Shown piece by piece: positions 1 to 64,000 of a DNA stretch of 64,000 bases. This stretch comes from Fusobacteria bacterium ZRK30. GTDB lineage: Bacteria > Fusobacteriota > Fusobacteriia > Fusobacteriales > Fusobacteriaceae. Where the stretch lies: NCBI GenBank assembly GCA_024628785.1, contig CP102404.1, forward strand, positions 806,001 through 870,000. The letters run 5' to 3'. A program made the translations under genes and the position numbers. Position 1 is the first letter of the stretch, and the number at the start of each line of letters is the position of its first letter. Under the pieces are notes generated by a model that was not told the DNA's origin, ran no database searches, and saw only the letters and a list, made by a program, of their open reading frames with translations.

Positions 1-233
1 TTACGAAATTTTTTTTTGATTAGCCATATTAAAATATGGGGGGAATGTCCAATACTTTAATATAGCTGAAAATTAAAAAGAATTAAAAGCTCTTTTCAAT
101 TGAAGAATGGTTTTTAAGGTATGTATAACAGTAAATTCAAAATTATAACTTTTTGAGAGCTAATAAAATTTTATTTTTTCAATTTTAGTGGAATCAGGAC
201 AACACTTTAAAAAAGACTACAAAGGGGGGAGAG

Positions 234-284
234 ATGACAGGTAAATTAGAGAAAGAGCTGAAAAGATTTTTAAAAAGAAGATAA
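234..284 (+). CDS. possible 16-residue basic peptide
   Basis: A 17-codon ORF, M-T-G-K-L-E-K-E-L-K-R-F-L-K-R-R, follows a very strong purine-rich ribosome site (AAGGGGGGAGAG) and is followed directly by an intrinsic terminator, so it sits as a complete tiny transcription-translation unit. The peptide is strongly basic and could form an amphipathic helix. It resembles no family I recognise. It could equally be the tail of a leader or remnant RNA. Confidence is low because of its length. Confidence 0.25.
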   Translation: MTGKLEKELKRFLKRR

Positions 285-292
285 TAGGTAGT

Positions 293-327
293 AAAAAAGG
301 TTTCTGCATTAGCAGAGACCTTTTTTT
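293..327 (+). terminator. intrinsic terminator after the tiny ORF
   Basis: The stem AAGGTTTCTGC / GCAGAGACCTT (one G-U pair) with an ATTA loop is followed by seven T residues. Confidence 0.8.
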
Positions 328-1008
328 GAAGGCTGAGCCTTCACCCAGAAAGGATGTATATGGCTATAAAATTATGATTATATTTTAGCGTGATAAATTT
401 TATAAAATAGAAATAAGAGAGATAAACAAATTCTTGCCTCAAAAAAGTCCTCAAAGAGTGAGGATTAGGAGTTGAAATCTTTTGACCTTAAGGTTTTGAA
501 TTTTATCAACAGATATTATTGACAGTTCATCAAAGGGTTTCATTTGATATAAGTCCATTTTTTAGCAGCTATTTGAATTGCTAGAGACATTGCACTGTTG
601 TAATCTTCAAAAGAGATATATCTTTAAATTTTGCGTGTTTCTTATATTTTGTTTAAATAATTTGTTATAAATAGTAATTTCATAGACTATTTTCCTTAAT
701 TTTAACATCTTTGTTTTGTTCGCGCATAAACTTACAATTATATCAGAAATAAATAAAAAATACAATTAGCAGTAGCAGAAAAAATAAAGTGATTATTAGT
801 TATTATACAGAGAATAACCATTTTGTTAATTTAAATATATCTAAGTTGAAAAAATGGTAGAGAAATAGAATACTAAGGGGGTTTTTAACAATTTCTAGAA
901 TTCCTAGTCATAAATTAGTTAAATATAAATCATAAAAATAGAGGAATTTATGATATGACTATCTCAGTTTAAGTCTATTTAGTATTACTAGTTTAAGGAG
1001 GAAAAGTT
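328..1008. other. 680-bp upstream region, mostly empty, with a possible gene remnant
   Basis: No intact gene is seen. On the minus strand at 623-540 a short open stretch ends in a stop and reads like a protein C-terminus (…F-E-D-Y-N-S-A-M-S-L-A-I-Q-I-A-A-K-K-W…), but it is closed by stops just upstream, so it may be a decayed gene. A small inverted repeat TCCTCA/TGAGGA (448-464) followed by T residues in the minus direction could be its old terminator. The last 60 bp lead into the autotransporter ribosome site (AAGGAGG at 995-1001). Confidence 0.35.
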
Positions 1009-4000
1009 ATGAAATTAAATGTTTATGAAAGATACGAAAAGAGAAGGCTGAAGAAAAAGATTAAAATAACTATTGCAACTTTAGTTGCTTTACTTATTTC
1101 AGGAAATTTTAGCTACGCTTTTAATCTAATTAATTATAATGGAGTTGAAAATTTAAATTCGGAGTTAAAAAAAAGGATGGTTCCTTTAAATTTAGATAAA
1201 AAAATTAATGAACCATTAGATGAAGAGGAAATAGATGCTAATGAAGCATTGATATTTTTTGATTATAATAAAACTCAAAGGAAAAGAGATAAAGACGGAA
1301 CGCCAGATGAAGATGATGCCTTTCCACTAGATCCAGATGAAGACACAGATGATGACGGCGATGGAATCCCAGATAATGAAGAGATAGAAGGGGACGACGA
1401 CGGAGATGGAGTTCCGGATGAAGATGATGCCTTCCCAGAAGATCCAAATGAGGATACAGACACAGATGGAGATGGAACAGGAGATAACGAAGACACAGAT
1501 GATGATGGCGATGGAATCCTAGATAATGAAGAGATAGAAGGGGATGACGATGGAGACGGAACGCCGGATGAAGATGATGCCTTCCCAGAAGATCCAAATG
1601 AGGATACAGACACAGATGGAGATGGAACAGGAGATAATGAAGACACAGATGATGATGGCGATGGAATCCTAGATGAAGATGATGCGTTCCCAGAAGATCC
1701 AAATGAGGATACCGACACAGATGGAGATGGGACAGGAGATAATGAGGATACGGATGATGATGGAGATGGAATCCTAGATAATGAAGAGATAGAAGGGGAT
1801 GACGATGGAGACGGAACGCCGGATGAAGATGATGCCTTCCCAGAAGATCCAAATGAGGATACAGACACAGATGGAGATGGAACAGGAGACAATGAAGATC
1901 TAGATGATGATAATGATGGAACTCTAGATGAAGATGACGCGTTTCCAGAAGACCCAGATGAAGACACAGATACAGATGGAGATGGGACAGGAGATAATGA
2001 AGATCTAGATGATGACGGCGATGGAATACTAGATAATGAAGAGATAGAAGGGGATGACGATGGAGACGGAACGCCGGATGAAGATGATGCCTTCCCAGAA
2101 GATCCAAATGAGGATACAGACACAGATGGAGATGGAACAGGGGATAACGCAGATACAGATGACGACGGAGACGGAGTTCTAGATGAAGAAGATGATTTCC
2201 CATTAGATCCAGATGAGGATACAGATACAGATGGCGATGGGACAGGAGACAATGAGGATACGGATGATGATGGAGATGAAATTCCAGATATAAATGACCC
2301 AGATCATGAAGATTACGATCCAATGGATCCAGATTCTGACCTAGATGGAGACGGAATACTAGATGGAGATGAGATAGAAGGAGACGATGATGGGGATGGG
2401 TTACCAGATATAAATGACCCAGACCATGAAGATTACGATCCAATGGATCCAGAATCAGACCTAGATGGAGACGGAATCTTAGATGGAAACGAAGTAGAAG
2501 GAGACGATGATGGAGATGGATTACCAGATATAAACGATCCAGACCATGAAGATTACGATCCAATGGATCCAGAATCAGACCTAGATGGAGATGGAATACT
2601 AGATGGAGACGAAGTAGAAGGAGACGATGATGGGGATGGGTTACCAGATATAAATGACCCAGATCATGAAGATTACGATCCAATGGATCCAGAATCAGAC
2701 CTAGATGGAGATGGAATACTAGATGGAAATGAGGTAGAAGGAGACGATGACGGAGATGGGTTACCAGATATAAACGACCCAGATCATGAAGATTACGATC
2801 CAATGGATCCAGAATCAGACCTAGATGGAGACGGAATACTAGATGGAGATGAGATAGAAGGAGACGATGACGGAGATGGATTACCAGATATAAACGATCC
2901 AGATCATGAAGATTACGATCCAATGGATCCAGATTCTGACCTAGATGGAGATGGAATCCTAGATGGAGATGAGATAGAAGGAGACGATGATGGGGATGGA
3001 GTTCCAGATGAAGATGATGCCTTCCCAGAAGATCCAAATGAGGATACAGACACAGATGGAGATGGAACAGGAGATAATGAAGACACAGATGATGATGGCG
3101 ATGGAATCCTAGATGAAGATGATGCGTTCCCAGAAGATCCAAATGAGGATACCGACACAGATGGAGATGGGACAGGAGATAATGAGGATACGGATGATGA
3201 TGGAGATGGAATCCTAGATAATGAAGAGATAGAAGGGGATGACGATGGAGACGGAACGCCGGATGAAGATGATGCCTTCCCAGAAGATCCAAATGAGGAT
3301 ACAGACACAGATGGAGATGGAACAGGAGACAATGAAGATCTAGATGATGATAATGATGGAACTCTAGATGAAGATGACGCGTTTCCAGAAGACCCAGATG
3401 AAGACACAGATACAGATGGAGATGGGACAGGAGATAATGAAGATCTAGATGATGACGGCGATGGAATACTAGATAATGAAGAGATAGAAGGGGATGACGA
3501 TGGAGACGGAACGCCGGATGAAGATGATGCCTTCCCAGAAGATCCAAATGAGGATACAGACACAGATGGAGATGGAACAGGGGATAACGCAGATACAGAT
3601 GACGACGGAGACGGAGTTCTAGATGAAGAAGATGATTTCCCATTAGATCCAGATGAGGATACAGATACAGATGGCGATGGGACAGGAGACAATGAGGATA
3701 CGGATGATGATGGAGATGAAATTCCAGATATAAATGACCCAGATCATGAAGATTACGATCCAATGGATCCAGATTCTGACCTAGATGGAGACGGAATACT
3801 AGATGGAGATGAGATAGAAGGAGACGATGATGGGGATGGGTTACCAGATATAAATGACCCAGACCATGAAGATTACGATCCAATGGATCCAGAATCAGAC
3901 CTAGATGGAGACGGAATCTTAGATGGAAACGAAGTAGAAGGAGACGATGATGGAGATGGATTACCAGATATAAACGATCCAGACCATGAAGATTACGATC

Positions 4001-7000
4001 CAATGGATCCAGAATCAGACCTAGATGGAGATGGAATACTAGATGGAGACGAAGTAGAAGGAGACGATGATGGGGATGGGTTACCAGATATAAATGACCC
4101 AGATCATGAAGATTACGATCCAATGGATCCAGAATCAGACCTAGATGGAGATGGAATACTAGATGGAAATGAGGTAGAAGGAGACGATGACGGAGATGGG
4201 TTACCAGATATAAATGACCCAGATCATGAAGATTACGATCCAATGGATCCAGAATCAGACCTAGATGGAGACGGAATCCTAGATGGAAACGAAGTAGAAG
4301 GAGACGATGATGGAGATGGGTTACCAGATATAAACGATCCAGACCATGAAGATTACGATCCAATGGATCCAGATTCTGACCTAGATGGAGACGGAATCCT
4401 AGATGGAAACGAGATAGAAGGGGACGACGACGGAGACGGAACGCCAGATGAAGAAGATGCCTTCCCAGAAGATCCAAATGAGGATACAGACACAGATGGA
4501 GATGGAACAGGAGACAATGAGGATACAGATGACGACGGAGACGGAGTTCTAGATGAAGAAGATGATTTCCCGACAGACCCAGATGAGGATACAGATACAG
4601 ATGGAGATGGGACAGGAGATAACGAAGACACAGATGATGATGGCGATGGAATCCTAGATAATGAAGAGATAGAAGGGGATGACGATGGAGACGGAACGCC
4701 GGATGAAGATGATGCCTTCCCAGAAGATCCAAATGAGGATACAGACACAGATGGAGATGGAACAGGAGACAATGAGGATACAGATGACGACGGAGACGGA
4801 GTTCTAGATGAAGAAGATGATTTCCCGACAGACCCAGATGAGGATACAGATACAGATGGAGATGGGACAGGAGATAATGAAGACACAGATGATGATGGCG
4901 ATGGAATCCTAGATAATGAAGAGATAGAAGGGGATGACGATGGAGACGGAACGCCGGATGAAGATGATGCCTTCCCAGAAGATCCAAATGAGGATACAGA
5001 TACAGATGGAGATGGAACAGGGGATAATGAGGATACGGATGATGATGGAGATGAAATCCCAGATATAAATGACCCAGACCATGAAGATTACGATCCAAAT
5101 GACCCGGATTCAGATCAAGATGGAGACGGAGTAATAGATGGAGACGACGCGTTCCCAGAAGATCCAGATGAGGATACCGACACAGATGGAGATGGAACAG
5201 GGGATAATGAAGATACAGATGATGATGGAGATGAAATCCCAGATATAAATGACCCAGACCATGAAGATTACGATCCAAATGACCCGGATTCAGATCAAGA
5301 TGGAGACGGAGTAATAGATGGAGACGACGCGTTCCCAGAAGATCCAAATGAGGATACCGACACAGATGGAGATGGAACAGGAGACAATGAGGATACGGAT
5401 GATGATGGAGATGAAATCCCAGATATAAATGACCCAGACCATGAAGATTACGATCCAAATGACCCGGATTCAGATCAAGATGGAGACGGAGTAATAGATG
5501 GAGACGACGCGTTCCCAGAAGATCCAGATGAGGATACCGACACAGATGGAGATGGAACAGGAGACAATGAGGATACGGATGATGATGGAGATGAAATCCC
5601 AGATATAAATGACCCAGACCATGAAGATTACGATCCAAATGACCCGGATTCAGATCAAGATGGAGACGGAGTAATAGATGGAGACGACGCGTTCCCAGAG
5701 AATCCAGATGAGGATACCGATACAGATGGAGATGGAACAGGAGATAATGAGGATACGGATGATGATGGAGATGGGACACTAGATATAAATGACCCAGACC
5801 ATGATGATTACGATCCAAATGACCCGGATTCAGATCAAGATGGAGACGGAGTAATAGATGGAGACGACGCGTTCCCAGAAGATCCAGATGAGGATACCGA
5901 CACAGATGGAGATGGAACAGGAGACAATGAGGATACGGATGATGATGGAGATGAAATCCCAGATATAAATGACCCAGACCATGATGATTACGATCCAATG
6001 GATCCAGATTCAGACCTAGATGGTGACGGAGTAATAGATGGAGACGACGCGTTCCCAGAAGATCCAAATGAGGATACCGACACAGATGGAGATGGAACGG
6101 GAGATAATGAGGATACGGATGATGATGGAGATGGGACACTAGATATAAATGACCCAGACCATGATGATTACGATCCGCTAGATCCAGAATCAGACCTAGA
6201 TGGAGATGGAATCCTAGATGGAAATGATGAAACTCCATTAATTCCAGATGATACAGATGGAGACGGAATAACAAATGATCTAGATGATGATGATGATGGA
6301 GATGGAATACCAGATGAAGAAGATGATACCCCATTAGTCGCAGAATCTATTGTTTGGGAAAATGGTGTAGATATGGAAACAGTATCATATACTTTAACTG
6401 AAAATTTAGAAGTTGAAGATGGCGAATCAGGATTGAAAACTACAGGTGGAGCAATCATAAATGATGAAGGAGTTACTATTAACAGTAGTTCTAGTAATGA
6501 TAATTATGGAATGCTTATTGAAAATAATGCCAATGGATTACTCGGAACTGGAACTAATAACGGAACAATAACTGGTGAGATAAACGGTATGGGTGTATCA
6601 GGAGTTGGAGCTGTAGGAATAAACAATGGAACGATTGATGTGGTCAATGCAACAGGAAGATATGGGATGCATGCATGGAATGGTGGTAGAATAGAGAACT
6701 ATGGAAATAGTAATACTCTCTTTATCACTGGAGCTGGATCTACTGGTTTAAATGATGGAGTCATCAATAGTGGAACGGCAGGTATGATGATAGAAGATGG
6801 AGGAATTGGAACTAATGGTGTAAATGGAATTATTGGTAGCAATCTATACTTTGGAATGTCTATTAAAGGTGCTGGTTCTCAGGGAATAAACAATGGAACT
6901 ATTGAAAATATTGGTGATCAGGGTATGAATGTAGATGGAGGAACTGGTATAAATAATGGGCTCATCCAAAATAGTGGATGGAGTGGTATGGTAGTTAACA

Positions 7001-9519
7001 ATGGTGGAACTATAATAAATAATGTAGATGGAATTGTTTCAAATGAGAGTTCTAAGGGTATGAATGTTGCTGGAGGTAGTTCAGCAGAAAATTATGGAAC
7101 TATTGAAAATACTGGAAATGAAGGTATGTCCATTGTTACTAATAGTACAGGAGTAAATAGTGGACTTATTGAAAATGAAGGTAATAAAGGTATGTATATT
7201 TCTGGTGGCGGCTCTGAAGGAACAAACCAAGAAGGAGGTATTATTAAAAATACTAAAGATTATGGTATGTATATTTCCGGTAATGGTAAAGGGGAAAACT
7301 TCGGAACTATTGAAAATACTGGAAGTTACGGTATGTATATTAAAGAAAGTGGTTCTCTAGGAACAAACCAAGCTGGTGGTATTATTAAAAATACTGGAGA
7401 TAAAGGTATGTATATTACTGGAATGGCGTCTAAAGGAGTAAACTATGGAACTATTGAAAATACTGGAAATCACGGTATGTATATTACTGAAATGGGGGCT
7501 ATAGGAGAAAACTATGGAACTATTAAAAATAGTGGAGAGATAGGAATGCTCGTGACAAATGGAGGTGTTGGTGTAAATGAAGCTAGTGGAATAATTATGA
7601 AGAAAGTTCAGGTATCAAATCAAGGTCAGTTTGCTAATGAAGGGACAATATATGGAGGAGTGACAGCTACTGGTTTAGGTTCTAGAGCAGAAAATTTAGG
7701 AACGATAGAAGGTGGAATGATTGGATCAAATCAAGGAGTGATTGTTAATAATGAGGGTGCAACACTAAAGCTAGCAGAAGGAAGGATGGGATCGGCAATG
7801 ACTGCAGATACTGGAGGAGAAGCAATAAATGATGGAACTATATTACTTTCCGATTCGTTTATATCAGTTGGAATGAGTGCTATAGGAGAGGGTAGTTCTA
7901 TTATAAATAATAATGTTATTGATATAGAAGCTGGTAATAATGGAAATAATAATGTTGTTGGAATGTTTATAACTGATAACGCAACAGGAGTAAATAATGG
8001 GTTTATTTGGATAGGAAGGGATTATAGTGTTGGGGTAATGATAACGAGTGGCGGTAGCTTTGAAAACAATGGTGTTATAAGTATTGTTTCTGGAACTACT
8101 GGAGCTACAAAGATCGCATCTGACGGAACATTTAAGAATAGTGGAGTTTTCAAAATTGATGATACTCTTAATTTTTCTGAGATGGGAGATGGAAAGTTCA
8201 TTATGGGTAAAGACGGAACAATAGAGGCTGAAAAGATAGAGGGGGACCTGTATATTGACGGTGATATTGGAAAAGATGACTACAAAGATGTCTATGTTAC
8301 AGAAAATATGTTAGATACTGATACAATAGATGTAAACCTTTTATCAAACTCTGCAATGTTTGATGTGGAATTAACTGAGCAAGATGATGAAGGATACTAT
8401 AATGCAGAGCTAGAGAGAAAGGACTTTGATGAAATTGTTTCTAATGATGAATTAGCAAAGATTTTAGAAGAGAGTTATTTTGATAATGGAGATGACTTAA
8501 GAAAAAATTACTATAATTCATTAAAAGTTATAGAAACTAAGGAACAATTGGAAAAAGAAGTTTCGACTAACTATGGGTTAGATAATATCCCAAATATTAC
8601 AAAGCAAACATTTGATATAATTAATGATGTAAGACGAGTTATTGATAACAGAGTATTAAAGGACAATACCAGGTTAAAAGATGGTGGCTTTAGATTTATT
8701 GGAGGTGGAAGTTATTCAGAGAAAGACGTAGAAGGTTATGATAATGTAACAGGGTATGAAACTGATTTAAATAGTGTCTACTTTGGTGGTGAGAAACAAA
8801 CCTCTAAAGATCTAAAAATAGGAGGGGTTTTAGTTGTAGGAGAAGGAAATACAGACTCTGATAATAAAACAACAAGAACTGATGATTACTTCCAAGGGAC
8901 AGGGTATCTAAAATACCAGACAAAGGATGATAGTAGGCTTTTATCTACAATTTTTATAGGAACAACTAATGCTGAGATAAAAAGAAAAGCCAGTATTGGT
9001 AATATTTCTGAAGATTTAAAAGACGATGTCCGAAGTAAATATATAGGGACTTCTAATAAATTATTAAAAAGGTATCAAATTAATGATAAGAAAACTTATA
9101 TTGAGCCTAGTGTAGAGTTGAATCTAACTTATGTATCACAAGAAGATATGGATGAGTCAGGAAGCTATGGAATAAAAGTGGACGGTGTTAAAGGCTTATC
9201 AGTAGAAACTGGAGTTGGAGTAACAGTTGGACAGAGTTTTGAAGTTTCTAAAAACTCTAAGATTAATATTGAAGGGTCTCTTAAAGGGTATGTAGAATTA
9301 GGTGAGCCATATAAGGATACTGAAAGTACTTTACAGCCTGTATCAGGAAAAGGAATAACTGTAAAAGGATATGATGGAGATGAGTATTATGGTAAAACTG
9401 GTATAAATTTAAACTATCTTTATAAAGACCACTTAAAAGTGGAAGGAGAAATAAGTCATAAGTTTGGAGATAAAGAGGAGGAGATAGAGTACCGAATAGG
9501 AGTTGGATATAAATTTTAA
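1009..9519 (+). CDS. giant autotransporter adhesin with TSP3-like repeats (type Va)
   Basis: A 2,836-residue surface protein. A basic N-terminus and hydrophobic signal segment end near S-Y-A (about residue 37). Residues about 95-1772 are acidic repeats of the D-x-D-G-D-G type, like thrombospondin type 3 or calcium-binding stalk repeats, with D-D-A-F-P and N-D-P-D-H-E-D-Y-D-P variants. Residues about 1780-2400 carry many G-x-N-N-G-T-I-E-N type units with G-M-Y-I, typical of a right-handed beta-helix passenger. A conserved linker follows (about 2410-2555, shared with the truncated paralogue at 60.8 kb), then a C-terminal beta-barrel of about 280 residues ending in Y-K-F, an aromatic terminal residue as expected for outer-membrane insertion. 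The start has a clear AAGGAGG site. The repeat tract probably forms a Ca-stiffened stalk (inference). Its ligand is unknown. The repeats make long antisense open frames that are artefacts. Confidence 0.93.
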   Translation: MKLNVYERYEKRRLKKKIKITIATLVALLISGNFSYAFNLINYNGVENLNSELKKRMVPLNLDKKINEPLDEEEIDANEALIFFDYNKTQRKRDKDGTPDEDDAFPLDPDEDTDDDGDGIPDNEEIEGDDDGDGVPDEDDAFPEDPNEDTDTDGDGTGDNEDTDDDGDGILDNEEIEGDDDGDGTPDEDDAFPEDPNEDTDTDGDGTGDNEDTDDDGDGILDEDDAFPEDPNEDTDTDGDGTGDNEDTDDDGDGILDNEEIEGDDDGDGTPDEDDAFPEDPNEDTDTDGDGTGDNEDLDDDNDGTLDEDDAFPEDPDEDTDTDGDGTGDNEDLDDDGDGILDNEEIEGDDDGDGTPDEDDAFPEDPNEDTDTDGDGTGDNADTDDDGDGVLDEEDDFPLDPDEDTDTDGDGTGDNEDTDDDGDEIPDINDPDHEDYDPMDPDSDLDGDGILDGDEIEGDDDGDGLPDINDPDHEDYDPMDPESDLDGDGILDGNEVEGDDDGDGLPDINDPDHEDYDPMDPESDLDGDGILDGDEVEGDDDGDGLPDINDPDHEDYDPMDPESDLDGDGILDGNEVEGDDDGDGLPDINDPDHEDYDPMDPESDLDGDGILDGDEIEGDDDGDGLPDINDPDHEDYDPMDPDSDLDGDGILDGDEIEGDDDGDGVPDEDDAFPEDPNEDTDTDGDGTGDNEDTDDDGDGILDEDDAFPEDPNEDTDTDGDGTGDNEDTDDDGDGILDNEEIEGDDDGDGTPDEDDAFPEDPNEDTDTDGDGTGDNEDLDDDNDGTLDEDDAFPEDPDEDTDTDGDGTGDNEDLDDDGDGILDNEEIEGDDDGDGTPDEDDAFPEDPNEDTDTDGDGTGDNADTDDDGDGVLDEEDDFPLDPDEDTDTDGDGTGDNEDTDDDGDEIPDINDPDHEDYDPMDPDSDLDGDGILDGDEIEGDDDGDGLPDINDPDHEDYDPMDPESDLDGDGILDGNEVEGDDDGDGLPDINDPDHEDYDPMDPESDLDGDGILDGDEVEGDDDGDGLPDINDPDHEDYDPMDPESDLDGDGILDGNEVEGDDDGDGLPDINDPDHEDYDPMDPESDLDGDGILDGNEVEGDDDGDGLPDINDPDHEDYDPMDPDSDLDGDGILDGNEIEGDDDGDGTPDEEDAFPEDPNEDTDTDGDGTGDNEDTDDDGDGVLDEEDDFPTDPDEDTDTDGDGTGDNEDTDDDGDGILDNEEIEGDDDGDGTPDEDDAFPEDPNEDTDTDGDGTGDNEDTDDDGDGVLDEEDDFPTDPDEDTDTDGDGTGDNEDTDDDGDGILDNEEIEGDDDGDGTPDEDDAFPEDPNEDTDTDGDGTGDNEDTDDDGDEIPDINDPDHEDYDPNDPDSDQDGDGVIDGDDAFPEDPDEDTDTDGDGTGDNEDTDDDGDEIPDINDPDHEDYDPNDPDSDQDGDGVIDGDDAFPEDPNEDTDTDGDGTGDNEDTDDDGDEIPDINDPDHEDYDPNDPDSDQDGDGVIDGDDAFPEDPDEDTDTDGDGTGDNEDTDDDGDEIPDINDPDHEDYDPNDPDSDQDGDGVIDGDDAFPENPDEDTDTDGDGTGDNEDTDDDGDGTLDINDPDHDDYDPNDPDSDQDGDGVIDGDDAFPEDPDEDTDTDGDGTGDNEDTDDDGDEIPDINDPDHDDYDPMDPDSDLDGDGVIDGDDAFPEDPNEDTDTDGDGTGDNEDTDDDGDGTLDINDPDHDDYDPLDPESDLDGDGILDGNDETPLIPDDTDGDGITNDLDDDDDGDGIPDEEDDTPLVAESIVWENGVDMETVSYTLTENLEVEDGESGLKTTGGAIINDEGVTINSSSSNDNYGMLIENNANGLLGTGTNNGTITGEINGMGVSGVGAVGINNGTIDVVNATGRYGMHAWNGGRIENYGNSNTLFITGAGSTGLNDGVINSGTAGMMIEDGGIGTNGVNGIIGSNLYFGMSIKGAGSQGINNGTIENIGDQGMNVDGGTGINNGLIQNSGWSGMVVNNGGTIINNVDGIVSNESSKGMNVAGGSSAENYGTIENTGNEGMSIVTNSTGVNSGLIENEGNKGMYISGGGSEGTNQEGGIIKNTKDYGMYISGNGKGENFGTIENTGSYGMYIKESGSLGTNQAGGIIKNTGDKGMYITGMASKGVNYGTIENTGNHGMYITEMGAIGENYGTIKNSGEIGMLVTNGGVGVNEASGIIMKKVQVSNQGQFANEGTIYGGVTATGLGSRAENLGTIEGGMIGSNQGVIVNNEGATLKLAEGRMGSAMTADTGGEAINDGTILLSDSFISVGMSAIGEGSSIINNNVIDIEAGNNGNNNVVGMFITDNATGVNNGFIWIGRDYSVGVMITSGGSFENNGVISIVSGTTGATKIASDGTFKNSGVFKIDDTLNFSEMGDGKFIMGKDGTIEAEKIEGDLYIDGDIGKDDYKDVYVTENMLDTDTIDVNLLSNSAMFDVELTEQDDEGYYNAELERKDFDEIVSNDELAKILEESYFDNGDDLRKNYYNSLKVIETKEQLEKEVSTNYGLDNIPNITKQTFDIINDVRRVIDNRVLKDNTRLKDGGFRFIGGGSYSEKDVEGYDNVTGYETDLNSVYFGGEKQTSKDLKIGGVLVVGEGNTDSDNKTTRTDDYFQGTGYLKYQTKDDSRLLSTIFIGTTNAEIKRKASIGNISEDLKDDVRSKYIGTSNKLLKRYQINDKKTYIEPSVELNLTYVSQEDMDESGSYGIKVDGVKGLSVETGVGVTVGQSFEVSKNSKINIEGSLKGYVELGEPYKDTESTLQPVSGKGITVKGYDGDEYYGKTGINLNYLYKDHLKVEGEISHKFGDKEEEIEYRIGVGYKF
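1567..2774 (+). repeat. 1,208-bp perfect direct repeat, copy 1
   Basis: Compared line by line with 3007-4214, this stretch is identical at every base, with an offset of 1,440 bp (480 codons). Identity breaks at 1566/3006 on the left and 2775/4215 on the right. Confidence 0.93.
3007..4214 (+). repeat. 1,208-bp perfect direct repeat, copy 2
   Basis: Identical to 1567-2774. The lack of any synonymous difference in over 400 codons indicates a very recent in-frame duplication or gene-conversion event inside the stalk-coding region. Confidence 0.93.
5041..6120 (+). repeat. six 180-bp tandem repeats in the stalk region
   Basis: Units begin at 5041, 5221, 5401, 5581, 5761 and 5941. Each encodes 60 residues with I-P-D-I-N-D-P-D-H followed by D-G-D-D-A-F-P-E. 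The first four are almost identical and the last two diverge slightly (D-H-D-D-Y, D-P-M-D-P). The upstream tract 2281-3000 uses a 120-bp period instead. Confidence 0.85.
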
Positions 9520-9646
9520 TTACTACTTCTCATTTTTTATATTATTCGCGAATGTAGTTTTTCTGGGGATAAGAAAATGGCTTCCTGTTATATACCTAAT
9601 TTAACAAGATTTTGATTACCTTATATATTAAATTTTAGTATGTCAA

Positions 9647-9670
9647 ACAAGCCTTTAAAAAAAGGCTTGT
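9647..9670 (+). terminator. hairpin after the autotransporter gene
   Basis: Perfect 10-bp stem ACAAGCCTTT / AAAGGCTTGT with an AAAA loop. The downstream tract is only partly T-rich (TGGCATTATTTGTTT), so it is a probable rather than certain terminator. Confidence 0.55.
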
Positions 9671-9704
9671 TGGCATTATTTGTTTAATTTAAACTTTATT
9701 CAAC

Positions 9705-9956
9705 ATGGCTCTAGAGTTCTATTTAACTTTATTGACTGTGATATATACTATAAACATTGGAGGTATAGTTATATTTTATTTTATTGATACAAAGACTCAA
9801 AATATACATTTAAAACAATGTGATCTTCTGTCAAAAAATAATAGATTTTTTTTAGGATCTCATATTAATTTAGAATCTGCAGTAATTACTGCTATTTCAG
9901 AAGGATATATTAACGCAAAAATATGTTCTTATTGTTGTACTGCAATAAGGTGGTAA
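9705..9956 (+). CDS. small membrane-anchored Cys/His-motif protein
   Basis: An 83-residue product. The first 25 residues form one hydrophobic segment. The rest reads H-L-K-Q-C, a spacer with repeated alanines, a G-Y-I-N-A turn, then C-S-Y-C-C. The H-x(3)-C … G-Y … C-x-x-C spacing resembles the Ada-type zinc-binding fold and similar small metal-binding domains (inference). There is no clear ribosome site before the ATG, so the start is uncertain. It follows the autotransporter hairpin and precedes the nucleotidase promoter, so it appears to be a single-gene unit. It could be a fragment of a larger protein. Confidence 0.5.
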   Translation: MALEFYLTLLTVIYTINIGGIVIFYFIDTKTQNIHLKQCDLLSKNNRFFLGSHINLESAVITAISEGYINAKICSYCCTAIRW

Positions 9957-10043
9957 TAATATAATTTAATTAAAAAATGGGGAGCTTATATCCAAAATGA
10001 AAATAAATTAATATTACTCTATTTTTCTTACCCCTTGATGTGC

Positions 10044-10049
10044 TATAAT
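10044..10049 (+). promoter_or_regulatory. -10 element upstream of the nucleotidase gene
   Basis: A perfect TATAAT lies 36 bp before the ATG. No good -35 box is visible at the expected distance. Confidence 0.45.
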
Positions 10050-10084
10050 GTCTCTACTCAATTAGAAGGATGTGAAGAAAAAGA

Positions 10085-11872
10085 ATGAAAAAAATGTTTA
10101 AGTTAGTGGTTGGTTGTTTAATTTTAGGTAATATGTTATTTGCAAAAGAAGTGGATGTAAAGATCTTAGGAACTTCCGATGTGCATGGGAGGATCTCACC
10201 GTGGGATTATTCCACAGATATGCAAAATTATTCAGGAGGATACTCACAGATCTCAACACTTGTAAAAGATTATAGAAAAACAAATGATAATGTTGTTTTA
10301 GTTGATCTAGGAGACGCTATACAGGATAATGGAATTGAAAAATTTAATGATATATATTATAAGGAAAATAAACATCCTATAATGCAAATCTATAATACTA
10401 TGGGATATGATATGGTAGTTCCAGGAAATCATGAATTTAACTTTGGAATGGATTTCTTAGATAGAGCTTTTGATCAGTTTAACGGAGATATATTAGCTAC
10501 AAATGTTTATACGAAATCAAATAAAAACTATTATAAACCATCTACTATAGTAGAGGTAGAGGGTGTAAAAATCGGAATAATTGGTGTGACTACTCCCCTT
10601 ATAGAGCAATTTGAGGAAGGAACTGATAATCTAAGGGATTTAGTTTTTAGAGATCCCATCGCAGAGATAAAAAAAGAGATAGTAAGATTGAAGAGTAAAG
10701 GTGTTGACAGCATTGTATTATTAGCTCATATGGGGTTACCTAATGAAAATAATATAGCAGGAACAGGTGTAACAGATGTTGCCAATGAAATCCCAGAAAT
10801 AGATGTTATCTTAGCAGGACATTACCATAAAAATATATCTGAAAAAGTTATCAACGGTGTATTGATTACTGAACCATATAAATATGGTAAAAACATTTCA
10901 GTAGTAGACTTAAAATTTGATGTGACAGATAAAAAAGTAAAATTATTGTCTAAAGGCAGCGAAAGTGTTTCAGTTAAAGGTGTAAAATCAGATAAAAAGA
11001 TTGAAGCTATCTATAAAAGATTTCATGATAAATTAAGAGAAGATGCTAATATTATAGTAGGTGAGACAAAAAAAGATCTAGTGCCTGAAAATGAGTTGAA
11101 AGGGATTCCTGCTATCTATACAAAAGATACAGGGTTAGCTACTCTATTTGGAGAAGTTGGCTTCTATTTCGCTAAAGAAAGCGGAGTAGACGTAATTGCA
11201 CTTTCAGTGGATCAAGAACATGCTAACTTGGACAAGGGACTGATTAAGAAAAAAGATATAAACTTTAACTACAGATATACAGGGGGAGAGGTAACTGTCT
11301 ATGAGGTTACTGGAAAGGATTTAAAGGATTATTTAGAATGGTCGGCAGCTTATTATAACACTATAAAAGATGGAGACCTACTAATTAGTTTTGATTTAGA
11401 TAGAAGAAGTGAAAAGTATGCTACCTTTGATTTTGCCAAAGGAGTTACCTATGATATCGATGTCAGAGAGAAGTCAGGAGATAGGATTAAAAATTTAGCC
11501 CTTCTAAATGGAACTCCTATCAAAGATAATACAAAAATTAAGTTGGGAATGAACTCATACAGAATGGAAAGAATGTTAGGTAAGGGTGGTGCTCTAGAAG
11601 GCAGAACTAATATTAAAAAAACATGGGATTCCAAAGAAGTATATGGTGAGATGGATGGTACAATTAGATATATGACAATGAAATATATTAAAGATGTCAA
11701 AGGTGGAATAATAGATATAGAAGCTAGTAATAACTGGAAAATTATTGGATTACCTGATAATAAAGATAGTAAATTAGCTAAAAAACTGTTAAATCAAGGT
11801 AAAATAAAACTGCACAACAAGGGAAGAGCAACTAATATATCTTCTATTACTCTAGAAGATATCAAAAAATAA
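10085..11872 (+). CDS. secreted 5'-nucleotidase / 2',3'-cyclic phosphodiesterase family
   Basis: A 595-residue protein that should hydrolyse extracellular or periplasmic nucleotides to nucleosides and phosphate. An N-terminal signal peptide ends near L-F-A. The dinuclear metal site of the calcineurin-like phosphatase fold is complete: S-D-V-H-G (about residue 31), G-D-A-I-Q (about 75), G-N-H-E-F (about 118), A-H-M-G (about 215) and G-H-Y-H (about 247). A C-terminal 5'-nucleotidase domain (about 320-560) follows, with the substrate-binding Y-x-G-G-E-V-T-V-Y-E-V-T-G-K-D-L region. Length is normal for the UshA/CpdB/YfkN family. I cannot choose between 5'-nucleotidase and cyclic phosphodiesterase activity. 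Nucleotide scavenging would complement the pyrimidine genes downstream. Confidence 0.9.
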   Translation: MKKMFKLVVGCLILGNMLFAKEVDVKILGTSDVHGRISPWDYSTDMQNYSGGYSQISTLVKDYRKTNDNVVLVDLGDAIQDNGIEKFNDIYYKENKHPIMQIYNTMGYDMVVPGNHEFNFGMDFLDRAFDQFNGDILATNVYTKSNKNYYKPSTIVEVEGVKIGIIGVTTPLIEQFEEGTDNLRDLVFRDPIAEIKKEIVRLKSKGVDSIVLLAHMGLPNENNIAGTGVTDVANEIPEIDVILAGHYHKNISEKVINGVLITEPYKYGKNISVVDLKFDVTDKKVKLLSKGSESVSVKGVKSDKKIEAIYKRFHDKLREDANIIVGETKKDLVPENELKGIPAIYTKDTGLATLFGEVGFYFAKESGVDVIALSVDQEHANLDKGLIKKKDINFNYRYTGGEVTVYEVTGKDLKDYLEWSAAYYNTIKDGDLLISFDLDRRSEKYATFDFAKGVTYDIDVREKSGDRIKNLALLNGTPIKDNTKIKLGMNSYRMERMLGKGGALEGRTNIKKTWDSKEVYGEMDGTIRYMTMKYIKDVKGGIIDIEASNNWKIIGLPDNKDSKLAKKLLNQGKIKLHNKGRATNISSITLEDIKK

Positions 11873-11885
11873 AGTTAATATACAG

Positions 11886-11922
11886 CCACCTGTTCAATGA
11901 ATTTGAATAGGTGGTTTTTTTT
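11886..11922 (+). terminator. intrinsic terminator of the nucleotidase gene
   Basis: Stem CCACCTGTTCAA / TTGAATAGGTGG (one G-U pair) followed by eight T residues. Confidence 0.85.
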
Positions 11923-12022
11923 CAAATTAATAAAACTTAATTAAACCCTTGATAAATGGTTAAAACTGAGGTATATACATAGTATCAGGTTTTTATTTTA
12001 TTCATCAATGGAGGGGGATATT

Positions 12023-12370
12023 ATGACAGAGAAATGGGAAAAATTAATGGAATTAGTATCTGAAATTAATAAAAATAATTTTGAAGATTTTAATGACAAC
12101 ATTGTCTATCACTATTTTAGACGTTTTAAAAAAGAACTGCCTTTTAGCTTTGAAAGGCATCTAGCGAATATGAAAAAAGAAAAAAATACCAAATTTTTAA
12201 AAAGAAGTGATGTTTTAAGGGAAATTTTTTCAGATTTTCCTTTGGAGACTAGGGAAGATGTTATAAATTATTTTCTCTATAAATTCCATAAATACAAAGC
12301 ATCGAAAAAAAGGATTTTAAAGCTAGAGGAATTCTTGGATAACAATAGAGAAGAGTTATTTAAAAAATAA
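12023..12370 (+). CDS. hypothetical 115-residue charged protein
   Basis: The start is placed at ATG 12023 because GGAGGGGG (12010-12017) lies just upstream. The earlier in-frame ATG at 12008 is part of that ribosome site. The product begins M-T-E-K-W-E-K-L, is rich in Lys, Glu and aromatic residues, and has no signal or membrane segment. It looks all-helical and cytosolic. I do not recognise the family. It is monocistronic, bounded by terminators on both sides. Confidence 0.7.
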   Translation: MTEKWEKLMELVSEINKNNFEDFNDNIVYHYFRRFKKELPFSFERHLANMKKEKNTKFLKRSDVLREIFSDFPLETREDVINYFLYKFHKYKASKKRILKLEEFLDNNREELFKK

Positions 12371-12378
12371 GATAATAA

Positions 12379-12407
12379 AAAAACTGTAGATACTTACAGT
12401 TTTTTTT
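12379..12407 (+). terminator. intrinsic terminator
   Basis: Stem AAACTGTA / TTACAGTTT followed by T residues, directly after the hypothetical gene. Confidence 0.75.
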
Positions 12408-12433
12408 ATATAGACAAAGTAGGGGTGGATAAA

Positions 12434-13165
12434 ATGGAAAAAATAGCTATTATTTCAGATATACACGGGAATCTACCTGCTCTTTCAGCGGTGCTGGAAG
12501 ATATCAAAAAAAGAGGTATAGAAAGAATATTTTGTTTAGGAGACCTTATAGGAAAAGGTCCTAGTTCGGCAAGTGTAGTTGACACAATAAGAGAAAACTG
12601 TGAATGGGTTGTCAAAGGAAACTGGGATTATTATGTTACTAAGGAAAATATTTCTAAGGAATTAGAGTGGCATCAAAATGAGTTAGGAGAGGAAAGACTG
12701 GAATATATAAAAAACCTCCCCCTCTATTTAGAGTTTTATATCAGTGGTAAATTAGTAAGATTATTTCATGCTTCACCTAAAGATCTTTTTCAGAGGACAT
12801 ATATTACTAATACCATGGATGAAAAAATGAAATTATTTGAGCCTCCCAGTGATTTTAAAAGAACTTCAGATATAGTGGGCTATGGAGATATTCATGGGGC
12901 ATTTATAGACAATTTTAAAGGGAAGAGTTTATTTAATGTAGGTAGTGTAGGAAATCCACTAGAGATTCCTCAAGCATCTTATGCTATAATAGAAGGGCAC
13001 TATCAATCAGCTAAATCTTCACCTATATTGACATCTTTGGTGAGAGTTCCCTACGATATAGAAAAATCTATCGCTGATGCAAGTGTTACAGATATGCCTA
13101 AAAAAACAGAATATATAAAAGAATTAAAAACAGCCGTATATCAACGGCATAAGGAGGAAGAATAG
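12434..13165 (+). CDS. metallophosphoesterase (calcineurin-like, YfcE/MJ0936-type)
   Basis: A 243-residue cytosolic phosphoesterase of unknown substrate. Motifs in order are S-D-I-H-G-N (about residue 9), G-D-L-I-G-K-G-P (about 37), G-N-W-D (about 62), H-A-S-P (about 113) and G-D-I-H-G (about 153), all metal ligands of the fold. ATG 12434 is chosen because AGGGG at 12421-12425 is spaced 8 nt upstream. A GTG at 12425 would lie inside that site. The last base of its stop codon is shared with the GTG start of the next gene, so the two are translationally coupled. A general phosphodiesterase role is all that can be claimed. Confidence 0.85.
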   Translation: MEKIAIISDIHGNLPALSAVLEDIKKRGIERIFCLGDLIGKGPSSASVVDTIRENCEWVVKGNWDYYVTKENISKELEWHQNELGEERLEYIKNLPLYLEFYISGKLVRLFHASPKDLFQRTYITNTMDEKMKLFEPPSDFKRTSDIVGYGDIHGAFIDNFKGKSLFNVGSVGNPLEIPQASYAIIEGHYQSAKSSPILTSLVRVPYDIEKSIADASVTDMPKKTEYIKELKTAVYQRHKEEE

Positions 13166-13650
13166 TGGATAAAGAGAGACTGATAAGCGCCTATATTGGC
13201 GAAAAAGAAAGTCTGGAAAAAACTAAAAAAACTTTAAACTGGTATAAAGACTCCTTTGAAAAGGGAGATCTTTCGGGAGGATTTTCGTGGAAATGGTCTT
13301 GGTGGTCATTTTTTGGAAATTGGTTGTACTTACTGTATAGAAAGTGTTATCTTGAGGGGATATCTTATTTTTTATTAGTCTATGTCTTAGGAGGAGCTGT
13401 AAATAAATATATGCCAAACCTGGCTGAAATGGTAAGTGGAGCATCGCTGTTTATCTGGCTGCTTTCAGGAGGGTTACTTCATAACCTTGTATATAGAAGA
13501 TATTTAAAATCAAAAACTATTATAGAAAGCAAATCTGTTTCTAATGAAGAGATGGAGAGAGAGATGAAATCTATTGGGGGAACTGATAAAAGAGCTGTAA
13601 TAATAGGTATTATAATCTATATTGCTGTGAATACAATGTTTAATCTATAA
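13165..13650 (+). CDS. DUF2628-like membrane protein
   Basis: A 161-residue protein starting at GTG, with AAGGAGGAAG just upstream and a 1-nt overlap with the preceding phosphoesterase stop. After a charged N-terminus it carries an aromatic-rich segment (F-S-W-K-W-S-W-W-S-F-F-G-N-W-L-Y-L-L-Y-R-K) followed by at least three hydrophobic segments. The W-x-F-F-x-x-x-W-x-L-Y-R-K-x-Y-L pattern is typical of the DUF2628 family of small inner-membrane proteins. Its function is unknown. Co-translation with the phosphoesterase may mean a shared process. Confidence 0.75.
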   Translation: MDKERLISAYIGEKESLEKTKKTLNWYKDSFEKGDLSGGFSWKWSWWSFFGNWLYLLYRKCYLEGISYFLLVYVLGGAVNKYMPNLAEMVSGASLFIWLLSGGLLHNLVYRRYLKSKTIIESKSVSNEEMEREMKSIGGTDKRAVIIGIIIYIAVNTMFNL

Positions 13651-13654
13651 TTTA

Positions 13655-13685
13655 GGGAGCAATTATTTAATTGCTCCCTTCTGTT
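13655..13685. terminator. bidirectional terminator between convergent genes
   Basis: Perfect 11-bp stem GGGAGCAATTA / TAATTGCTCCC with a TT loop, lying between the DUF2628-like gene and the end of pgl. Confidence 0.8.
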
Positions 13686-13689
13686 TTAG

Positions 13690-14334
13690 TTATTTTATAT
13701 AGGATAAAAACTCTGGAGCTGTCACTCTAGATACAGGCAGATCTTTAGACTTAGAGGATTCTATGACTGGTATTTTTTCAGGCCCCAATAAAAATATTTT
13801 TCTTTCACCTCTATTAATTAGAGACATCCCCAAGGAAATCCTCCTGTGAGGGTGTCTCCTACTACATGTCACAATAACATCTTCTGATAGATCCACTTCA
13901 TTTTTTTCAAAGATAGATGCAGTATGACCATCATTTCCTACTCCTAAAAATATCAGATCAAAGGTGACCTCCCCTTTGAAGTGTTTTAAAAGATCATTTT
14001 CATACTCTTTTCTAGATCTTTCTATAGATGAGGAGTAATGGATGTGATGGATATTTTCATTGGGAATAGTAATATTTTCTAATAAAAATATATTTATCAT
14101 ATGGTAGTTGCTGTCTGAGTCATCTAATGGTACCCACCGTTCATCTACTAAAAAAATATTTATATTTTCCCAGTTTATATCTTCTGCAGCTAATAATTGA
14201 AATAATCTAATAGGGGTTTTACCTCCAGAAAAAGCTATGGATAACTTTTTTTTCCTCTTTAACTCAAACTTTATTATGTCTATAGCATTTAGGACCATGG
14301 ATCTTTCAGATTCAAATATTTTTATAGGAATCAT
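13690..14334 (-). CDS. pgl: 6-phosphogluconolactonase
   Basis: Hydrolyses 6-phosphogluconolactone to 6-phosphogluconate, the second step of the oxidative pentose phosphate pathway. The 214-residue product shows the DevB/SOL-family signatures: F-S-G-G-K-T-P (about residue 35), V-D-E-R-W-V-P near 64, and L-G-V-G-N-D-G-H-T-A-S-I-F near 130. The start is set at ATG 14334, because it overlaps the zwf TGA in a classic ATGA and has AGGAAG 8 nt upstream. A longer version starting at GTG 14343 lacks spacing to any ribosome site. It is the last gene of gnd-zwf-pgl. Confidence 0.92.
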   Translation of the reverse strand: MIPIKIFESERSMVLNAIDIIKFELKRKKKLSIAFSGGKTPIRLFQLLAAEDINWENINIFLVDERWVPLDDSDSNYHMINIFLLENITIPNENIHHIHYSSSIERSRKEYENDLLKHFKGEVTFDLIFLGVGNDGHTASIFEKNEVDLSEDVIVTCSRRHPHRRISLGMSLINRGERKIFLLGPEKIPVIESSKSKDLPVSRVTAPEFLSYIK

Positions 14335-15836
14335 ATTCTCCACTTCCTATCATCTTTTTCCAATAAGTGTCTACTTTCCACAGGTCCCCAAGTACCAGCA
14401 GGATAATTTGGGAATTTAAAGTTTATTTTATTGAAATATTCCACTATAGGATCTATGACTTTCCACATTTCCTCTATGCCGTCCTGTCTGGCAAATAATG
14501 TTAGATCCCCTTTTATACAGTCAACTATCAGTCTTTCATAAGCAGTGAGGGAGATAGTGTCTAATTTAGAATAATTAAAATTCATTTCTACCGGGTGGGG
14601 ATAATTTTCAACTCCGGGATATTTCATATTTATTGATAGAGATATCTTTTCTTCAGGCTGGATAGAAAAAATAAGCTCATTGGCAAGTATATCTCTGCAA
14701 GTATTTCCAAATAATTTTAATGGTGGAGTTTTAAAAATGATTACTATTTCAGTTAATTTTTTATTCAGCCTTTTTCCTGCTCTTACATAAAATGGAACTC
14801 CTGCCCAACGCCAATTATCCACATGGAATTTACCTGAGAAAAAGGTTCCCATATTTGAATCTTTATCTACGTTTTTTTCATCTCTATATCCTGCAACATC
14901 TTCCTGTTTTATTTTTCCATGCCCATACTGGCCTAAGACTAAGTTTTCAGCCATATACTCTTCACTCATACTGGAAATATTTTTAAATATCTTTACTTTT
15001 TCATCCCTTATACAGTCGGCTTCAAAGTTAGTAGGCGGTTCCATGGATACCAGTGCTATAAGCTGCATCATGTGATTTTGAATGATATCTTTTAAAACAC
15101 CGGCTTTTTCATAAAAACTTCCACGAGATCCGATCCCGATATCTTCTGCTACTGTAATTTGAACATGATCTATAAAGCTTCTATTCCATAGAGGTTCAAA
15201 TATACTGTTTCCGAATCTAAAAAATAAGATATTTTGAACAGTTTCTTTTCCCAGATAATGATCGATTCTATAAATTTCATCCTCTTTAAATATTTTATGC
15301 AGATTATCATTTAAATTTATTGCAGATACAGTATCTATCCCAAAAGGTTTCTCCATGACAATTTTCTTTTTGAAAGGTTTGTCACAAAGTTCCAGACTTT
15401 GAATTAACTTTAAGATATTTTTTGCTAAATGTGGAGGAGTCGCCAGGTAAAATATTATTTGATATTTTTTTATATCTTTAAACTTACAAATATATTTATT
15501 TATATTATCTACACCCTCTAATTTTTCAGAATCTCCATTGATATAGTTAAATTTTTCTAAAAAACTATTCTCAATACTTACTTCTTCTCCTTTAAAAGTT
15601 CTCTCAACAGAAGTTTTTACCAAGGCCCTATATTCAGCTTGAGTTCTTTCTTTTCTACCGTAGGAAAGAATGTAGGAGTCATTATTTAATTTATCCAATT
15701 TAAAGAGGTTATAAAGGGCTGGAAGTAATTTTTTCTGACTTAAATCCCCTCCACCTCCAAAAATAATTAAAATAAAAGGCTGGGTATTTACCTCAATGCC
15801 CCCTGGGTCGCACAGTGTTTTCATATCTAAATCCAT
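14331..15836 (-). CDS. zwf: glucose-6-phosphate 1-dehydrogenase
   Basis: Oxidises glucose-6-phosphate to the 6-phosphogluconolactone, generating NADPH. The 501 residues match the family length. The N-terminal nucleotide-binding loop reads F-G-G-G-G-D-L-S (about residues 27-34), with Gly where G-x-x-G-x-x normally has G-A-S-G-D-L. The active-site block R-I-D-H-Y-L-G-K-E-T-V-Q-N is complete near residue 195. The start has TAGGAGG spaced 5-6 nt upstream. It lies 10 bp after gnd and overlaps pgl by 4 nt. Confidence 0.95.
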   Translation of the reverse strand: MDLDMKTLCDPGGIEVNTQPFILIIFGGGGDLSQKKLLPALYNLFKLDKLNNDSYILSYGRKERTQAEYRALVKTSVERTFKGEEVSIENSFLEKFNYINGDSEKLEGVDNINKYICKFKDIKKYQIIFYLATPPHLAKNILKLIQSLELCDKPFKKKIVMEKPFGIDTVSAINLNDNLHKIFKEDEIYRIDHYLGKETVQNILFFRFGNSIFEPLWNRSFIDHVQITVAEDIGIGSRGSFYEKAGVLKDIIQNHMMQLIALVSMEPPTNFEADCIRDEKVKIFKNISSMSEEYMAENLVLGQYGHGKIKQEDVAGYRDEKNVDKDSNMGTFFSGKFHVDNWRWAGVPFYVRAGKRLNKKLTEIVIIFKTPPLKLFGNTCRDILANELIFSIQPEEKISLSINMKYPGVENYPHPVEMNFNYSKLDTISLTAYERLIVDCIKGDLTLFARQDGIEEMWKVIDPIVEYFNKINFKFPNYPAGTWGPVESRHLLEKDDRKWRI

Positions 15837-15846
15837 TCGATACCTC

Positions 15847-16752
15847 CTACTTCTCCTCTATACTATGTCCTCCGAACTCCTTCCTCAAACTTGCTAAAAC
15901 TTTATCACTGAATGTTTCCTCTTTTCTGGACCTGAATCTTTGTAGTAGTGACAGGGTGATTACAGGTGCAGAAACATTGTTTTCCAATGCTTCTAATACT
16001 GTCCATCGTCCTTCTCCTGAATCCTCTACCCAGCCTTTGACATTGTTTAGATCAGGGTCATTTTTAAACATATCCTTGGTTAGATTTAATAAAAAGGACT
16101 CGATAATACTTCCATGCTGCCATACATTTGAAACCTTATCAAGGTCTATATTAAATCCTTTCTTAGATTTTAAGATCTCAAATCCTTCGGCATAGGCCTG
16201 CATCATCCCATACTCAATACCATTATGTATCATCTTCACAAAATGGCCGCTGCCACTTTCCCCTATATATTCATATCCCTCTGGAGCACTCAAATCCTTT
16301 AAAATTGGAACTACTACATCAAAGGACTCTCTCTCTCCTCCAGCCATTAAGCAATATCCGTTTTCAAATCCCCAAAGTCCTCCACTGGTTCCTATATCTA
16401 GTAGATTTATTGATCTTTCCTTTAATAGTGCTGCTGTATTTATACTGTCTTTATAATTGGAGTTACCACCATCTATGACTATGGCACCTTTTTTTAATTT
16501 TTTTCCAAGTTCCATTAAAACATTATTAGTAGGATCCCCAGAGGGAATCATAACCCAAACTATAGGAGTTTCATGGGTATTTATCTCTTCTATGAATCTA
16601 TCCATATCATCAAATCCTATCCCTCCATTTTCTACCATAAGATCAATCTTATCCCGATGGTGTTCATACACGAAAACCTGGTGATTATATCTTAATAATC
16701 TCAGGGCAATCTTTCCTCCCATCTTACCCAAACCTATGATACCTATCTTCAT
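15847..16752 (-). CDS. gnd: 6-phosphogluconate dehydrogenase, short (about 300-residue) class
   Basis: Oxidative decarboxylation of 6-phosphogluconate to ribulose-5-phosphate. The N-terminal Rossmann motif is G-I-I-G-L-G-K-M-G (residues 3-11). D-G-G-N-S-N-Y-K-D-S lies near residue 95, followed by D-I-G-T-S-G-G-L-W-G, and the catalytic Lys is in F-V-K-M-I-H-N-G-I-E-Y. At 301 residues it belongs to the shorter YqeC/GndA-like class rather than the 470-residue enzyme. This class is often NAD-linked (family knowledge). It is first in the operon, with a TAGGAGG ribosome site. Confidence 0.92.
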   Translation of the reverse strand: MKIGIIGLGKMGGKIALRLLRYNHQVFVYEHHRDKIDLMVENGGIGFDDMDRFIEEINTHETPIVWVMIPSGDPTNNVLMELGKKLKKGAIVIDGGNSNYKDSINTAALLKERSINLLDIGTSGGLWGFENGYCLMAGGERESFDVVVPILKDLSAPEGYEYIGESGSGHFVKMIHNGIEYGMMQAYAEGFEILKSKKGFNIDLDKVSNVWQHGSIIESFLLNLTKDMFKNDPDLNNVKGWVEDSGEGRWTVLEALENNVSAPVITLSLLQRFRSRKEETFSDKVLASLRKEFGGHSIEEK

Positions 16753-16890
16753 ATCCCTACCTCCTAGTCGTGTTATAGTCTTTTCTATATACTAAATAAA
16801 TCTTTTAAAACCTTTTAAAATTTAGTATTTCTAGCATTTCTATGAAACATTAGGTATACTAGTAATGAGTTTAATAATAGGAGGAGAAAG

Positions 16891-18246
16891 ATGCATATTA
16901 AAAACTTAAAAATTAAAAATTGGAAATCTATAGATGAAACTCATATAGAATTTGAAAACTTCTTATTATTTATAGGACAGAGTAACCACGGTAAATCAAA
17001 CATTTTATCTGCTATACTCTTATTTTTTGATAAGATAACATTTAAGAATAAACATAGCTACCGTATGAATATCCCTACAGAACTTATTCTTACTTTTGAC
17101 AGTCTGAGGTTAAAGGAACTAAATGTTTTTAAGGGAATAAAAAATTCAGAGGATGAAATTGTCATAAAAAAAGTTCTTTCTGCAGATAAAAAAGAATATT
17201 TTTATAAAAAAGATAATGAATTTCATCCTTTGTCAAAACACTTAGAATATTATATAAGGGAAAATATAGAGATCATATTTGTTCCATCATTTTCTGCTTC
17301 ATCCAATAAGACGATTTTAGATATATATGAAAAAATTATATTGGTTTTAAGCAACAACAATAAACTTGTTTATGTAGAAAAATTAATAGAAAAATTAGAT
17401 TTAGAGATGCAGTATCTCGAAGAAAGATATGCCAGTAGAGGTCTTCAGAGGGAAGTAATGTTCAGGATGATGAGGAGAATAGCCAGTGTGACAAAGAGTA
17501 CCCGATATAATCTATTGGGGAATACAATTATTATGTATGAAGAACCAGAACTATACCTTCATCCACAAGCTGAAAGGGAATTACACTCGGTTATGACAAA
17601 TATTGCCAGGTATGGCGGACAGATCTATGTGACTACCCATTCCAGTTCATTTATAGAGTTAAATAATTATAAATCTATATGTTTAGTAAGAAAAAATGAT
17701 GACGGAACCCACGTAATGCAGCATAAGGGTGATCTATTTAGAGGAGACGAGATAAAAAATTTCAATATGAACTACTGGATGAATCCTGATAGGGGAGAAC
17801 TTTTCTTTGCTAAAAAAGTGATCTTAGTAGAGGGACAGACAGACAAGATTATTATACCGTTTTTAGCAAAAAAATTAGGAGTATACAAATATGAATATTC
17901 TATTGTTGAATGTGGAAGTAAGAGTAGTATCCCCCAATTTATAAGATTATTAAATCAATATAAAATACCTTATGTAGCTGTATATGATAAAGATGAACAT
18001 CTTTGGAGAGATGAGGAAACACGTCTTGTCAGTAGAAGACAAAATAAGGGAATTAGGAGATTGATCAGTAAAAAAATAGGAGAAATAGTGGAGTTTACAA
18101 ATGACATAGAAGAGGAACTTGAGGGGAAGGATAGGGTTAAGAAAAACTATAGACATAAACCTTTTACAGCTATAAAAAATATATCTAATAATAGTTATAT
18201 AGTCCCAGACGAATTAAAAAAGAAAATTTTAAAGATATATAAATAG
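16891..18246 (+). CDS. OLD-family ATP-dependent nuclease (ABC ATPase plus TOPRIM), stand-alone
   Basis: A 451-residue protein. The N-terminal ABC-type ATPase has the Walker A loop G-Q-S-N-H-G-K-S-N (about 30-38) and the Walker B/signature region Y-E-E-P-E-L-Y-L-H-P (about 214-223), followed by the T-T-H-S switch His. A C-terminal TOPRIM nuclease domain begins at L-V-E-G-Q-T-D-K (about 312) with the acidic pair in V-Y-D-K-D-E. This is the layout of class 1 OLD nucleases (phage P2 Old). There is no UvrD-like partner as in Gabija. It is divergent from gnd and monocistronic. A DNA repair or phage-defence role is inferred from the family. Confidence 0.85.
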   Translation: MHIKNLKIKNWKSIDETHIEFENFLLFIGQSNHGKSNILSAILLFFDKITFKNKHSYRMNIPTELILTFDSLRLKELNVFKGIKNSEDEIVIKKVLSADKKEYFYKKDNEFHPLSKHLEYYIRENIEIIFVPSFSASSNKTILDIYEKIILVLSNNNKLVYVEKLIEKLDLEMQYLEERYASRGLQREVMFRMMRRIASVTKSTRYNLLGNTIIMYEEPELYLHPQAERELHSVMTNIARYGGQIYVTTHSSSFIELNNYKSICLVRKNDDGTHVMQHKGDLFRGDEIKNFNMNYWMNPDRGELFFAKKVILVEGQTDKIIIPFLAKKLGVYKYEYSIVECGSKSSIPQFIRLLNQYKIPYVAVYDKDEHLWRDEETRLVSRRQNKGIRRLISKKIGEIVEFTNDIEEELEGKDRVKKNYRHKPFTAIKNISNNSYIVPDELKKKILKIYK

Positions 18247-18266
18247 GAGGGTTACCCCTCCTATTT
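18241..18266. terminator. bidirectional terminator
   Basis: Perfect 11-bp stem AAATAGGAGGG / CCCTCCTATTT with loop TTAC. The OLD-gene stop lies in the left arm and the end of the minus-strand pilin-like gene in the right arm. Confidence 0.8.
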
Positions 18267-18803
18267 ATAATACCAGTCTATATTTTTACCCCATTTAGGT
18301 CTGCTAGGAGCTGTTTTTTTATCTTTAGCCTGACGATCTTGAAGATTTGCTCTCAGTTCACCGTTTTTAGGTGAATAGATCCATCCCCCATTTGAGGAAT
18401 AAAACTCATTTGCTAAACCTAAATTCTCTAATTTATTACAAATTTTAATGCTATTGTTTGCCTCTATCTCTACAGGGATATCGTCCACTTTCTTTGTATA
18501 TGCAGGAGTCCCTGGGAATTGAAAATTTCTTAAGAGATTAAATCCACTGTTACTATTATCAGCTAAAATAGAAAAGAATTTTTTTTCTTCATCCTTTCCA
18601 TTTATCTCTTCCTCACTGGGATATCTCTTATAGGTATTATAGAAATCATCTATTGATCTTCTAATTAGAGTAAGGTTCTTATTTGTACTAGGTAAGGGTG
18701 ACAGAGTATAGTTATTTTTTATCTTGAAAAATGTAAAAAATGAAAGAAATCCAATAAATAAAACTATAAAGATAATATCTGCTTTAATTACAAATTTCTT
18801 CAT
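18261..18803 (-). CDS. pilin-like/GspG-like single-pass protein
   Basis: The start is set at the ATG at 18803, which has GGAG 6 nt upstream. A longer frame reading into aroQ is spurious. The 180-residue product has a short basic N-terminus, a hydrophobic segment (about residues 9-26), then a globular domain with I-D-D-F-Y-N-T-Y-K-R-Y-P-S-E-E-E and G-G-W-I-Y-S-P-K-N-G-E-L. These last two resemble the pairing Y-x-x-x-x-G-x-Y-P-T and G-W-x-Y-x-P-x-x-G in type II secretion pseudopilins. A canonical prepilin peptidase site (G-F-x-x-x-E) is missing, so processing is doubtful. It overlaps the 3' end of aroQ by 20 nt and is co-transcribed with it. Confidence 0.6.
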   Translation of the reverse strand: MKKFVIKADIIFIVLFIGFLSFFTFFKIKNNYTLSPLPSTNKNLTLIRRSIDDFYNTYKRYPSEEEINGKDEEKKFFSILADNSNSGFNLLRNFQFPGTPAYTKKVDDIPVEIEANNSIKICNKLENLGLANEFYSSNGGWIYSPKNGELRANLQDRQAKDKKTAPSRPKWGKNIDWYYK

Positions 18804-19236
18804 CAATAACTCCTGTCTTACTGAAATAATCCAATGCCATGAGGTAACCATGGGGGCCAAATCCAGATATCTGGCCTACACACGCAGAAGCTGTAACAGA
18901 ACGATGTCTGAATTCTTCCCTAGAGTGAATATTGCTTAGGTGGACTTCTATCGTTGGTATTGATACCGATTTTATTGCATCTAAGATAGCAATACTATAG
19001 TGGGTATATGCTGCTGGATTTATTATAATCCCATGGTATACACCATATCCACTTTGAATTTTATTGATTATTTCACCCTCAATATTATTTTGAAAACACT
19101 CAACTTGTATCTTTAATTTTTTAGATTTTTCTTCTATCATCTCTACTAATTTAGGATATGACAGATTCCCATATATATTTTTCTCTCTAATGCCCAACAT
19201 ATTTATATTGGGACCATTTATAACCAAAATTTTCAT
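18784..19236 (-). CDS. aroQ: type II 3-dehydroquinate dehydratase
   Basis: Third step of the shikimate pathway, a dodecameric cytosolic enzyme. The 150 residues contain N-G-P-N-I-N-M-L-G-I-R-E (start), Y-G with the catalytic Tyr near residue 23, N-I-E-G-E, I-N-P-A-A-Y-T-H-Y-S-I-A-I-L-D-A (about 75-90) and the active-site His block V-H-L-S-N-I-H-S-R-E-E-F-R-H. All are diagnostic of the family. The gene has a good ribosome site and its own promoter, and it overlaps the pilin-like gene downstream. Confidence 0.95.
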   Translation of the reverse strand: MKILVINGPNINMLGIREKNIYGNLSYPKLVEMIEEKSKKLKIQVECFQNNIEGEIINKIQSGYGVYHGIIINPAAYTHYSIAILDAIKSVSIPTIEVHLSNIHSREEFRHRSVTASACVGQISGFGPHGYLMALDYFSKTGVIDEEICN

Positions 19237-19259
19237 ATAAACCTCCTACTCTTTTTTAT

Positions 19260-19288
19260 ATAATACTATAAAAGTAGGAGGTTTTCAA
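19260..19288 (-). promoter_or_regulatory. sigma-70 type promoter for aroQ
   Basis: Minus-strand TTGAAA, 17-bp spacer, TATTAT, ending 24 bp before the aroQ start. The spacer lies just past the nrdJ 3' end. Confidence 0.6.
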
Positions 19289-19300
19289 CTTAATCAAAAT

Positions 19301-21553
19301 TTAATCACATTTTGAATATCCACAAGCTCTGCAAGAATAACATCCACCGGATATTTCTAATTTTTCCCCACACTCAGGGCAGACTGCATTATGGTTGTAT
19401 ATTTCATCTGTTTCTTCATTAAACTTCTCTTCTTTCTGCTTTATAAAAGCCTGTGCAGCTTCATAGTCTTTTAATCCCATTTCAGTTTCAAATTCCTTTA
19501 ATATATTTAAGATGGCAAGTGGACAGGTATCACCTTTAGATAATTTTTTCCCTACAGCATTTCCTCCTGCAAAAGCAGGACAACCACTAATACCTTCAAT
19601 TGACTTTTCCAGCATAAATAAGTTTCCTCCTAACCTAAGCATACCGGACATAAATATAGCCACCGCTTGAATATTTTTTTCACAACCACCAGATCCACTC
19701 CTTATTACATAGAGGTCCTGAATCTTATTTTCACTTGGAGAATATCCAATCATTACCTTTAATTTTCCACAGCCAATCCGTAAATTTTTAGGGTAATATA
19801 TTGTATCTTCAGCTATACTTTTTAATTCTCCCCTAGAAAGTTCTAAAGTCTCTTCTTCCTCTTGTTCTCCCAATGTCAGTATTCCCTCACGGGCACATCC
19901 AGATCGGTATACTGTAACTCCTTTTAATCCTAACTCCCAAGCTTTTAGATAGATATTTTCAACCTCTTCTATGGTAGTTTTATTTATTAGATTTACAGTG
20001 GAGGAGATACTGGCATCTATTCTATTCTGCCAAGTAGCCTGCATTTCCAATCTTTCAATAGGATCTAAATTTTGAGCTGTTATAAAAGATTCAGGCAGAT
20101 CTTCAATACTCTCGATATCGTATCTTTCCATATATTGTTTTGCAATTGGAGCAAAAACTTCATAAAATACATCCTCACCATGCAAACTTTCAGTTTTTCT
20201 TATATAGGAAAAGGCAAAGTTAGGTTCGATTCCAGTGCTCATCTGTAGCATAGTACCGATAGATCCTGTAGGAGCTATTGTAAGTAACTGGGAATTTCTT
20301 AATCCATATTTTTTTATTAATTCTATAACTTCATCATCGGAGTTTTCAATTAAAAATGGTGACTTTAAAATTGTCTCTAAATCAAATTTAGGATAAGCTC
20401 CATCTTCTTTTGCAAGGATGGCACTCTCTTTGAGAGCTTCAGTGATAATGATCTTTCCCAGAGTATCACAAAACTCTATAGATTCAGGAGAGCCGTATCT
20501 GAGGTCCATCTGGATAAGGAGGTCTCCTACTCCTAAAATACCTAATCCTATCTGTCTCCAATCGGCTACTGATTCCCTTTGCTCCTTTAATGGATGTAAT
20601 GGTAAGCCTTCATCTAAAACTTCGTTGAGGGCTCTTACTCCTATCCTTACAGCTTTTTTTAATCTATCAAACTCAAACTCATCTTTTGTCTTATTTAAAA
20701 AACTAGGAAGAACCAATGATCCTAATAAACAGCTTCCTCCTGCAGGAAGGGGTTCCTCTGCACAAGGGTTAGTTCCTGCAAATTCAAAATTTTCATCTTC
20801 ACTGAGAAGATTCCAGTTTGATATTCTATCCCAAAATAACATCCCTGGTTCAGCATAATTCCAATTTTGCCGTGCCAATTCTTTAAATAATTCTCTAGCT
20901 CTAACTTCCTTTTCCATAACCTCATCTGTATCTAAAACTTCAAATTTTAATGTAAACAATTCATCTTTTTTCACTTTCTCCATAAATTCATCGGTCATCC
21001 GAACTGAAATATTAGCTTTTTGGACTTTTGAAAGATCTCCCTTTATTCCTATAAAATCTTGAATATCCGGGTGATCTATCGAAAGGGAAAGCATTAATGC
21101 CCCTCTTCTACCATTTTGTCCTATGATCTCTGTAGTAAGGTTATATAGATCCATAAAAGATACCGATCCTGTGGTTTCCATAGCCGAATTATTAACTACA
21201 GTTCCCCTAGGTCTTAGGTTGGATATATCGATCCCGCATCCGCCACCATAGGAGAAAGTACGAGCTAATTTTTTAGCTGTTTCAAATATTGATTCTAAGT
21301 TATCTTCAGGAGGAGTTAACACATAACAGTTTGAATACGTTATCTTCCTTCCTAACTTATGTAGTCCCCTATTGGCTAATATCCTTCCTGCAAAAATAAA
21401 TTCTTTATTAACTATAGCTTCCTTTAATAAGAGATTACCATTGGAAATCCTTTCCAGCCACTCTTTAAAAGTTTCATCACTATATTTATATTTTTTTCTC
21501 CAAATATCCTGTCCCAAAATATTTTCTTCTCCTAGCCACTTCACCTCATTCAA
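19301..21553 (-). CDS. nrdJ: adenosylcobalamin-dependent (class II) ribonucleotide reductase
   Basis: Reduces ribonucleotides to deoxyribonucleotides using coenzyme B12, independent of oxygen. The 750-residue protein has the active-site region N-P-C-A-E-E-P-L-P-A-G-G-S-C-L-L-G-S (about 265-282), the T-G-S-V-S-F-M-D and N-G-R-R-G-A stretches, and a C-terminal Cys tail (C-P-E-C-G then C-Y-S-C-R-A-C-G-Y-S-K-C-D) of the kind that re-reduces the active site in NrdJ. The start is TTG at 21553 with GGGGTG spaced 8 nt upstream. An NrdR-like box sits in its promoter region. No NrdA/B/D genes are in the window. Confidence 0.95.
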   Translation of the reverse strand: MNEVKWLGEENILGQDIWRKKYKYSDETFKEWLERISNGNLLLKEAIVNKEFIFAGRILANRGLHKLGRKITYSNCYVLTPPEDNLESIFETAKKLARTFSYGGGCGIDISNLRPRGTVVNNSAMETTGSVSFMDLYNLTTEIIGQNGRRGALMLSLSIDHPDIQDFIGIKGDLSKVQKANISVRMTDEFMEKVKKDELFTLKFEVLDTDEVMEKEVRARELFKELARQNWNYAEPGMLFWDRISNWNLLSEDENFEFAGTNPCAEEPLPAGGSCLLGSLVLPSFLNKTKDEFEFDRLKKAVRIGVRALNEVLDEGLPLHPLKEQRESVADWRQIGLGILGVGDLLIQMDLRYGSPESIEFCDTLGKIIITEALKESAILAKEDGAYPKFDLETILKSPFLIENSDDEVIELIKKYGLRNSQLLTIAPTGSIGTMLQMSTGIEPNFAFSYIRKTESLHGEDVFYEVFAPIAKQYMERYDIESIEDLPESFITAQNLDPIERLEMQATWQNRIDASISSTVNLINKTTIEEVENIYLKAWELGLKGVTVYRSGCAREGILTLGEQEEEETLELSRGELKSIAEDTIYYPKNLRIGCGKLKVMIGYSPSENKIQDLYVIRSGSGGCEKNIQAVAIFMSGMLRLGGNLFMLEKSIEGISGCPAFAGGNAVGKKLSKGDTCPLAILNILKEFETEMGLKDYEAAQAFIKQKEEKFNEETDEIYNHNAVCPECGEKLEISGGCYSCRACGYSKCD

Positions 21554-21593
21554 AATAATTTCACCCCATTATATAGTTTTTTTTTCACACTTT

Positions 21594-21609
21594 TTACTAA
21601 ATATTGTGT
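21594..21609 (-). promoter_or_regulatory. NrdR-box-like operator of nrdJ
   Basis: On the minus strand ACACAATATTTAGTAA agrees with the published NrdR box consensus (acaCwAtATaTwGtgt) at about 14 of 16 positions. It lies about 40 bp upstream of the nrdJ start, just downstream of TATAAT-like sequences (21615-21625). A second, weak match lies about 32 bp nearer the start, but I do not trust it alone. Confidence 0.55.
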
Positions 21610-21734
21610 TTCATATTATATTATATACCACCGATTTCGATATTTTCATACTATTATTTTAAAAAAATATACAATATTAGAATAAAATTTATCTATTCAT
21701 TAACAATAAATAGAATAATAATTATATAAAAAAG

Positions 21735-21763
21735 TTGAAATCCTCTATTAAATATGGTATAAA
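21735..21763 (+). promoter_or_regulatory. promoter of the HU gene
   Basis: TTGAAA (21735-21740), 17 bp, TATAAA (21758-21763). An inverted repeat CCTCTAT / ATAGAGG (21742-21748, 21766-21772) spans the -10 region. A small hairpin CCCTTAT / ATAAGGG lies in the leader. Confidence 0.6.
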
Positions 21764-21820
21764 TTGATAGAGGCATTGAAGCCCTTATTTTATAAGGGAT
21801 AAAAAATGGGAGGTATTAAA

Positions 21821-22096
21821 ATGACTAAAAAAGAATTCGTAGCATTATTTGCAGAGAGAGGAAATTTTGAATCTAAGGCAGAAGCTGAAAGAAAATTAGA
21901 TACGTTCATGACAACTGTTGAGGAAGTATTATTAAACGGAGATGAAGTTAACTTTATCGGATGGGGAAAATTTGAAGTAGTTGCAAGAGCTGAAAGAAAA
22001 GGAAGAAATCCTAAAACTGGTGAAGAGATCACTATTCCTGCTAAGAAAGCTGTTAAGTTTAAAGCTGGAAAAAAATTAAACGACAAGATGAACTAA
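21821..22096 (+). CDS. hup: HU-family histone-like DNA-binding protein
   Basis: A nucleoid protein that bends DNA non-specifically as a dimer. The start is set at ATG 21821, behind GGGAGG with 7-nt spacing. The five codons that could extend it upstream contain that ribosome site. The 91-residue product begins M-T-K-K-E-F-V, and has the HU signature G-R-N-P-K-T-G-E-E-I-T-I-P-A (about 61-74) at the DNA-binding arm tip and K-A-V-K-F-K-A-G-K-K-L near the C-terminus. Length is typical. It is monocistronic with its own promoter and terminator. Confidence 0.95.
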   Translation: MTKKEFVALFAERGNFESKAEAERKLDTFMTTVEEVLLNGDEVNFIGWGKFEVVARAERKGRNPKTGEEITIPAKKAVKFKAGKKLNDKMN

Positions 22097-22103
22097 AGAA
22101 ATT

Positions 22104-22133
22104 AAAAAAGGAGATTTTTATCTCCTTTTTTTT
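22104..22133 (+). terminator. intrinsic terminator of the HU gene
   Basis: A-rich stem with core GGAGA / TCTCC followed by eight or more T residues. Confidence 0.8.
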
Positions 22134-22182
22134 CTTCCATTTTTATCAAATTACATGCAATAATTTTTATTTTTATAATTGC

Positions 22183-22914
22183 TTAATTTCTTCCTAGTTT
22201 ACCATATAAAACTTCTTGTTGTTTAGATGTGAAATCGAAATATATCATAGTATTTTCAACATTTCTGTGGCCTAAAATGTACTGAACTTCCTTTATATCA
22301 AGGCCGCAATCAGCTAGATGAACTCCAGCTGTATGTTTTAAAGTGTGAAAGTGTTGTTTTTCTTTTGGTATATCTGCCAAATCAAAATATTTTTTACATA
22401 ATCTCGTGAGGTGCTGACGACTGAGAGGTGTAGATTTTCTGCTTAAAAATATATAATTTGAGTTATTCTCATAACCGATATATTCGCTTAATAATTTACT
22501 TGTCCCTCTCGTCAAACGAATGGTATTATTTCTACTTCCCTTCAATCTTCTGCAGAATAGTTCCTTACTATTTTCATGGAAATCTTCCTTTTTTAAGTTA
22601 GAAATTTCACTTGCTCTCAACCCGCACTCATAGGCAAGGAGAAAAATCAACTTATCTCTCTCAAAAAATTTAAATTGTTGTTTCTTTTTATCCAGTGAAA
22701 ATATGTTTTCAGCTTCTTTAAAAGATAACATTAGTTTATCAAATTCTGCATTGGTCAAATATTTAATTTCTCTGTTTACAGATCTTTTCTTCTTTCCCTT
22801 TTTTAATTGTTTTTCTAGTTCTTTTATCTTATCTTCTAACAGCATGCTGATTACTAGATCATCTTTATTTTCTTCTAATTTTTTTCTCAGAGCATCCAAT
22901 TGATTTATATCCAT
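22183..22914 (-). CDS. solitary tyrosine recombinase (phage integrase family)
   Basis: A 243-residue site-specific recombinase. The N-terminal 60 residues are a charged coiled-coil-like region, shorter than the usual SAM-like core-binding domain. The catalytic domain shows Arg I in C-G-L-R-A-S-E-I (about residue 101), the beta-hairpin Lys in R-L-K-G-S-R-N, the H-x-x-R box as H-T-L-K-H-T (Lys replaces the second Arg), G-H in Y-I-L-G-H-R-N, and the nucleophile Tyr in N-T-M-I-Y-F-D-F. The Lys variant occurs in other plasmid or phage-type recombinases (family knowledge). No excisionase or phage genes are nearby. Upstream lies a 750-bp non-coding stretch with inverted repeats that may be its sites. 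Confidence 0.85.
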   Translation of the reverse strand: MDINQLDALRKKLEENKDDLVISMLLEDKIKELEKQLKKGKKKRSVNREIKYLTNAEFDKLMLSFKEAENIFSLDKKKQQFKFFERDKLIFLLAYECGLRASEISNLKKEDFHENSKELFCRRLKGSRNNTIRLTRGTSKLLSEYIGYENNSNYIFLSRKSTPLSRQHLTRLCKKYFDLADIPKEKQHFHTLKHTAGVHLADCGLDIKEVQYILGHRNVENTMIYFDFTSKQQEVLYGKLGRN

Positions 22915-23010
22915 AAATTTCTCCTATAATTTTTTATTTAGTTTTATTTTAACTTTTAAGTCAATTTTTTCTACTTACTATATCATACCCTAAAATCCAC
23001 TATTTTTCAA

Positions 23011-23044
23011 CGAAAGTTCCAAAATGTTTATTTCGGAACTTTCG
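23011..23044. repeat. perfect inverted repeat beside the recombinase gene
   Basis: Arms CGAAAGTTCC and GGAACTTTCG (10 bp each) flank a 14-bp spacer, 34 bp in all. It lies about 100 bp upstream of the recombinase start. Size and layout are compatible with a recombinase core site or a repressor operator. Confidence 0.6.
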
Positions 23045-23226
23045 AAATAGATCCTTGAAAATAAAGGGGTAAAAGTCTTCACCTCTTCACCTAAAACCGA
23101 ATGTTCCATTATAAAAACAGGAAATACAGAGATTATTTCATTTTTTTCTCTGTTATCTGCCAAATTTTAAAACTAAAATATTTTTTAAAAAATAAAATAT
23201 TCAATACTCTAATTAATCGGACTATT

Positions 23227-23283
23227 CCTTGAAAAGGTATAAAATTTGATGAAGCTCTTATTTTGATTTTAAGAGTTTCAAGG
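23227..23283. repeat. nested inverted repeats
   Basis: CCTTGAAA (23227-23234) pairs with TTTCAAGG (23276-23283). Inside it GAAGCTCTTA (23251-23260) pairs with TAAGAGTTTC (23270-23279). The two pairings compete for the same bases. Confidence 0.45.
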
Positions 23284-23614
23284 GTATAAACACACACCTT
23301 TTGTTTTAGTAGCGCCTTAAATCGAAAATTTAATAAAAATCATTGATTTTATTGATGTCTAGAGATGCCTAATTATCACGTCTTTCAATAAAATCTATAA
23401 TTAAAATTATAGGACAGTTTGTTGATGATTTATTTTTATGAATTTGTGTTTAAGTGACAACCAAGAGTAATTTGTCACAGATCTATAATTAGCATTTAAA
23501 AACCTATAATATTTTTGCCACTTATCTGCATTAATTTTTTTAGTCATGATTGTTCTTTATTGATGGCTAAATTGTTAGTTGTCAGTTGTGACTCTTATTA
23601 ATATTTTTCACAAA

Positions 23615-23650
23615 TAAAAAAGACCCTATAATTTTCATTATAGAATCTTT
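23615..23650 (-). terminator. intrinsic terminator of the pyrK-D-F-C-E operon
   Basis: Minus-strand stem GATTCTATAAT / ATTATAGGGTC (a mismatch and a wobble) with loop GAAA, followed by six T residues, starting just after the pyrE stop. Confidence 0.75.
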
Positions 23651-23662
23651 TGAAATGTGAGA

Positions 23663-24286
23663 TTATTTTTTCCAAGTATTAGGAGATTTATTCCACTGAC
23701 TGGCTTCCTCTGCATCTTGAGAAGATAGGTAATTTTCTTCAACTGCTAATTCTATTAAATCAGGAAATCCAGAAAGTGTTTCCCATTTACAGTCCGCTTC
23801 TTCAAATCTGTCATAGGCCTTTTTAAATTCATATGAGAATATAGCCATAACTTCTACATCTTTAGCTCCTTCTCTTCTTGCTGCTTCAAGTGCTGAGATG
23901 CAACTTCCACCTGTAGATATAAGGTCCTCTATTACGATTATTTTTTTACCTTCTACATCTGCTCCCTCTATCTGTTTTCCTGCTCCATGAGCTTTAGGTT
24001 TAGATCTGATATAAGCCATAGGTTTATTCATTTTTTCTGCGATAAATGCTGCCCATGGAATTCCTGCTGTTGCAGTACCTGCTAAAATATCAAACTCTTT
24101 ATCTTTTAAAGCTTCTATAAAAGCATCTACTATATCTGTTCTTTCCTTTGGAAAACCGATAACTTTTCTATTATCACAATATATAGGAGATTTTATCCCT
24201 GATACAAAGGTAAATGGCTCTGCCACATTTAATCTTACTGCTTCTACTTTTAATAGTGCTCTAGCTACTCTTTTAGCGTTATTCAT
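23663..24286 (-). CDS. pyrE: orotate phosphoribosyltransferase
   Basis: Transfers ribose-5-phosphate from PRPP to orotate, giving OMP. The start is set at the ATG at 24286 (M-N-N-A-K-R). The upstream extension lies within pyrC and lacks a ribosome site. The 207-residue product has the PRPP-binding motif V-I-E-D-L-I-S-T-G-G-S (about 118-128), the flexible-loop region S-K-P-K-A-H-G-A-G-K, and T-A-G-I-P-W near residue 70. The start overlaps the pyrC stop by 8 nt. It is last in the operon. Confidence 0.94.
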   Translation of the reverse strand: MNNAKRVARALLKVEAVRLNVAEPFTFVSGIKSPIYCDNRKVIGFPKERTDIVDAFIEALKDKEFDILAGTATAGIPWAAFIAEKMNKPMAYIRSKPKAHGAGKQIEGADVEGKKIIVIEDLISTGGSCISALEAARREGAKDVEVMAIFSYEFKKAYDRFEEADCKWETLSGFPDLIELAVEENYLSSQDAEEASQWNKSPNTWKK

Positions 24287-25532
24287 ATTCGATCTCACTC
24301 CCTGTATTTTCAATTATTTCATTTTTATTATATACTATCGTTCCATTAACTATTGTAGTTTCAATTTTACCATACCCTGTATATCCATCAAATGGAGTCC
24401 ACCCGCATTTTGACAGTGTAGTTTTATTCTCTAAGGTAAACTTTTTTTCTAGGTCTACTACTACCAGATCTCCATAGTAACCCTCTTTGATCTCTCCCCT
24501 GTCTTTTATACCAAATATTTTACTTGGGTTTTTAGACATAAGTTCTATCAATTTAGATAAAGTGATCTTTTCTTTAGATACAGCATCTAACATCAACGGT
24601 AATGAGTTTTCCACTCCCGGGATTCCAAATGTTACCTTTTTCAACTTCTCTGAAAGAAGATGAGGTGCATGGTCAGTACCAATGGTATCAATAGTTCCAT
24701 CATTTATAGCTTTCCATAAAGCTTCTATATCATCGTTTGTTTTTAATTCAGGTTTCATCCTAAATAACATTTCATTTTTTCCCTTTATATCGTTTTCACT
24801 GAGGAAAAGGTGGTGAGGAGTTACTTCCGTATATATTTTTTTTGTAGCTATTTTTCTGTTTTTTCTGATAATATCTAACTCTTTTTCATTTGAAATATGA
24901 CAAAGGTATAATTTTTTTCCATATTTTTCATTATAGGTGATGGCTTTTTCTACCATCTCTCCTTCAGCATGAACTGATACCATTTTTGATTTTAAAAATA
25001 TATTTTTTAAAACCTCATCTTTTTCTACCAACATCTTTCCTGTAGATATATTCATAAAGACCTTGGTAGAAGCTACCCCCTCACTAGGGATAATATCACT
25101 GTTGTCTGTACTGGTACCTCCAAAATGAAATCCATAGTTTACAAGTGATTTAATTGAAGCCAGATCTTTTTTATCTTGAAGTGCACTCAAATTTGTAGTT
25201 GTAGGTACTGTATTTGGCATATCTATAAAAGTGGTAATCCCACCTTTGGCACAGGCTCTTGACCCTGTATATAAATCTTCTTTATGTGTCAGCCCCGGAT
25301 CTCTCATATGTACATGGGGATCTATAACTCCCGGGATAAGATATTTCTTTCCCTTTAAATCTATAATTTCTAATTTTTTTATATTTTCATCTGAGGATAA
25401 AAACGTCTCTCTAATTATATTTAAACTGTCGATATCAGACCCTATTTCAGCAATCTTACCATCTTTTATATAGAGATCTTTTATCTCATATTCATTGTCT
25501 ATAGTGTTTATTCTGGCATTTTTTATTAACAA
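24279..25532 (-). CDS. pyrC: dihydroorotase
   Basis: Cyclises carbamoyl-aspartate to dihydroorotate. The 417-residue amidohydrolase has the metal-binding D-P-H-V-H-M-R-D-P-G-L (about residues 71-81), the E-D-L-Y-T-G-S-R-A-C-A-K-G-G block, A-E-G-E in place of the usual His-containing loop, and the late T-D-H-A-P-H motif (about 290). These mark the long dihydroorotase class. It lies 74 bp after pyrF with a ribosome site in the gap and overlaps pyrE. Confidence 0.94.
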   Translation of the reverse strand: MLIKNARINTIDNEYEIKDLYIKDGKIAEIGSDIDSLNIIRETFLSSDENIKKLEIIDLKGKKYLIPGVIDPHVHMRDPGLTHKEDLYTGSRACAKGGITTFIDMPNTVPTTTNLSALQDKKDLASIKSLVNYGFHFGGTSTDNSDIIPSEGVASTKVFMNISTGKMLVEKDEVLKNIFLKSKMVSVHAEGEMVEKAITYNEKYGKKLYLCHISNEKELDIIRKNRKIATKKIYTEVTPHHLFLSENDIKGKNEMLFRMKPELKTNDDIEALWKAINDGTIDTIGTDHAPHLLSEKLKKVTFGIPGVENSLPLMLDAVSKEKITLSKLIELMSKNPSKIFGIKDRGEIKEGYYGDLVVVDLEKKFTLENKTTLSKCGWTPFDGYTGYGKIETTIVNGTIVYNKNEIIENTGSEIEYE

Positions 25533-25606
25533 ATTTAACTCCTCCCTGTTCTTTTGAGCTACTTTAATTTTAAATCTAAAAGTCTAAATTTCTTAATCCT
25601 TTAAAA

Positions 25607-26326
25607 TTAATTATTTAACCCTTCCTGGATTTCTTCTAATATTAATTTAGCTGCATGAACTGGATTTTCTGATTTAGTGATTGGTCTTCCTACTACTAAG
25701 AAATCAGCACCATTTTCAACAGCCATCTTAGGAGTCATAATTCTTTTTTGGTCATTAGAAGCTGCCCATAGTGGTCTCACTCCCGGACAGATTGTGTAGA
25801 AGTTTTCTCCACAAAGTTCCTTTATTTTCTTGGCTTCCAAGGGAGAACATACTACTCCGTGTAATCCTGATTCCTTAGTTTCTACAGCCCAGTGATTAGC
25901 TAATTCACTGATATTTAAATTACTTTTAAAATGTGAAGCTACCTCTTCCTCTGTAAATGATGTCAATATAGTCACTGCTATTGCTATGGAGTCAGAATTA
26001 TTTTCCTTCAGCATATCTGCAACGGATTTCATCATAGTAGGCCCTCCACCTGCATGGACATTAAACATAAATACTTCTTGTTTATTTGCAAACATCGATG
26101 CCATAGTTGTTGTATTTGGGATATCATGGAATTTTAGGTCTAAAAATACTTTTTTATCTATACTATGAAGGTACTCTACCGCTTCTCCACGAGTATTTAA
26201 GAATAATTCTAAACCTACCTTATATGTAGATACGGCATCTCCAATTTCATTAACTATATCCTTTACCTCACCCAACGTTTTATAATCTAATGCTACTATT
26301 AATCTATCTTTAGCCTTTAATTTCAT
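25607..26326 (-). CDS. pyrF: orotidine 5'-phosphate decarboxylase
   Basis: Final step to UMP. The 239-residue TIM-barrel protein starts M-K-L-K-A-K-D-R-L-I-V-A-L-D, has the catalytic block F-L-D-L-K-F-H-D-I-P-N-T (about 60-71) with the D-x-K-x-x-D tetrad residues, and ends with the phosphate-binding V-V-G-R-P-I-T. Its start overlaps pyrD by 17 nt. Confidence 0.95.
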   Translation of the reverse strand: MKLKAKDRLIVALDYKTLGEVKDIVNEIGDAVSTYKVGLELFLNTRGEAVEYLHSIDKKVFLDLKFHDIPNTTTMASMFANKQEVFMFNVHAGGGPTMMKSVADMLKENNSDSIAIAVTILTSFTEEEVASHFKSNLNISELANHWAVETKESGLHGVVCSPLEAKKIKELCGENFYTICPGVRPLWAASNDQKRIMTPKMAVENGADFLVVGRPITKSENPVHAAKLILEEIQEGLNN

Positions 26327-27278
26327 TATTCCCTCCTAGTCTGTTTCTATAAGCTGCTCCTCCATCAGGATGGGCTGCTCCTACAATTTCACTGATATTC
26401 TCTATGTTGTTTTCTATACAGTATTTTTCTAATCCTTTTTTTATCTCTATTGGTAGTGTCGGGTTACCAAACATTCCTGTTCCCAATGATATAGCACTGG
26501 CTCCTACCATAATAAATTCTATTGCATCCTCTGTAGAAGATATCCCTCCCATTCCAAGAACTGGGATAGATACTGCCTGGGAAACCTGGTATATCATTCT
26601 CAGTGCAACTGGTTTTACAGCTGGTCCTGATAATCCTCCCATTATATTACCTAAAATTGGTTTTCTTTTTCTTATATCTACTGCCATTCCTAACAAAGTA
26701 TTGATAAGAGCTACACCATTTGCTCCCTCTTCCTCTACTATTTTTGCAATCTCTACGATATTAGTTACATTTGGGGATAATTTTACAATCATAGGTTTAC
26801 TTAAAACTTTTCTTACTTCACGGGTTACTAATCTTGCCATCTCTGGATTAGCTCCAAAGGCCATCCCCCCATCCTTGACATTGGGACAAGAGATATTTAG
26901 TTCTACCATCTCTATCTCTTCTATTTGCTCAACTTCTTTAGCGATTTCTATGTATTCTTCCAAGATCTTCCCATTTATATTTGCTACCAGAGGGATATTT
27001 AGTTCTTTTTTTATAGATGGTATTAATTTTTTAAATTCTTCAATCCCTGGGTTTTCCAATCCAACTGAATTTAACATTCCAGATGGTGTTTCAGCAATTC
27101 TGGTACCTGGATTTCCATTTCTAGGTTCCATAGTAATTCCTTTTAATACAGCAGCTCCTAATTCATTAGGATTAAAATAATTTTTGTATTCCAATCCATA
27201 CCCAAAGCATCCAGATGCTGTCATTATAGGATTATTTAATTTCTTCCCTAAAAAACTTATATTTAATCTATTACTCAT
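26310..27278 (-). CDS. pyrD: dihydroorotate dehydrogenase, class 1B catalytic subunit
   Basis: FMN enzyme that oxidises dihydroorotate to orotate. It pairs with PyrK to pass electrons to NAD. The 322 residues contain N-S-V-G-L-E-N-P-G (about 70), the N-I-S-C-P-N active-site block with the class 1 base Cys (about 127), and the FMN phosphate site G-M-G-G-I-S-S (about 243). The adjacent pyrK supports class 1B rather than 1A. Its ATG shares one base with the pyrK stop (TAATG). Confidence 0.95.
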   Translation of the reverse strand: MSNRLNISFLGKKLNNPIMTASGCFGYGLEYKNYFNPNELGAAVLKGITMEPRNGNPGTRIAETPSGMLNSVGLENPGIEEFKKLIPSIKKELNIPLVANINGKILEEYIEIAKEVEQIEEIEMVELNISCPNVKDGGMAFGANPEMARLVTREVRKVLSKPMIVKLSPNVTNIVEIAKIVEEEGANGVALINTLLGMAVDIRKRKPILGNIMGGLSGPAVKPVALRMIYQVSQAVSIPVLGMGGISSTEDAIEFIMVGASAISLGTGMFGNPTLPIEIKKGLEKYCIENNIENISEIVGAAHPDGGAAYRNRLGGNNEIKG

Positions 27279-28069
27279 TATTTACATCCTCCATTTGGAT
27301 CTACCACATCTACGTCTACTATATCTGTACTTTCAAATACCGGTCCATCGTAACAAACTTTTTTCATCCCTTTTTTAGTCAATATCGAGCATCCTACACA
27401 GGCTTTTATTCCACATGCCATCCTTTCTTCTAAAGATATTTGACATCTTATATTATTTTCCTGTGCTACCTTAGCTACTGCCTCCATCATAGGATGGGGT
27501 CCGCATGTATAAATTATATCTATATGTTGATCTTTCAGTACCTCTTTTAGTATATCTACAGTATTTCCTTTTATTCCTACACTACCGTCATCGGTAGCTA
27601 CCTTTAGCTGAATATTTTCAAAATCGAATTTTTCTATTATTTTTACAGCTCCTGCATTTCTTCCTCCACCTATAAAGGTGATATCATTGTTATCTTTTAA
27701 ATCTTTAATGAGATATTTAATTGGAGCCATTCCCATTCCTCCACCGATTACTACTATATTTTTCCCCTTAAGATCTGTATCATAGCCATTTCCTAGAGGT
27801 CCCTGGACATTTATAGTCTCACCTATGGATAGTTGAGTAAATTCTTTAGTTCCTTTTCCTAAAGCTTCATAGTAAAATTCTAAAATATTCCCATCTACAT
27901 TGTGTAGACTTATGGGTCTTCTTAAAACTTTTGAGTTGTCTTTGCATTGGAGCATAAAAAACTGACCTGGTTTAGAATGTTGAGGTATTTTTTTGCCTTC
28001 TACCCTCATTAAATAATAATTATCTGCTATTTGTATATTCTCTATTACCTTAACATCTTCTAAAAACAT
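27278..28069 (-). CDS. pyrK: dihydroorotate dehydrogenase electron-transfer subunit
   Basis: FAD and [2Fe-2S] protein linking PyrD to NAD. In its 263 residues a ferredoxin-reductase-like FAD domain comes first (R-R-P-I-S-L near residue 52), then the NAD-binding region with G-G-G-M-G-M-A-P and C-G-P-H-P-M-M, and a C-terminal cluster C-G-I-K-A-C-V-G-C-S followed by a distant Cys, the four ligands of the iron-sulfur centre. It is first of the five-gene pyr operon, 60 nt after a leader ORF and attenuator. Confidence 0.94.
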   Translation of the reverse strand: MFLEDVKVIENIQIADNYYLMRVEGKKIPQHSKPGQFFMLQCKDNSKVLRRPISLHNVDGNILEFYYEALGKGTKEFTQLSIGETINVQGPLGNGYDTDLKGKNIVVIGGGMGMAPIKYLIKDLKDNNDITFIGGGRNAGAVKIIEKFDFENIQLKVATDDGSVGIKGNTVDILKEVLKDQHIDIIYTCGPHPMMEAVAKVAQENNIRCQISLEERMACGIKACVGCSILTKKGMKKVCYDGPVFESTDIVDVDVVDPNGGCK

Positions 28070-28101
28070 ATATTCCTCCTAAATACTCTCATATTAATTT
28101 T

Positions 28102-28142
28102 AAAAAAAAAGGAATAAAAACTAAAATATTAGTTTTTATTCC
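28102..28142 (-). terminator. attenuator terminator in the pyrK leader
   Basis: Perfect 14-bp stem GGAATAAAAACTAA / TTAGTTTTTATTCC, loop TATT, then nine T residues in the minus direction. It lies before the first structural gene of the operon, and its 5' arm contains the stop codon of the leader ORF. Confidence 0.9.
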
Positions 28143-28272
28143 CACTATTATAAATATAAAAATTAAAAATCGAATTGACTGCTCCAAATATAACATAGGG
28201 AACATCAGTTAAAAAAATAAGAAATTTATCCATGAAATTTATAGAATTATTGTTTATTGTTAAAAATTTCAT
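28129..28272 (-). CDS. pyrK-operon leader peptide (attenuation)
   Basis: A 47-residue ORF (48 if the adjacent ATG at 28275 is used) with GGAGG spaced 6 nt before the ATG at 28272. It starts M-K-F-L-T-I-N-N-N and contains L-T-D-V-P-Y-V-I-F-G-A-V followed by a U-rich codon tract (I-F-N-F-Y-I-Y-N). The TAA stop is the last three bases of the 5' arm of the attenuator, so a ribosome finishing the ORF would cover that arm and block the terminator. The peptide shares D-V-P-Y-x(3)-G-A-V and the I-N-F upstream with the carA leader peptide. By analogy with E. coli pyrBI, transcription should continue when UTP is low and RNA polymerase pauses (inference). It is too short for most gene finders. Confidence 0.85.
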   Translation of the reverse strand: MKFLTINNNSINFMDKFLIFLTDVPYVIFGAVNSIFNFYIYNSGNKN

Positions 28273-28305
28273 CATATTCCTCCCTCTCTTTTTTATCTTT
28301 TAGAG

Positions 28306-28334
28306 ATATTACCACAGCCATAATGAACTGTCAA
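28306..28334 (-). promoter_or_regulatory. promoter of the pyrK-D-F-C-E operon
   Basis: Minus-strand TTGACA (28334-28329), 17-bp spacer, TAATAT (28311-28306). Transcription should begin near 28299, leaving a leader RNA of about 200 nt up to the attenuator. Confidence 0.8.
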
Positions 28335-28343
28335 GGGATTTTT

Positions 28344-28721
28344 TTATTTTTTCCAGTGCCCATGAAGATTGCAATAAGCTCTAGCCTCTGCTTTTTCTCC
28401 ATAACACGCTTTAAAAGTAACTTTTGGTAGATCTCCTGGTTTTAAAAATTGAGTAGATACACATCCGTCCACTATTAATTCTATCCATTCAATATAATGA
28501 TCCTTGTCCATAGGATGAAGAGTCGACCCCACTTGAACCTCATAACCATCACTTAATTTAATAACTTTTGGTATATGCTTTTCTATAGCAGCATCTCTTG
28601 TATTTTCTACCTGTAAAACCATCTCTTTTCCACAACAGCTTAATACTCCAGCCCCTGTATGCATTATCTCTACAATATTACCACATATCTCACATTTAAA
28701 AACCTCTAATTTCTTAGTCAT
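28344..28721 (-). CDS. dfx: desulfoferrodoxin (2Fe superoxide reductase)
   Basis: Reduces superoxide to peroxide without making oxygen, a typical anaerobe defence. In the 125 residues the N-terminal rubredoxin-like centre I has C-E-I-C-G (about 10-14) and S-C-C-G (about 28-31). The catalytic centre II ligands are in E-K-H-I-P-K (about 48), H-P-M-D-K-D-H-Y-I-E-W (about 68-78) and C-N-L-H-G-H-W-K at the end. All metal ligands are present, so it is the full 2Fe type rather than neelaredoxin. It is monocistronic, and the pyrK promoter begins 10 bp after its stop. Confidence 0.95.
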   Translation of the reverse strand: MTKKLEVFKCEICGNIVEIMHTGAGVLSCCGKEMVLQVENTRDAAIEKHIPKVIKLSDGYEVQVGSTLHPMDKDHYIEWIELIVDGCVSTQFLKPGDLPKVTFKACYGEKAEARAYCNLHGHWKK

Positions 28722-28866
28722 TTTTTATCCCCCTGATTTTTTTTGTCTTCTTGCTCTAGTATACCCTATTTTCATACTTTTTTTAATTAAATTTTAACTT
28801 TTTTTTAAATCTGTATACTATCATCTATCTGCAGAGGAACTCTTAGGATATTTACTCTACATATGG

Positions 28867-28872
28867 TATAAT
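28867..28872 (+). promoter_or_regulatory. -10 element for the YchJ-like gene
   Basis: A perfect TATAAT, 38 bp before the ATG at 28910. The -35 region is weak. Confidence 0.4.
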
Positions 28873-28909
28873 TATAAGCGATTATGCATAATATTTAGGA
28901 GGAAAACAA

Positions 28910-29395
28910 ATGAAAAATTGCCCTTGTGGAAGAGAATTAAGTTATGAAGAATGTTGTAAGCCATATATATTAGGTGAAAAAACACCAATTACCGCAGAAG
29001 ATACAATGAGATCTAGATATACAGCCTATGTTGTAGGAGAGGTAGATTATGTCTATAATACACATAATCCTAAAACACGTGGAACCCTTAGTAAGGAAGA
29101 GATCAAACACTGGTCTGAATCTACAGAGTGGAATAAATTGGAGATCATTGAAACTGTAGATGGAGGAGCTGAAAATTCAGAAGGAATAGTTGAATTTAAA
29201 GGTTACTATTTAGAAGATGGGAAAACTTTATTTCACCATGAAAGATCTGTATTTAAAAAGATAGATGGAGCATGGATGTATGATTCAGCACTATCTACAC
29301 AAAAGACAATAAAAAAAGATGTTAAAATTGGTAGAAATGACCCATGTCCATGTGGATCAGGTAAAAAATATAAAAAATGCTGCGGGAAAAACTAG
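28910..29395 (+). CDS. YchJ-like SEC-C domain protein (UPF0225)
   Basis: A 161-residue cytosolic protein with a Cys cluster at each end: N-terminal [13 protein letters not shown] and C-terminal [15 protein letters not shown], the SEC-C zinc motif also found at the SecA tail. The middle carries M-R-S-R-Y-T-A-Y and the NTF2-like fold typical of YchJ. Its exact function is not established. Possible roles in zinc or iron handling or protein binding are inference. Strong AGGAGG ribosome site, own terminator. Confidence 0.88.
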
Positions 29396-29399
29396 CAAT

Positions 29400-29430
29400 A
29401 AAAAAAGAGAGAATTTCTCTCTTTTTTTTT
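29400..29430 (+). terminator. intrinsic terminator
   Basis: AAAGAGAGA / TCTCTCTTT-type stem followed by nine or more T residues. Confidence 0.85.
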
Positions 29431-29520
29431 TATAGAAAAATAAATCTATATTTTCTTTTCCATAAGGATAGTATATATGATATACTCACTTAAAATGAAA
29501 ATTAAGGAGTTGTAGACATT

Positions 29521-29988
29521 ATGAATAGTAACCCCGTTAAAAGTTACACCTATCTTTTAAACTTAGCTAAAAATTTAACTGAAAATGAAGATGACTTTAT
29601 TGCCAACTGTGCCAATATTTCTTCCCTGATCTTTAATAACATCGAGGATCTGAACTGGGCAGGGTTTTATTTGTGGAAAAATGAAAAATTAATTTTAGGA
29701 CCTTTTCAAGGTCTTACAGCTACTACTAAAATTGAATTGGGAAAGGGAGTCTGCGGAAGTTCTGCCAAAGACAAAGTTACATATGTAGTCCCTGATGTAC
29801 ATAAATTTCCGGGTCATATAGCCTGTGACTTAGCATCTAATTCAGAGATTGTCATTCCACTGATAAAAGGTGATAGATTAATTGGGGTGTTGGATATAGA
29901 CAGTCCAAAATTGAATAGATTTTCTGAGGAAGACAAAGTTAATTTGGAACAATTAGTTATGATCTTAATAGCTAACAGCAATATATAA
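29521..29988 (+). CDS. msrC: free methionine-(R)-sulfoxide reductase, GAF-domain
   Basis: Repairs oxidised free methionine. The 155-residue single GAF domain has D-L-N-W-A-G-F-Y-L (about 42), G-P-F-Q-G near 60, and the catalytic region G-K-G-V-C-G-S-S (about 78) and F-P-G-H-I-A-C-D (about 101), ending in S-E-I-V-I-P-L and G-V-L-D-I-D-S. This Cys arrangement is specific to fRMsr (YebR) among GAF proteins. With desulfoferrodoxin nearby it forms a small oxidative-stress neighbourhood, though each gene has its own terminator. Confidence 0.92.
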   Translation: MNSNPVKSYTYLLNLAKNLTENEDDFIANCANISSLIFNNIEDLNWAGFYLWKNEKLILGPFQGLTATTKIELGKGVCGSSAKDKVTYVVPDVHKFPGHIACDLASNSEIVIPLIKGDRLIGVLDIDSPKLNRFSEEDKVNLEQLVMILIANSNI

Positions 29989-30000
29989 TATAAGAATAAA

Positions 30001-30027
30001 AAGTGGAACCTAAGGTTCCTTTTTTTA
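30001..30027 (+). terminator. intrinsic terminator of msrC
   Basis: Stem GGAACC / GGTTCC with a TAA loop followed by seven T residues. Confidence 0.85.
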
Positions 30028-30095
30028 TTCTAACTAGGAAATTTTTAATTTTTTAGTAAATTTTATTTACTAAGAAAAATAAAAGGAGGATAAAA

Positions 30096-32315
30096 ATGAA
30101 TAAATATATAATTTTTTTGATTATATTTTTTTTAGGAACTAATCTTTATTCAAAATCTGAAATTGATCTATCTAAAATCTCTCTTTCAGAAAAGGAGATG
30201 ACTTTTTTAAAGAAAATAGAAGATAAAAAAATAGACGTATTTGTAGAAAATTCTGATAATTTTTTATTTTTTTACGACCTTGAAAAAAATCAAAGGGGAC
30301 TCTACCCTAAAATCATCCAAGAGATGAATAATATTTTTAATCTTAACTTAAATATAATTCCAAAAGAGATCTTTGAGTTGTCTAAACTCAAAGAAAGAGG
30401 AGATGGAGCAATAATTTTTGATATGCTTGAAAAAAAAGATCTCCACAATTATTATGTTTTTTCTAAATCTATCTATAATTTTAATACAGCAGTTATAGGA
30501 CAGCAGGAGATAAAAAAAATCTTGGATTTAAAAGATAAAAAAATTATTTTTTTAAAAGGGGATAAATTATATGATGATTTTATAGAAAAATACGGTTATT
30601 TAAATATAACTCCTATTTTTGTAAAAGACAGAAAACAAGCGTTTAAAAAATTAAATCAGAATGAGTCATTGTTATATATAGGTGAAATAGAAAAAAACAG
30701 TAATTTTATCGGCTTAAACAATACTGTTAAACTGAGTATCTTATTGACTGATATTAATTCTGATCTCAAATTTGCCATAAAAAAAGAATACAGCCCCTTG
30801 AAAGATATTTTTAATAAACTTATTGATCTTTATAGTGATGAGGATAGATCACAACTTATAGGGAAGTACCTCCTACAGTATAAAAAAAATAGTATCTATT
30901 TTGATTCTGAGGAGAAGGAATTTTTAAGCCGTCTTTCAAAATTACAGTTAGTTCTTTTAAAAGATGATAATTATTACCCTTACTATTCCAGAGATTCCAA
31001 AGGGAATTTAAAGGGGCTTTCAATTGACTATATAAGTTCTATAAAGAACATACTAAATGAAAATATAGATATAGAATACATAGTTAAGGAAGATAAGATT
31101 TATGAAGACTCCCATACTGACAAAGATTTTATTCTCCCCCTTTTAATTAGAACTCCTGAACGGGAAAAAAAATTTTTATTTCCGGAACCATATTACTCCT
31201 TTAACTTAAGCGTTTATAACCGGCAATCAGGTGGATTTATAGATGATATTTCAGACTTAGAAAACAGCACTATAGCAGTAATCAAGGGAGCATACTATAT
31301 CAGTTACTTAAAAGGTCATCTAAATAATGCCACCTATATAGACACTCCTTCCCTGACCCAATCCCTCAAGCTCTTGAGGGAAGGTAAAGTTGACTTCTTG
31401 GTAGGAGATATGAAAACTATTGAAAATCACCTTGCAGGTATCAAAATAAACGATATAAAAATTGCTGGAGTTACCGATAAAGTATACGATGTTTCTTTTG
31501 CTGTAAGCAAAGACAATCCCCAGCTTTATAATGTTTTAAATAAGGTATTCTCTAAGCTTCATATAGAAAATAAATTTTTGATGAGAAAATGGAATGCTAA
31601 CTATAGTAGTTTTACCAGTGATTATAAGGTTTCTATATTTATATTAGTTATTTCCCTAGGGATATTGAGTATTACCCTTGTTTCCTATAGGAATGTTAAA
31701 AATAGAAAGATAGCTCTGCAAAAAATCACCCTATCCCTTGTTACTACTCTTGAAAATGCTAATTACTATAATGATGAAGATACTGGCAACCATATAAGAA
31801 GGGTCAATGAATATTCAAGATTAATTGCAGAAAAACTCCGGTGTCACAAAAACTTTATTAAAGATATTGGTTTCTATGCCTCCCTCCATGATATAGGGAA
31901 AATAGGAGTTCATGATGGTATTTTAAAGAAAAAAGATAAATTATCTGAAGAAGAATTTAAATCTATGAAGGAACATGTAAAAATAGGATACAACCTTATA
32001 AAAGATGCTAACCTCCCATCTATGGTAGAGAATATAGCACTTTATCACCATGAAAAATGGAATGGTATGGGTTATTTAGAGGGGTTAAAGGGTAAAGAAA
32101 TTCCTTTAGAGGCAAGAATCGTTGCTCTTTCTGATGTCTATGATGCACTACGACAAAAAAGATCCTATAAAGACGGGTTTACCCACGAAAAATCTATGAA
32201 AATCATTTCAAAGGAAAGCGGAAAACATTTTGATCCTGAAATTGTAAACATATTTATAAAACATAATGATAAATTTAATTTGATTTTTGAATCCAACAGG
32301 GAACAAATAAAATAA
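30096..32315 (+). CDS. sensor HD-GYP phosphodiesterase with two periplasmic solute-binding domains
   Basis: A 739-residue membrane signalling protein. A signal segment (residues 1-19) is followed by two successive type 3 solute-binding-like domains (about 25-260 and 270-490), a transmembrane helix (about 508-528) and a cytoplasmic HD-GYP domain (about 540-735). The HD metal residues are in L-H-D-I-G-K-I-G-V (about 596), with G-N-H-I-R-R-V and H-H-E-K-W-N-G-M-G-Y also present. The GYP triad itself reads G-Y-L, so the last residue deviates. It probably degrades c-di-GMP in response to a bound periplasmic small molecule (inference). The first binding domain is more divergent. Confidence 0.88.
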   Translation: MNKYIIFLIIFFLGTNLYSKSEIDLSKISLSEKEMTFLKKIEDKKIDVFVENSDNFLFFYDLEKNQRGLYPKIIQEMNNIFNLNLNIIPKEIFELSKLKERGDGAIIFDMLEKKDLHNYYVFSKSIYNFNTAVIGQQEIKKILDLKDKKIIFLKGDKLYDDFIEKYGYLNITPIFVKDRKQAFKKLNQNESLLYIGEIEKNSNFIGLNNTVKLSILLTDINSDLKFAIKKEYSPLKDIFNKLIDLYSDEDRSQLIGKYLLQYKKNSIYFDSEEKEFLSRLSKLQLVLLKDDNYYPYYSRDSKGNLKGLSIDYISSIKNILNENIDIEYIVKEDKIYEDSHTDKDFILPLLIRTPEREKKFLFPEPYYSFNLSVYNRQSGGFIDDISDLENSTIAVIKGAYYISYLKGHLNNATYIDTPSLTQSLKLLREGKVDFLVGDMKTIENHLAGIKINDIKIAGVTDKVYDVSFAVSKDNPQLYNVLNKVFSKLHIENKFLMRKWNANYSSFTSDYKVSIFILVISLGILSITLVSYRNVKNRKIALQKITLSLVTTLENANYYNDEDTGNHIRRVNEYSRLIAEKLRCHKNFIKDIGFYASLHDIGKIGVHDGILKKKDKLSEEEFKSMKEHVKIGYNLIKDANLPSMVENIALYHHEKWNGMGYLEGLKGKEIPLEARIVALSDVYDALRQKRSYKDGFTHEKSMKIISKESGKHFDPEIVNIFIKHNDKFNLIFESNREQIK

Positions 32316-32316
32316 A

Positions 32317-32345
32317 GAGGACGACCCATAAGGGTTGTCCTCTCT
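32317..32345 (+). terminator. terminator between convergent genes
   Basis: Stem GAGGACGACCC / GGGTTGTCCTC (one G-U pair) with loop ATAA and a TC-rich tail. Confidence 0.75.
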
Positions 32346-32352
32346 CTTTTTA

Positions 32353-33333
32353 CTATAATCTCATTTTATTTTTAAAACTATCTATTATGCTTCCTAACCC
32401 AAGTAAGATTAAGAATAATTTTATCAGCCATCCTACAAATGGTAAATTTATTAAAATTGTTATGACAAAACTAGATAGTAGAAGTTTGAAAAAATTTATC
32501 TCGTCAAAATATTTAGCAGCTATTATTAGATTGGCTATAGGAACAGCCAAGAACATCAAGATAAAATAGAATAATATCAATAAGACTCCTACAGGAAATC
32601 CTAAAATTGTGATAAAGAGCAATAGTACAGCTGCAGGAATAAGTACCAAAGCTGCAAACCCATTGAATAAAATTAAACTTTTATTATTTAAATATCTCTC
32701 CAGTCTTTCTCTTCCTAACTCTTTTTTTAGTTTAAAAATTATATAGGTGAGTATAAATAAATAAAATACTGAAAACAATTTAAATGGTAGAAAAGTAAAG
32801 TGTCTTTCATAGGAGTAACTTTTATCTGTTTTTTTTACAAGTTCTCCCATGACTCGTCCTTCTACTACTGGCAGTTGATCCTTATAGTAGATATTTCCTT
32901 TAACGACTGCCCCCTTAGATATCAAAAGCCTTCCATCTATCTCAATATCACCATTTATAACTGCCCCATCTGAGACAACAGCGTTTTCAACAACCATCCT
33001 GACATCTCCACCTACAGGGGCATTTATATATAAATTTTTAGCCATTATATTTAAATCGTCTTCTATTAACCCATTTATTTTAATATCTTTTCCCGCTAAA
33101 TAAACCTCTTTCGATCTGCTGTTTATTGTAATTCTTTCCCCGGCAATAATTACACGTTTAGAGAAATTTCTGTCTATAACTACTTCTCTGCCTGCGACAA
33201 CTAAATCACCTTCATCTACATCATCTACAACTACATTTTCTCCAATTGCAAACTTTCCAAAAATATTTTCTGACTCTGAAAAACTGAAAACTGAAATTAA
33301 GGTTATGAACAATAAAATACATATTTTCTTCAT
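32353..33333 (-). CDS. bactofilin-like polymer-forming membrane protein
   Basis: A 326-residue protein. A signal peptide (residues 1-20) leads into a beta-rich region (about 25-165) of short repeated strands such as G-D-L-V-V-A-G-R-E-V-V-I, L-A-G-K-D-I-K-I-N-G and G-D-I-E-I-D-G-R-L-L-I, as in bactofilin-type beta-helices. A C-terminal half with about four membrane helices (about 185-320) follows. An exported bactofilin-like domain anchored by a polytopic segment is a known but uncharacterised architecture. Function is unknown, perhaps envelope scaffolding. It is monocistronic and convergent with the HD-GYP gene. Confidence 0.75.
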   Translation of the reverse strand: MKKICILLFITLISVFSFSESENIFGKFAIGENVVVDDVDEGDLVVAGREVVIDRNFSKRVIIAGERITINSRSKEVYLAGKDIKINGLIEDDLNIMAKNLYINAPVGGDVRMVVENAVVSDGAVINGDIEIDGRLLISKGAVVKGNIYYKDQLPVVEGRVMGELVKKTDKSYSYERHFTFLPFKLFSVFYLFILTYIIFKLKKELGRERLERYLNNKSLILFNGFAALVLIPAAVLLLFITILGFPVGVLLILFYFILMFLAVPIANLIIAAKYFDEINFFKLLLSSFVITILINLPFVGWLIKLFLILLGLGSIIDSFKNKMRL

Positions 33334-33418
33334 ACTTCCTCCCCCTTTCTCTTTTTTATTTATATAATAGGCTATATATTATGTTACACCAATATTCAAC
33401 GGAATTCAAAAATAAATA

Positions 33419-33447
33419 TTGACACATCCAATTATTTTTGATATTCT
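33419..33447 (+). promoter_or_regulatory. promoter of the carA-carB-pyrB operon
   Basis: TTGACA (33419-33424), 17-bp spacer, TATTCT (33442-33447), ending 31 bp before the leader ORF. It has the same -35 and spacing as the pyrK promoter. Confidence 0.75.
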
Positions 33448-33477
33448 GATATAAGAAAATTTTAGGAGGTGTTAAAT

Positions 33478-33636
33478 TTGAAAAATAAAAGACCGTTAGT
33501 AGTACCAATTAATTTTAACAATATATTTCAATTTAACAAATCTTTATTTTTGAAAGATGTTCCCTATATAGCATATGGAGCTGTATCTTTGTTTTTAAAT
33601 TTTAATAATAATTTTATTCTAAAGAATAATGACTAA
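33478..33636 (+). CDS. carA-operon leader peptide (attenuation)
   Basis: A 52-residue ORF starting at TTG, with AGGAGGTG (33464-33471) at ideal spacing. It begins M-K-N-K-R-P-L-V-V-P-I-N-F and contains F-L-K-D-V-P-Y-I-A-Y-G-A-V, then a U-rich run of codons (L-F-L-N-F-N-N-N-F). The TAA stop is the last three bases of the attenuator 5' arm (33634-33636), exactly as in the pyrK leader. Both leaders share D-V-P-Y-x(3)-G-A-V, an upstream I-N-F, the same GAATAA…ACTAA arm and similar length. Regulation by coupling of translation to polymerase pausing is inferred from the architecture. Alternatively the peptide may stall its own ribosome. Confidence 0.85.
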   Translation: MKNKRPLVVPINFNNIFQFNKSLFLKDVPYIAYGAVSLFLNFNNNFILKNND

Positions 33637-33665
33637 TCTATTTTAGTTATTATTCTTTTTTTTTT
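33622..33665 (+). terminator. attenuator terminator in the carA leader
   Basis: Stem GAATAATGACTAA / TTAGTTATTATTC (13 bp, one G-U pair), loop TCTATT, then ten T residues. It precedes carA by about 30 nt and its 5' arm holds the final codons and stop of the leader ORF. Confidence 0.9.
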
Positions 33666-33696
33666 AGCATAAACTTATGAAAACCTAGGAGGCGTT

Positions 33697-34758
33697 ATGA
33701 AGGCAAAACTGATATTAGAAAATGGAATGGTATTTGAAGGAAAAACTTTTGGTTACACAGAGGAAGCTGTAGGAGAGTTAGTGTTTAATACATCTATGAC
33801 AGGGTACCAAGAAGTTCTTACTGATCCGTCTTATTATGGGCAAATAGTTGTAATGACTTATCCAATGATAGGAAACTACGGTCTTAACCTAGATGACTTA
33901 GAGAGTAATGGTGCAAAGGTAAGAGGGTTTGTAATAAAAGAACCTGCTAAATTACCAAATAACTTTAGATGTGAGATGACCTTGGATGGTTATCTAAAGC
34001 AACATAAGATAATGGGATTTAAAGGTATAGATACAAGACATCTAACTAAGATCATAAGAGATAACGGCTCTATGAAAGCTATCATCACCGTAGATGAGCT
34101 TACACAAAAAGAAATTAAAAATACAATGAATGATTTTTCAAATATAGATGCAGTAAGTACAGTAAGTACAAAAGAGATCTATGAAGCTCCCTGTGGTGCT
34201 GAAAAAGTAAATAAAAAAATCGGAATGATTGATTTTGGTATAAAACAAAATATCATCAGATCATTTCACAAGAGAAACTGTGACTTAACTATATTTCCAT
34301 GGAATACAACTGCTGAGGAGATATTATCCTATGACCTAGATGGTGTATTTTTATCTAATGGGCCTGGAGATCCCGCTGATCTAACAGATGTAATAAATGA
34401 AATAAAGAAAATGATTGGAAAAACTCCTATAATCGGAATATGTTTAGGACACCAACTGCTGGCTTGGGCATTGGGAGGATCAACTAATAAATTAAAGTTT
34501 GGTCATAGAGGAGCTAACCATCCGGTAAAAGATTTGGAAAAAAATAAGATATTTATCACATCTCAAAACCATGGGTATGTAGTAGATAAAATGCCAGAAG
34601 GTGTGGAGATCACTCAAATAAACTTAAATGATAACTCAGTAGAGGGAATGAAAGATTACAAGAATAAGATAGCATCAGTACAATACCATCCAGAAGCAGC
34701 ACCAGGACCGGAAGATTCTCAATATGTATTCGATGATTTCATTAAGATGTTGGGATAG
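33697..34758 (+). CDS. carA: carbamoyl-phosphate synthase small (glutaminase) subunit
   Basis: Releases ammonia from glutamine for the large subunit. Of its 353 residues the N-terminal half is the CarA-specific domain (M-T-G-Y-Q-E-V-L-T-D-P-S-Y near residue 36). The C-terminal half is a class I amidotransferase with the nucleophile in G-I-C-L-G-H-Q-L-L (about 249) and the catalytic His-Glu in Y-H-P-E-A (about 331). The start has CTAGGAGG upstream. It is first structural gene of the carA-carB-pyrB operon, behind the leader attenuator. Confidence 0.96.
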   Translation: MKAKLILENGMVFEGKTFGYTEEAVGELVFNTSMTGYQEVLTDPSYYGQIVVMTYPMIGNYGLNLDDLESNGAKVRGFVIKEPAKLPNNFRCEMTLDGYLKQHKIMGFKGIDTRHLTKIIRDNGSMKAIITVDELTQKEIKNTMNDFSNIDAVSTVSTKEIYEAPCGAEKVNKKIGMIDFGIKQNIIRSFHKRNCDLTIFPWNTTAEEILSYDLDGVFLSNGPGDPADLTDVINEIKKMIGKTPIIGICLGHQLLAWALGGSTNKLKFGHRGANHPVKDLEKNKIFITSQNHGYVVDKMPEGVEITQINLNDNSVEGMKDYKNKIASVQYHPEAAPGPEDSQYVFDDFIKMLG

Positions 34759-34846
34759 AGCAGATAATTAATGGTTATATAAAAGAAAGACAATATACTA
34801 GAAAAAAATTAGTAATTACTAATTTAAATATATGGAGGTTAACTCA

Positions 34847-37800
34847 ATGTTAGATAAAAATATAAAGAAAACCCTTGTAATAGGATCAGGACCAATTGTA
34901 ATAGGACAAGCTGCTGAATTTGATTATTCTGGAACCCAGGCTTGTGAAGCATTGAAGGAAGAGGGAATAGAAGTAGTATTAATAAACTCTAACCCCGCTA
35001 CCATAATGACAGATAAAAGTGTAGCCGATAGAATATACATAGAACCTATTACATTGGAATTTGTAACTAAGGTAATCATAAAGGAAAAACCAGATTCAAT
35101 CTTAGTTGGAATGGGTGGACAAACTGCTCTTAATATGGCAGTAGAATTAGAAGACAGTGGAATATTGGCAGAACACAATATAAAGGTATTGGGAACAACT
35201 ATTGATTCTATCAAAAGAGGAGAAGACAGAGACCTCTTTAGGGATGCTATGAATAAGATAGGGGAACCTACTATAGAGAGTATGATAGTTGAGAACCTAG
35301 AAGATGGATTGGAGTTCGCTGCAAAAATAGGATATCCATTAATTGTAAGACCTGCATATACACTAGGTGGTACTGGAGGAGGGATGGCAAATAACCCTCA
35401 AGAGTTAGAAGACATCTTATTGAAAGGATTAGTATTATCTCGTGTAGGACAAGTATTAGTTGAAAAATCTATCCTTGGATGGAAAGAAGTAGAATATGAG
35501 GTAATGAGAGATATAAATGGAAACAGAATTACAGTATGTAATATGGAAAATATCGACCCAGTTGGAATCCATACAGGAGACAGTATAGTAGTAGCACCAT
35601 CTCAAACACTATCTGACAAAGAATACCAAATGCTGAGAACATCTGCACTTAATATCATCGATGAGATTGGAATTGTAGGAGGGTGTAATGTACAGTTCGC
35701 TCTTAATCCCGATTCATTTGAATATGCAATTATTGAGATCAACCCTAGAGTATCAAGATCATCTGCATTAGCTTCTAAAGCTACTGGTTATCCAATCGCC
35801 AGAGTAGCAGCAAAATTATCATTAGGATATACTCTGGATGAAGTAAAAAATGAAGTTACAGGAAAAACATATGCTTGCTTTGAACCGGCACTGGACTATA
35901 TAGTAGTCAAGATTCCAAAGTGGCCATTTGATAAATTTGAGAAGGCTGACAGAAAATTAGGTACAAAGATGATGGCTACTGGAGAGATTATGGCTATTGG
36001 AAATAACTTTGAATCGGCATTTTTAAAAGGTGTGAGATCATTGGAGATCGGACAATACGGTTTAGAGCATAAGGCCTCTACAATTAGATCTATGCAGGAA
36101 TTAAAGAAAAGGGTAGTGAGCCCAGACGATGAAAGAATATTTGACCTTGCTGAGATGCTGAGACGTGGATATACAAAGACTATGTTACAAAAAATTACCG
36201 GGATGGATCCATTCTTTATGGAGAAACTTCAATGGATAGTGAACCAGGAAGAAATTCTAAAGAAAACTAAATTATCTGACCTTACTCCTAAAAATCTTAG
36301 AAACTGGAAGAAGAAAGGTTTCTCAGACAGAGCAATGGCAAAATTTATGGGGATTAGTGAAGATGATATAGTCGCTAAAAGAAAAGAGTTAAACGTTATG
36401 CCTGTATACAAGATGGTAGATACCTGCGCAGGAGAATTTGAAGCTTCTTCATCTTATTACTACTCAACTTACGATATGCATGATGAAGTAGAGATATCAG
36501 ACAGAAGAAAAGTTATAGTAATCGGATCAGGGCCTATAAGAATTGGACAGGGAATTGAATTTGACTACTGTACAGTACACACAGTAAAAGCATTACAAAA
36601 TTTAGATATAGAGACTATTATCATAAACAATAATCCTGAGACTGTTTCTACAGATTTCTCAACTGCCGATAAATTATACTTTGAACCATTGGTATTAGAA
36701 GATGTTATGAACATAATTGAAAAAGAGAATCCAGAGGGAGTTATACTCCAATTTGGCGGACAGACTGCTATAAAATTAGCAAATGATCTGGCAGACTTAG
36801 GAATTAATATAATCGGTACTTCTGCTGAGATGATAGATGCCGCTGAAGACAGAGAAAGATTTGAAGCTATCTTAGAAAAACTAGATATAAATAGACCAAA
36901 GGGAAGAGCTGTTTGGAATACTGAAGACGGTATAGCAGAAGCTGAAAAAGTAAAATATCCGGTGTTGGTAAGACCTTCATATGTACTGGGCGGACAAGGG
37001 ATGGAGATCTGTTACCTAGAGGAAAACTTAAAAGGTTATTTAGAAGCTTCATTCATTAGAGATCCTAAAAATCCAGTATTAGTAGATAAATACTTAAATG
37101 GTGTAGAGATCGAAGTAGATGCAATCTGTGACGGAGAAAACGTTCTTATTCCTGGAATCATGGAACATCTTGAAAGAGCAGGAATTCATTCTGGTGACTC
37201 AATTACAGTTTATCCGCAGCAAAATCTATATGAAGGAACAGAAGAAGAGATCTTAGAGATCACTAAAAAATTAGCTAAAGAATTAAATATAGTAGGGATG
37301 ATGAATATACAATTTATAGCCTATGAAAACAAATTATATATCATAGAAGTAAATCCAAGATCATCTAGAACAGTACCTTATATATCAAAAGTAGCCGGGG
37401 TTCCAATGATCGAACTGGCAACAAAAGTAATGCTGGGACAAAAATTGGCTGATCTGCCATATGGTACGGGAATATATAAGAAACCAGATTTAGTAGCAGT
37501 AAAGGTACCAGTATTCTCTACAGAAAAACTTGGTGGTGTAGAAGTATCATTAGGACCTGAGATGAAGTCTACAGGAGAAGTACTGGGAATAGGAAATAAT
37601 ATGGACGAAGCTATTTACAAAGGTCTTGTAGGTGGATACAGAATCCATGAGATTAAAAATAAGAGAGTTTTAGCCACTATAAAGGGAAGTGACAAAGAGG
37701 AGTTCTTCAGCCTGGCTAAAAGACTCATAGATCAAGGATGTACAATGATTGGAACTGGTGGAACTGCTGAATATCTAAATAATAATGGAGTTCCATGTGA

Positions 37801-38053
37801 GACGGTCAATAAAATAAATGAAGCATCTCCTAATATAATCGATAAATTAAAAACTCAACAAATAGATCTACTTATCAACACTCCAACAAAAGCAAATGAT
37901 GCTCAAAGAGATGGATTCAAGATAAGAAGAACTGCTATAGAATACGGTGTAGAAGTGTTAACTTCATTGGATACACTAAATGCAGTATTAAATATCATGG
38001 AAAAGGATGTAAATACCAGAGACTTAGATATCTTTGATATCAGCCAAATATAA
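34847..38053 (+). CDS. carB: carbamoyl-phosphate synthase large subunit
   Basis: Makes carbamoyl phosphate from bicarbonate, ammonia and two ATP. The start is set at ATG 34847, because the upstream in-frame ATG at 34832 overlaps the ribosome site TGGAGG. The 1,068-residue product has the two homologous synthetase halves: [17 protein letters not shown] (about 14) and [15 protein letters not shown] (about 560), each followed by an ATP-grasp domain. A C-terminal allosteric MGS-like domain (about 930-1060) contains G-T-G-G-T-A. Full length. Confidence 0.96.
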
Positions 38054-38100
38054 TAGACTCTGCTGTAGGATATTCGGGAAAATATAATTTAATAAAAAAT

Positions 38101-38129
38101 TTGAAAGAGGTTGTATAACGACCTCTTTC
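38101..38129 (+). terminator. hairpin in the carB-pyrB gap
   Basis: Stem GAAAGAGGT / ACCTCTTTC with a 9-nt loop, followed by CATAATATC rather than a T-run. It may be a weak terminator or a processing/stability element that sets pyrB level. No leader ORF like those at pyrK and carA is seen here. Confidence 0.45.
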
Positions 38130-38192
38130 ATAATATCTAATTTATGTTCATTTAGAGAAATCATTAAAAAAAAGGAAAGTAAGGAGGAAAAT

Positions 38193-39215
38193 TTGAAGGA
38201 AATACTATCATTAAATAATTTAACAGTAACAGATATCTTAAGTATCTTAGATAAGGCAAGAGAATTGGAAAATGACCCTAAACCTTGTGAGTTGGAAAAT
38301 AAAATTTTATCCACTGTGTTTTTTGAACCATCTACCCGGACTAAGTTATCTTTTATAAGTGCTATGTACAGATTAGGAGGAAAGGTCATAGAGTTAGATG
38401 GAGGAGGAAATAACTCCCTAAAAAAAGGGGAAACAATCTCCGATACCCTCACTATGATGGGCCTCTATACTGACATTATGGCAATCAGAAGTCCCTATGA
38501 GGGAACGGCTAAGAGAGCCAGTGAAATATTAGATATACCTGTAATAAATGCAGGTGATGGAGCCAACCAGCATCCTACCCAGACTTTACTCGATCTCTAT
38601 ACTATACAGAAGGAAAAAGGGAGATTAGATAATTTAGAAATTGCATTTGTAGGAGATCTTAAATATGGAAGAACTGTTCACTCACTAGCTAAGGCACTAG
38701 ATAAATTCAGCGGGAATAAAATTTATTTTATAGCCCCTCCTGAGATGCAGATACCATCTTACATCTTAGATTCTCTTTCTTTAGAATATGAAGTTTTAGA
38801 AAACTATGAACCTATTATGAAGGATGTAGATATCCTGTATATGACTAGAATACAAGAGGAAAGATTTGATGATCCCAAAGATTTTAAAAAATGTGCCGGT
38901 AAATATCAAATAGATAAAGAAATTTTAAAAATATCCAAATCTGATTTAAAAATTCTTCATCCACTACCCAGAGTAGGTGAGATCCATACAGACCTAGATT
39001 CTACTCCAAATGCAGTTTATTTTTCCCAGGCTAAAAATGGTGTTTTTGTCAGGCAGTCTATCATGAGCTTACTCATGAAAGATCACACTAAACCTACATA
39101 TAACGGGATAGACAAAAGCTGTAAAAATCCTAAATGTATCTCGCAGATAGAGGATTTAGGAGGAAAGTGGATAGACCTTAAAGGGAAAAAAGTCTGTTTT
39201 TATTGTGAAAAATAA
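38193..39215 (+). CDS. pyrB: aspartate carbamoyltransferase with fused PyrI-type zinc domain
   Basis: Condenses carbamoyl phosphate and aspartate. TTG start behind AAGGAGG. Residues 1-300 form a complete catalytic chain: F-E-P-S-T-R-T (about 44-50), the H-P-T-Q motif (about 126-129) and H-P-L-P-R (about 260). The last 35 residues read C-K-N-P-K-C-I and end C-F-Y-C-E-K, matching the zinc-binding C-terminal domain of the PyrI regulatory chain. The nucleotide-binding PyrI domain is absent and no pyrI gene follows. The tail could tie catalytic trimers together through zinc without allosteric control (inference). Last gene of the operon. Confidence 0.94.
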   Translation: MKEILSLNNLTVTDILSILDKARELENDPKPCELENKILSTVFFEPSTRTKLSFISAMYRLGGKVIELDGGGNNSLKKGETISDTLTMMGLYTDIMAIRSPYEGTAKRASEILDIPVINAGDGANQHPTQTLLDLYTIQKEKGRLDNLEIAFVGDLKYGRTVHSLAKALDKFSGNKIYFIAPPEMQIPSYILDSLSLEYEVLENYEPIMKDVDILYMTRIQEERFDDPKDFKKCAGKYQIDKEILKISKSDLKILHPLPRVGEIHTDLDSTPNAVYFSQAKNGVFVRQSIMSLLMKDHTKPTYNGIDKSCKNPKCISQIEDLGGKWIDLKGKKVCFYCEK

Positions 39216-39227
39216 CTTCCGCATAAA

Positions 39228-39253
39228 AAAAGAGGTATAATTATACCTCTTTT
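39228..39253. terminator. bidirectional terminator after pyrB
   Basis: Stem AAAAGAGGTATA / TATACCTCTTTT around a small loop, between convergent genes, with T-rich flanks in both directions. Confidence 0.85.
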
Positions 39254-39255
39254 CT

Positions 39256-40764
39256 TTATTTTACATATTTTCTTTCAGGAAATTTCTTTTTATATCTTTT
39301 ATTTTCATACATGTTGATATCTGCTATATTAACATATTCATCTAAAGTTTTATCTTTCCAACATTCTACTGTTCCTACACTAATACTGTGTGTATATTTC
39401 TTTTGATATTTATTATCGTAACTTTCTAAATTTTCTTCAATTTCATTAAATAATAGATTTACTTCTAATAAGTTTAATCTGTTAAATCCCAGAATAAACT
39501 CATCTCCTCCAAATCTTAAAAAAATATCCTCTGATTTCAATTTATTTTTTATAATTTTTACAACATTTTTAATTAATTTGTCTCCCTCTTCATGGGAATA
39601 CCTGTCATTTACATATTTTAAATCATTTATATCTATAAAAGCTATTGTAAAAATTTCATTATTACTTTGAGCTTTTTTAAAATTTTTTTCTAATTTTTCT
39701 AATCCCGTGTGCCTATTTAAGATTCCAGTCATCACATCATAGGTGGCTAAGTTATATAGTTTTGCCTTCATAATCTCAAGGTCTTCCAATAAATTGTTTA
39801 TATTTTCTCCCAAGTTTCCAATTTCATCTCTGCCATTGATCTTAAGACGTTTCCCCAAATCTTGACATTCTATAATTTCTCTTACAGACTGATCCATCTT
39901 TCTTAATCTTCTCACTATAATATATTCCATAAAGATATAAATCGCAGATATCAAGATTAGAAAATTAACAAATAGTACAATCACATATTTTTTTATATTC
40001 TTTTTTCCTAGAATTAATATATCAGCATCTCTTTGATTATCAAAAATAACGCTTTTCCCTGAGAGATCTGGAATATATAGTTTATTATATATTTTATTTC
40101 TGCCTATATTAATCTTATATGGGATTTCTAATTTTTCAGAGATCCCAGCCATACTAAGTTGAATTCCTAATTTTTCAGAAATAGCTGTAACTTTATTTTT
40201 ATTCAGAAAATAACCCATTATTAAATTACCATTTGATCTTTTGATCTTTTGGCTATCAGTTATCTTCAAATTAGAAAAAACAATAATCTCTTCCCTTTCT
40301 CCAATTAACATTCCAGTTTCCTCTTTATAATTAGATATTTTTTTTGTTATCCGATCAATTTTTTTTGCAGATATTTCATTACCTGACAAATCATCATAAC
40401 CCTGTTGATATAAAATTTCTCCATTATCACCTAAAAAAATAATAAAATTTAAATTTAAATCTGATAATATCCCATGTTGTACTCCAGAATTCAGATTACT
40501 TTCTATAAAATTCCCCCTTGCTTTCTCATTTCCCTCTACAAATTCATAGGTATCATCCCATTTACTCCAGTCAATGTTGAGTTTTTCTAAATCTTTATAT
40601 ATCCCTTGAAACTCATGATCTATAAGATGATATATAGATTGTGATCTAATTATTTCTAAATTTTTATAATCTGTATCAATTGATTTTTTTAAATAAATAA
40701 ACATAAATATAAAAACTATTACACTTGAAATGCTCACAACCGTTAAACTCTTTATTCTCAGCAT
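39256..40764 (-). CDS. membrane diguanylate cyclase with CHASE4-like sensor
   Basis: A 502-residue protein. One helix (about 7-26) leads into an extracytoplasmic domain with N-I-D-W-S-K-W-D-D-T-Y-E-F (about 63-75), the CHASE4 hallmark. A second helix (about 255-277), a HAMP linker (about 278-335) and a GGDEF domain (about 340-500) with R-F-G-G-D-E-F complete it. It should make c-di-GMP in response to an external signal. The inhibitory I-site is not canonical (K-S-E-D instead of R-x-x-D), so product inhibition may be weak. Monocistronic. Confidence 0.9.
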   Translation of the reverse strand: MLRIKSLTVVSISSVIVFIFMFIYLKKSIDTDYKNLEIIRSQSIYHLIDHEFQGIYKDLEKLNIDWSKWDDTYEFVEGNEKARGNFIESNLNSGVQHGILSDLNLNFIIFLGDNGEILYQQGYDDLSGNEISAKKIDRITKKISNYKEETGMLIGEREEIIVFSNLKITDSQKIKRSNGNLIMGYFLNKNKVTAISEKLGIQLSMAGISEKLEIPYKINIGRNKIYNKLYIPDLSGKSVIFDNQRDADILILGKKNIKKYVIVLFVNFLILISAIYIFMEYIIVRRLRKMDQSVREIIECQDLGKRLKINGRDEIGNLGENINNLLEDLEIMKAKLYNLATYDVMTGILNRHTGLEKLEKNFKKAQSNNEIFTIAFIDINDLKYVNDRYSHEEGDKLIKNVVKIIKNKLKSEDIFLRFGGDEFILGFNRLNLLEVNLLFNEIEENLESYDNKYQKKYTHSISVGTVECWKDKTLDEYVNIADINMYENKRYKKKFPERKYVK

Positions 40765-40891
40765 ATATTCTCCCCTACAGCAATTTAATTATACTTACAG
40801 TATACTTGTAAATTAATTTAAATTACAAGTATAATTATCATATTTATTAAAAAAAGCAGGAAAAGAATCCTATTTTCTTAAATTTATACTT

Positions 40892-41713
40892 TTATTTTTG
40901 AAATTTTTTCATGTATATAGGAAGATACTCTATTATATCCCTTGCTGTAACACAAAATCTTTCCTGAAATAATTCATCTCCTATATAACCATGGATATAA
41001 GCCCCCATATAAGCAGCTTCTAACAGATCATAGCCCTGTGCTATTAAAGAGGCAATTATTCCAGTAAGAGAATCCCCCATACCTCCATTTGCCATGGCAG
41101 GGTTTCCACTTGTATTTATGTATGTTTTCTTCCCATCGGTAATGAGAGTCCTGTGTCCTTTCAAAACTAAAACTATATTGTGAAATGTGGCAAATTCTTT
41201 AGCTATATTTAACCTATCTTTTTTTATCTCTTCTATATCTAACCCTGTGAGTCTTGAAAATTCTCCTAGATGAGGAGTTAAAATCACTTTTCTCCCTCTC
41301 AATAATTTCATATTTTTATTCAATACATTTATTCCATCTGCATCTATGACCAAGGGACATGTGGAATTAACTAAAGTAGACTTTAAAATATTTAAAGTTT
41401 TCTCCATTCCCATTCCCGGTCCTAAAGCTACTACAGTAGCAGTTTTTAATAATTTTCTTAACTTTACCTCATTTGAGAACGTACAGCTCATAGCCTCTAA
41501 AAGATTGGATACCACCATACTTTCTATATCATCTTCTACACAAAGAGTTACCAACCCTGCCCCAGATCTCACTGCTGAATTAGCTGTAATTACAGGTGCT
41601 CCTGTAAATCCACGGCTTCCTCCTATGACTATTACGTGACCATAATTTCCCTTATATCCTTGAAGATCTCGTTTTTTCAAAACTATGTCTTTTATTTCTA
41701 AGTTTTTTTCCAT
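40892..41713 (-). CDS. nnrD: ADP-dependent NAD(P)H-hydrate dehydratase
   Basis: Repairs hydrated NADH and NADPH. The 273-residue ribokinase-like protein has G-H-V-I-V-I-G-G-S-R-G-F-T-G-A-P (about 26-41), D-A-D-G-I-N (about 122) and the catalytic loop N-G-G-M-G-D-S-L-T-G-I (about 214-224), where the usual Thr of G-T-G-D is Met. It corresponds to the C-terminal half of bifunctional YjeF proteins. The NnrE epimerase half is not attached or adjacent. The start has a GGGAGG ribosome site. Confidence 0.9.
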   Translation of the reverse strand: MEKNLEIKDIVLKKRDLQGYKGNYGHVIVIGGSRGFTGAPVITANSAVRSGAGLVTLCVEDDIESMVVSNLLEAMSCTFSNEVKLRKLLKTATVVALGPGMGMEKTLNILKSTLVNSTCPLVIDADGINVLNKNMKLLRGRKVILTPHLGEFSRLTGLDIEEIKKDRLNIAKEFATFHNIVLVLKGHRTLITDGKKTYINTSGNPAMANGGMGDSLTGIIASLIAQGYDLLEAAYMGAYIHGYIGDELFQERFCVTARDIIEYLPIYMKKFQK

Positions 41714-41868
41714 AATTCCTCCCTGTATAAAATTAGAATTATTAAAACTATTATTTCCAACTTATATATTCTTTTACAGTTAAATTAATTATTTCCTAGA
41801 CAAAAAAAATAAAGAAGCCCAAAGGCTCCCCTATTAAAAAATTCTTTAAAATATTTACTCCTTTATTT

Positions 41869-42165
41869 TTAATCTTTTATCCTTACTCCGGAAGCACTGA
41901 GGACAGTTCCTATTATAGGTATTGAATATACGTATTTAATCTCTACTTCATCTGTAAACTCCAATCCATCATAGATATATACACTTAAACCATCTACATC
42001 ATATTTTGTAAATCCATTTTCATTTTCCATCTTTTCCACTGCTTCAACCTGAAGTGTCTTCGTTCCAGCACATCAGCCACTTTTGGCAACGTGGAGGGAA
42101 ATTTTTATAATATTAAGATTTTTTTTAGTCATATATTTTTTTAATTTTTCGTGAATTAATATCAT
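41869..42165 (-). CDS. HesB/IscA-like selenoprotein (in-frame TGA at codon 31)
   Basis: A 98-residue frame interrupted only by TGA at 42075-42073. Both sides are in the same frame. The N-terminal part starts M-I-L-I-H-E-K-L behind GGAGG with 7-nt spacing. The C-terminal part runs K-T-L-Q-V-E-A-V … V-D-G-L-S-V-Y-I … I-P-I-I-G-T-V-L. The TGA falls in A-K-S-G-(TGA)-C-A-G-T, where HesB/IscA-like proteins carry a reactive Cys pair. HesB-like selenoproteins are a known bacterial selenoprotein family. A candidate SECIS hairpin starts just downstream of the TGA. The spacing, ribosome site and family fit make recoding more likely than a nonsense mutation. The role is unknown, perhaps redox or Fe-S related. 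Gene callers would miss or split this gene. Confidence 0.8.
42040..42070 (-). promoter_or_regulatory. candidate bacterial SECIS hairpin
   Basis: Directly after the TGA the minus-strand RNA can form UGCU/AGCA, AAC/GUU and GAAG/CUUC helices with an internal G-rich mismatch and an AG bulge. The apical loop lies about 18-21 nt from the UGA, within the usual distance for bacterial SECIS elements. I folded it by eye only. Confidence 0.5.
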
Positions 42166-42277
42166 TATCTGACCTCCATTTATTTTAATAGTACTATATT
42201 TAAAAGTTTTTAGTAATTTTGTTTTTAAAAAATATTTATATTGATACATTATCGGACTTAATTTGTTGTTTAATTAA

Positions 42278-42322
42278 AGATCGTATCAATTAAAGATTAA
42301 ATTCTAAAAATTAATACGATCT
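42278..42322 (-). terminator. 3' hairpin of the lon transcript
   Basis: Fourteen-bp inverted repeat AGATCGTATCAATT / AATTAATACGATCT (one G-U pair on the minus strand) with a 17-nt loop, just after the lon stop. The T-run is poor, so it may be a processing or stability element. Confidence 0.5.
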
Positions 42323-42338
42323 CTATTAAGGGGTAATT

Positions 42339-44708
42339 TTAAAATACTACTTTTAATATATCTTCGAAATAATCAGCATAGTGCACTGTAATTCCTTCTT
42401 TTATGTAATCAGGTAATCTCTCGAAATCAGTTTTATTATCTTTTGGAAATAATAGAGTATCTACTCCTACCCTCCTTGCAGCTATTGTTTTTTCCCTTAC
42501 TCCTCCAATAGGTAATACTTTTCCAGTCAGAGTAATCTCTCCAGTCATAGCTATATTATTTTTAATTGGTTTATTTTTAGCCAGTGAATATAAGGCAAGT
42601 GCCATTGTAACTCCGGCAGAAGGTCCATCTTTTGGAGTAGCACCTTCAGGTACATGAAGATGGATACTGTGTTTATCAAAGAAGTCTTTTTTATCTTTAT
42701 CGCAGTCCTCTTTGCACATTAAAGATTTAATGTATGAATAAGCAATGATTGAAGATTCCTTCATTACATCCCCCAATTGACCTGTTTGCTTAAATCCACC
42801 TTGGTGACCTATAACGCTTGCTTCTATATATAGAGTAACTCCTCCCATAGATGTCCAAGCCAGCCCCAATGTCACCCCAGGAACGTTTTTATTATACAGT
42901 TCTTCAGTAGTGAAGATTGGTTTACCTAAAAATTCTTCCATATTTTTTTTATTTACACTTATTTTTTTATCTTCCCCTTCGGCAATTTTCAGAGTGGCTT
43001 TTCTCATTATCTTTTTAATATTTTTTTCTAATCCCCTTACCCCTGCTTCTCTGGCATATTTATCAATAATTTCTCTCAGAGTTGTATTTGATATTGATAC
43101 CTCTTTTTTTGTCAATCCATGCTCTTCCATTTGATGCGGAATCAAATATTTCTTTGCTATTTCCTCTTTTTCTTCTAATATATAACCTGGCAGCTGTATT
43201 ATTTCCATCCTATCTAAAAGCGGTCTAGGGATGGTATCTAACTGATTGGCTGTAGTTATAAATAAAATTTTAGATAGATCAAATCTGACATCTAAATAAT
43301 GATCTAAAAATTCAACATTTTGCTCTGGATCTAACACCTCTAAGAGAGCTGATGCTGGATCTCCCTGATAACTATTCCCTATTTTGTCTATCTCATCTAG
43401 CATTATTATTGGATTGGCTGTCCCGACTTTCTTTATAGCCTGTAATATTTTCCCTGGCATAGCACCTATATAAGTTCTTCTATGACCTTTTATCTCTGCC
43501 TCATCCTTCATCCCACCTACAGAAAATCTGAAAAATTCACGATTTAATGCATTGGCGATTGATTTTCCAATGGAAGTTTTTCCCACTCCTGGAGGTCCTA
43601 CTAAACAAAGGATAGCGCCACTTACAGTTCCTGTTTTCATAATAGTACTAATAAATTCCAATATATTACTTTTTACATCCTGTAACCCATAATGGTCTTC
43701 ATCTAATTTTTTTCTCGATTTATTTATATCCAAACTATCTTTTGAATAGATCCCCCACGGTAACTCAGCTATGGCTAAAAGATAGGATCTTACCACATTG
43801 TGTTCCGGTGAATGGCTGTCCAATAATTTTAATTTTTCAATTTGCTCTTCCACAGTTTTTAAAGCTTCCTCACTTAGAGTTTTTCCTTCTAATATTTGCA
43901 GTATTTTTTCAACTTCAGTCTCTTTATCATCTTTTTCCATTCCTAATTCTTTTTTTATCAACTTTAATTGTTCCCTTAAAAAATATTCTTTTTGCTGTTT
44001 ACTTACTTTTTCCTCAATTTGTTTTTGAAGTTTTTGCTGAAGATGCGATATTTCTAATTCTTTTTTCAGCATTGTTAACAGCAGTCTGCTCCTCTTGGCC
44101 AGATCCCACTCTTCCAAAACTTCCTGCAGGTTTTTATTTTCAGTTTTAAGCATAGATGTAATAAGATCCATGAGTACACCTGGTTTTTCATAATTCACCT
44201 GAGTCATCAGTAACTTTAGTTCTTCCTGTAGGATCGGATTAACCTTAAAAATTTCCTTTAAAGATGACATGATTGCCAGCATATAAGCTCGTATTTCATC
44301 ATTTGGAGGACCCTCCTCCCCTTTATCATATTTTACATTCCAGACTGTATTAGGTTCTTTTTTGATTACTTTTAATAGTTCAAATCTATTTAATCCCTGA
44401 ACTATTATCTGAATTGTATTAGCTGAAAGTGGTGTTATCTTATGTATTTTTACCACTGTCCCAACTTCATATAACTCTGATTTAAAAATATCAAATTGAT
44501 TTAATTCCTTTACAAAAACTAAACCTAATAATTTATTTTCTGTTTCCTCTACCATTTTGATAGTTTTTAAAAAAACCTCCCCTGAAAAAGTTATAGGGAT
44601 CATAATGTTTGGAAATATTGGTCTTGTTAGCATTGGCAAAATCGTTAAATTTTCTGGCAAGATGTGCTCTACATTAATTAATTGACTATCATTTTCTTGA
44701 GCATACAT
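42339..44708 (-). CDS. lon: ATP-dependent protease Lon
   Basis: Processive AAA+ serine protease for damaged and regulatory proteins. In its 789 residues an N-terminal substrate-binding domain (about 15-210) and coiled coil precede the AAA+ module with G-P-P-G-V-G-K-T-S (about 366) and D-E-I-D-K (about 430). The C-terminal proteolytic domain has the catalytic Ser in P-K-D-G-P-S-A-G (about 692) and the dyad Lys in G-G-V-R-E-K-T-I-A-A (about 735). Full family length. The ribosome site is a long G-run before the ATG. No heat-shock operator was recognised. Confidence 0.96.
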   Translation of the reverse strand: MYAQENDSQLINVEHILPENLTILPMLTRPIFPNIMIPITFSGEVFLKTIKMVEETENKLLGLVFVKELNQFDIFKSELYEVGTVVKIHKITPLSANTIQIIVQGLNRFELLKVIKKEPNTVWNVKYDKGEEGPPNDEIRAYMLAIMSSLKEIFKVNPILQEELKLLMTQVNYEKPGVLMDLITSMLKTENKNLQEVLEEWDLAKRSRLLLTMLKKELEISHLQQKLQKQIEEKVSKQQKEYFLREQLKLIKKELGMEKDDKETEVEKILQILEGKTLSEEALKTVEEQIEKLKLLDSHSPEHNVVRSYLLAIAELPWGIYSKDSLDINKSRKKLDEDHYGLQDVKSNILEFISTIMKTGTVSGAILCLVGPPGVGKTSIGKSIANALNREFFRFSVGGMKDEAEIKGHRRTYIGAMPGKILQAIKKVGTANPIIMLDEIDKIGNSYQGDPASALLEVLDPEQNVEFLDHYLDVRFDLSKILFITTANQLDTIPRPLLDRMEIIQLPGYILEEKEEIAKKYLIPHQMEEHGLTKKEVSISNTTLREIIDKYAREAGVRGLEKNIKKIMRKATLKIAEGEDKKISVNKKNMEEFLGKPIFTTEELYNKNVPGVTLGLAWTSMGGVTLYIEASVIGHQGGFKQTGQLGDVMKESSIIAYSYIKSLMCKEDCDKDKKDFFDKHSIHLHVPEGATPKDGPSAGVTMALALYSLAKNKPIKNNIAMTGEITLTGKVLPIGGVREKTIAARRVGVDTLLFPKDNKTDFERLPDYIKEGITVHYADYFEDILKVVF

Positions 44709-44869
44709 GGTCAGTCCCCCCCCTTATGAATCATTTTATTTGATTAATAGACTATACTTTATTTACTTATAATTTCCTATTAAATTAATTAAAAAATTTA
44801 TATTTAATTCTATATAAATTTCCAGAAAAATAAAATAACAGCCTTATTCTTATTTTTTCTCGGGTATGT

Positions 44870-44898
44870 TTGTTTTACATCAATAAATATAGTATAAT
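44870..44898 (+). promoter_or_regulatory. promoter of the acyl-ligase fusion gene
   Basis: TTGTTT (44870-44875), 17-bp spacer, TATAAT (44893-44898), 38 bp before the ATG. Confidence 0.6.
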
Positions 44899-44935
44899 AA
44901 GTTAAAATGTTTATCAACAATTTAGGAGGAATATC

Positions 44936-47404
44936 ATGAAATTTATTATTTCAAGAGACAAACCAGCCCTGATATACAAGGGAACTGAAATTACGTATAA
45001 AGAATTAGTAAGAAGAATTTTATATTATTCAGATATGTTAAAATTAGAACATCCAGAGGATAAGGTATTAGTATTTTTAGAAAACCGGCCTGAGATCGCA
45101 TATGCTGTATTTTCAATCTGGGAAAAAAAAGGAATTTCCATCAATGTAGATGCTGGAAGTAGTGCTGCTGAAATCGCATATTTTTTAACCGATGCACAAC
45201 CAAAGTATCTATATACCAGTAATAAAAACTTAGAAGTTGCTGCAGAAGCACTTAAAATATCCGGATTGGATATCCCTATCATCAATTTAGATGAAGTAAA
45301 AGTTCCTGAAAATTTTATAGGTAAAAAAGACTATATTGAAGCTCCTGTGGGAGATCGAACTGTCCTACTTCTTTATACTTCAGGTACTACTGGAGATCCT
45401 AAAGGAGTTATGCTTACTATGGATAACCTCCTTTCCAATATCGATAATATTGCTAAAGTTGGTTTATACCGTGAAGTTGATCGAATCTTAGCCCTTTTAC
45501 CTATGCACCATGTCCTTCCACTTATGGGAAACTTGATCCTCCCTATAAAGATTGGAGGTACAGTTATTATCTTAGATGATCTCTCCTCTGCTGCCATTAA
45601 AGGTGCATTGCAGGAATATAAGATTACATTATTTATAGGAGTTCCTAGATTATGGGAGATGTTTCATAAGGGAATAATGGAAAAAATAAATGCTAACTTC
45701 ATCCCTAGAACACTATTTAAAATTGTTTCTAAAACAAACAATATAGAACTTGGTAGAAAGATATTTAAAAAAGTGCAAGATGGATTTGGCGGACACATGC
45801 ATATTATGGTTTCTGGAGGAGCTAAGATAGATCCACAGATCGTTAAAGATTTTAATACTCTGGGATTTAGAATGCTAGAAGGTTACGGTCTTACTGAAAC
45901 ATCTCCAATCCTTACATTTAACAGATATGATGATATAAGACCCGGATCTTGTGGTGGAGCACTTCCAGGAATCGAATTAAAAATAGCTGATGATGGCGAA
46001 ATTATTGCCCGTGGAAAAAACGTAATGAAGGGGTATTATAACAAACCGGAAGCTACAGCAGAAGTAATAGACAAAGATGGCTGGTTCCATACAGGAGATT
46101 TAGGGGAGATAAAAGACAGTTACCTTTACATTATAGGTAGAAAAAAAGAGATGATTGTCCTTCCAAACGGGAAAAATATCAATCCGCAAGATATAGAAAA
46201 CAGTATTATGAAAAAAACTAATTTAATTTCTGAATTAGCTGTTACTGAGCATAAAAGCCATCTAGTTGCAATTGTATATCCAAATTTTGCAGTTATTGAG
46301 CAGGAAGGCATAAAAAATATAAGTGAAGCTATCAAATGGAATGTTATAGATCCATATAATATCGAAGCTCCTAGCTATAGAAAAATATTAGATATCAAAA
46401 TTGTGCAGGAGGAACTGCCTAAAACAAGGCTGGGGAAACTTAGAAGATTTAAATTAAAAGACCTGTTAGAGGATAAAAAAAGAGTTGTAGAAAAAATAAC
46501 AGAACCAACTACAAAAGAATACTTAATATTGAAAAAATTCATAGAAAATTTAAAAGGAGTATCTTCTACACCAAAAGACCATTTTGAATTAGATCTAGGG
46601 ATGGATTCATTGGATTTTGTAGAGTTATTGTCATTTGTTGGAAATACATTCAATATTATCATCATGGAGGAAGAGCTTTCTCAGTACCCTACTTTATTTG
46701 ATCTGTCTAAATTTTTACATGACAAGGGAGTAGAAATTACAGAGAAGGAAAATGACTGGTCTAAAATACTAAATAAGGATATTGATGTTTTTATACCTAA
46801 ATCTAGTGCAGCCTTAAAATTTGCAAAGTGTATCTTGACTCCATTTTTTAAGGGATATATTAAAATAAATAAAAGCGGTTTAGATAATATAACTAATCAG
46901 CCGGCAATCTTCATAGGAAACCATCAAAGTTTCTTAGATGGTTTTATACTCAATACAGCTATGAACAAGAAAATTTTAGAAAATACCTATTACCTAGCTA
47001 TATCTAAACATTTTAACGGTTCATTGAAAAAATGGGGTGCTGACCATGGAAATATAATTCTTTTAGATTTAGATAATAACTTAAGTGAAACTTTACAAAC
47101 TGCTGCTATGGTTCTTCGTCAAGGAAAAAATTTAGTTATATTCCCTGAAGGGGCTAGAAGCAGGGATGGGGAGATGGCAGAATTTAAAAAAGCCTTTGCT
47201 ATACTAAGTAAAACTTTAAATATACCAGTTCAGCCATTTGTTATTGATGGTGCTTATAAATCTATGCCTATTGGAAGTAAGTTTCCAAAACCCACAAATG
47301 TTGACTTAGCATTCCTTCCGCCTCTATATCCTAAAGATTTAGAGATCGATGAAATTGTAAAAAATAGTGAAAACCTAGTTAAAAAATACCTAGAAAAGAA
47401 TTAA
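44936..47404 (+). CDS. acyl-CoA/ACP synthetase-ACP-acyltransferase fusion
   Basis: An 822-residue three-domain protein. Residues 1-530 are an AMP-forming ligase with the P-loop L-L-Y-T-S-G-T-T-G-D-P-K-G (about 144-156), the Y-G-L-T-E-T block and K-x-x-x-I core. Residues about 535-605 are a carrier-protein domain with the phosphopantetheine Ser in G-M-D-S-L-D-F. Residues about 630-820 are a PlsC-type acyltransferase with G-N-H-Q-S-F-L-D-G (H-x4-D) and F-P-E-G-A-R-S-R-D-G. It could activate a fatty acid, load it on its own carrier and transfer it to a lysophospholipid. That flow is inferred. The domain order differs from E. coli Aas and includes a built-in carrier. Confidence 0.9.
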   Translation: MKFIISRDKPALIYKGTEITYKELVRRILYYSDMLKLEHPEDKVLVFLENRPEIAYAVFSIWEKKGISINVDAGSSAAEIAYFLTDAQPKYLYTSNKNLEVAAEALKISGLDIPIINLDEVKVPENFIGKKDYIEAPVGDRTVLLLYTSGTTGDPKGVMLTMDNLLSNIDNIAKVGLYREVDRILALLPMHHVLPLMGNLILPIKIGGTVIILDDLSSAAIKGALQEYKITLFIGVPRLWEMFHKGIMEKINANFIPRTLFKIVSKTNNIELGRKIFKKVQDGFGGHMHIMVSGGAKIDPQIVKDFNTLGFRMLEGYGLTETSPILTFNRYDDIRPGSCGGALPGIELKIADDGEIIARGKNVMKGYYNKPEATAEVIDKDGWFHTGDLGEIKDSYLYIIGRKKEMIVLPNGKNINPQDIENSIMKKTNLISELAVTEHKSHLVAIVYPNFAVIEQEGIKNISEAIKWNVIDPYNIEAPSYRKILDIKIVQEELPKTRLGKLRRFKLKDLLEDKKRVVEKITEPTTKEYLILKKFIENLKGVSSTPKDHFELDLGMDSLDFVELLSFVGNTFNIIIMEEELSQYPTLFDLSKFLHDKGVEITEKENDWSKILNKDIDVFIPKSSAALKFAKCILTPFFKGYIKINKSGLDNITNQPAIFIGNHQSFLDGFILNTAMNKKILENTYYLAISKHFNGSLKKWGADHGNIILLDLDNNLSETLQTAAMVLRQGKNLVIFPEGARSRDGEMAEFKKAFAILSKTLNIPVQPFVIDGAYKSMPIGSKFPKPTNVDLAFLPPLYPKDLEIDEIVKNSENLVKKYLEKN

Positions 47405-47488
47405 GCTTTGATTTTTTTGAGGAAGTAAAAAAATTTAAATAATACAGCAAGATTGTTATTTAATTCACTTTGTAAGAAAGTTTTAATA

Positions 47489-47529
47489 AAAAGAGAAATT
47501 CCTATTAATTAGTAGGGGTTTCTCTTTTT
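47489..47529 (+). terminator. intrinsic terminator of the fusion gene
   Basis: Stem AAAAAGAGAAA…CCTA / TAGG…TTTCTCTTTTT with an internal mismatch, ending in a T-rich run. Confidence 0.75.
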
Positions 47530-47560
47530 ATTTGTTATAAACCAACTCTTTTCTACAACA

Positions 47561-47586
47561 AAAACGTTATCCGTTCCTAACGTTTT
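47561..47586. repeat. inverted repeat upstream of the AGCS carrier
   Basis: AAAACGTTA / TAACGTTTT, 9-bp perfect arms with an 8-bp spacer, about 90 bp upstream of the promoter. It may be an operator. The surrounding 390-bp gap (47405-47794) has no ORF that I accept. Confidence 0.45.
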
Positions 47587-47677
47587 CGACATCAAAATCA
47601 AAATATTTTTTTCACTAACTCCCAACCGGACAAATTTCGCTCTGTCCTAAAAACAAATAAAGTGTTTCTTTTCAGGT

Positions 47678-47706
47678 TTGACATCTTATTTGTAGGGTGC
47701 TATCCT
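47678..47706 (+). promoter_or_regulatory. promoter of the AGCS carrier gene
   Basis: TTGACA (47678-47683), 17-bp spacer, TATCCT (47701-47706), with an untranslated leader of about 80 nt. Confidence 0.65.
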
Positions 47707-47794
47707 TTAATTGTTACCAATGATAAAGACTATCGTTCCAATTATTCAGATCGAATTTCAATTATTTTAAATTGTATTTAAACGGAGGTATTTT

Positions 47795-49321
47795 ATGGAA
47801 AGTTTTATTAATCAGTTAAATGGTATTATTTGGTCACCGCTGCTTGTCTATCTTTGTCTGGGAGCAGGACTCTTCTTCACTTTAAAGATTGGAGGAGCAC
47901 AATTTTTTATGGTAAAAGAGATGATAAGATTATTATTAGGAAAAGATGTTAAGCCAGGAGAGAGATCCAAAGATTCAATAAGTGGATTTGAGGCAATGTG
48001 TATGTCGGTTTCTGGAAGGGTAGGAACAGGTAATATTGCAGGAGTTGCTACAGCTATTGCTTTAGGTGGACCGGGATCTATCTTTTGGTTATGGGTTATC
48101 TCACTTCTAGGTGCAGCTTCATCATATGTTGAATCTACATTGGGTCAATTATATAAAGAACAAATCGAAGGAGGATACAGGGGAGGTCCAGCTTACTACT
48201 TTAAAAAAGGTTTCTTAGGTGGTAAAGCTTGGTATGGTAACTTATTTGCTGTTGTAACTGTAGCCGGTATGTCACTATTTATGCCTTCTGTACAATCTAA
48301 TGTAATTGCAGGATCTATGCAGACAGCTACTGGAATCCCTACATGGGTAACTGGATTAGCGATTGTTACATTATTATCGATAATTATATTTGGTGGTGCA
48401 AAAAGAATAGCGAAATTTGCCGGTGTTGTAGTTCCATTTATGGCTATAGCTTATATCATCGTAGCTCTTATAGTACTCGCTTTAAATGCTGGAGATATTG
48501 TTCCATCATTAGTATTAATCGTTAGATCTGCATTTGGTCAAGAAGAAGCCTTTGCCGGTATCGTAGGTAGTGCTGTTATGTGGGGAGTTAAAAGAGGAAT
48601 TTACTCCAATGAAGCTGGTCAGGGTACCGGTCCTGCATCTGCCGCTGCTGCAGACACTTCACATCCTGCTAAACAAGGATTAATTCAAGCTTTCTCTATC
48701 TATATAGATTCTGTATTTGTATGTACTGCAACTGCATTGATGATCATCATCACTGGCGCTTACAAAGTTTTCAGCCCTACTGGAAAAGAGATCTACTCTG
48801 GATTTGGATCTTCTGCTGAGATGACTGCCTCTACAATTGGACCACTTAATACAACTGCAGCATTGGATGCTGGTATTGGTTATGGAGCATATATCGTAGC
48901 AATAGCTATCATGTTCTTTGCCTTTACAACAATATTAGCCTATTTCTGGAATGGTGACTCAGCTGCAGTCTATCTATTTGGAGATGAAGCTTCTGGTAAA
49001 AAAATTAGAAAGATATTAACTATCGTATTTTTAGGATTCACATTCTTAGGTACAATTATGTCTGGTGGTATGGCTTGGACATTGGGTGACATTGGTGTAG
49101 GAATGATGGCATGGGTTAATATAGTAGGTATTTTAGTTATGTATAAACCGACTATAATATGTCTAAAAGATTATAAAGCTAGAATGAAAAATGGAACCCA
49201 AGATGACTGGGACTTCAATCCAAATGAAATTGGAATTCAAGGAAGCTTTAAACTCTGGGATGACATAAGAATAGAAGGCAGAGATTTAGAACCAGCCGAG
49301 GTAGAATTAGAGATCTCGTAA
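47795..49321 (+). CDS. sodium:alanine/amino-acid symporter (AGCS family)
   Basis: A 508-residue inner-membrane carrier that takes up alanine, glycine or a related amino acid with sodium. About eleven hydrophobic segments are visible. The family signatures are G-R-V-G-T-G-N-I-A-G-V-A-T-A-I (about 73-87), G-G-P-G-S-I-F-W-L-W, and S-N-E-A-G-Q-G-T-G-P near 271. Length and order are normal. Substrate choice cannot be read from sequence. Strong GGAGG ribosome site, own promoter and terminator. Confidence 0.93.
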   Translation: MESFINQLNGIIWSPLLVYLCLGAGLFFTLKIGGAQFFMVKEMIRLLLGKDVKPGERSKDSISGFEAMCMSVSGRVGTGNIAGVATAIALGGPGSIFWLWVISLLGAASSYVESTLGQLYKEQIEGGYRGGPAYYFKKGFLGGKAWYGNLFAVVTVAGMSLFMPSVQSNVIAGSMQTATGIPTWVTGLAIVTLLSIIIFGGAKRIAKFAGVVVPFMAIAYIIVALIVLALNAGDIVPSLVLIVRSAFGQEEAFAGIVGSAVMWGVKRGIYSNEAGQGTGPASAAAADTSHPAKQGLIQAFSIYIDSVFVCTATALMIIITGAYKVFSPTGKEIYSGFGSSAEMTASTIGPLNTTAALDAGIGYGAYIVAIAIMFFAFTTILAYFWNGDSAAVYLFGDEASGKKIRKILTIVFLGFTFLGTIMSGGMAWTLGDIGVGMMAWVNIVGILVMYKPTIICLKDYKARMKNGTQDDWDFNPNEIGIQGSFKLWDDIRIEGRDLEPAEVELEIS

Positions 49322-49332
49322 TATTAAAATTT

Positions 49333-49370
49333 AAAGCCATAAACAAAATCATTTGTTTATGGCTTTTTTA
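49333..49370 (+). terminator. intrinsic terminator of the AGCS carrier
   Basis: Perfect 15-bp stem AAAGCCATAAACAAA / TTTGTTTATGGCTTT followed by a T-run. Confidence 0.9.
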
Positions 49371-49411
49371 TTGTATAATTATACTAGAAAAAATAATTAG
49401 GAGGAGTAAAT

Positions 49412-49999
49412 ATGAGTGATTTTAATGAACGTGCAAAAGATTGGGATACAGAGTCAAAAATAGAGCGTAGCAATGCAATTGCCAAATCAATAAAAAACAA
49501 TATAAAATTAAAGAAAAATATGAACATTTTAGACTTTGGATGTGGTACCGGACTTCTAATTTTCCCATTAATAGAGGAAGTCGGAGCAGTCCATGGGATA
49601 GATTTGGCTTCTAATATGTTAGATATTTTAAATGAAAAAGGCAAAAATCACAAAAATTTAACCACAGAACTTACAGGAATATTTGACATCACCTCAACCT
49701 TTGACCTGATTATGAGTTCTATGGTTATGCACCATATTGAAGATATATCAAAATTAGCAAAAAAACTATATGATTCTTTAAACCCTAATGGGATGATAGC
49801 TATCGCAGATCTAATGGAAGAAGATGGTTCATTTCATGATTCATTAGATGGAATTTATGCCTTGGGATTCTCAAATGAATTTTTAGAGAAAATTTTTAAA
49901 GGTGCAGGATTTAAAGAGATAAAAATAGTTGAAAATATTTTTATTATGGAAAAAAACAATAAAAATTATCCGTTATTCTTACTTGTAGGGAAAAAATGA
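49412..49999 (+). CDS. class I SAM-dependent methyltransferase
   Basis: A 195-residue cytosolic enzyme. Motif I is L-D-F-G-C-G-T-G-L-L (about residues 43-52), the acidic ribose-binding position is in G-I-D-L-A-S-N-M-L, and S-S-M-V-M-H-H-I resembles the UbiE/Methyltransf_11 post-motif. The substrate is unknown. Its stop overlaps the next ATG by 4 nt (ATGA), so it is translated with the YgjP-like peptidase. Confidence 0.85.
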   Translation: MSDFNERAKDWDTESKIERSNAIAKSIKNNIKLKKNMNILDFGCGTGLLIFPLIEEVGAVHGIDLASNMLDILNEKGKNHKNLTTELTGIFDITSTFDLIMSSMVMHHIEDISKLAKKLYDSLNPNGMIAIADLMEEDGSFHDSLDGIYALGFSNEFLEKIFKGAGFKEIKIVENIFIMEKNNKNYPLFLLVGKK

Positions 50000-50661
50000 T
50001 AAAAAAATATAAAATAGTTATTGGAAATAAAGAACGTGAACTGAGTATAATAAAGAAAAAGAAAAAAAATATCTCCCTTCAGGTAAAACCATCTATGGAG
50101 ATCATCTTAAGTATTCCTATAAGAATATCCTACTCCTACGGATTAAAATTAATAGAAACAAAATCTGCATGGATAGAGGAAAAATTGGAAAAATATGCCT
50201 CTGTACTTGATAACTCAGGGATCTATTATCTGGGTAAACTCTATTCTTTGAAGAGAGAAAAATCCGAGGTTCCCATAAAAATAATGGGACAAGATATAAT
50301 TTTTAATGACTCAGAAGAGTTTGATTTCCATTTAAATGAATGGTATCATCAAAAAATAAAAAGGATTTTAGAGGGATATCTCGAAAAATATACTAAACTT
50401 ATGAAACTTTATCCAAAGAAAATAAAGATTAAGCCATTAAAATCTGCATGGGGAATATGCTATTCCAGCGGAACTATTACTTTTAACCTTAATCTTGTAA
50501 AAATACCACTAAATATTATTGAATATTTGGTGGTACACGAACTAGGTCACCTAAAACATCCTAACCATTCCAAGGAATATTGGGAATATATAGGCAAATA
50601 TATAGAAGATCCAAAATCTCACCGTAGATGGCTGAGAAAAAATGGATATAAATTTATATAA
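49996..50661 (+). CDS. YgjP-type zinc metallopeptidase (DUF45)
   Basis: A 221-residue protein. The zinc-binding motif H-E-L-G-H-L is in Y-L-V-V-H-E-L-G-H-L-K-H-P-N-H-S (about 176-191), with the third ligand His following. The upstream K-S-A-W-G-I-C-Y-S-S-G-T-I-T-F-N is the YgjP/WLM-like hallmark. The N-terminal half (K-K-K-K-K-N-I-S-L-Q-V) is also family-typical. It overlaps the methyltransferase by 4 nt and leads into the HNH gene within 13 nt, so these form an operon. Confidence 0.88.
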   Translation: MIKKYKIVIGNKERELSIIKKKKKNISLQVKPSMEIILSIPIRISYSYGLKLIETKSAWIEEKLEKYASVLDNSGIYYLGKLYSLKREKSEVPIKIMGQDIIFNDSEEFDFHLNEWYHQKIKRILEGYLEKYTKLMKLYPKKIKIKPLKSAWGICYSSGTITFNLNLVKIPLNIIEYLVVHELGHLKHPNHSKEYWEYIGKYIEDPKSHRRWLRKNGYKFI

Positions 50662-50673
50662 GGGGGAAACCTT

Positions 50674-51401
50674 ATGGGATAGATGAACTTATTAAAAGAA
50701 AAGAAGAAGTTGCATACAGAATAATCAAAGGGGATTTTAAAAGTAAGATCCCCTTTAGTATTACCGAAAAAAGAATTAATAAGATATTTAAAGTTAAGGG
50801 AAAACGATATGAAAGACATAAAATTATAGATTCAAACTTTACATATGCTGACAATCAATGGATAAAACATCTATTTGAACATCGCTGTTTTAATTGTGGG
50901 AGTAAAAAAAACCTGCAAATAGATCATCATATGCCCCTATCCCTGGGATATGGATTGAAAATAGGTGATATGTATAACGCAGTTCTCCTCTGTAAGAGGT
51001 GTAATAATCAAAAGAGCAGTCTCCTACCTACAAAGTTCTATACGCCATCCCAGCTTAAAATTTTAGAAACAGTTTATGATATTTCTACTCATAAAAACAA
51101 ATATACAGACAATTATAAAAATATAGATATTGAAAATATCATAGATCTCTACGAGAAATCCCTTAAAGATAAAGCACTACTATATTTAGATTATTTGGAT
51201 TATTTATGGAACCAGAAAAAAACATCTAAATACAGATTAAAAAAAGGGAATTTTTATAAGGTCTACTATACCAATGAACAAAGACTTCAAACAATCTGCG
51301 GTAAAATAAAATATAATTTTTTGTTAGGGAAACTAGATATAGACAGTCGAAAAGTACGTTTAAGAGATATTAAAGGGGTGATCTTATGGAGATGTCATTA
51401 A
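50674..51401 (+). CDS. HNH endonuclease, start apparently frameshifted
   Basis: The reading frame encoding an HNH nuclease is open from before 50679 to 51401 but has no ATG, GTG or TTG until 50931. That late ATG lies inside the nuclease motif and would remove its C-F-N-C-G and first His (L-Q-I-D-H-H). A strong ribosome site AAGGGGG and ATG at 50674 sit where the start should be, but read M-G-stop. One extra G in the ATGGG run would give M-G-I-D-E-L-I-K-R-K in frame. The rest is intact: C-F-N-C-G, D-H-H-M-P-L-S-L-G and L-L-C-K-R-C-N-N-Q-K (about 68-105), then a helical C-terminus. It is either a one-base deletion, homopolymer variation, or a sequencing error. Confidence 0.7.
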
Positions 51402-52999
51402 AGATATTATTTAATACTATCGGTGGATTAAGCATCTTCCTCTATGGGATGTTTCGAATGTCTGACAGTATACAAAAATTAGCAGGGCAAAAACTAAGAA
51501 ATATCATAAATAGTATGACTTCTAATAGAATCATGGGGTTGGGAGTAGGAGCTACTATCACTGCTATTATTCAGTCTTCATCTATCACGACGGTTATGGT
51601 CGTGGGGTTTGTAAATGCAAATCTTATGACCCTGAGACAGGCTATAGGTATAATTTTAGGTGCAGATATAGGAACTACTATTACAGGATGGCTCTTAGTT
51701 TTAAAAATCGGTAAATACGGCTTACCTATAGCAGGAATCGGTATCTTTCTTTTTCTTTTTCATAGATCATCCAGGTGGAAGCAAAGGGGTAATTTGATCT
51801 TAGGAATCGGAATGATTTTCTTTGGATTAGAACTAATGAAACTTGGAATTAGACCCCTTAAAGATCTTCCGGCATTTATAGAGCTATTTAGTAAATTTGA
51901 AGCCTCCAATTTTCAAGGTGTTATTTTATCTGCTGTTATGGGAGCATTCCTTACAGCTATTTTACAATCATCTTCAGCCACTGTAGGAATAACTATGGCT
52001 ATGGCAAGTCAAGGTCTTCTAAGTCCTAACAGTGCCGTAGCTCTGGTCCTAGGAGAAAATATCGGAACTACTATCACTGCTTTTCTAGCATCTCTTACTG
52101 GATCTACCAGTGCTAAAAAGGCAGCTTATGCCCATATCAGTATAAAGATAATTGGAGTTTCAATTATTATTCCACTATTTTTTTTCTATGTAAGGTTTAT
52201 TGCTTCCATAGCCAGCCCAGAGGAAGATATCGTTAAATATATTGCAATTTCCCATACTTTATTTAATGTTTTCATCGCCTTATTATTTTTACCATTTACA
52301 ACTAAATTAGAAAAATTACTTAATTATATTATTCCAGAAAGTCAACAAAATTTAAATTTAGAAATTGATGACGATAACCTAGCTAAAGTTCCATTTATTG
52401 TTTTAGAAAAATCTAAACTTTTAATCTCCAGGATGAACGATATATATTCACAAGCTTTTCATGATTTTGGAATACTTATCTCAAATGATTTTGAGAAGTG
52501 TGATAGATGTGTAGATGGATTGTTTAAAGCTGAACAAGAATTAGACGAGATTCAGATCATCATAACCGATTCATTGACCTCTGTTCTCAGACACAGTGAT
52601 TCCAATAAATCCGTCCTAGAAGTAAGATACCATTTAGAGTTAGCAGATTTTTATGAATCTTTAGGAGATTATGAAGCTAGTTTAGCCAAACAATACCTGC
52701 AATTAAAAAGAGATGACCTGCATTTTCATCCTCACAGAAAAAAAGCTATTTTAAAGATTCACTCTTTGATAAATAAACTAAATTCTGAATTTTCTGATCT
52801 ATTAAAATATCCAGATAACAATAAAATAAAAGACCTTATTAAAAGGTCTGAACATATTAATCAAACCCTGCAGTTTAATAAAAAAAAGGAAAATACCATG
52901 GAAATTCATATTTATTTTAGAATAATGGAGAAATTAAGAAGGATAAACAGACATCTGCTATTTATAATGAGATCCGTTGAAAAATATAACAATCTTTAA
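51386..52999 (+). CDS. Na+/phosphate cotransporter family (NptA-like) with PhoU-like tail
   Basis: A 537-residue protein. Two inverted membrane halves each carry the Q-S-S-S signature: I-I-Q-S-S-S-I-T-T-V (about 52) and I-L-Q-S-S-S-A-T-V-G (about 193), plus the G-T-T-I-T motif after each. The C-terminal 190 residues are cytoplasmic helices resembling PhoU. ATG 51386 has AAGGGGTG upstream and overlaps the HNH gene by 16 nt, so it is in the same transcript. It should import phosphate with sodium; other anions are possible. Confidence 0.9.
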   Translation: MEMSLKILFNTIGGLSIFLYGMFRMSDSIQKLAGQKLRNIINSMTSNRIMGLGVGATITAIIQSSSITTVMVVGFVNANLMTLRQAIGIILGADIGTTITGWLLVLKIGKYGLPIAGIGIFLFLFHRSSRWKQRGNLILGIGMIFFGLELMKLGIRPLKDLPAFIELFSKFEASNFQGVILSAVMGAFLTAILQSSSATVGITMAMASQGLLSPNSAVALVLGENIGTTITAFLASLTGSTSAKKAAYAHISIKIIGVSIIIPLFFFYVRFIASIASPEEDIVKYIAISHTLFNVFIALLFLPFTTKLEKLLNYIIPESQQNLNLEIDDDNLAKVPFIVLEKSKLLISRMNDIYSQAFHDFGILISNDFEKCDRCVDGLFKAEQELDEIQIIITDSLTSVLRHSDSNKSVLEVRYHLELADFYESLGDYEASLAKQYLQLKRDDLHFHPHRKKAILKIHSLINKLNSEFSDLLKYPDNNKIKDLIKRSEHINQTLQFNKKKENTMEIHIYFRIMEKLRRINRHLLFIMRSVEKYNNL

Positions 53000-53068
53000 A
53001 ATTAATTGCGGCTCTTCTATCTAAGAACAACTTTATAATTATCAGTTAAATTTTACCAATAGCTTCGT

Positions 53069-53096
53069 TTGGAATAACGTAAAAATGGAGTATACT
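53069..53096 (+). promoter_or_regulatory. promoter of the first permease gene
   Basis: TTGGAA, 16-bp spacer, TATACT (53091-53096). The -10 context (GAGTATACT-AGATTATTAAA) is shared with the second permease promoter. Confidence 0.55.
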
Positions 53097-53129
53097 CAGA
53101 TTATTAAATAAAAAAAACGAGGTGATATT

Positions 53130-55049
53130 GTGGAACTAAAAAAAGAACTTGGATACATGGATGTATTTAGTATTTCATCTGGAGCGATGATAAGTTCAGG
53201 AATATTTATATTGCCTGGAATAGCCTTTAGTAAGGCAGGGCCAATGATGATTTTTGGTTATATATTAGGTGGTTTAATTGCTTTTACAGGAATATTATCT
53301 ATTATTGAACTTACCACTGCTATGCCAAAAGCCGGCGGGGATTATTTTTTTATTGTGAGAACCTTGGGCCCTCTCATAGGTACCATATCTGGAGTCCTCA
53401 GCTGGTTTGCAATCTGCTTGAAAACCGCTTTTGCAATCTTTGGTATAGCAGGAGTTATCGGCGGAGTTATCTATGGAAGTAACCTGGATCACCAGACTCT
53501 GGTTTTTATATCGGCTATTGTTACCTCTATTTTTTTATTCTTAAATATTATAGGAGTAGAAATCGCCAGTACCTTTGAGGTTATTTTAGTTGCAGGCTTA
53601 CTCCTATTAATGGGACTCTTTATAGCCGTTGGAATGTTTAATATCAATATTGATTTTTTTACTCCTTTTATTCAAATATATGATTTAGTAGACAATAAGT
53701 TGGAATTAGTTACCAGCGGAGGACCTTTTTCATCTCTAGGAGCAGGAGTTATAATATCTACAGCAGCTTTTATCTTTGTTTCCTTTGGTGGACTTTTGAA
53801 GGTTGCTTCTATCTCTGAAGAGGTAAAAAATCCTAAAGTTAATATTCCCAAAGGGATGATCTCCTCAATTACAGTCATAACTGTAGTTTATGCAGCTACA
53901 TTATTTGTTACAGTAGGGGTATTGCCAGGTGATCAATTAGCCAATTCACTGACTCCTATTGCCGATGCCGCCCGAATATTAGCTGGAAAGCCAGGATATA
54001 TAGTCCTCACTATAGCATCTCTTTTAGCTTTCATCTCTACAGCAAATGCAGGGATCATGGCAGCGTCTAGATACCCACTGGCACTGAGCCGGGATAAATT
54101 ATTTCCTTCATTTGTAGGGAGGGTTAATAAAAAATTTAAAACTCCTACAGTGGCTATTATATCAACTGGTATACTCATAGTTGAATCTTTATTATTACCA
54201 TTAGAAACACTGGCTAAAACAGCATCAGCCGTTATATTAATGACATATATTCTTACTAATTTATCGGTGATTATAATCAGAGAAAGTAATTTATCAAATT
54301 ACAGGCCTTCCTTTATAACGCCTCTATATCCATGGATTCAGATATTTACCATATTTGTCTTCACATATTTTATATCCCAGCTGGGAGTATCAGCTATAGA
54401 GTCTAGTATCGGTCTTATCCTTGTAAGTTTAATTATCTACTTTACCTATGGAAAGAAAAATTCCAGTAAGGAATATGCATTGTTACACCTTTTAATAAGA
54501 ATTACCGATAACCTTAAACTAGGACATAACTTAGAGAGCGAACTCCGGGATATTATTCATCAGAGAGATGATGTGGAACTTACAGAATTTGACAAGATAG
54601 TTATGGAGGCTCCTATTGTAGATCTAAAAAAATTTACTAGTTTAGAAGAATTAATTATGCTGGAAGCTGAAAAATTTTCTACTATCTTAGGGAAAAATCA
54701 TTTGGAATTAGAAAACCTTTTCTTTGAAAGAGAAAATGAAATAACCACTGCCATATCTGGATTTACAGCTATTCCACACATTGTTATAGAGGATATAGAC
54801 ACATTCCATATGGCTGTATTCAGATGTAGAGATGGAATTAAATTCAGTGAAGAACATCCAGAGATAAAAGCGGTGTTTTTATTTGTCAGCAGTCCTAAAT
54901 TAAATAAATTACACCTTCAGACTCTGGCATCTATAGCAACATTAATTAAAGATGAGAAATTCCAGGAAAAATGGTTGGAGGCTAAAGACGAGAATTATTT
55001 AAGGGATCTAATTTTACTTAGAAAAAGAAAAAAGAAAAAAAGAAAATAA
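53130..55049 (+). CDS. APC amino-acid permease fused to an EIIA-like domain, copy 1
   Basis: A 639-residue protein starting at GTG after GAGGTG. Residues 1-440 are a 12-helix APC-superfamily permease: S-S-G-A-M-I-S-S-G-I-F-I-L-P-G (about 16-30), a P-K-A-G-G-D-Y-F-F block (about 66-74) and S-A-N-A-G-I-M-A-A-S-R-Y-P. After a charged linker, residues about 500-625 resemble a PTS EIIA (Fru/Ntr) domain with A-I-P-H at the position of the phosphorylatable His (about 551) and L-H-L-Q-T-L-A-S-I-A. The fusion may let PTS phosphorylation gate transport (inference). The highly basic C-terminus is odd. It is followed by its own terminator and a near-identical second copy. Confidence 0.87.
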   Translation: MELKKELGYMDVFSISSGAMISSGIFILPGIAFSKAGPMMIFGYILGGLIAFTGILSIIELTTAMPKAGGDYFFIVRTLGPLIGTISGVLSWFAICLKTAFAIFGIAGVIGGVIYGSNLDHQTLVFISAIVTSIFLFLNIIGVEIASTFEVILVAGLLLLMGLFIAVGMFNINIDFFTPFIQIYDLVDNKLELVTSGGPFSSLGAGVIISTAAFIFVSFGGLLKVASISEEVKNPKVNIPKGMISSITVITVVYAATLFVTVGVLPGDQLANSLTPIADAARILAGKPGYIVLTIASLLAFISTANAGIMAASRYPLALSRDKLFPSFVGRVNKKFKTPTVAIISTGILIVESLLLPLETLAKTASAVILMTYILTNLSVIIIRESNLSNYRPSFITPLYPWIQIFTIFVFTYFISQLGVSAIESSIGLILVSLIIYFTYGKKNSSKEYALLHLLIRITDNLKLGHNLESELRDIIHQRDDVELTEFDKIVMEAPIVDLKKFTSLEELIMLEAEKFSTILGKNHLELENLFFERENEITTAISGFTAIPHIVIEDIDTFHMAVFRCRDGIKFSEEHPEIKAVFLFVSSPKLNKLHLQTLASIATLIKDEKFQEKWLEAKDENYLRDLILLRKRKKKKRK

Positions 55050-55061
55050 ATATTTTTAGAG

Positions 55062-55095
55062 AAAACGTCACTAATTTTCTGTGATGTTTTTTTTA
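55062..55095 (+). terminator. intrinsic terminator between the permease copies
   Basis: Stem AAACGTCAC / GTGATGTTT followed by a T-run. Confidence 0.8.
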
Positions 55096-55159
55096 TTTAG
55101 AATAACTTTATAACTCTTAGTTTTCCATTAATATATTAGTTTTTTCTTAACAATTAAGT

Positions 55160-55187
55160 TTGAAATGTTACAAAAATAGAGTATACT
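55160..55187 (+). promoter_or_regulatory. promoter of the second permease gene
   Basis: TTGAAA (55160-55165), 16-bp spacer, TATACT (55182-55187), with the same flanks as the first copy. Confidence 0.6.
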
Positions 55188-55220
55188 TAGATTATTAAAA
55201 TATATTAATGGGGTGATATT

Positions 55221-57179
55221 ATGGAACTAAAAAAGGAACTTGGATTTATGGATGTGTTTAGCATTTCATCTGGAGCAATGATAAGTTCAGGAATATTTAT
55301 ATTACCTGGAATAGCCTTTAGTAAGGCAGGTCCAATGATGATTTTAGGTTATATTTTAGGCGGATTAATTGTACTTGTAGGCACACTGTCAGTTATTGAA
55401 CTGATCACTGCAATGCCAAAAGCCGGTGGAGATTACTTTTTTATAATGAGAACCCTCGGCCCTCTTATAGGAACTATTTCCGGAGTGCTTAGCTGGTTTG
55501 CAATCTGCTTAAAAACTGCTTTTGCAATCTTTGGTATAGCTGGGGTTATTGGTGGAATATTATATGGAGACACCATGAATCATCAAACATTGATCATCAT
55601 CTCCTCTTTAGTCACTACAGTATTTTTGATATTAAATATCGTAGGAGTTGAAGCAGCAAGTAAGTTTGAAACTATTATAGTGGCAGGATTACTACTGCTA
55701 ATGGGAATTTTTATAGTTGTTGGGTTCTTCAATGTCAACCTGGCAAATTTTAATCCCTTTGTCCAAATTTACGAAGTGGTAAACGACAAATTAGCGTTAG
55801 TGAGTTCAGGTTCACCTTTTACTGCTTTAGGTGCAGGTCTTATAGTATCTAGTGCTGCCCTTATTTTTGTATCTTTTGGAGGATTATTAACTGTAGCGTG
55901 TGTCTCCGAAGAGGTAAAAAATCCTAAGAAAAATATTCCTAAGGGATTAATCTCTTCCATAATTGTAATAATATTTGTATATGCTGCTACACTATTCGTT
56001 ACTGTAGGAGTATTATCAGGAGATCAGTTAGCCAATTCACTGACTCCTATTGCTGATGCTGCAAGGGTCTTAGCAGGAAATCCAGGATATATTATTATTA
56101 CAGTAGCTTCCCTCTTGGCCTTTATTTCAACAGCAAATGCTGGGATCATGGCAGCGTCTAGATATCCACTGGCACTGAGCCGGGACAAATTATTTCCTTC
56201 ATTTGTAGGAGGAGTTAATAAAAGATTTAAAACTCCTACAGTGGCTATTATATCTACAGGATTACTTATGGTCGGATCATTATTATTACCATTAGAAACA
56301 TTGGCAAAAACAGCATCAGCAGTAATATTAACGACATATGTCCTTACTAATCTGTCGGTAATTATTATCAGGGAAAGTAATTTAGAAAATTACAGACCAT
56401 CTTTTATAGCCCCTCTATATCCATGGGTTCAGATATTTACTATATTTGTATTTATATCTTTTATAGCTCAATTGGGAGTCGCTGCCATAGAGTCTAGTAT
56501 CGGTCTTATTTTTATAAGTTTAGTTATCTATTTTATCTATGGAAAGAAAAATTCCAATAAGGAATATGCTCTACTACACCTTTTAATCAGGATTACCGAT
56601 AACCTCAAATTAGGTCATAGCTTAGAGAGTGAGCTCCGGGATATTATTCATCAAAGAGATGACGTTGAACTCACAGAATTTGATAAGATAGTTATGGATG
56701 CTCCCATTGTAGACCTAAAAGGTTTTACTAGTTTAGAAGAATTAATTAAGCTAGAAGCTGAAAAGTTCTCTACCATCTTAGGAAAAGACAGTTTGGAATT
56801 AGAGAACCTTTTCTTTGAAAGGGAAAATGATATAACTACTGCTATCTCCGGTTTTACAGCTATTCCACATATTGTTATAGAAGATATAGATACATTCCAT
56901 ATGGCTGTATTCAGATGCAGAGACGGAATTCAATTCAGTGAAAAACACCCTGAAATAAAAGCTGTATTTTTATTTGTCAGCAGTCCTAAATTAAATAAAT
57001 TACATCTACAGACTCTGGCATCTATAGCATCATTAATTAAAGATGATAATTTCCAGGAAAAATGGATGGAAGCTAAAAATGAAAATTATTTAAGGGATTT
57101 AATTTTACTCAGAAAAAGAAAAAAGAAAAAAATAAGTAAAAGTGAGAGTTCTCAAAAAAGTCTGCAAATGGAAAAATAG
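55221..57179 (+). CDS. APC amino-acid permease fused to an EIIA-like domain, copy 2
   Basis: A 652-residue paralogue of the preceding gene, very similar along its whole length, so a tandem duplication that included the promoter. It has the same permease signatures, EIIA-like A-I-P-H site and basic tail. Compared with copy 1 the end is extended by about 13 residues (S-E-S-S-Q-K-S-L-Q-M-E-K). Its TAG stop is completed by the first base of the IS256-family element, so the C-terminus may have been altered by the insertion. Divergence between copies suggests different substrates or affinity. Confidence 0.87.
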   Translation: MELKKELGFMDVFSISSGAMISSGIFILPGIAFSKAGPMMILGYILGGLIVLVGTLSVIELITAMPKAGGDYFFIMRTLGPLIGTISGVLSWFAICLKTAFAIFGIAGVIGGILYGDTMNHQTLIIISSLVTTVFLILNIVGVEAASKFETIIVAGLLLLMGIFIVVGFFNVNLANFNPFVQIYEVVNDKLALVSSGSPFTALGAGLIVSSAALIFVSFGGLLTVACVSEEVKNPKKNIPKGLISSIIVIIFVYAATLFVTVGVLSGDQLANSLTPIADAARVLAGNPGYIIITVASLLAFISTANAGIMAASRYPLALSRDKLFPSFVGGVNKRFKTPTVAIISTGLLMVGSLLLPLETLAKTASAVILTTYVLTNLSVIIIRESNLENYRPSFIAPLYPWVQIFTIFVFISFIAQLGVAAIESSIGLIFISLVIYFIYGKKNSNKEYALLHLLIRITDNLKLGHSLESELRDIIHQRDDVELTEFDKIVMDAPIVDLKGFTSLEELIKLEAEKFSTILGKDSLELENLFFERENDITTAISGFTAIPHIVIEDIDTFHMAVFRCRDGIQFSEKHPEIKAVFLFVSSPKLNKLHLQTLASIASLIKDDNFQEKWMEAKNENYLRDLILLRKRKKKKISKSESSQKSLQMEK

Positions 57180-58672
57180 GGGCTGTTGCAAGTTTTGTGT
57201 AAACTCTAAAAATCAATGTAAAATTTCTATAAAATGGAGAGGTATAATTACTTTAATTATTACTTCTCCTTTTTAATATATTAGAACTTTAATTTTTGTA
57301 TGTCAAGATTAGAGCCTAAAATTAGCCTCTTTGAAAAGGTATATTTTAGATTGCACTTACTTTAATCGTTCTTCAAAAAATATTTGCAATTGGGAGTGAA
57401 TTATACCCCAATTTCTTCGGCGCCCAGTCCAGTTCTGTGTGATATCCATTGTAATAAGATAAAGGAGCTTGAATAGACTATCATCTGAAGGAAAAACAGA
57501 TCTACTTTTACTTGGTTTTCTTAACTGTCTATTAAATCCCTCTATTGTATTAGTTGTATAAATTAGAGTCCTGATTTCTTGTGGATATTTAAAATATGTA
57601 GATAAGTTGGCCCAATTAGACTTCCAGGAAATAGCTATTTGTGGATATTTCTTCTTCCATTTTTCTTCAAAATTATCTAATTCAAATAGAGCAATATCTT
57701 CTGTATTAGCTTTATAAACTTTTTTTAGGTCTATCATCAGCTCTTTAATGTCTTTGTAGGATACATATCTAGTCGTATTTCTAATTTGATGGATTATACA
57801 CTGTTGTATTTCTGTATCAGGATAAACTGCTAAGATAGCATTAGAAAAGCCTGTCAATCCATCAACACATACGATGAGAATATCATTTAAACCCCGATTT
57901 TTTAATTCATTCATTTTTAGCAGCCAGAATTTAGCACTTTCATTTTCACCAACCCACATTCCTAATACTTCTTTCATACCATCCATATTAATTCCAATGG
58001 CTATGTAGACCGCCTTTTTAACTATGCGCCCTTCGCTACGAACATTGTAATGGATAGCGTCCATAAATACTACAGCATATCTTTCTTCTAGAGGTCTATC
58101 TTGCCATTCTTTGGCAACAGGAAGTATTTTATCAGTAATTCTACTGATAGAGCTTTCAGAGACATCAAAATCATACATATCAGCAACATGGTACTTGATA
58201 TCGCTAAGAGTCATCCCTTTAGCGAATAAAGATGTAACTTTTCTCTCAAACTCTTGAGTTATTGAATTTTGATTTTTTTTAATAATTTGTGGCTCAAATT
58301 CATTATCTCTATCTCTAGGAACAGAGATATCAATTATTCCAGAACTGCCCTTTAAAGATTTTTTAGAATAACCATTTCTAGAGTTATCTGTAAGTTTATT
58401 TCTATAGTCATATTTACTATAGCCAAGTTGTTCCTCTAATTCTCCTTCTAAAGCATTTTCTAGCATTTGACCCATCATCTCTCTGGCTAATGCGCCAAGA
58501 TCTAAACTGTCATAACTGGGTAATTTTTTTAGATAATCCTTAATTAATTCTTTTCGCGCAAGTTCATCAGGTGATAGATCTTTGTCTCTTTTTCTCATGA
58601 AAAAAACCTCCGTTTTAGTGTGATTTTATTCTACACCAATTTGGAGGTTTACACAAAATATGAGACAGACCC
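57179..58672 (-). mobile_element. IS256-family insertion sequence
   Basis: About 1,494 bp bounded by imperfect inverted repeats. The left end begins GGGGCTGT and the right end reads GGGTCTGT on the opposite strand. Both share the inner TTTTGTGTAAAC. One transposase gene fills the element. The 8 bp outside the left end (GAAAAATA) and right end (AATTTACA) do not match, so the usual 8-bp target duplication is missing. Confidence 0.9.
57357..58598 (-). CDS. IS256-family (mutator type) transposase
   Basis: A 413-residue DDE transposase. Catalytic residues are in V-F-M-D-A-I-H-Y (about 178), V-C-V-D-G-L-T-G-F (about 244) and N-T-I-E-G-F-N-R-Q (about 351), the standard IS256 spacing with an alpha-helical insertion before the Glu. 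The N-terminal DNA-binding part has L-G-Y-S-K-Y-D and R-N-G-Y-S-K-K. The start has CGGAGG upstream. Full length and apparently intact, so the element may still move. Confidence 0.95.
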   Translation of the reverse strand: MRKRDKDLSPDELARKELIKDYLKKLPSYDSLDLGALAREMMGQMLENALEGELEEQLGYSKYDYRNKLTDNSRNGYSKKSLKGSSGIIDISVPRDRDNEFEPQIIKKNQNSITQEFERKVTSLFAKGMTLSDIKYHVADMYDFDVSESSISRITDKILPVAKEWQDRPLEERYAVVFMDAIHYNVRSEGRIVKKAVYIAIGINMDGMKEVLGMWVGENESAKFWLLKMNELKNRGLNDILIVCVDGLTGFSNAILAVYPDTEIQQCIIHQIRNTTRYVSYKDIKELMIDLKKVYKANTEDIALFELDNFEEKWKKKYPQIAISWKSNWANLSTYFKYPQEIRTLIYTTNTIEGFNRQLRKPSKSRSVFPSDDSLFKLLYLITMDITQNWTGRRRNWGIIHSQLQIFFEERLK

Positions 58673-59617
58673 AATTTACAACCCTATGCATTGGGACTTT
58701 TAGCAACTTTAGTTACGTTAGATCTAGGGTTATTAGCTTTTCAACTAGGTGAAATAGATGTCATAAAGACATTATGCAAAAAAACTTTTAAATATGGGAT
58801 GATCACATACTTTATAACTGATTATTCTAGTTTAGTGAATGTTCTTATTGATTCATTTATTAAAATAGGAGAAGTTGCTTTAGGTGGAAAATCAGGTATC
58901 GAGTTCTTTAGAAGTCCCACTAAAATAATTGATATAGGAGTAAATCTAACTGCGGATATATTAGATAAAGTTCGAGATATGGGGATAACAAAATTAGGAG
59001 ATATAGTAGTTAGTTATTTTTATATAGCTGTTATTTTAGTTGTTATATTTTTTATGGCTCTTTCAATATTTATAGCATGGATGGAGTTTTTTGCAATAGT
59101 GGGAATAGGAGTTATCTTTTTACCTTTTGCAGTATTAAATAAAACGGCATTTTTAGCAGAAAAAGTATTTTCTTTAGTATTGAATTTATCAATAAAATTA
59201 ATGGTTTTATCACTGATTTTAAATCTATCGGTTGATTTTCTAACTTCTTTCACTACACAGGAGGCAGTACTGAATGCGCATCAGGATAGTATCTATAAGG
59301 TTTCATCTTTAGGGACCTTGATGTTCTTAATGCTTAAATGTCCTAGCCTTGTGGCTAGTTTATTATCTGGTTCACCTAACCTGAGTGGGAATGATGTTGC
59401 CACACTAGGAGGAGCTACAGGAAAATCTATTATTAGTAATACGAGAGAAGGAATACAAAAAGCTGGCAATTTTAAAGAAGGATTAAAAGGAAATGCTTCT
59501 TCTAGAACATCTATGTCTAATTTAGCAGGAAGAGGGGCTAATATTATGGGAAAAGGCGGAATGGGATTAGGAAGAGCAGGTGTTAGTTTAGGTAAAAAGT
59601 TTACAGGGAAAAAATAA
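58673..59617 (+). CDS. TrbL/VirB6-like conjugation protein, 5'-truncated by the IS
   Basis: Polytopic inner-membrane component of a type IV secretion channel. The frame is open right back to the IS end (N-L-Q-P-Y-A-L-G-L-L-A-T-L), where the real start and the first part of the gene are missing. A TTG at 58691 could serve as a new start, but no ribosome site is seen. About five hydrophobic segments span residues 1-215. F-F-A-I-V-G-I-G-V-I-F-L-P-F-A and the Gly-rich, basic tail (G-K-G-G-M-G-L-G-R-A-G) are typical of TrbL. Probably non-functional. Confidence 0.8.
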   Translation, partial: NLQPYALGLLATLVTLDLGLLAFQLGEIDVIKTLCKKTFKYGMITYFITDYSSLVNVLIDSFIKIGEVALGGKSGIEFFRSPTKIIDIGVNLTADILDKVRDMGITKLGDIVVSYFYIAVILVVIFFMALSIFIAWMEFFAIVGIGVIFLPFAVLNKTAFLAEKVFSLVLNLSIKLMVLSLILNLSVDFLTSFTTQEAVLNAHQDSIYKVSSLGTLMFLMLKCPSLVASLLSGSPNLSGNDVATLGGATGKSIISNTREGIQKAGNFKEGLKGNASSRTSMSNLAGRGANIMGKGGMGLGRAGVSLGKKFTGKK

Positions 59618-59730
59618 AAACCTATAGCATAAATTAAAACAAAAATAAAGCACCTTAGTGAGGGCTAGATCTGTGTTTAATTTAGTAAAATATGTAGTTA
59701 GCTAGGAAAAAATAATGAAGGAGGAAATAA

Positions 59731-60147
59731 ATGAAAAAAATATTGTTAGTATTAGGATTAGTAGGGATCTTAATAGGATGTGGAATGAAAACATATTCAC
59801 CAGAGGAAAAGAGAGAGTTAATATTAAAAAGCTACTCAGATGATAAAGCTACAAGAGAAGCAGCAGCAGAAAAATATTATGAGATACTTAGGGAATTATC
59901 TAAATTAGAAAGCGATGGCAATGAAAAGGCTCACGATGAGTATAAGGAATGGAGATCAACACTTGAAAAAGTATCTAGAGAAGTCAGAATAAAAAGAAGG
60001 GCAATTTCAAAAGTAAACTTTAGGAAAGAATATAATGACATTACTGAAGAAGAATATAAAAAAGAATTAATAGAGGCAACAAAAGATCCGGAAGCTTATT
60101 TAGACAGAATAGAGAAAGAAAAAACGACTTTTCCACATTTTAAATAG
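59731..60147 (+). CDS. lipoprotein of the conjugative element
   Basis: A 138-residue protein with a lipoprotein signal ending L-I-G-C-G-M (lipid Cys at about residue 17). The mature part is highly charged and helical (E-K-R-E-L-I-L-K-S-Y). Strong GAAGGAGG ribosome site. It lies between TrbL-like and TraF-like genes, so an entry-exclusion or mating-pair lipoprotein (TrbK/VirB7-like position) is possible, but no family signature is seen. Its TAG stop overlaps the ribosome site of the next gene. Confidence 0.75.
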   Translation: MKKILLVLGLVGILIGCGMKTYSPEEKRELILKSYSDDKATREAAAEKYYEILRELSKLESDGNEKAHDEYKEWRSTLEKVSREVRIKRRAISKVNFRKEYNDITEEEYKKELIEATKDPEAYLDRIEKEKTTFPHFK

Positions 60148-60159
60148 GAGGGGGTCAAA

Positions 60160-60681
60160 ATTAAGAAGAAGTTTATTATTATATTCATCCTAGGAGTGAT
60201 TTTGTTATCTAGATTTTTTACGTATAACATTAGTGATTCTATGCCAAAAGGCTTTTATTTCCTTTCACCAAAGGTTGAAAATATAAAAAAAGAAGATATT
60301 GTAGTAATACCTATTGATAGGTTAGATAAAGAGATCCAAAACATGATGTATGATAGAGGTTATTTACCTAGATTTACTAAATATCTTATTAAAGAGGTTA
60401 AAGGAACGTATAATGACGATGTTTACCTAAAAGCAGATGAACTTCATATATCAGGAGAACGATTTAAAGTACAAACACACGATACATTAAAAAGACCTCT
60501 TCCGGTATTAAACAATGATGATTTTACTCTAAAGGAAGATGAGTTTCTAACTTTAGGAGTCAAAAAAAACTCTTTTGATTCTAGATATTTTGGGAAAATT
60601 AAAAAGGATCAAATTAAATATATGGCTAAGAAAGTAAATAACAAATATTTTAAAATTAAGGCTAATAAAGATAGTCATTGA
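60160..60681 (+). CDS. TraF-type conjugative signal peptidase (S26), probable ATT start
   Basis: A 173-residue membrane protease that in RP4-type systems processes pilin. Start choice: GGAGGGGG at 60148-60154 is spaced ideally for ATT 60160, which gives K-K-K-F-I-I-I-F-I-L as a signal anchor. The GTG at 60196 has no spaced ribosome site and would cut this helix. The catalytic Ser is in S-M-P-K-G-F-Y-F-L, the general-base Lys in Y-L-I-K-E-V-K-G, and the late D-S-R-Y-F-G box matches TraF. It is last in the transfer-gene cluster, followed by a strong terminator. Confidence 0.82.
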   Translation: MKKKFIIIFILGVILLSRFFTYNISDSMPKGFYFLSPKVENIKKEDIVVIPIDRLDKEIQNMMYDRGYLPRFTKYLIKEVKGTYNDDVYLKADELHISGERFKVQTHDTLKRPLPVLNNDDFTLKEDEFLTLGVKKNSFDSRYFGKIKKDQIKYMAKKVNNKYFKIKANKDSH

Positions 60682-60738
60682 TTAGAGTAATGCTCTAAAT
60701 AAATTTTAAAATTATATTAGGTTAGTGAGCAAGAGCTC

Positions 60739-60795
60739 AAGGTCTGTTAGAAAAAGTAATCGTTGGTTACTTTCTTTAACAGACCTTTTATTTTA
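60739..60795 (+). terminator. long hairpin terminator after traF
   Basis: An 11-bp perfect stem AAGGTCTGTTA / TAACAGACCTT is extended by a second, slightly mismatched helix (AAAAGTAA / TTACTTTC), then TTTTATTTT. Confidence 0.85.
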
Positions 60796-60816
60796 CTAAT
60801 AAATTAGGGAGGCAGC

Positions 60817-62682
60817 ATGAAAAAAAGAATAGCAATTCTTGCGCTAATAGCTATATCAAACTTAGCTAATGCACAATTAAATGAAAATCAAAATGAATTT
60901 ATTAAAGTAAATCAGAACAACTTATTAAATGATGAGGAAAGATTTCAAGAAAATAAAATATTAGTGTTTGGGAATTTTAATTTCTACAATAAAAATAGTA
61001 GACACTCTAACAATTTTAAAAGAAAGGGTTCCGTAAAACCTCCAATAACACCAGAAGTAGATCTATCAAGGCCAATAGAGGATTATGAACCGCTAAGACC
61101 AGAAAAAGATCCATCAAGGCCAATAGAGGATTATGAGCCACTAAGACCAGAAAGAGATCCTTTAAGACCGATAGAAGACTTTGAACCGATAACACCAGAA
61201 AGAGATCCACTAAGACCGATAGAAGATTTTGAACCGATAACACCAGAAATTCCAGTAATACCAATAATGATTTGGGAAGATGGAAAAGAGATTAGAGGAA
61301 CTTCATATACTTTAACTCATGATATTACAACAACTGAAAGAAATGATGGGTTAAAAACTAAAGGTGGAGAAATTATAAATGAGGCAACTATTACAATGGG
61401 GAATGAATTTTCTTTTGGAATGACTGTTGAAGATGGCGGTTCAGGTGTGAACAACGGAACTATTAATGCTTCTAATGGGGTTAAAGCTTCAGAAGGAGGG
61501 ACACTTATTAATAATGGATTAATTTCTTTAACAGAAGTAAATACTTCTAAAAGTGGGATGCAAGCTTATACTTTAGGAGAGGTTATTAATGAAGAATCTG
61601 GAAATATAGCAATAAATGCTAATGGTGGAACTTGGAGCTATGGTATACGGACTTTTGAGAACACATCTGCAATAAATAAAGGAAATATTACTGTAAATGG
61701 TGATTATGGGAAAGGAATGCATGCAAAGAATAAAGGAAATATAGTTAATAAAAAAGTTATAAATATAGATAATGATGGTGATGGGATGATCGCCAATTAT
61801 GAGAGTACAGCAATAAATAAAGGAACAATTAATATAAATGGTGATTATGGAATTGGTATCGAAGTTACAAAGGGAGCAACAGGAATAAATGATGATTTGG
61901 GGATAATTAACCTTAATGCTAATAATGGAATAGGAATTAAAGTTGATGGAGTAGGTAGTTCATACGTTAATAATGGTGATATAAATATTGCTTCTGAAAC
62001 TACAGGAAACCAAGAGATTGTTTTATCTGGTGGAGCGACTTTTTCAAATTCAGGGTCTATAGTTGCTGATGGAGAGTTTAACACTAATCAAATGGGGAAT
62101 GGTCAATTTATTATGTCAGATGGAGGAAGCCTGGAAGCAGATAAAATAAAGGGTGATATCTATGCTAGTGGAGCTTTAGCAATGGGCGGATATGATGATA
62201 TTTACAGTACATATAAGATGTTGAAGACAACTAATTTAGAAGGTGACATAATCTCTAATTCTGCTATGTTTGATGCTCATTTTACTGAAAATAAAGGTGA
62301 AAATGGTTTTTATGATGTTGTCCTGGATAGAAAAGATTTTAACACTATAGTTAGTAATGATCAATTGGGTGAAATTTTAGAAAATAACTATGAAGATAAT
62401 GGAGATAAATTTAAAGAGGATTACTATGATGCTCTAAAACTAGTGACAACAGAAAAAGGCTTGAATAAAGCTGCTAAAGATAGTTATGGGATGTCTTACT
62501 ACCCAACATTAGCTAAGCAGACTTTCGAAATAATAAACGATAGTAATCAAGTAATAGTTAATAATGTTATAGATAATGTGAAGTATAGAGAAGTAGATGA
62601 AACTATAGCACCAGGGGATAAAAGAGTTGTCAAAGATAAAGAGAAGGGGTGGGGAAATAAAGATAATTTAAAATTAATTTAG
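60817..62682 (+). CDS. autotransporter passenger lacking its beta-barrel
   Basis: A 621-residue protein homologous to the giant autotransporter at 1.0 kb. Signal peptide (residues 1-19, ending N-A), a Pro-rich repeat region (about 84-147), then G-x-N-N-G-T-I type beta-helix units (about 150-440) and the conserved linker (about 445-590: S-N-S-A-M-F-D, V-L-D-R-K-D-F, A-K-Q-T-F-E-I-I-N-D). The paralogue continues for another 280 barrel residues; this one stops at N-L-K-L-I. Without a barrel it cannot reach the surface by the type V route, so it is truncated or relies on another protein. The stop is 10 nt before an Xis-like gene. Confidence 0.85.
   Translation: MKKRIAILALIAISNLANAQLNENQNEFIKVNQNNLLNDEERFQENKILVFGNFNFYNKNSRHSNNFKRKGSVKPPITPEVDLSRPIEDYEPLRPEKDPSRPIEDYEPLRPERDPLRPIEDFEPITPERDPLRPIEDFEPITPEIPVIPIMIWEDGKEIRGTSYTLTHDITTTERNDGLKTKGGEIINEATITMGNEFSFGMTVEDGGSGVNNGTINASNGVKASEGGTLINNGLISLTEVNTSKSGMQAYTLGEVINEESGNIAINANGGTWSYGIRTFENTSAINKGNITVNGDYGKGMHAKNKGNIVNKKVINIDNDGDGMIANYESTAINKGTININGDYGIGIEVTKGATGINDDLGIINLNANNGIGIKVDGVGSSYVNNGDINIASETTGNQEIVLSGGATFSNSGSIVADGEFNTNQMGNGQFIMSDGGSLEADKIKGDIYASGALAMGGYDDIYSTYKMLKTTNLEGDIISNSAMFDAHFTENKGENGFYDVVLDRKDFNTIVSNDQLGEILENNYEDNGDKFKEDYYDALKLVTTEKGLNKAAKDSYGMSYYPTLAKQTFEIINDSNQVIVNNVIDNVKYREVDETIAPGDKRVVKDKEKGWGNKDNLKLI
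61066..61257 (+). repeat. four 48-bp repeats encoding a Pro/Glu-rich stalk
   Basis: Units at 61066, 61114, 61162 and 61210 each encode 16 residues of the form R-P-I-E-D-(Y/F)-E-P-(L/I)-(R/T)-P-E. They occupy the position of the TSP3-like stalk in the larger paralogue. Confidence 0.85.
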
Positions 62683-62691
62683 GAGGTAGAG

Positions 62692-62862
62692 ATGAAGGAT
62701 TTCTATAGAAAAGAAGATTTAATGAAGATTTTAGATATATCGGAAAATACAGCATATAAGATAATAAGAGAGTTAAATGCAGAGCTAAAAGAGCAGGGGT
62801 ATAAAACTATATGTGGCAGGTTACATAGAAAATACTTTGATAAACGTTATAGGATTAATTAA
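62692..62862 (+). CDS. small Xis/MerR-like helix-turn-helix protein
   Basis: A 56-residue protein starting M-K-D-F-Y-R-K-E-D-L behind TAGGAGG. The pattern K-E-D-L-M-K-I-L-D-I-S-E-N-T-A-Y-K-I-I-R fits a winged-helix HTH as in excisionases and small regulators next to ICE or phage integrases. It ends 3 nt before the integrase ATG, so the two are translated together. An excisionase role is inferred from position and size. Confidence 0.75.
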   Translation: MKDFYRKEDLMKILDISENTAYKIIRELNAELKEQGYKTICGRLHRKYFDKRYRIN

Positions 62863-62865
62863 ATT

Positions 62866-63942
62866 ATGAGTGTATATAAAGATAAGATAAGGAATAGCTG
62901 GTATGTAGAAATAAGGTATAAAACTTATAATAATGAACAGAAAAAAAAGAAAAAAAGAGGCTTTAAAACAAAGAAGGGAGCAAAGGAGTGGGAAATTAAA
63001 TTTCTTTCTCAAGAAAATGAAACAAGTTCAATGTTAGGCTTTAAACAATTAGCAGAAATTTATTTAGAAGATATACAAGTAAGAGTAAAAGCTAGTACTT
63101 TTGCAAGGAAAAAAAGAGTATTTACCGGGAAGCTTATACCATATTTCAAAGATAAATTAATTCAAGATATTACACCTGCAGCTATAAAAAAATGGCAAAA
63201 TCATGAATTACAAAATGAATATACAAAAAGTTATTTTAAAACCTTACAAAAAGAATTGAGTGCAATATTTAATTATGCAGTTAAATTTTATGGAGTGAAA
63301 GAAAATCCTGTTAAAGTAACCGGAGGAGTTCAAGAATCACCTTTATTAAAAGATAAAAAAGTAACTAATATAATTACTCCTGAGATATACAAAAGGTTTA
63401 TAAGGGAGATTAAAACGTTTGATAATAGTGAAATTTCACTTATATTTTCTCTACTGTATTATACTGGTTGCCGAATAGGTGAAGTATTAGCTCTAAATAG
63501 AAAAGATATAAATTTTGATGATGGTAGTATAAAGATAAATAAGACTTATTCAAAAATTGATAAGAAAGGATATATTACAAAACCAAAAACTAAATCATCA
63601 GTTAGAGTTATAAAAGTTCCAGATTTTTTGATGGATGATTTAAAGGTATATATAGATACTCTATATGACAAGGAAATAAAAAGAATTTTTCAAGTTAGTA
63701 GAACCAATTTACATAGACGTAAAAATCTGACAATAAAAAAATTGAAACTAAAACAATTCAGCCTACATGATTTTAGGCATAGCCACGCTTCGATACTTTT
63801 TCAAAGCGGAGTAAACATTGTTAAAATTTCAAAAAGATTAGGTCATGAAAGTATAAAGATGACCTTAGATACATATTCACATTTAGTAGATACTGATGAA
63901 GATAAGGTGTTAGAAGTTTTAAATAAATTAAACAATATTTAA
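62866..63942 (+). CDS. int: phage/ICE-type tyrosine integrase
   Basis: A 358-residue recombinase with an N-terminal arm-binding domain (S-V-Y-K-D-K-I-R-N-S-W-Y-V, then K-K-R-G-F-K-T-K-K-G-A-K-E-W), a SAM-like core-binding region (about 50-150) and a complete catalytic domain: Arg in T-G-C-R-I-G-E-V (about 201), H-D-F-R-H-S-H (about 300-306), L-G-H-E-S, and Tyr in T-L-D-T-Y-S-H-L (about 335). Likely active. It lies downstream of the Xis-like gene and near the window end, where the attachment site of the element would be expected. Confidence 0.93.
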   Translation: MSVYKDKIRNSWYVEIRYKTYNNEQKKKKKRGFKTKKGAKEWEIKFLSQENETSSMLGFKQLAEIYLEDIQVRVKASTFARKKRVFTGKLIPYFKDKLIQDITPAAIKKWQNHELQNEYTKSYFKTLQKELSAIFNYAVKFYGVKENPVKVTGGVQESPLLKDKKVTNIITPEIYKRFIREIKTFDNSEISLIFSLLYYTGCRIGEVLALNRKDINFDDGSIKINKTYSKIDKKGYITKPKTKSSVRVIKVPDFLMDDLKVYIDTLYDKEIKRIFQVSRTNLHRRKNLTIKKLKLKQFSLHDFRHSHASILFQSGVNIVKISKRLGHESIKMTLDTYSHLVDTDEDKVLEVLNKLNNI

Positions 63943-64000
63943 ACTTTTGTCCCCAAATTGTCTCCACAGATTTATCAGCTCAATAAACGCAGTTGTTAAA

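Follow-up and report, generated by a model that had tools for sequence, protein, structure and literature searches.

In Escherichia coli, pyrBI and pyrE are under UTP-sensitive attenuation (PMC4491880), and ribosome-polymerase coupling across pyrL, the leader frame of pyrBI, blocks its terminator (PMC5021804). A stop codon within a few base pairs of a terminator represses it, while gaps of >27 nt do not, and in short leaders pause sites are needed to enforce coupling (PMC4824070); the pyrL pause site studied in PMC9291695 showed no hairpin rescue and no effect of NusA. E. coli carAB is controlled by repressors and UTP-dependent reiterative transcription, with attenuation reported to be absent at its P2 promoter (PMC6245113). 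The open-access literature that we searched, which misses many classic papers, yielded no description of a translation-coupled pyr attenuator in Fusobacteriota and no account of pyrimidine-synthesis control in Fusobacteriaceae.

We analyzed a 64,000-nt stretch of the genome of Fusobacteria bacterium ZRK30 (hereafter the window; contig CP102404.1, positions 806,001 to 870,000), in which an intrinsic terminator lies between the promoter and the first pyr gene of both the pyrK and the carA operons and a leader ORF with a ribosome site (GGGAGG and AGGAGG, respectively) extends to that terminator (Table 1). All of the features that a first-pass annotation had read at the pyrK leader (promoter, ribosome site, 47-codon ORF, 14-bp terminator and nine T) were found in place. 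The pyrK terminator is GGAATAAAAACTAA / TATT / TTAGTTTTTATTCC, and its 5' arm ends with the stop codon TAA of the ORF. The carA leader, with the peptide motif DVPYIAYGAV, has the matching stop-in-stem geometry attributed to it earlier: TAA is likewise the last three bases of the 14-bp 5' arm AGAATAATGACTAA. An alternative ATG of the pyrK leader ORF is present at 28275, 3 nt upstream of the ATG at 28272, and other species mostly retain the latter alone. A desulfoferrodoxin gene (window 28344-28721) lies directly upstream of the pyrK promoter on the same strand. Between carB and pyrB there is a hairpin, GAAAGAGGT...ACCTCTTTC (window 38103-38130), without a T run on the plus strand. The pyrB product (gene at window 38193-39215) is a catalytic chain of 340 aa with just the zinc part of a regulatory chain: at its C terminus it weakly matches the PyrI metal-binding domain (PF02748, E 5e-4) and it ends in a four-cysteine motif, and similar tails are found on the gene upstream of pyrK in other genera.

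Table 1. Features of the pyrK and carA leaders and their operons in window coordinates.
Feature	Position	Strand	Basis or remark
pyrK operon promoter, TTGACA-17-TAATAT (TTGACA 28334-28329, 17-nt spacer, TAATAT 28311-28306); sigma-70	28306..28334	-	read directly
pyrK leader ORF, 47 codons, ATG 28272, TAA ending at 28129	28129..28272	-	frame kept in 8/8 species of the genus
Predicted RNA hairpin GUUCC/GGAGC, candidate pause hairpin; arms are the V-P and G-A codons of DVPYVIFGAV	28181..28203	-	RNAalifold consensus of 16 leaders and individual folds
U-rich tract inside pyrK leader ORF, candidate UTP-sensitive pause region	28149..28170	-	sequence
Intrinsic terminator stem-loop of pyrK leader, perfect 14 bp	28111..28142	-	sequence
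Terminator T run, 9 T	28102..28110	-	sequence
pyrK, first gene of operon pyrK-pyrD-pyrF-pyrC-pyrE	27278..28069; operon down to 23663	-	gene calls secure
carA operon promoter, TTGACA-17-TATTCT	33419..33447	+	sequence
carA leader ORF, 52 codons, TTG start 33478, stop TAA 33634-33636	33478..33636	+	stop inside terminator 5' arm
carA counterpart of predicted hairpin GUUCC/GGAGC	33559..33581	+	individual folds, RNAalifold
U-rich tract of carA leader	33587..33619	+	sequence, composition
Intrinsic terminator of carA leader, 14-bp stem with one G-U pair, and T run	33623..33665	+	sequence, RNAalifold
carA, carB and pyrB, operon behind carA leader	33697..39215	+	gene calls secure

Both leaders resemble pyrL of E. 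coli pyrBI in that a pyr gene is immediately preceded by an intrinsic terminator, into or through which a short, RBS-preceded ORF with an internal T-rich stretch runs, an arrangement that does not need an antiterminator. They differ from pyrL in the position of the stop codon (in the 5' arm in the window, past the T run in pyrL), in the operons controlled (carAB-pyrB and pyrK-pyrD-pyrF-pyrC-pyrE) and in that fusobacterial leaders are far more U-rich, a property less distinctive than in E. coli because these genomes are AT-rich. The leader frame of E. coli rph-pyrE is a full gene (rph), whereas the leader here is a dedicated short ORF. Like E. coli pyrE (PMC4491880), the present operons would have, ahead of a pyr gene, attenuation that is coupled to translation and sensitive to UTP, a response to UTP that we infer here.

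We consider it likely that both pyr operons are under pyrBI-type attenuation that is sensitive to UTP and coupled to translation. Polymerase would start at the promoter and a ribosome would load on the leader ORF; if UTP were scarce, polymerase would slow in the U-rich tract, possibly aided in Psychrilyobacter, the genus of this genome, by the hairpin of the V-P and G-A codons, and the ribosome would catch up, reaching the stop codon within the 5' arm while the terminator is being made. Since that stop is inside the 5' arm, a ribosome keeping pace with polymerase would block the terminator: with the arm covered no hairpin would form and the operon would be transcribed. If UTP were plentiful, polymerase would stay ahead, the terminator would fold and transcription would end, so that the sign of the response would be genes on when UTP is scarce.

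The phylum set comprised 98 genomes, 8 of them from Psychrilyobacter. In these 8 genomes the carA and pyrK leaders align over 120-125 nt with gaps in just 3 and 2 columns, and a 120-nt covariance model built from the leaders of the genus gave exactly two strong matches per genome, at carA and at pyrK, in 8/8; the leaders are homologous and present in two copies per genome. Weak matches of the model in other genera include several that precede carA or pyrB-pyrK genes (genomes G054, G002, G008, G034 and G036). The leader peptides had no match in Pfam or NCBIfam. No relatives were confirmed when 84,980 genomes were scanned for the leader-peptide motif, a result of little weight because the genus itself may be missing from that set and tblastn performs poorly on short low-complexity peptides.

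The same arrangement is found in most genera of Fusobacteriaceae and in one genus of a sister family (g25), upstream of carA and of pyrB preceding pyrK, and across these groups it recurs in dozens of genomes. The paired pyrimidine regulon that the first-pass annotation had proposed, in which leader ORFs and attenuators match, is supported by the two copies per genome in the genus and by the recurrence on carA and pyrB operons across the family. Our detector, which recovered E. coli pyrL as a positive control, yielded 47 leaders of 26-71 codons (median 48), of which 41/47 have their stop codon within the 5' arm or the loop or past them. It accepts only stops near a terminator, and its chance rate therefore matters: after dinucleotide shuffling of the upstream 200 nt, an ORF of 30 codons or more that follows an RBS and ends at the terminator arose in ~2% of trials on average and in 1.3% for this genus. 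In genus g3 most carA leader ORFs pass right through the terminator and T run (...FHIPFFMQKI*), as does pyrL (...RGAFFCPGVRR*). The detected leaders carry a net positive charge of ~4 in their first 16 residues, and Phe, Ile, Asn and Leu are abundant in the remainder; the frame and RBS are retained between genera and the peptides are unrelated. Further leaders missed by the detector are visible by eye in g1 (genome G059), g7, g8, g10 and g11. The detector found none upstream of carA in genera g13, g15, g18, g19, g21 and g29, and none in 70 more distant carA upstream regions (L145-L214, mostly from Clostridia and most without any terminator). At two g13 loci (L071 and L074) carA sits directly behind a promoter with no leader found, and both carA and pyrK are present.

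Conservation of DVPYxxxGA between the carA and pyrK types is real, and FLxDVPY does not vary among 15 distinct peptides from leaders of the genus, but it is limited to Psychrilyobacter: the DVPY motif is absent from every detected leader outside it. Even the nearest relative outside the genus (locus L141; CarA identity 78%), which has almost the same terminator, reads MEIKFKNIQFKNKKFRSDIFLIDSLDNAFYLYLRNNN and lacks the motif. This locus comes from a hydrothermal-vent MAG labelled Clostridia that carries a fusobacterial-type leader and is probably a Fusobacteriota genome under the wrong label. The motif itself had pN/pS of 0.30 (carA) and 0.86 (pyrK) within the genus, compared with 0.04 and 0.12 for the genes downstream. 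In the segment running from motif to stem, pS was 0.14 and 0.06, below every gene window of carA (minimum 0.24) and of pyrK (minimum 0.25); pN windows of the pyrK gene, probably inflated by an indel, were not used, and a 100-codon control was used instead. Because conservation of synonymous sites in this segment exceeds that in every window of the downstream genes, the constraint appears to act mainly on nucleotides. The N-terminal part of the leader ORF has pN/pS of 0.27-0.39 with the frame intact, which is consistent with translation, and we infer from the conserved frame that the leader ORF is translated.

These comparisons bear on the suggestion, made in the first-pass annotation, of an arrest peptide, in which a nascent chain ending in DVPYxxxGAV would stall the ribosome on the presence or absence of a pyrimidine signal and the stall would control the terminator. 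The invariant motif common to both leader types speaks for such a peptide, and we nevertheless regard it as very unlikely, given the absence of the motif beyond the genus (a finding that the first-pass annotation had itself named as a refutation), the constraint on synonymous sites and the position of G-A-V. Because the latter lies ~40 nt upstream of the stem, a ribosome stalled there would be too far away to cover the terminator, and no conserved antiterminator through which it might act was predicted. The shared DVPY motif is best read as reflecting common descent of the two leaders together with nucleotide-level constraint, not a sensing peptide.

A conserved pause signal, the other function suggested for the motif, is borne out in part. 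RNAalifold on 16 leaders of the genus predicted just two hairpins. One is the terminator, in which two pairs covary between the carA and pyrK types; the other is GUUCC/GGAGC, which is formed by the motif codons and lies before the U-rich tract, where a pause hairpin would be expected. Tried as an exceptional structure, this hairpin was rejected: random synonymous recoding of the same peptide often gives comparable stability, and for that reason we take the V-P/G-A hairpin as suggestive only. At the corresponding place in other leaders, local hairpins reached significance in g9 (p 0.01 or less), were borderline (0.05) in a single g12 leader and were not significant elsewhere, so a pause hairpin is not a general part of the system. 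In the g9 carA leaders L012 and L014 the hairpin predicted at the position of the V-P/G-A hairpin, UUGAGAUAUUUA/UGAAUAUUUCAA (p 0.01 or less), is strong and unrelated to it in sequence. Also conceivable, though very unlikely, is that DVPYxxxGA is a dual-use element of the genus that would both form a pause hairpin and slow the ribosome, directly or via a pyrimidine signal, with the leader peptide tuning the race between ribosome and polymerase.

The leader ORF and the U-rich tract are common to the genera, whereas the hairpin is not. T content of the leader ORFs averaged 42-50% by genus, against 28 ± 4% (maximum 40%) in the genes of the window, and A content differed little in most genera. T makes up 50% of the 60 nt before the pyrK stem; in a small control of the nine other terminators of the window, eight had 22-38% and the ninth 50%. 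On composition, the U-rich region between start codon and terminator is a candidate pause region, and the U-rich leaders would supply the UTP dependence through pausing.

The same composition could be taken for an amino-acid attenuator responding to the charged tRNA for an abundant leader codon (Phe, Asn or Ile), since the last 25 leader codons are rich in Phe (19%), Ile and Asn. That abundance is explained by U-rich codons. The downstream genes are pyrimidine genes, and a search for antiterminators predicted none that is conserved, pairings that compete for the 5' arm averaging -5.1 kcal/mol against -12.0 kcal/mol for the terminator. Moreover, a ribosome that stalled upstream of the stem would promote termination, whereas a biosynthetic operon would have to respond in the opposite way. 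We hold this explanation to be very unlikely.

A terminator upstream of pyr operons is also a feature of PyrR-controlled attenuators (Rfam RF00515), which need PyrR and an RNA-binding element and are found in one fusobacterial genus; the window's genome lacks both as far as tested and has a leader ORF instead. PyrR scored above the curated cutoff in 3/98 genomes, all of genus g4, and the best hit in the window's genome reached 30.6 bits against a cutoff of 138. TIGR01744 was set aside as a marker, being the XPRTase family and not PyrR, and it says nothing about PyrR. In g4 the detector found no leader ORF; Rfam PyrR elements are present in 2/3 genomes, and the third has terminators and no element above threshold. 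Leader ORFs and PyrR are mutually exclusive, the pattern to be expected if one pyrimidine attenuation system had taken the place of another. The g4 case, together with the conserved hairpin upstream of the terminator in Psychrilyobacter, is what speaks for a trans-acting regulator, PyrR-like or another protein, that would bind a leader RNA hairpin and control termination. With no PyrR above cutoff in the window's genome, no Rfam family at gathering score in the window (a chance snoRNA match alone at a lax threshold) and a hairpin confined as described above, we judge such a regulator highly improbable for the leaders studied here.

Pyrimidine attenuation of the pyrBI type, our preferred reading, would then be present in two distant groups. 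By inspection, the fusobacterial peptides show no resemblance to pyrL, and they also vary from genus to genus. As the anatomy of a pyrL-type leader is present and no resemblance to pyrL was seen, convergence with enterobacterial pyrL is likely, though not proven. Rather than a new arrest peptide, the leaders would represent a known mechanism in a fusobacterial version that is widespread and, it appears, undescribed.

PyrR is missing from most Fusobacteriaceae that have pyr genes. Our results point to a switch that senses nucleotides without a regulatory protein, that recurs with unrelated peptides across a phylum distant from the enterobacteria, and that in one genus appears to have been replaced by PyrR and its RNA element. 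It also illustrates that a strikingly conserved leader peptide can reflect constraint on nucleotides rather than a functional peptide.
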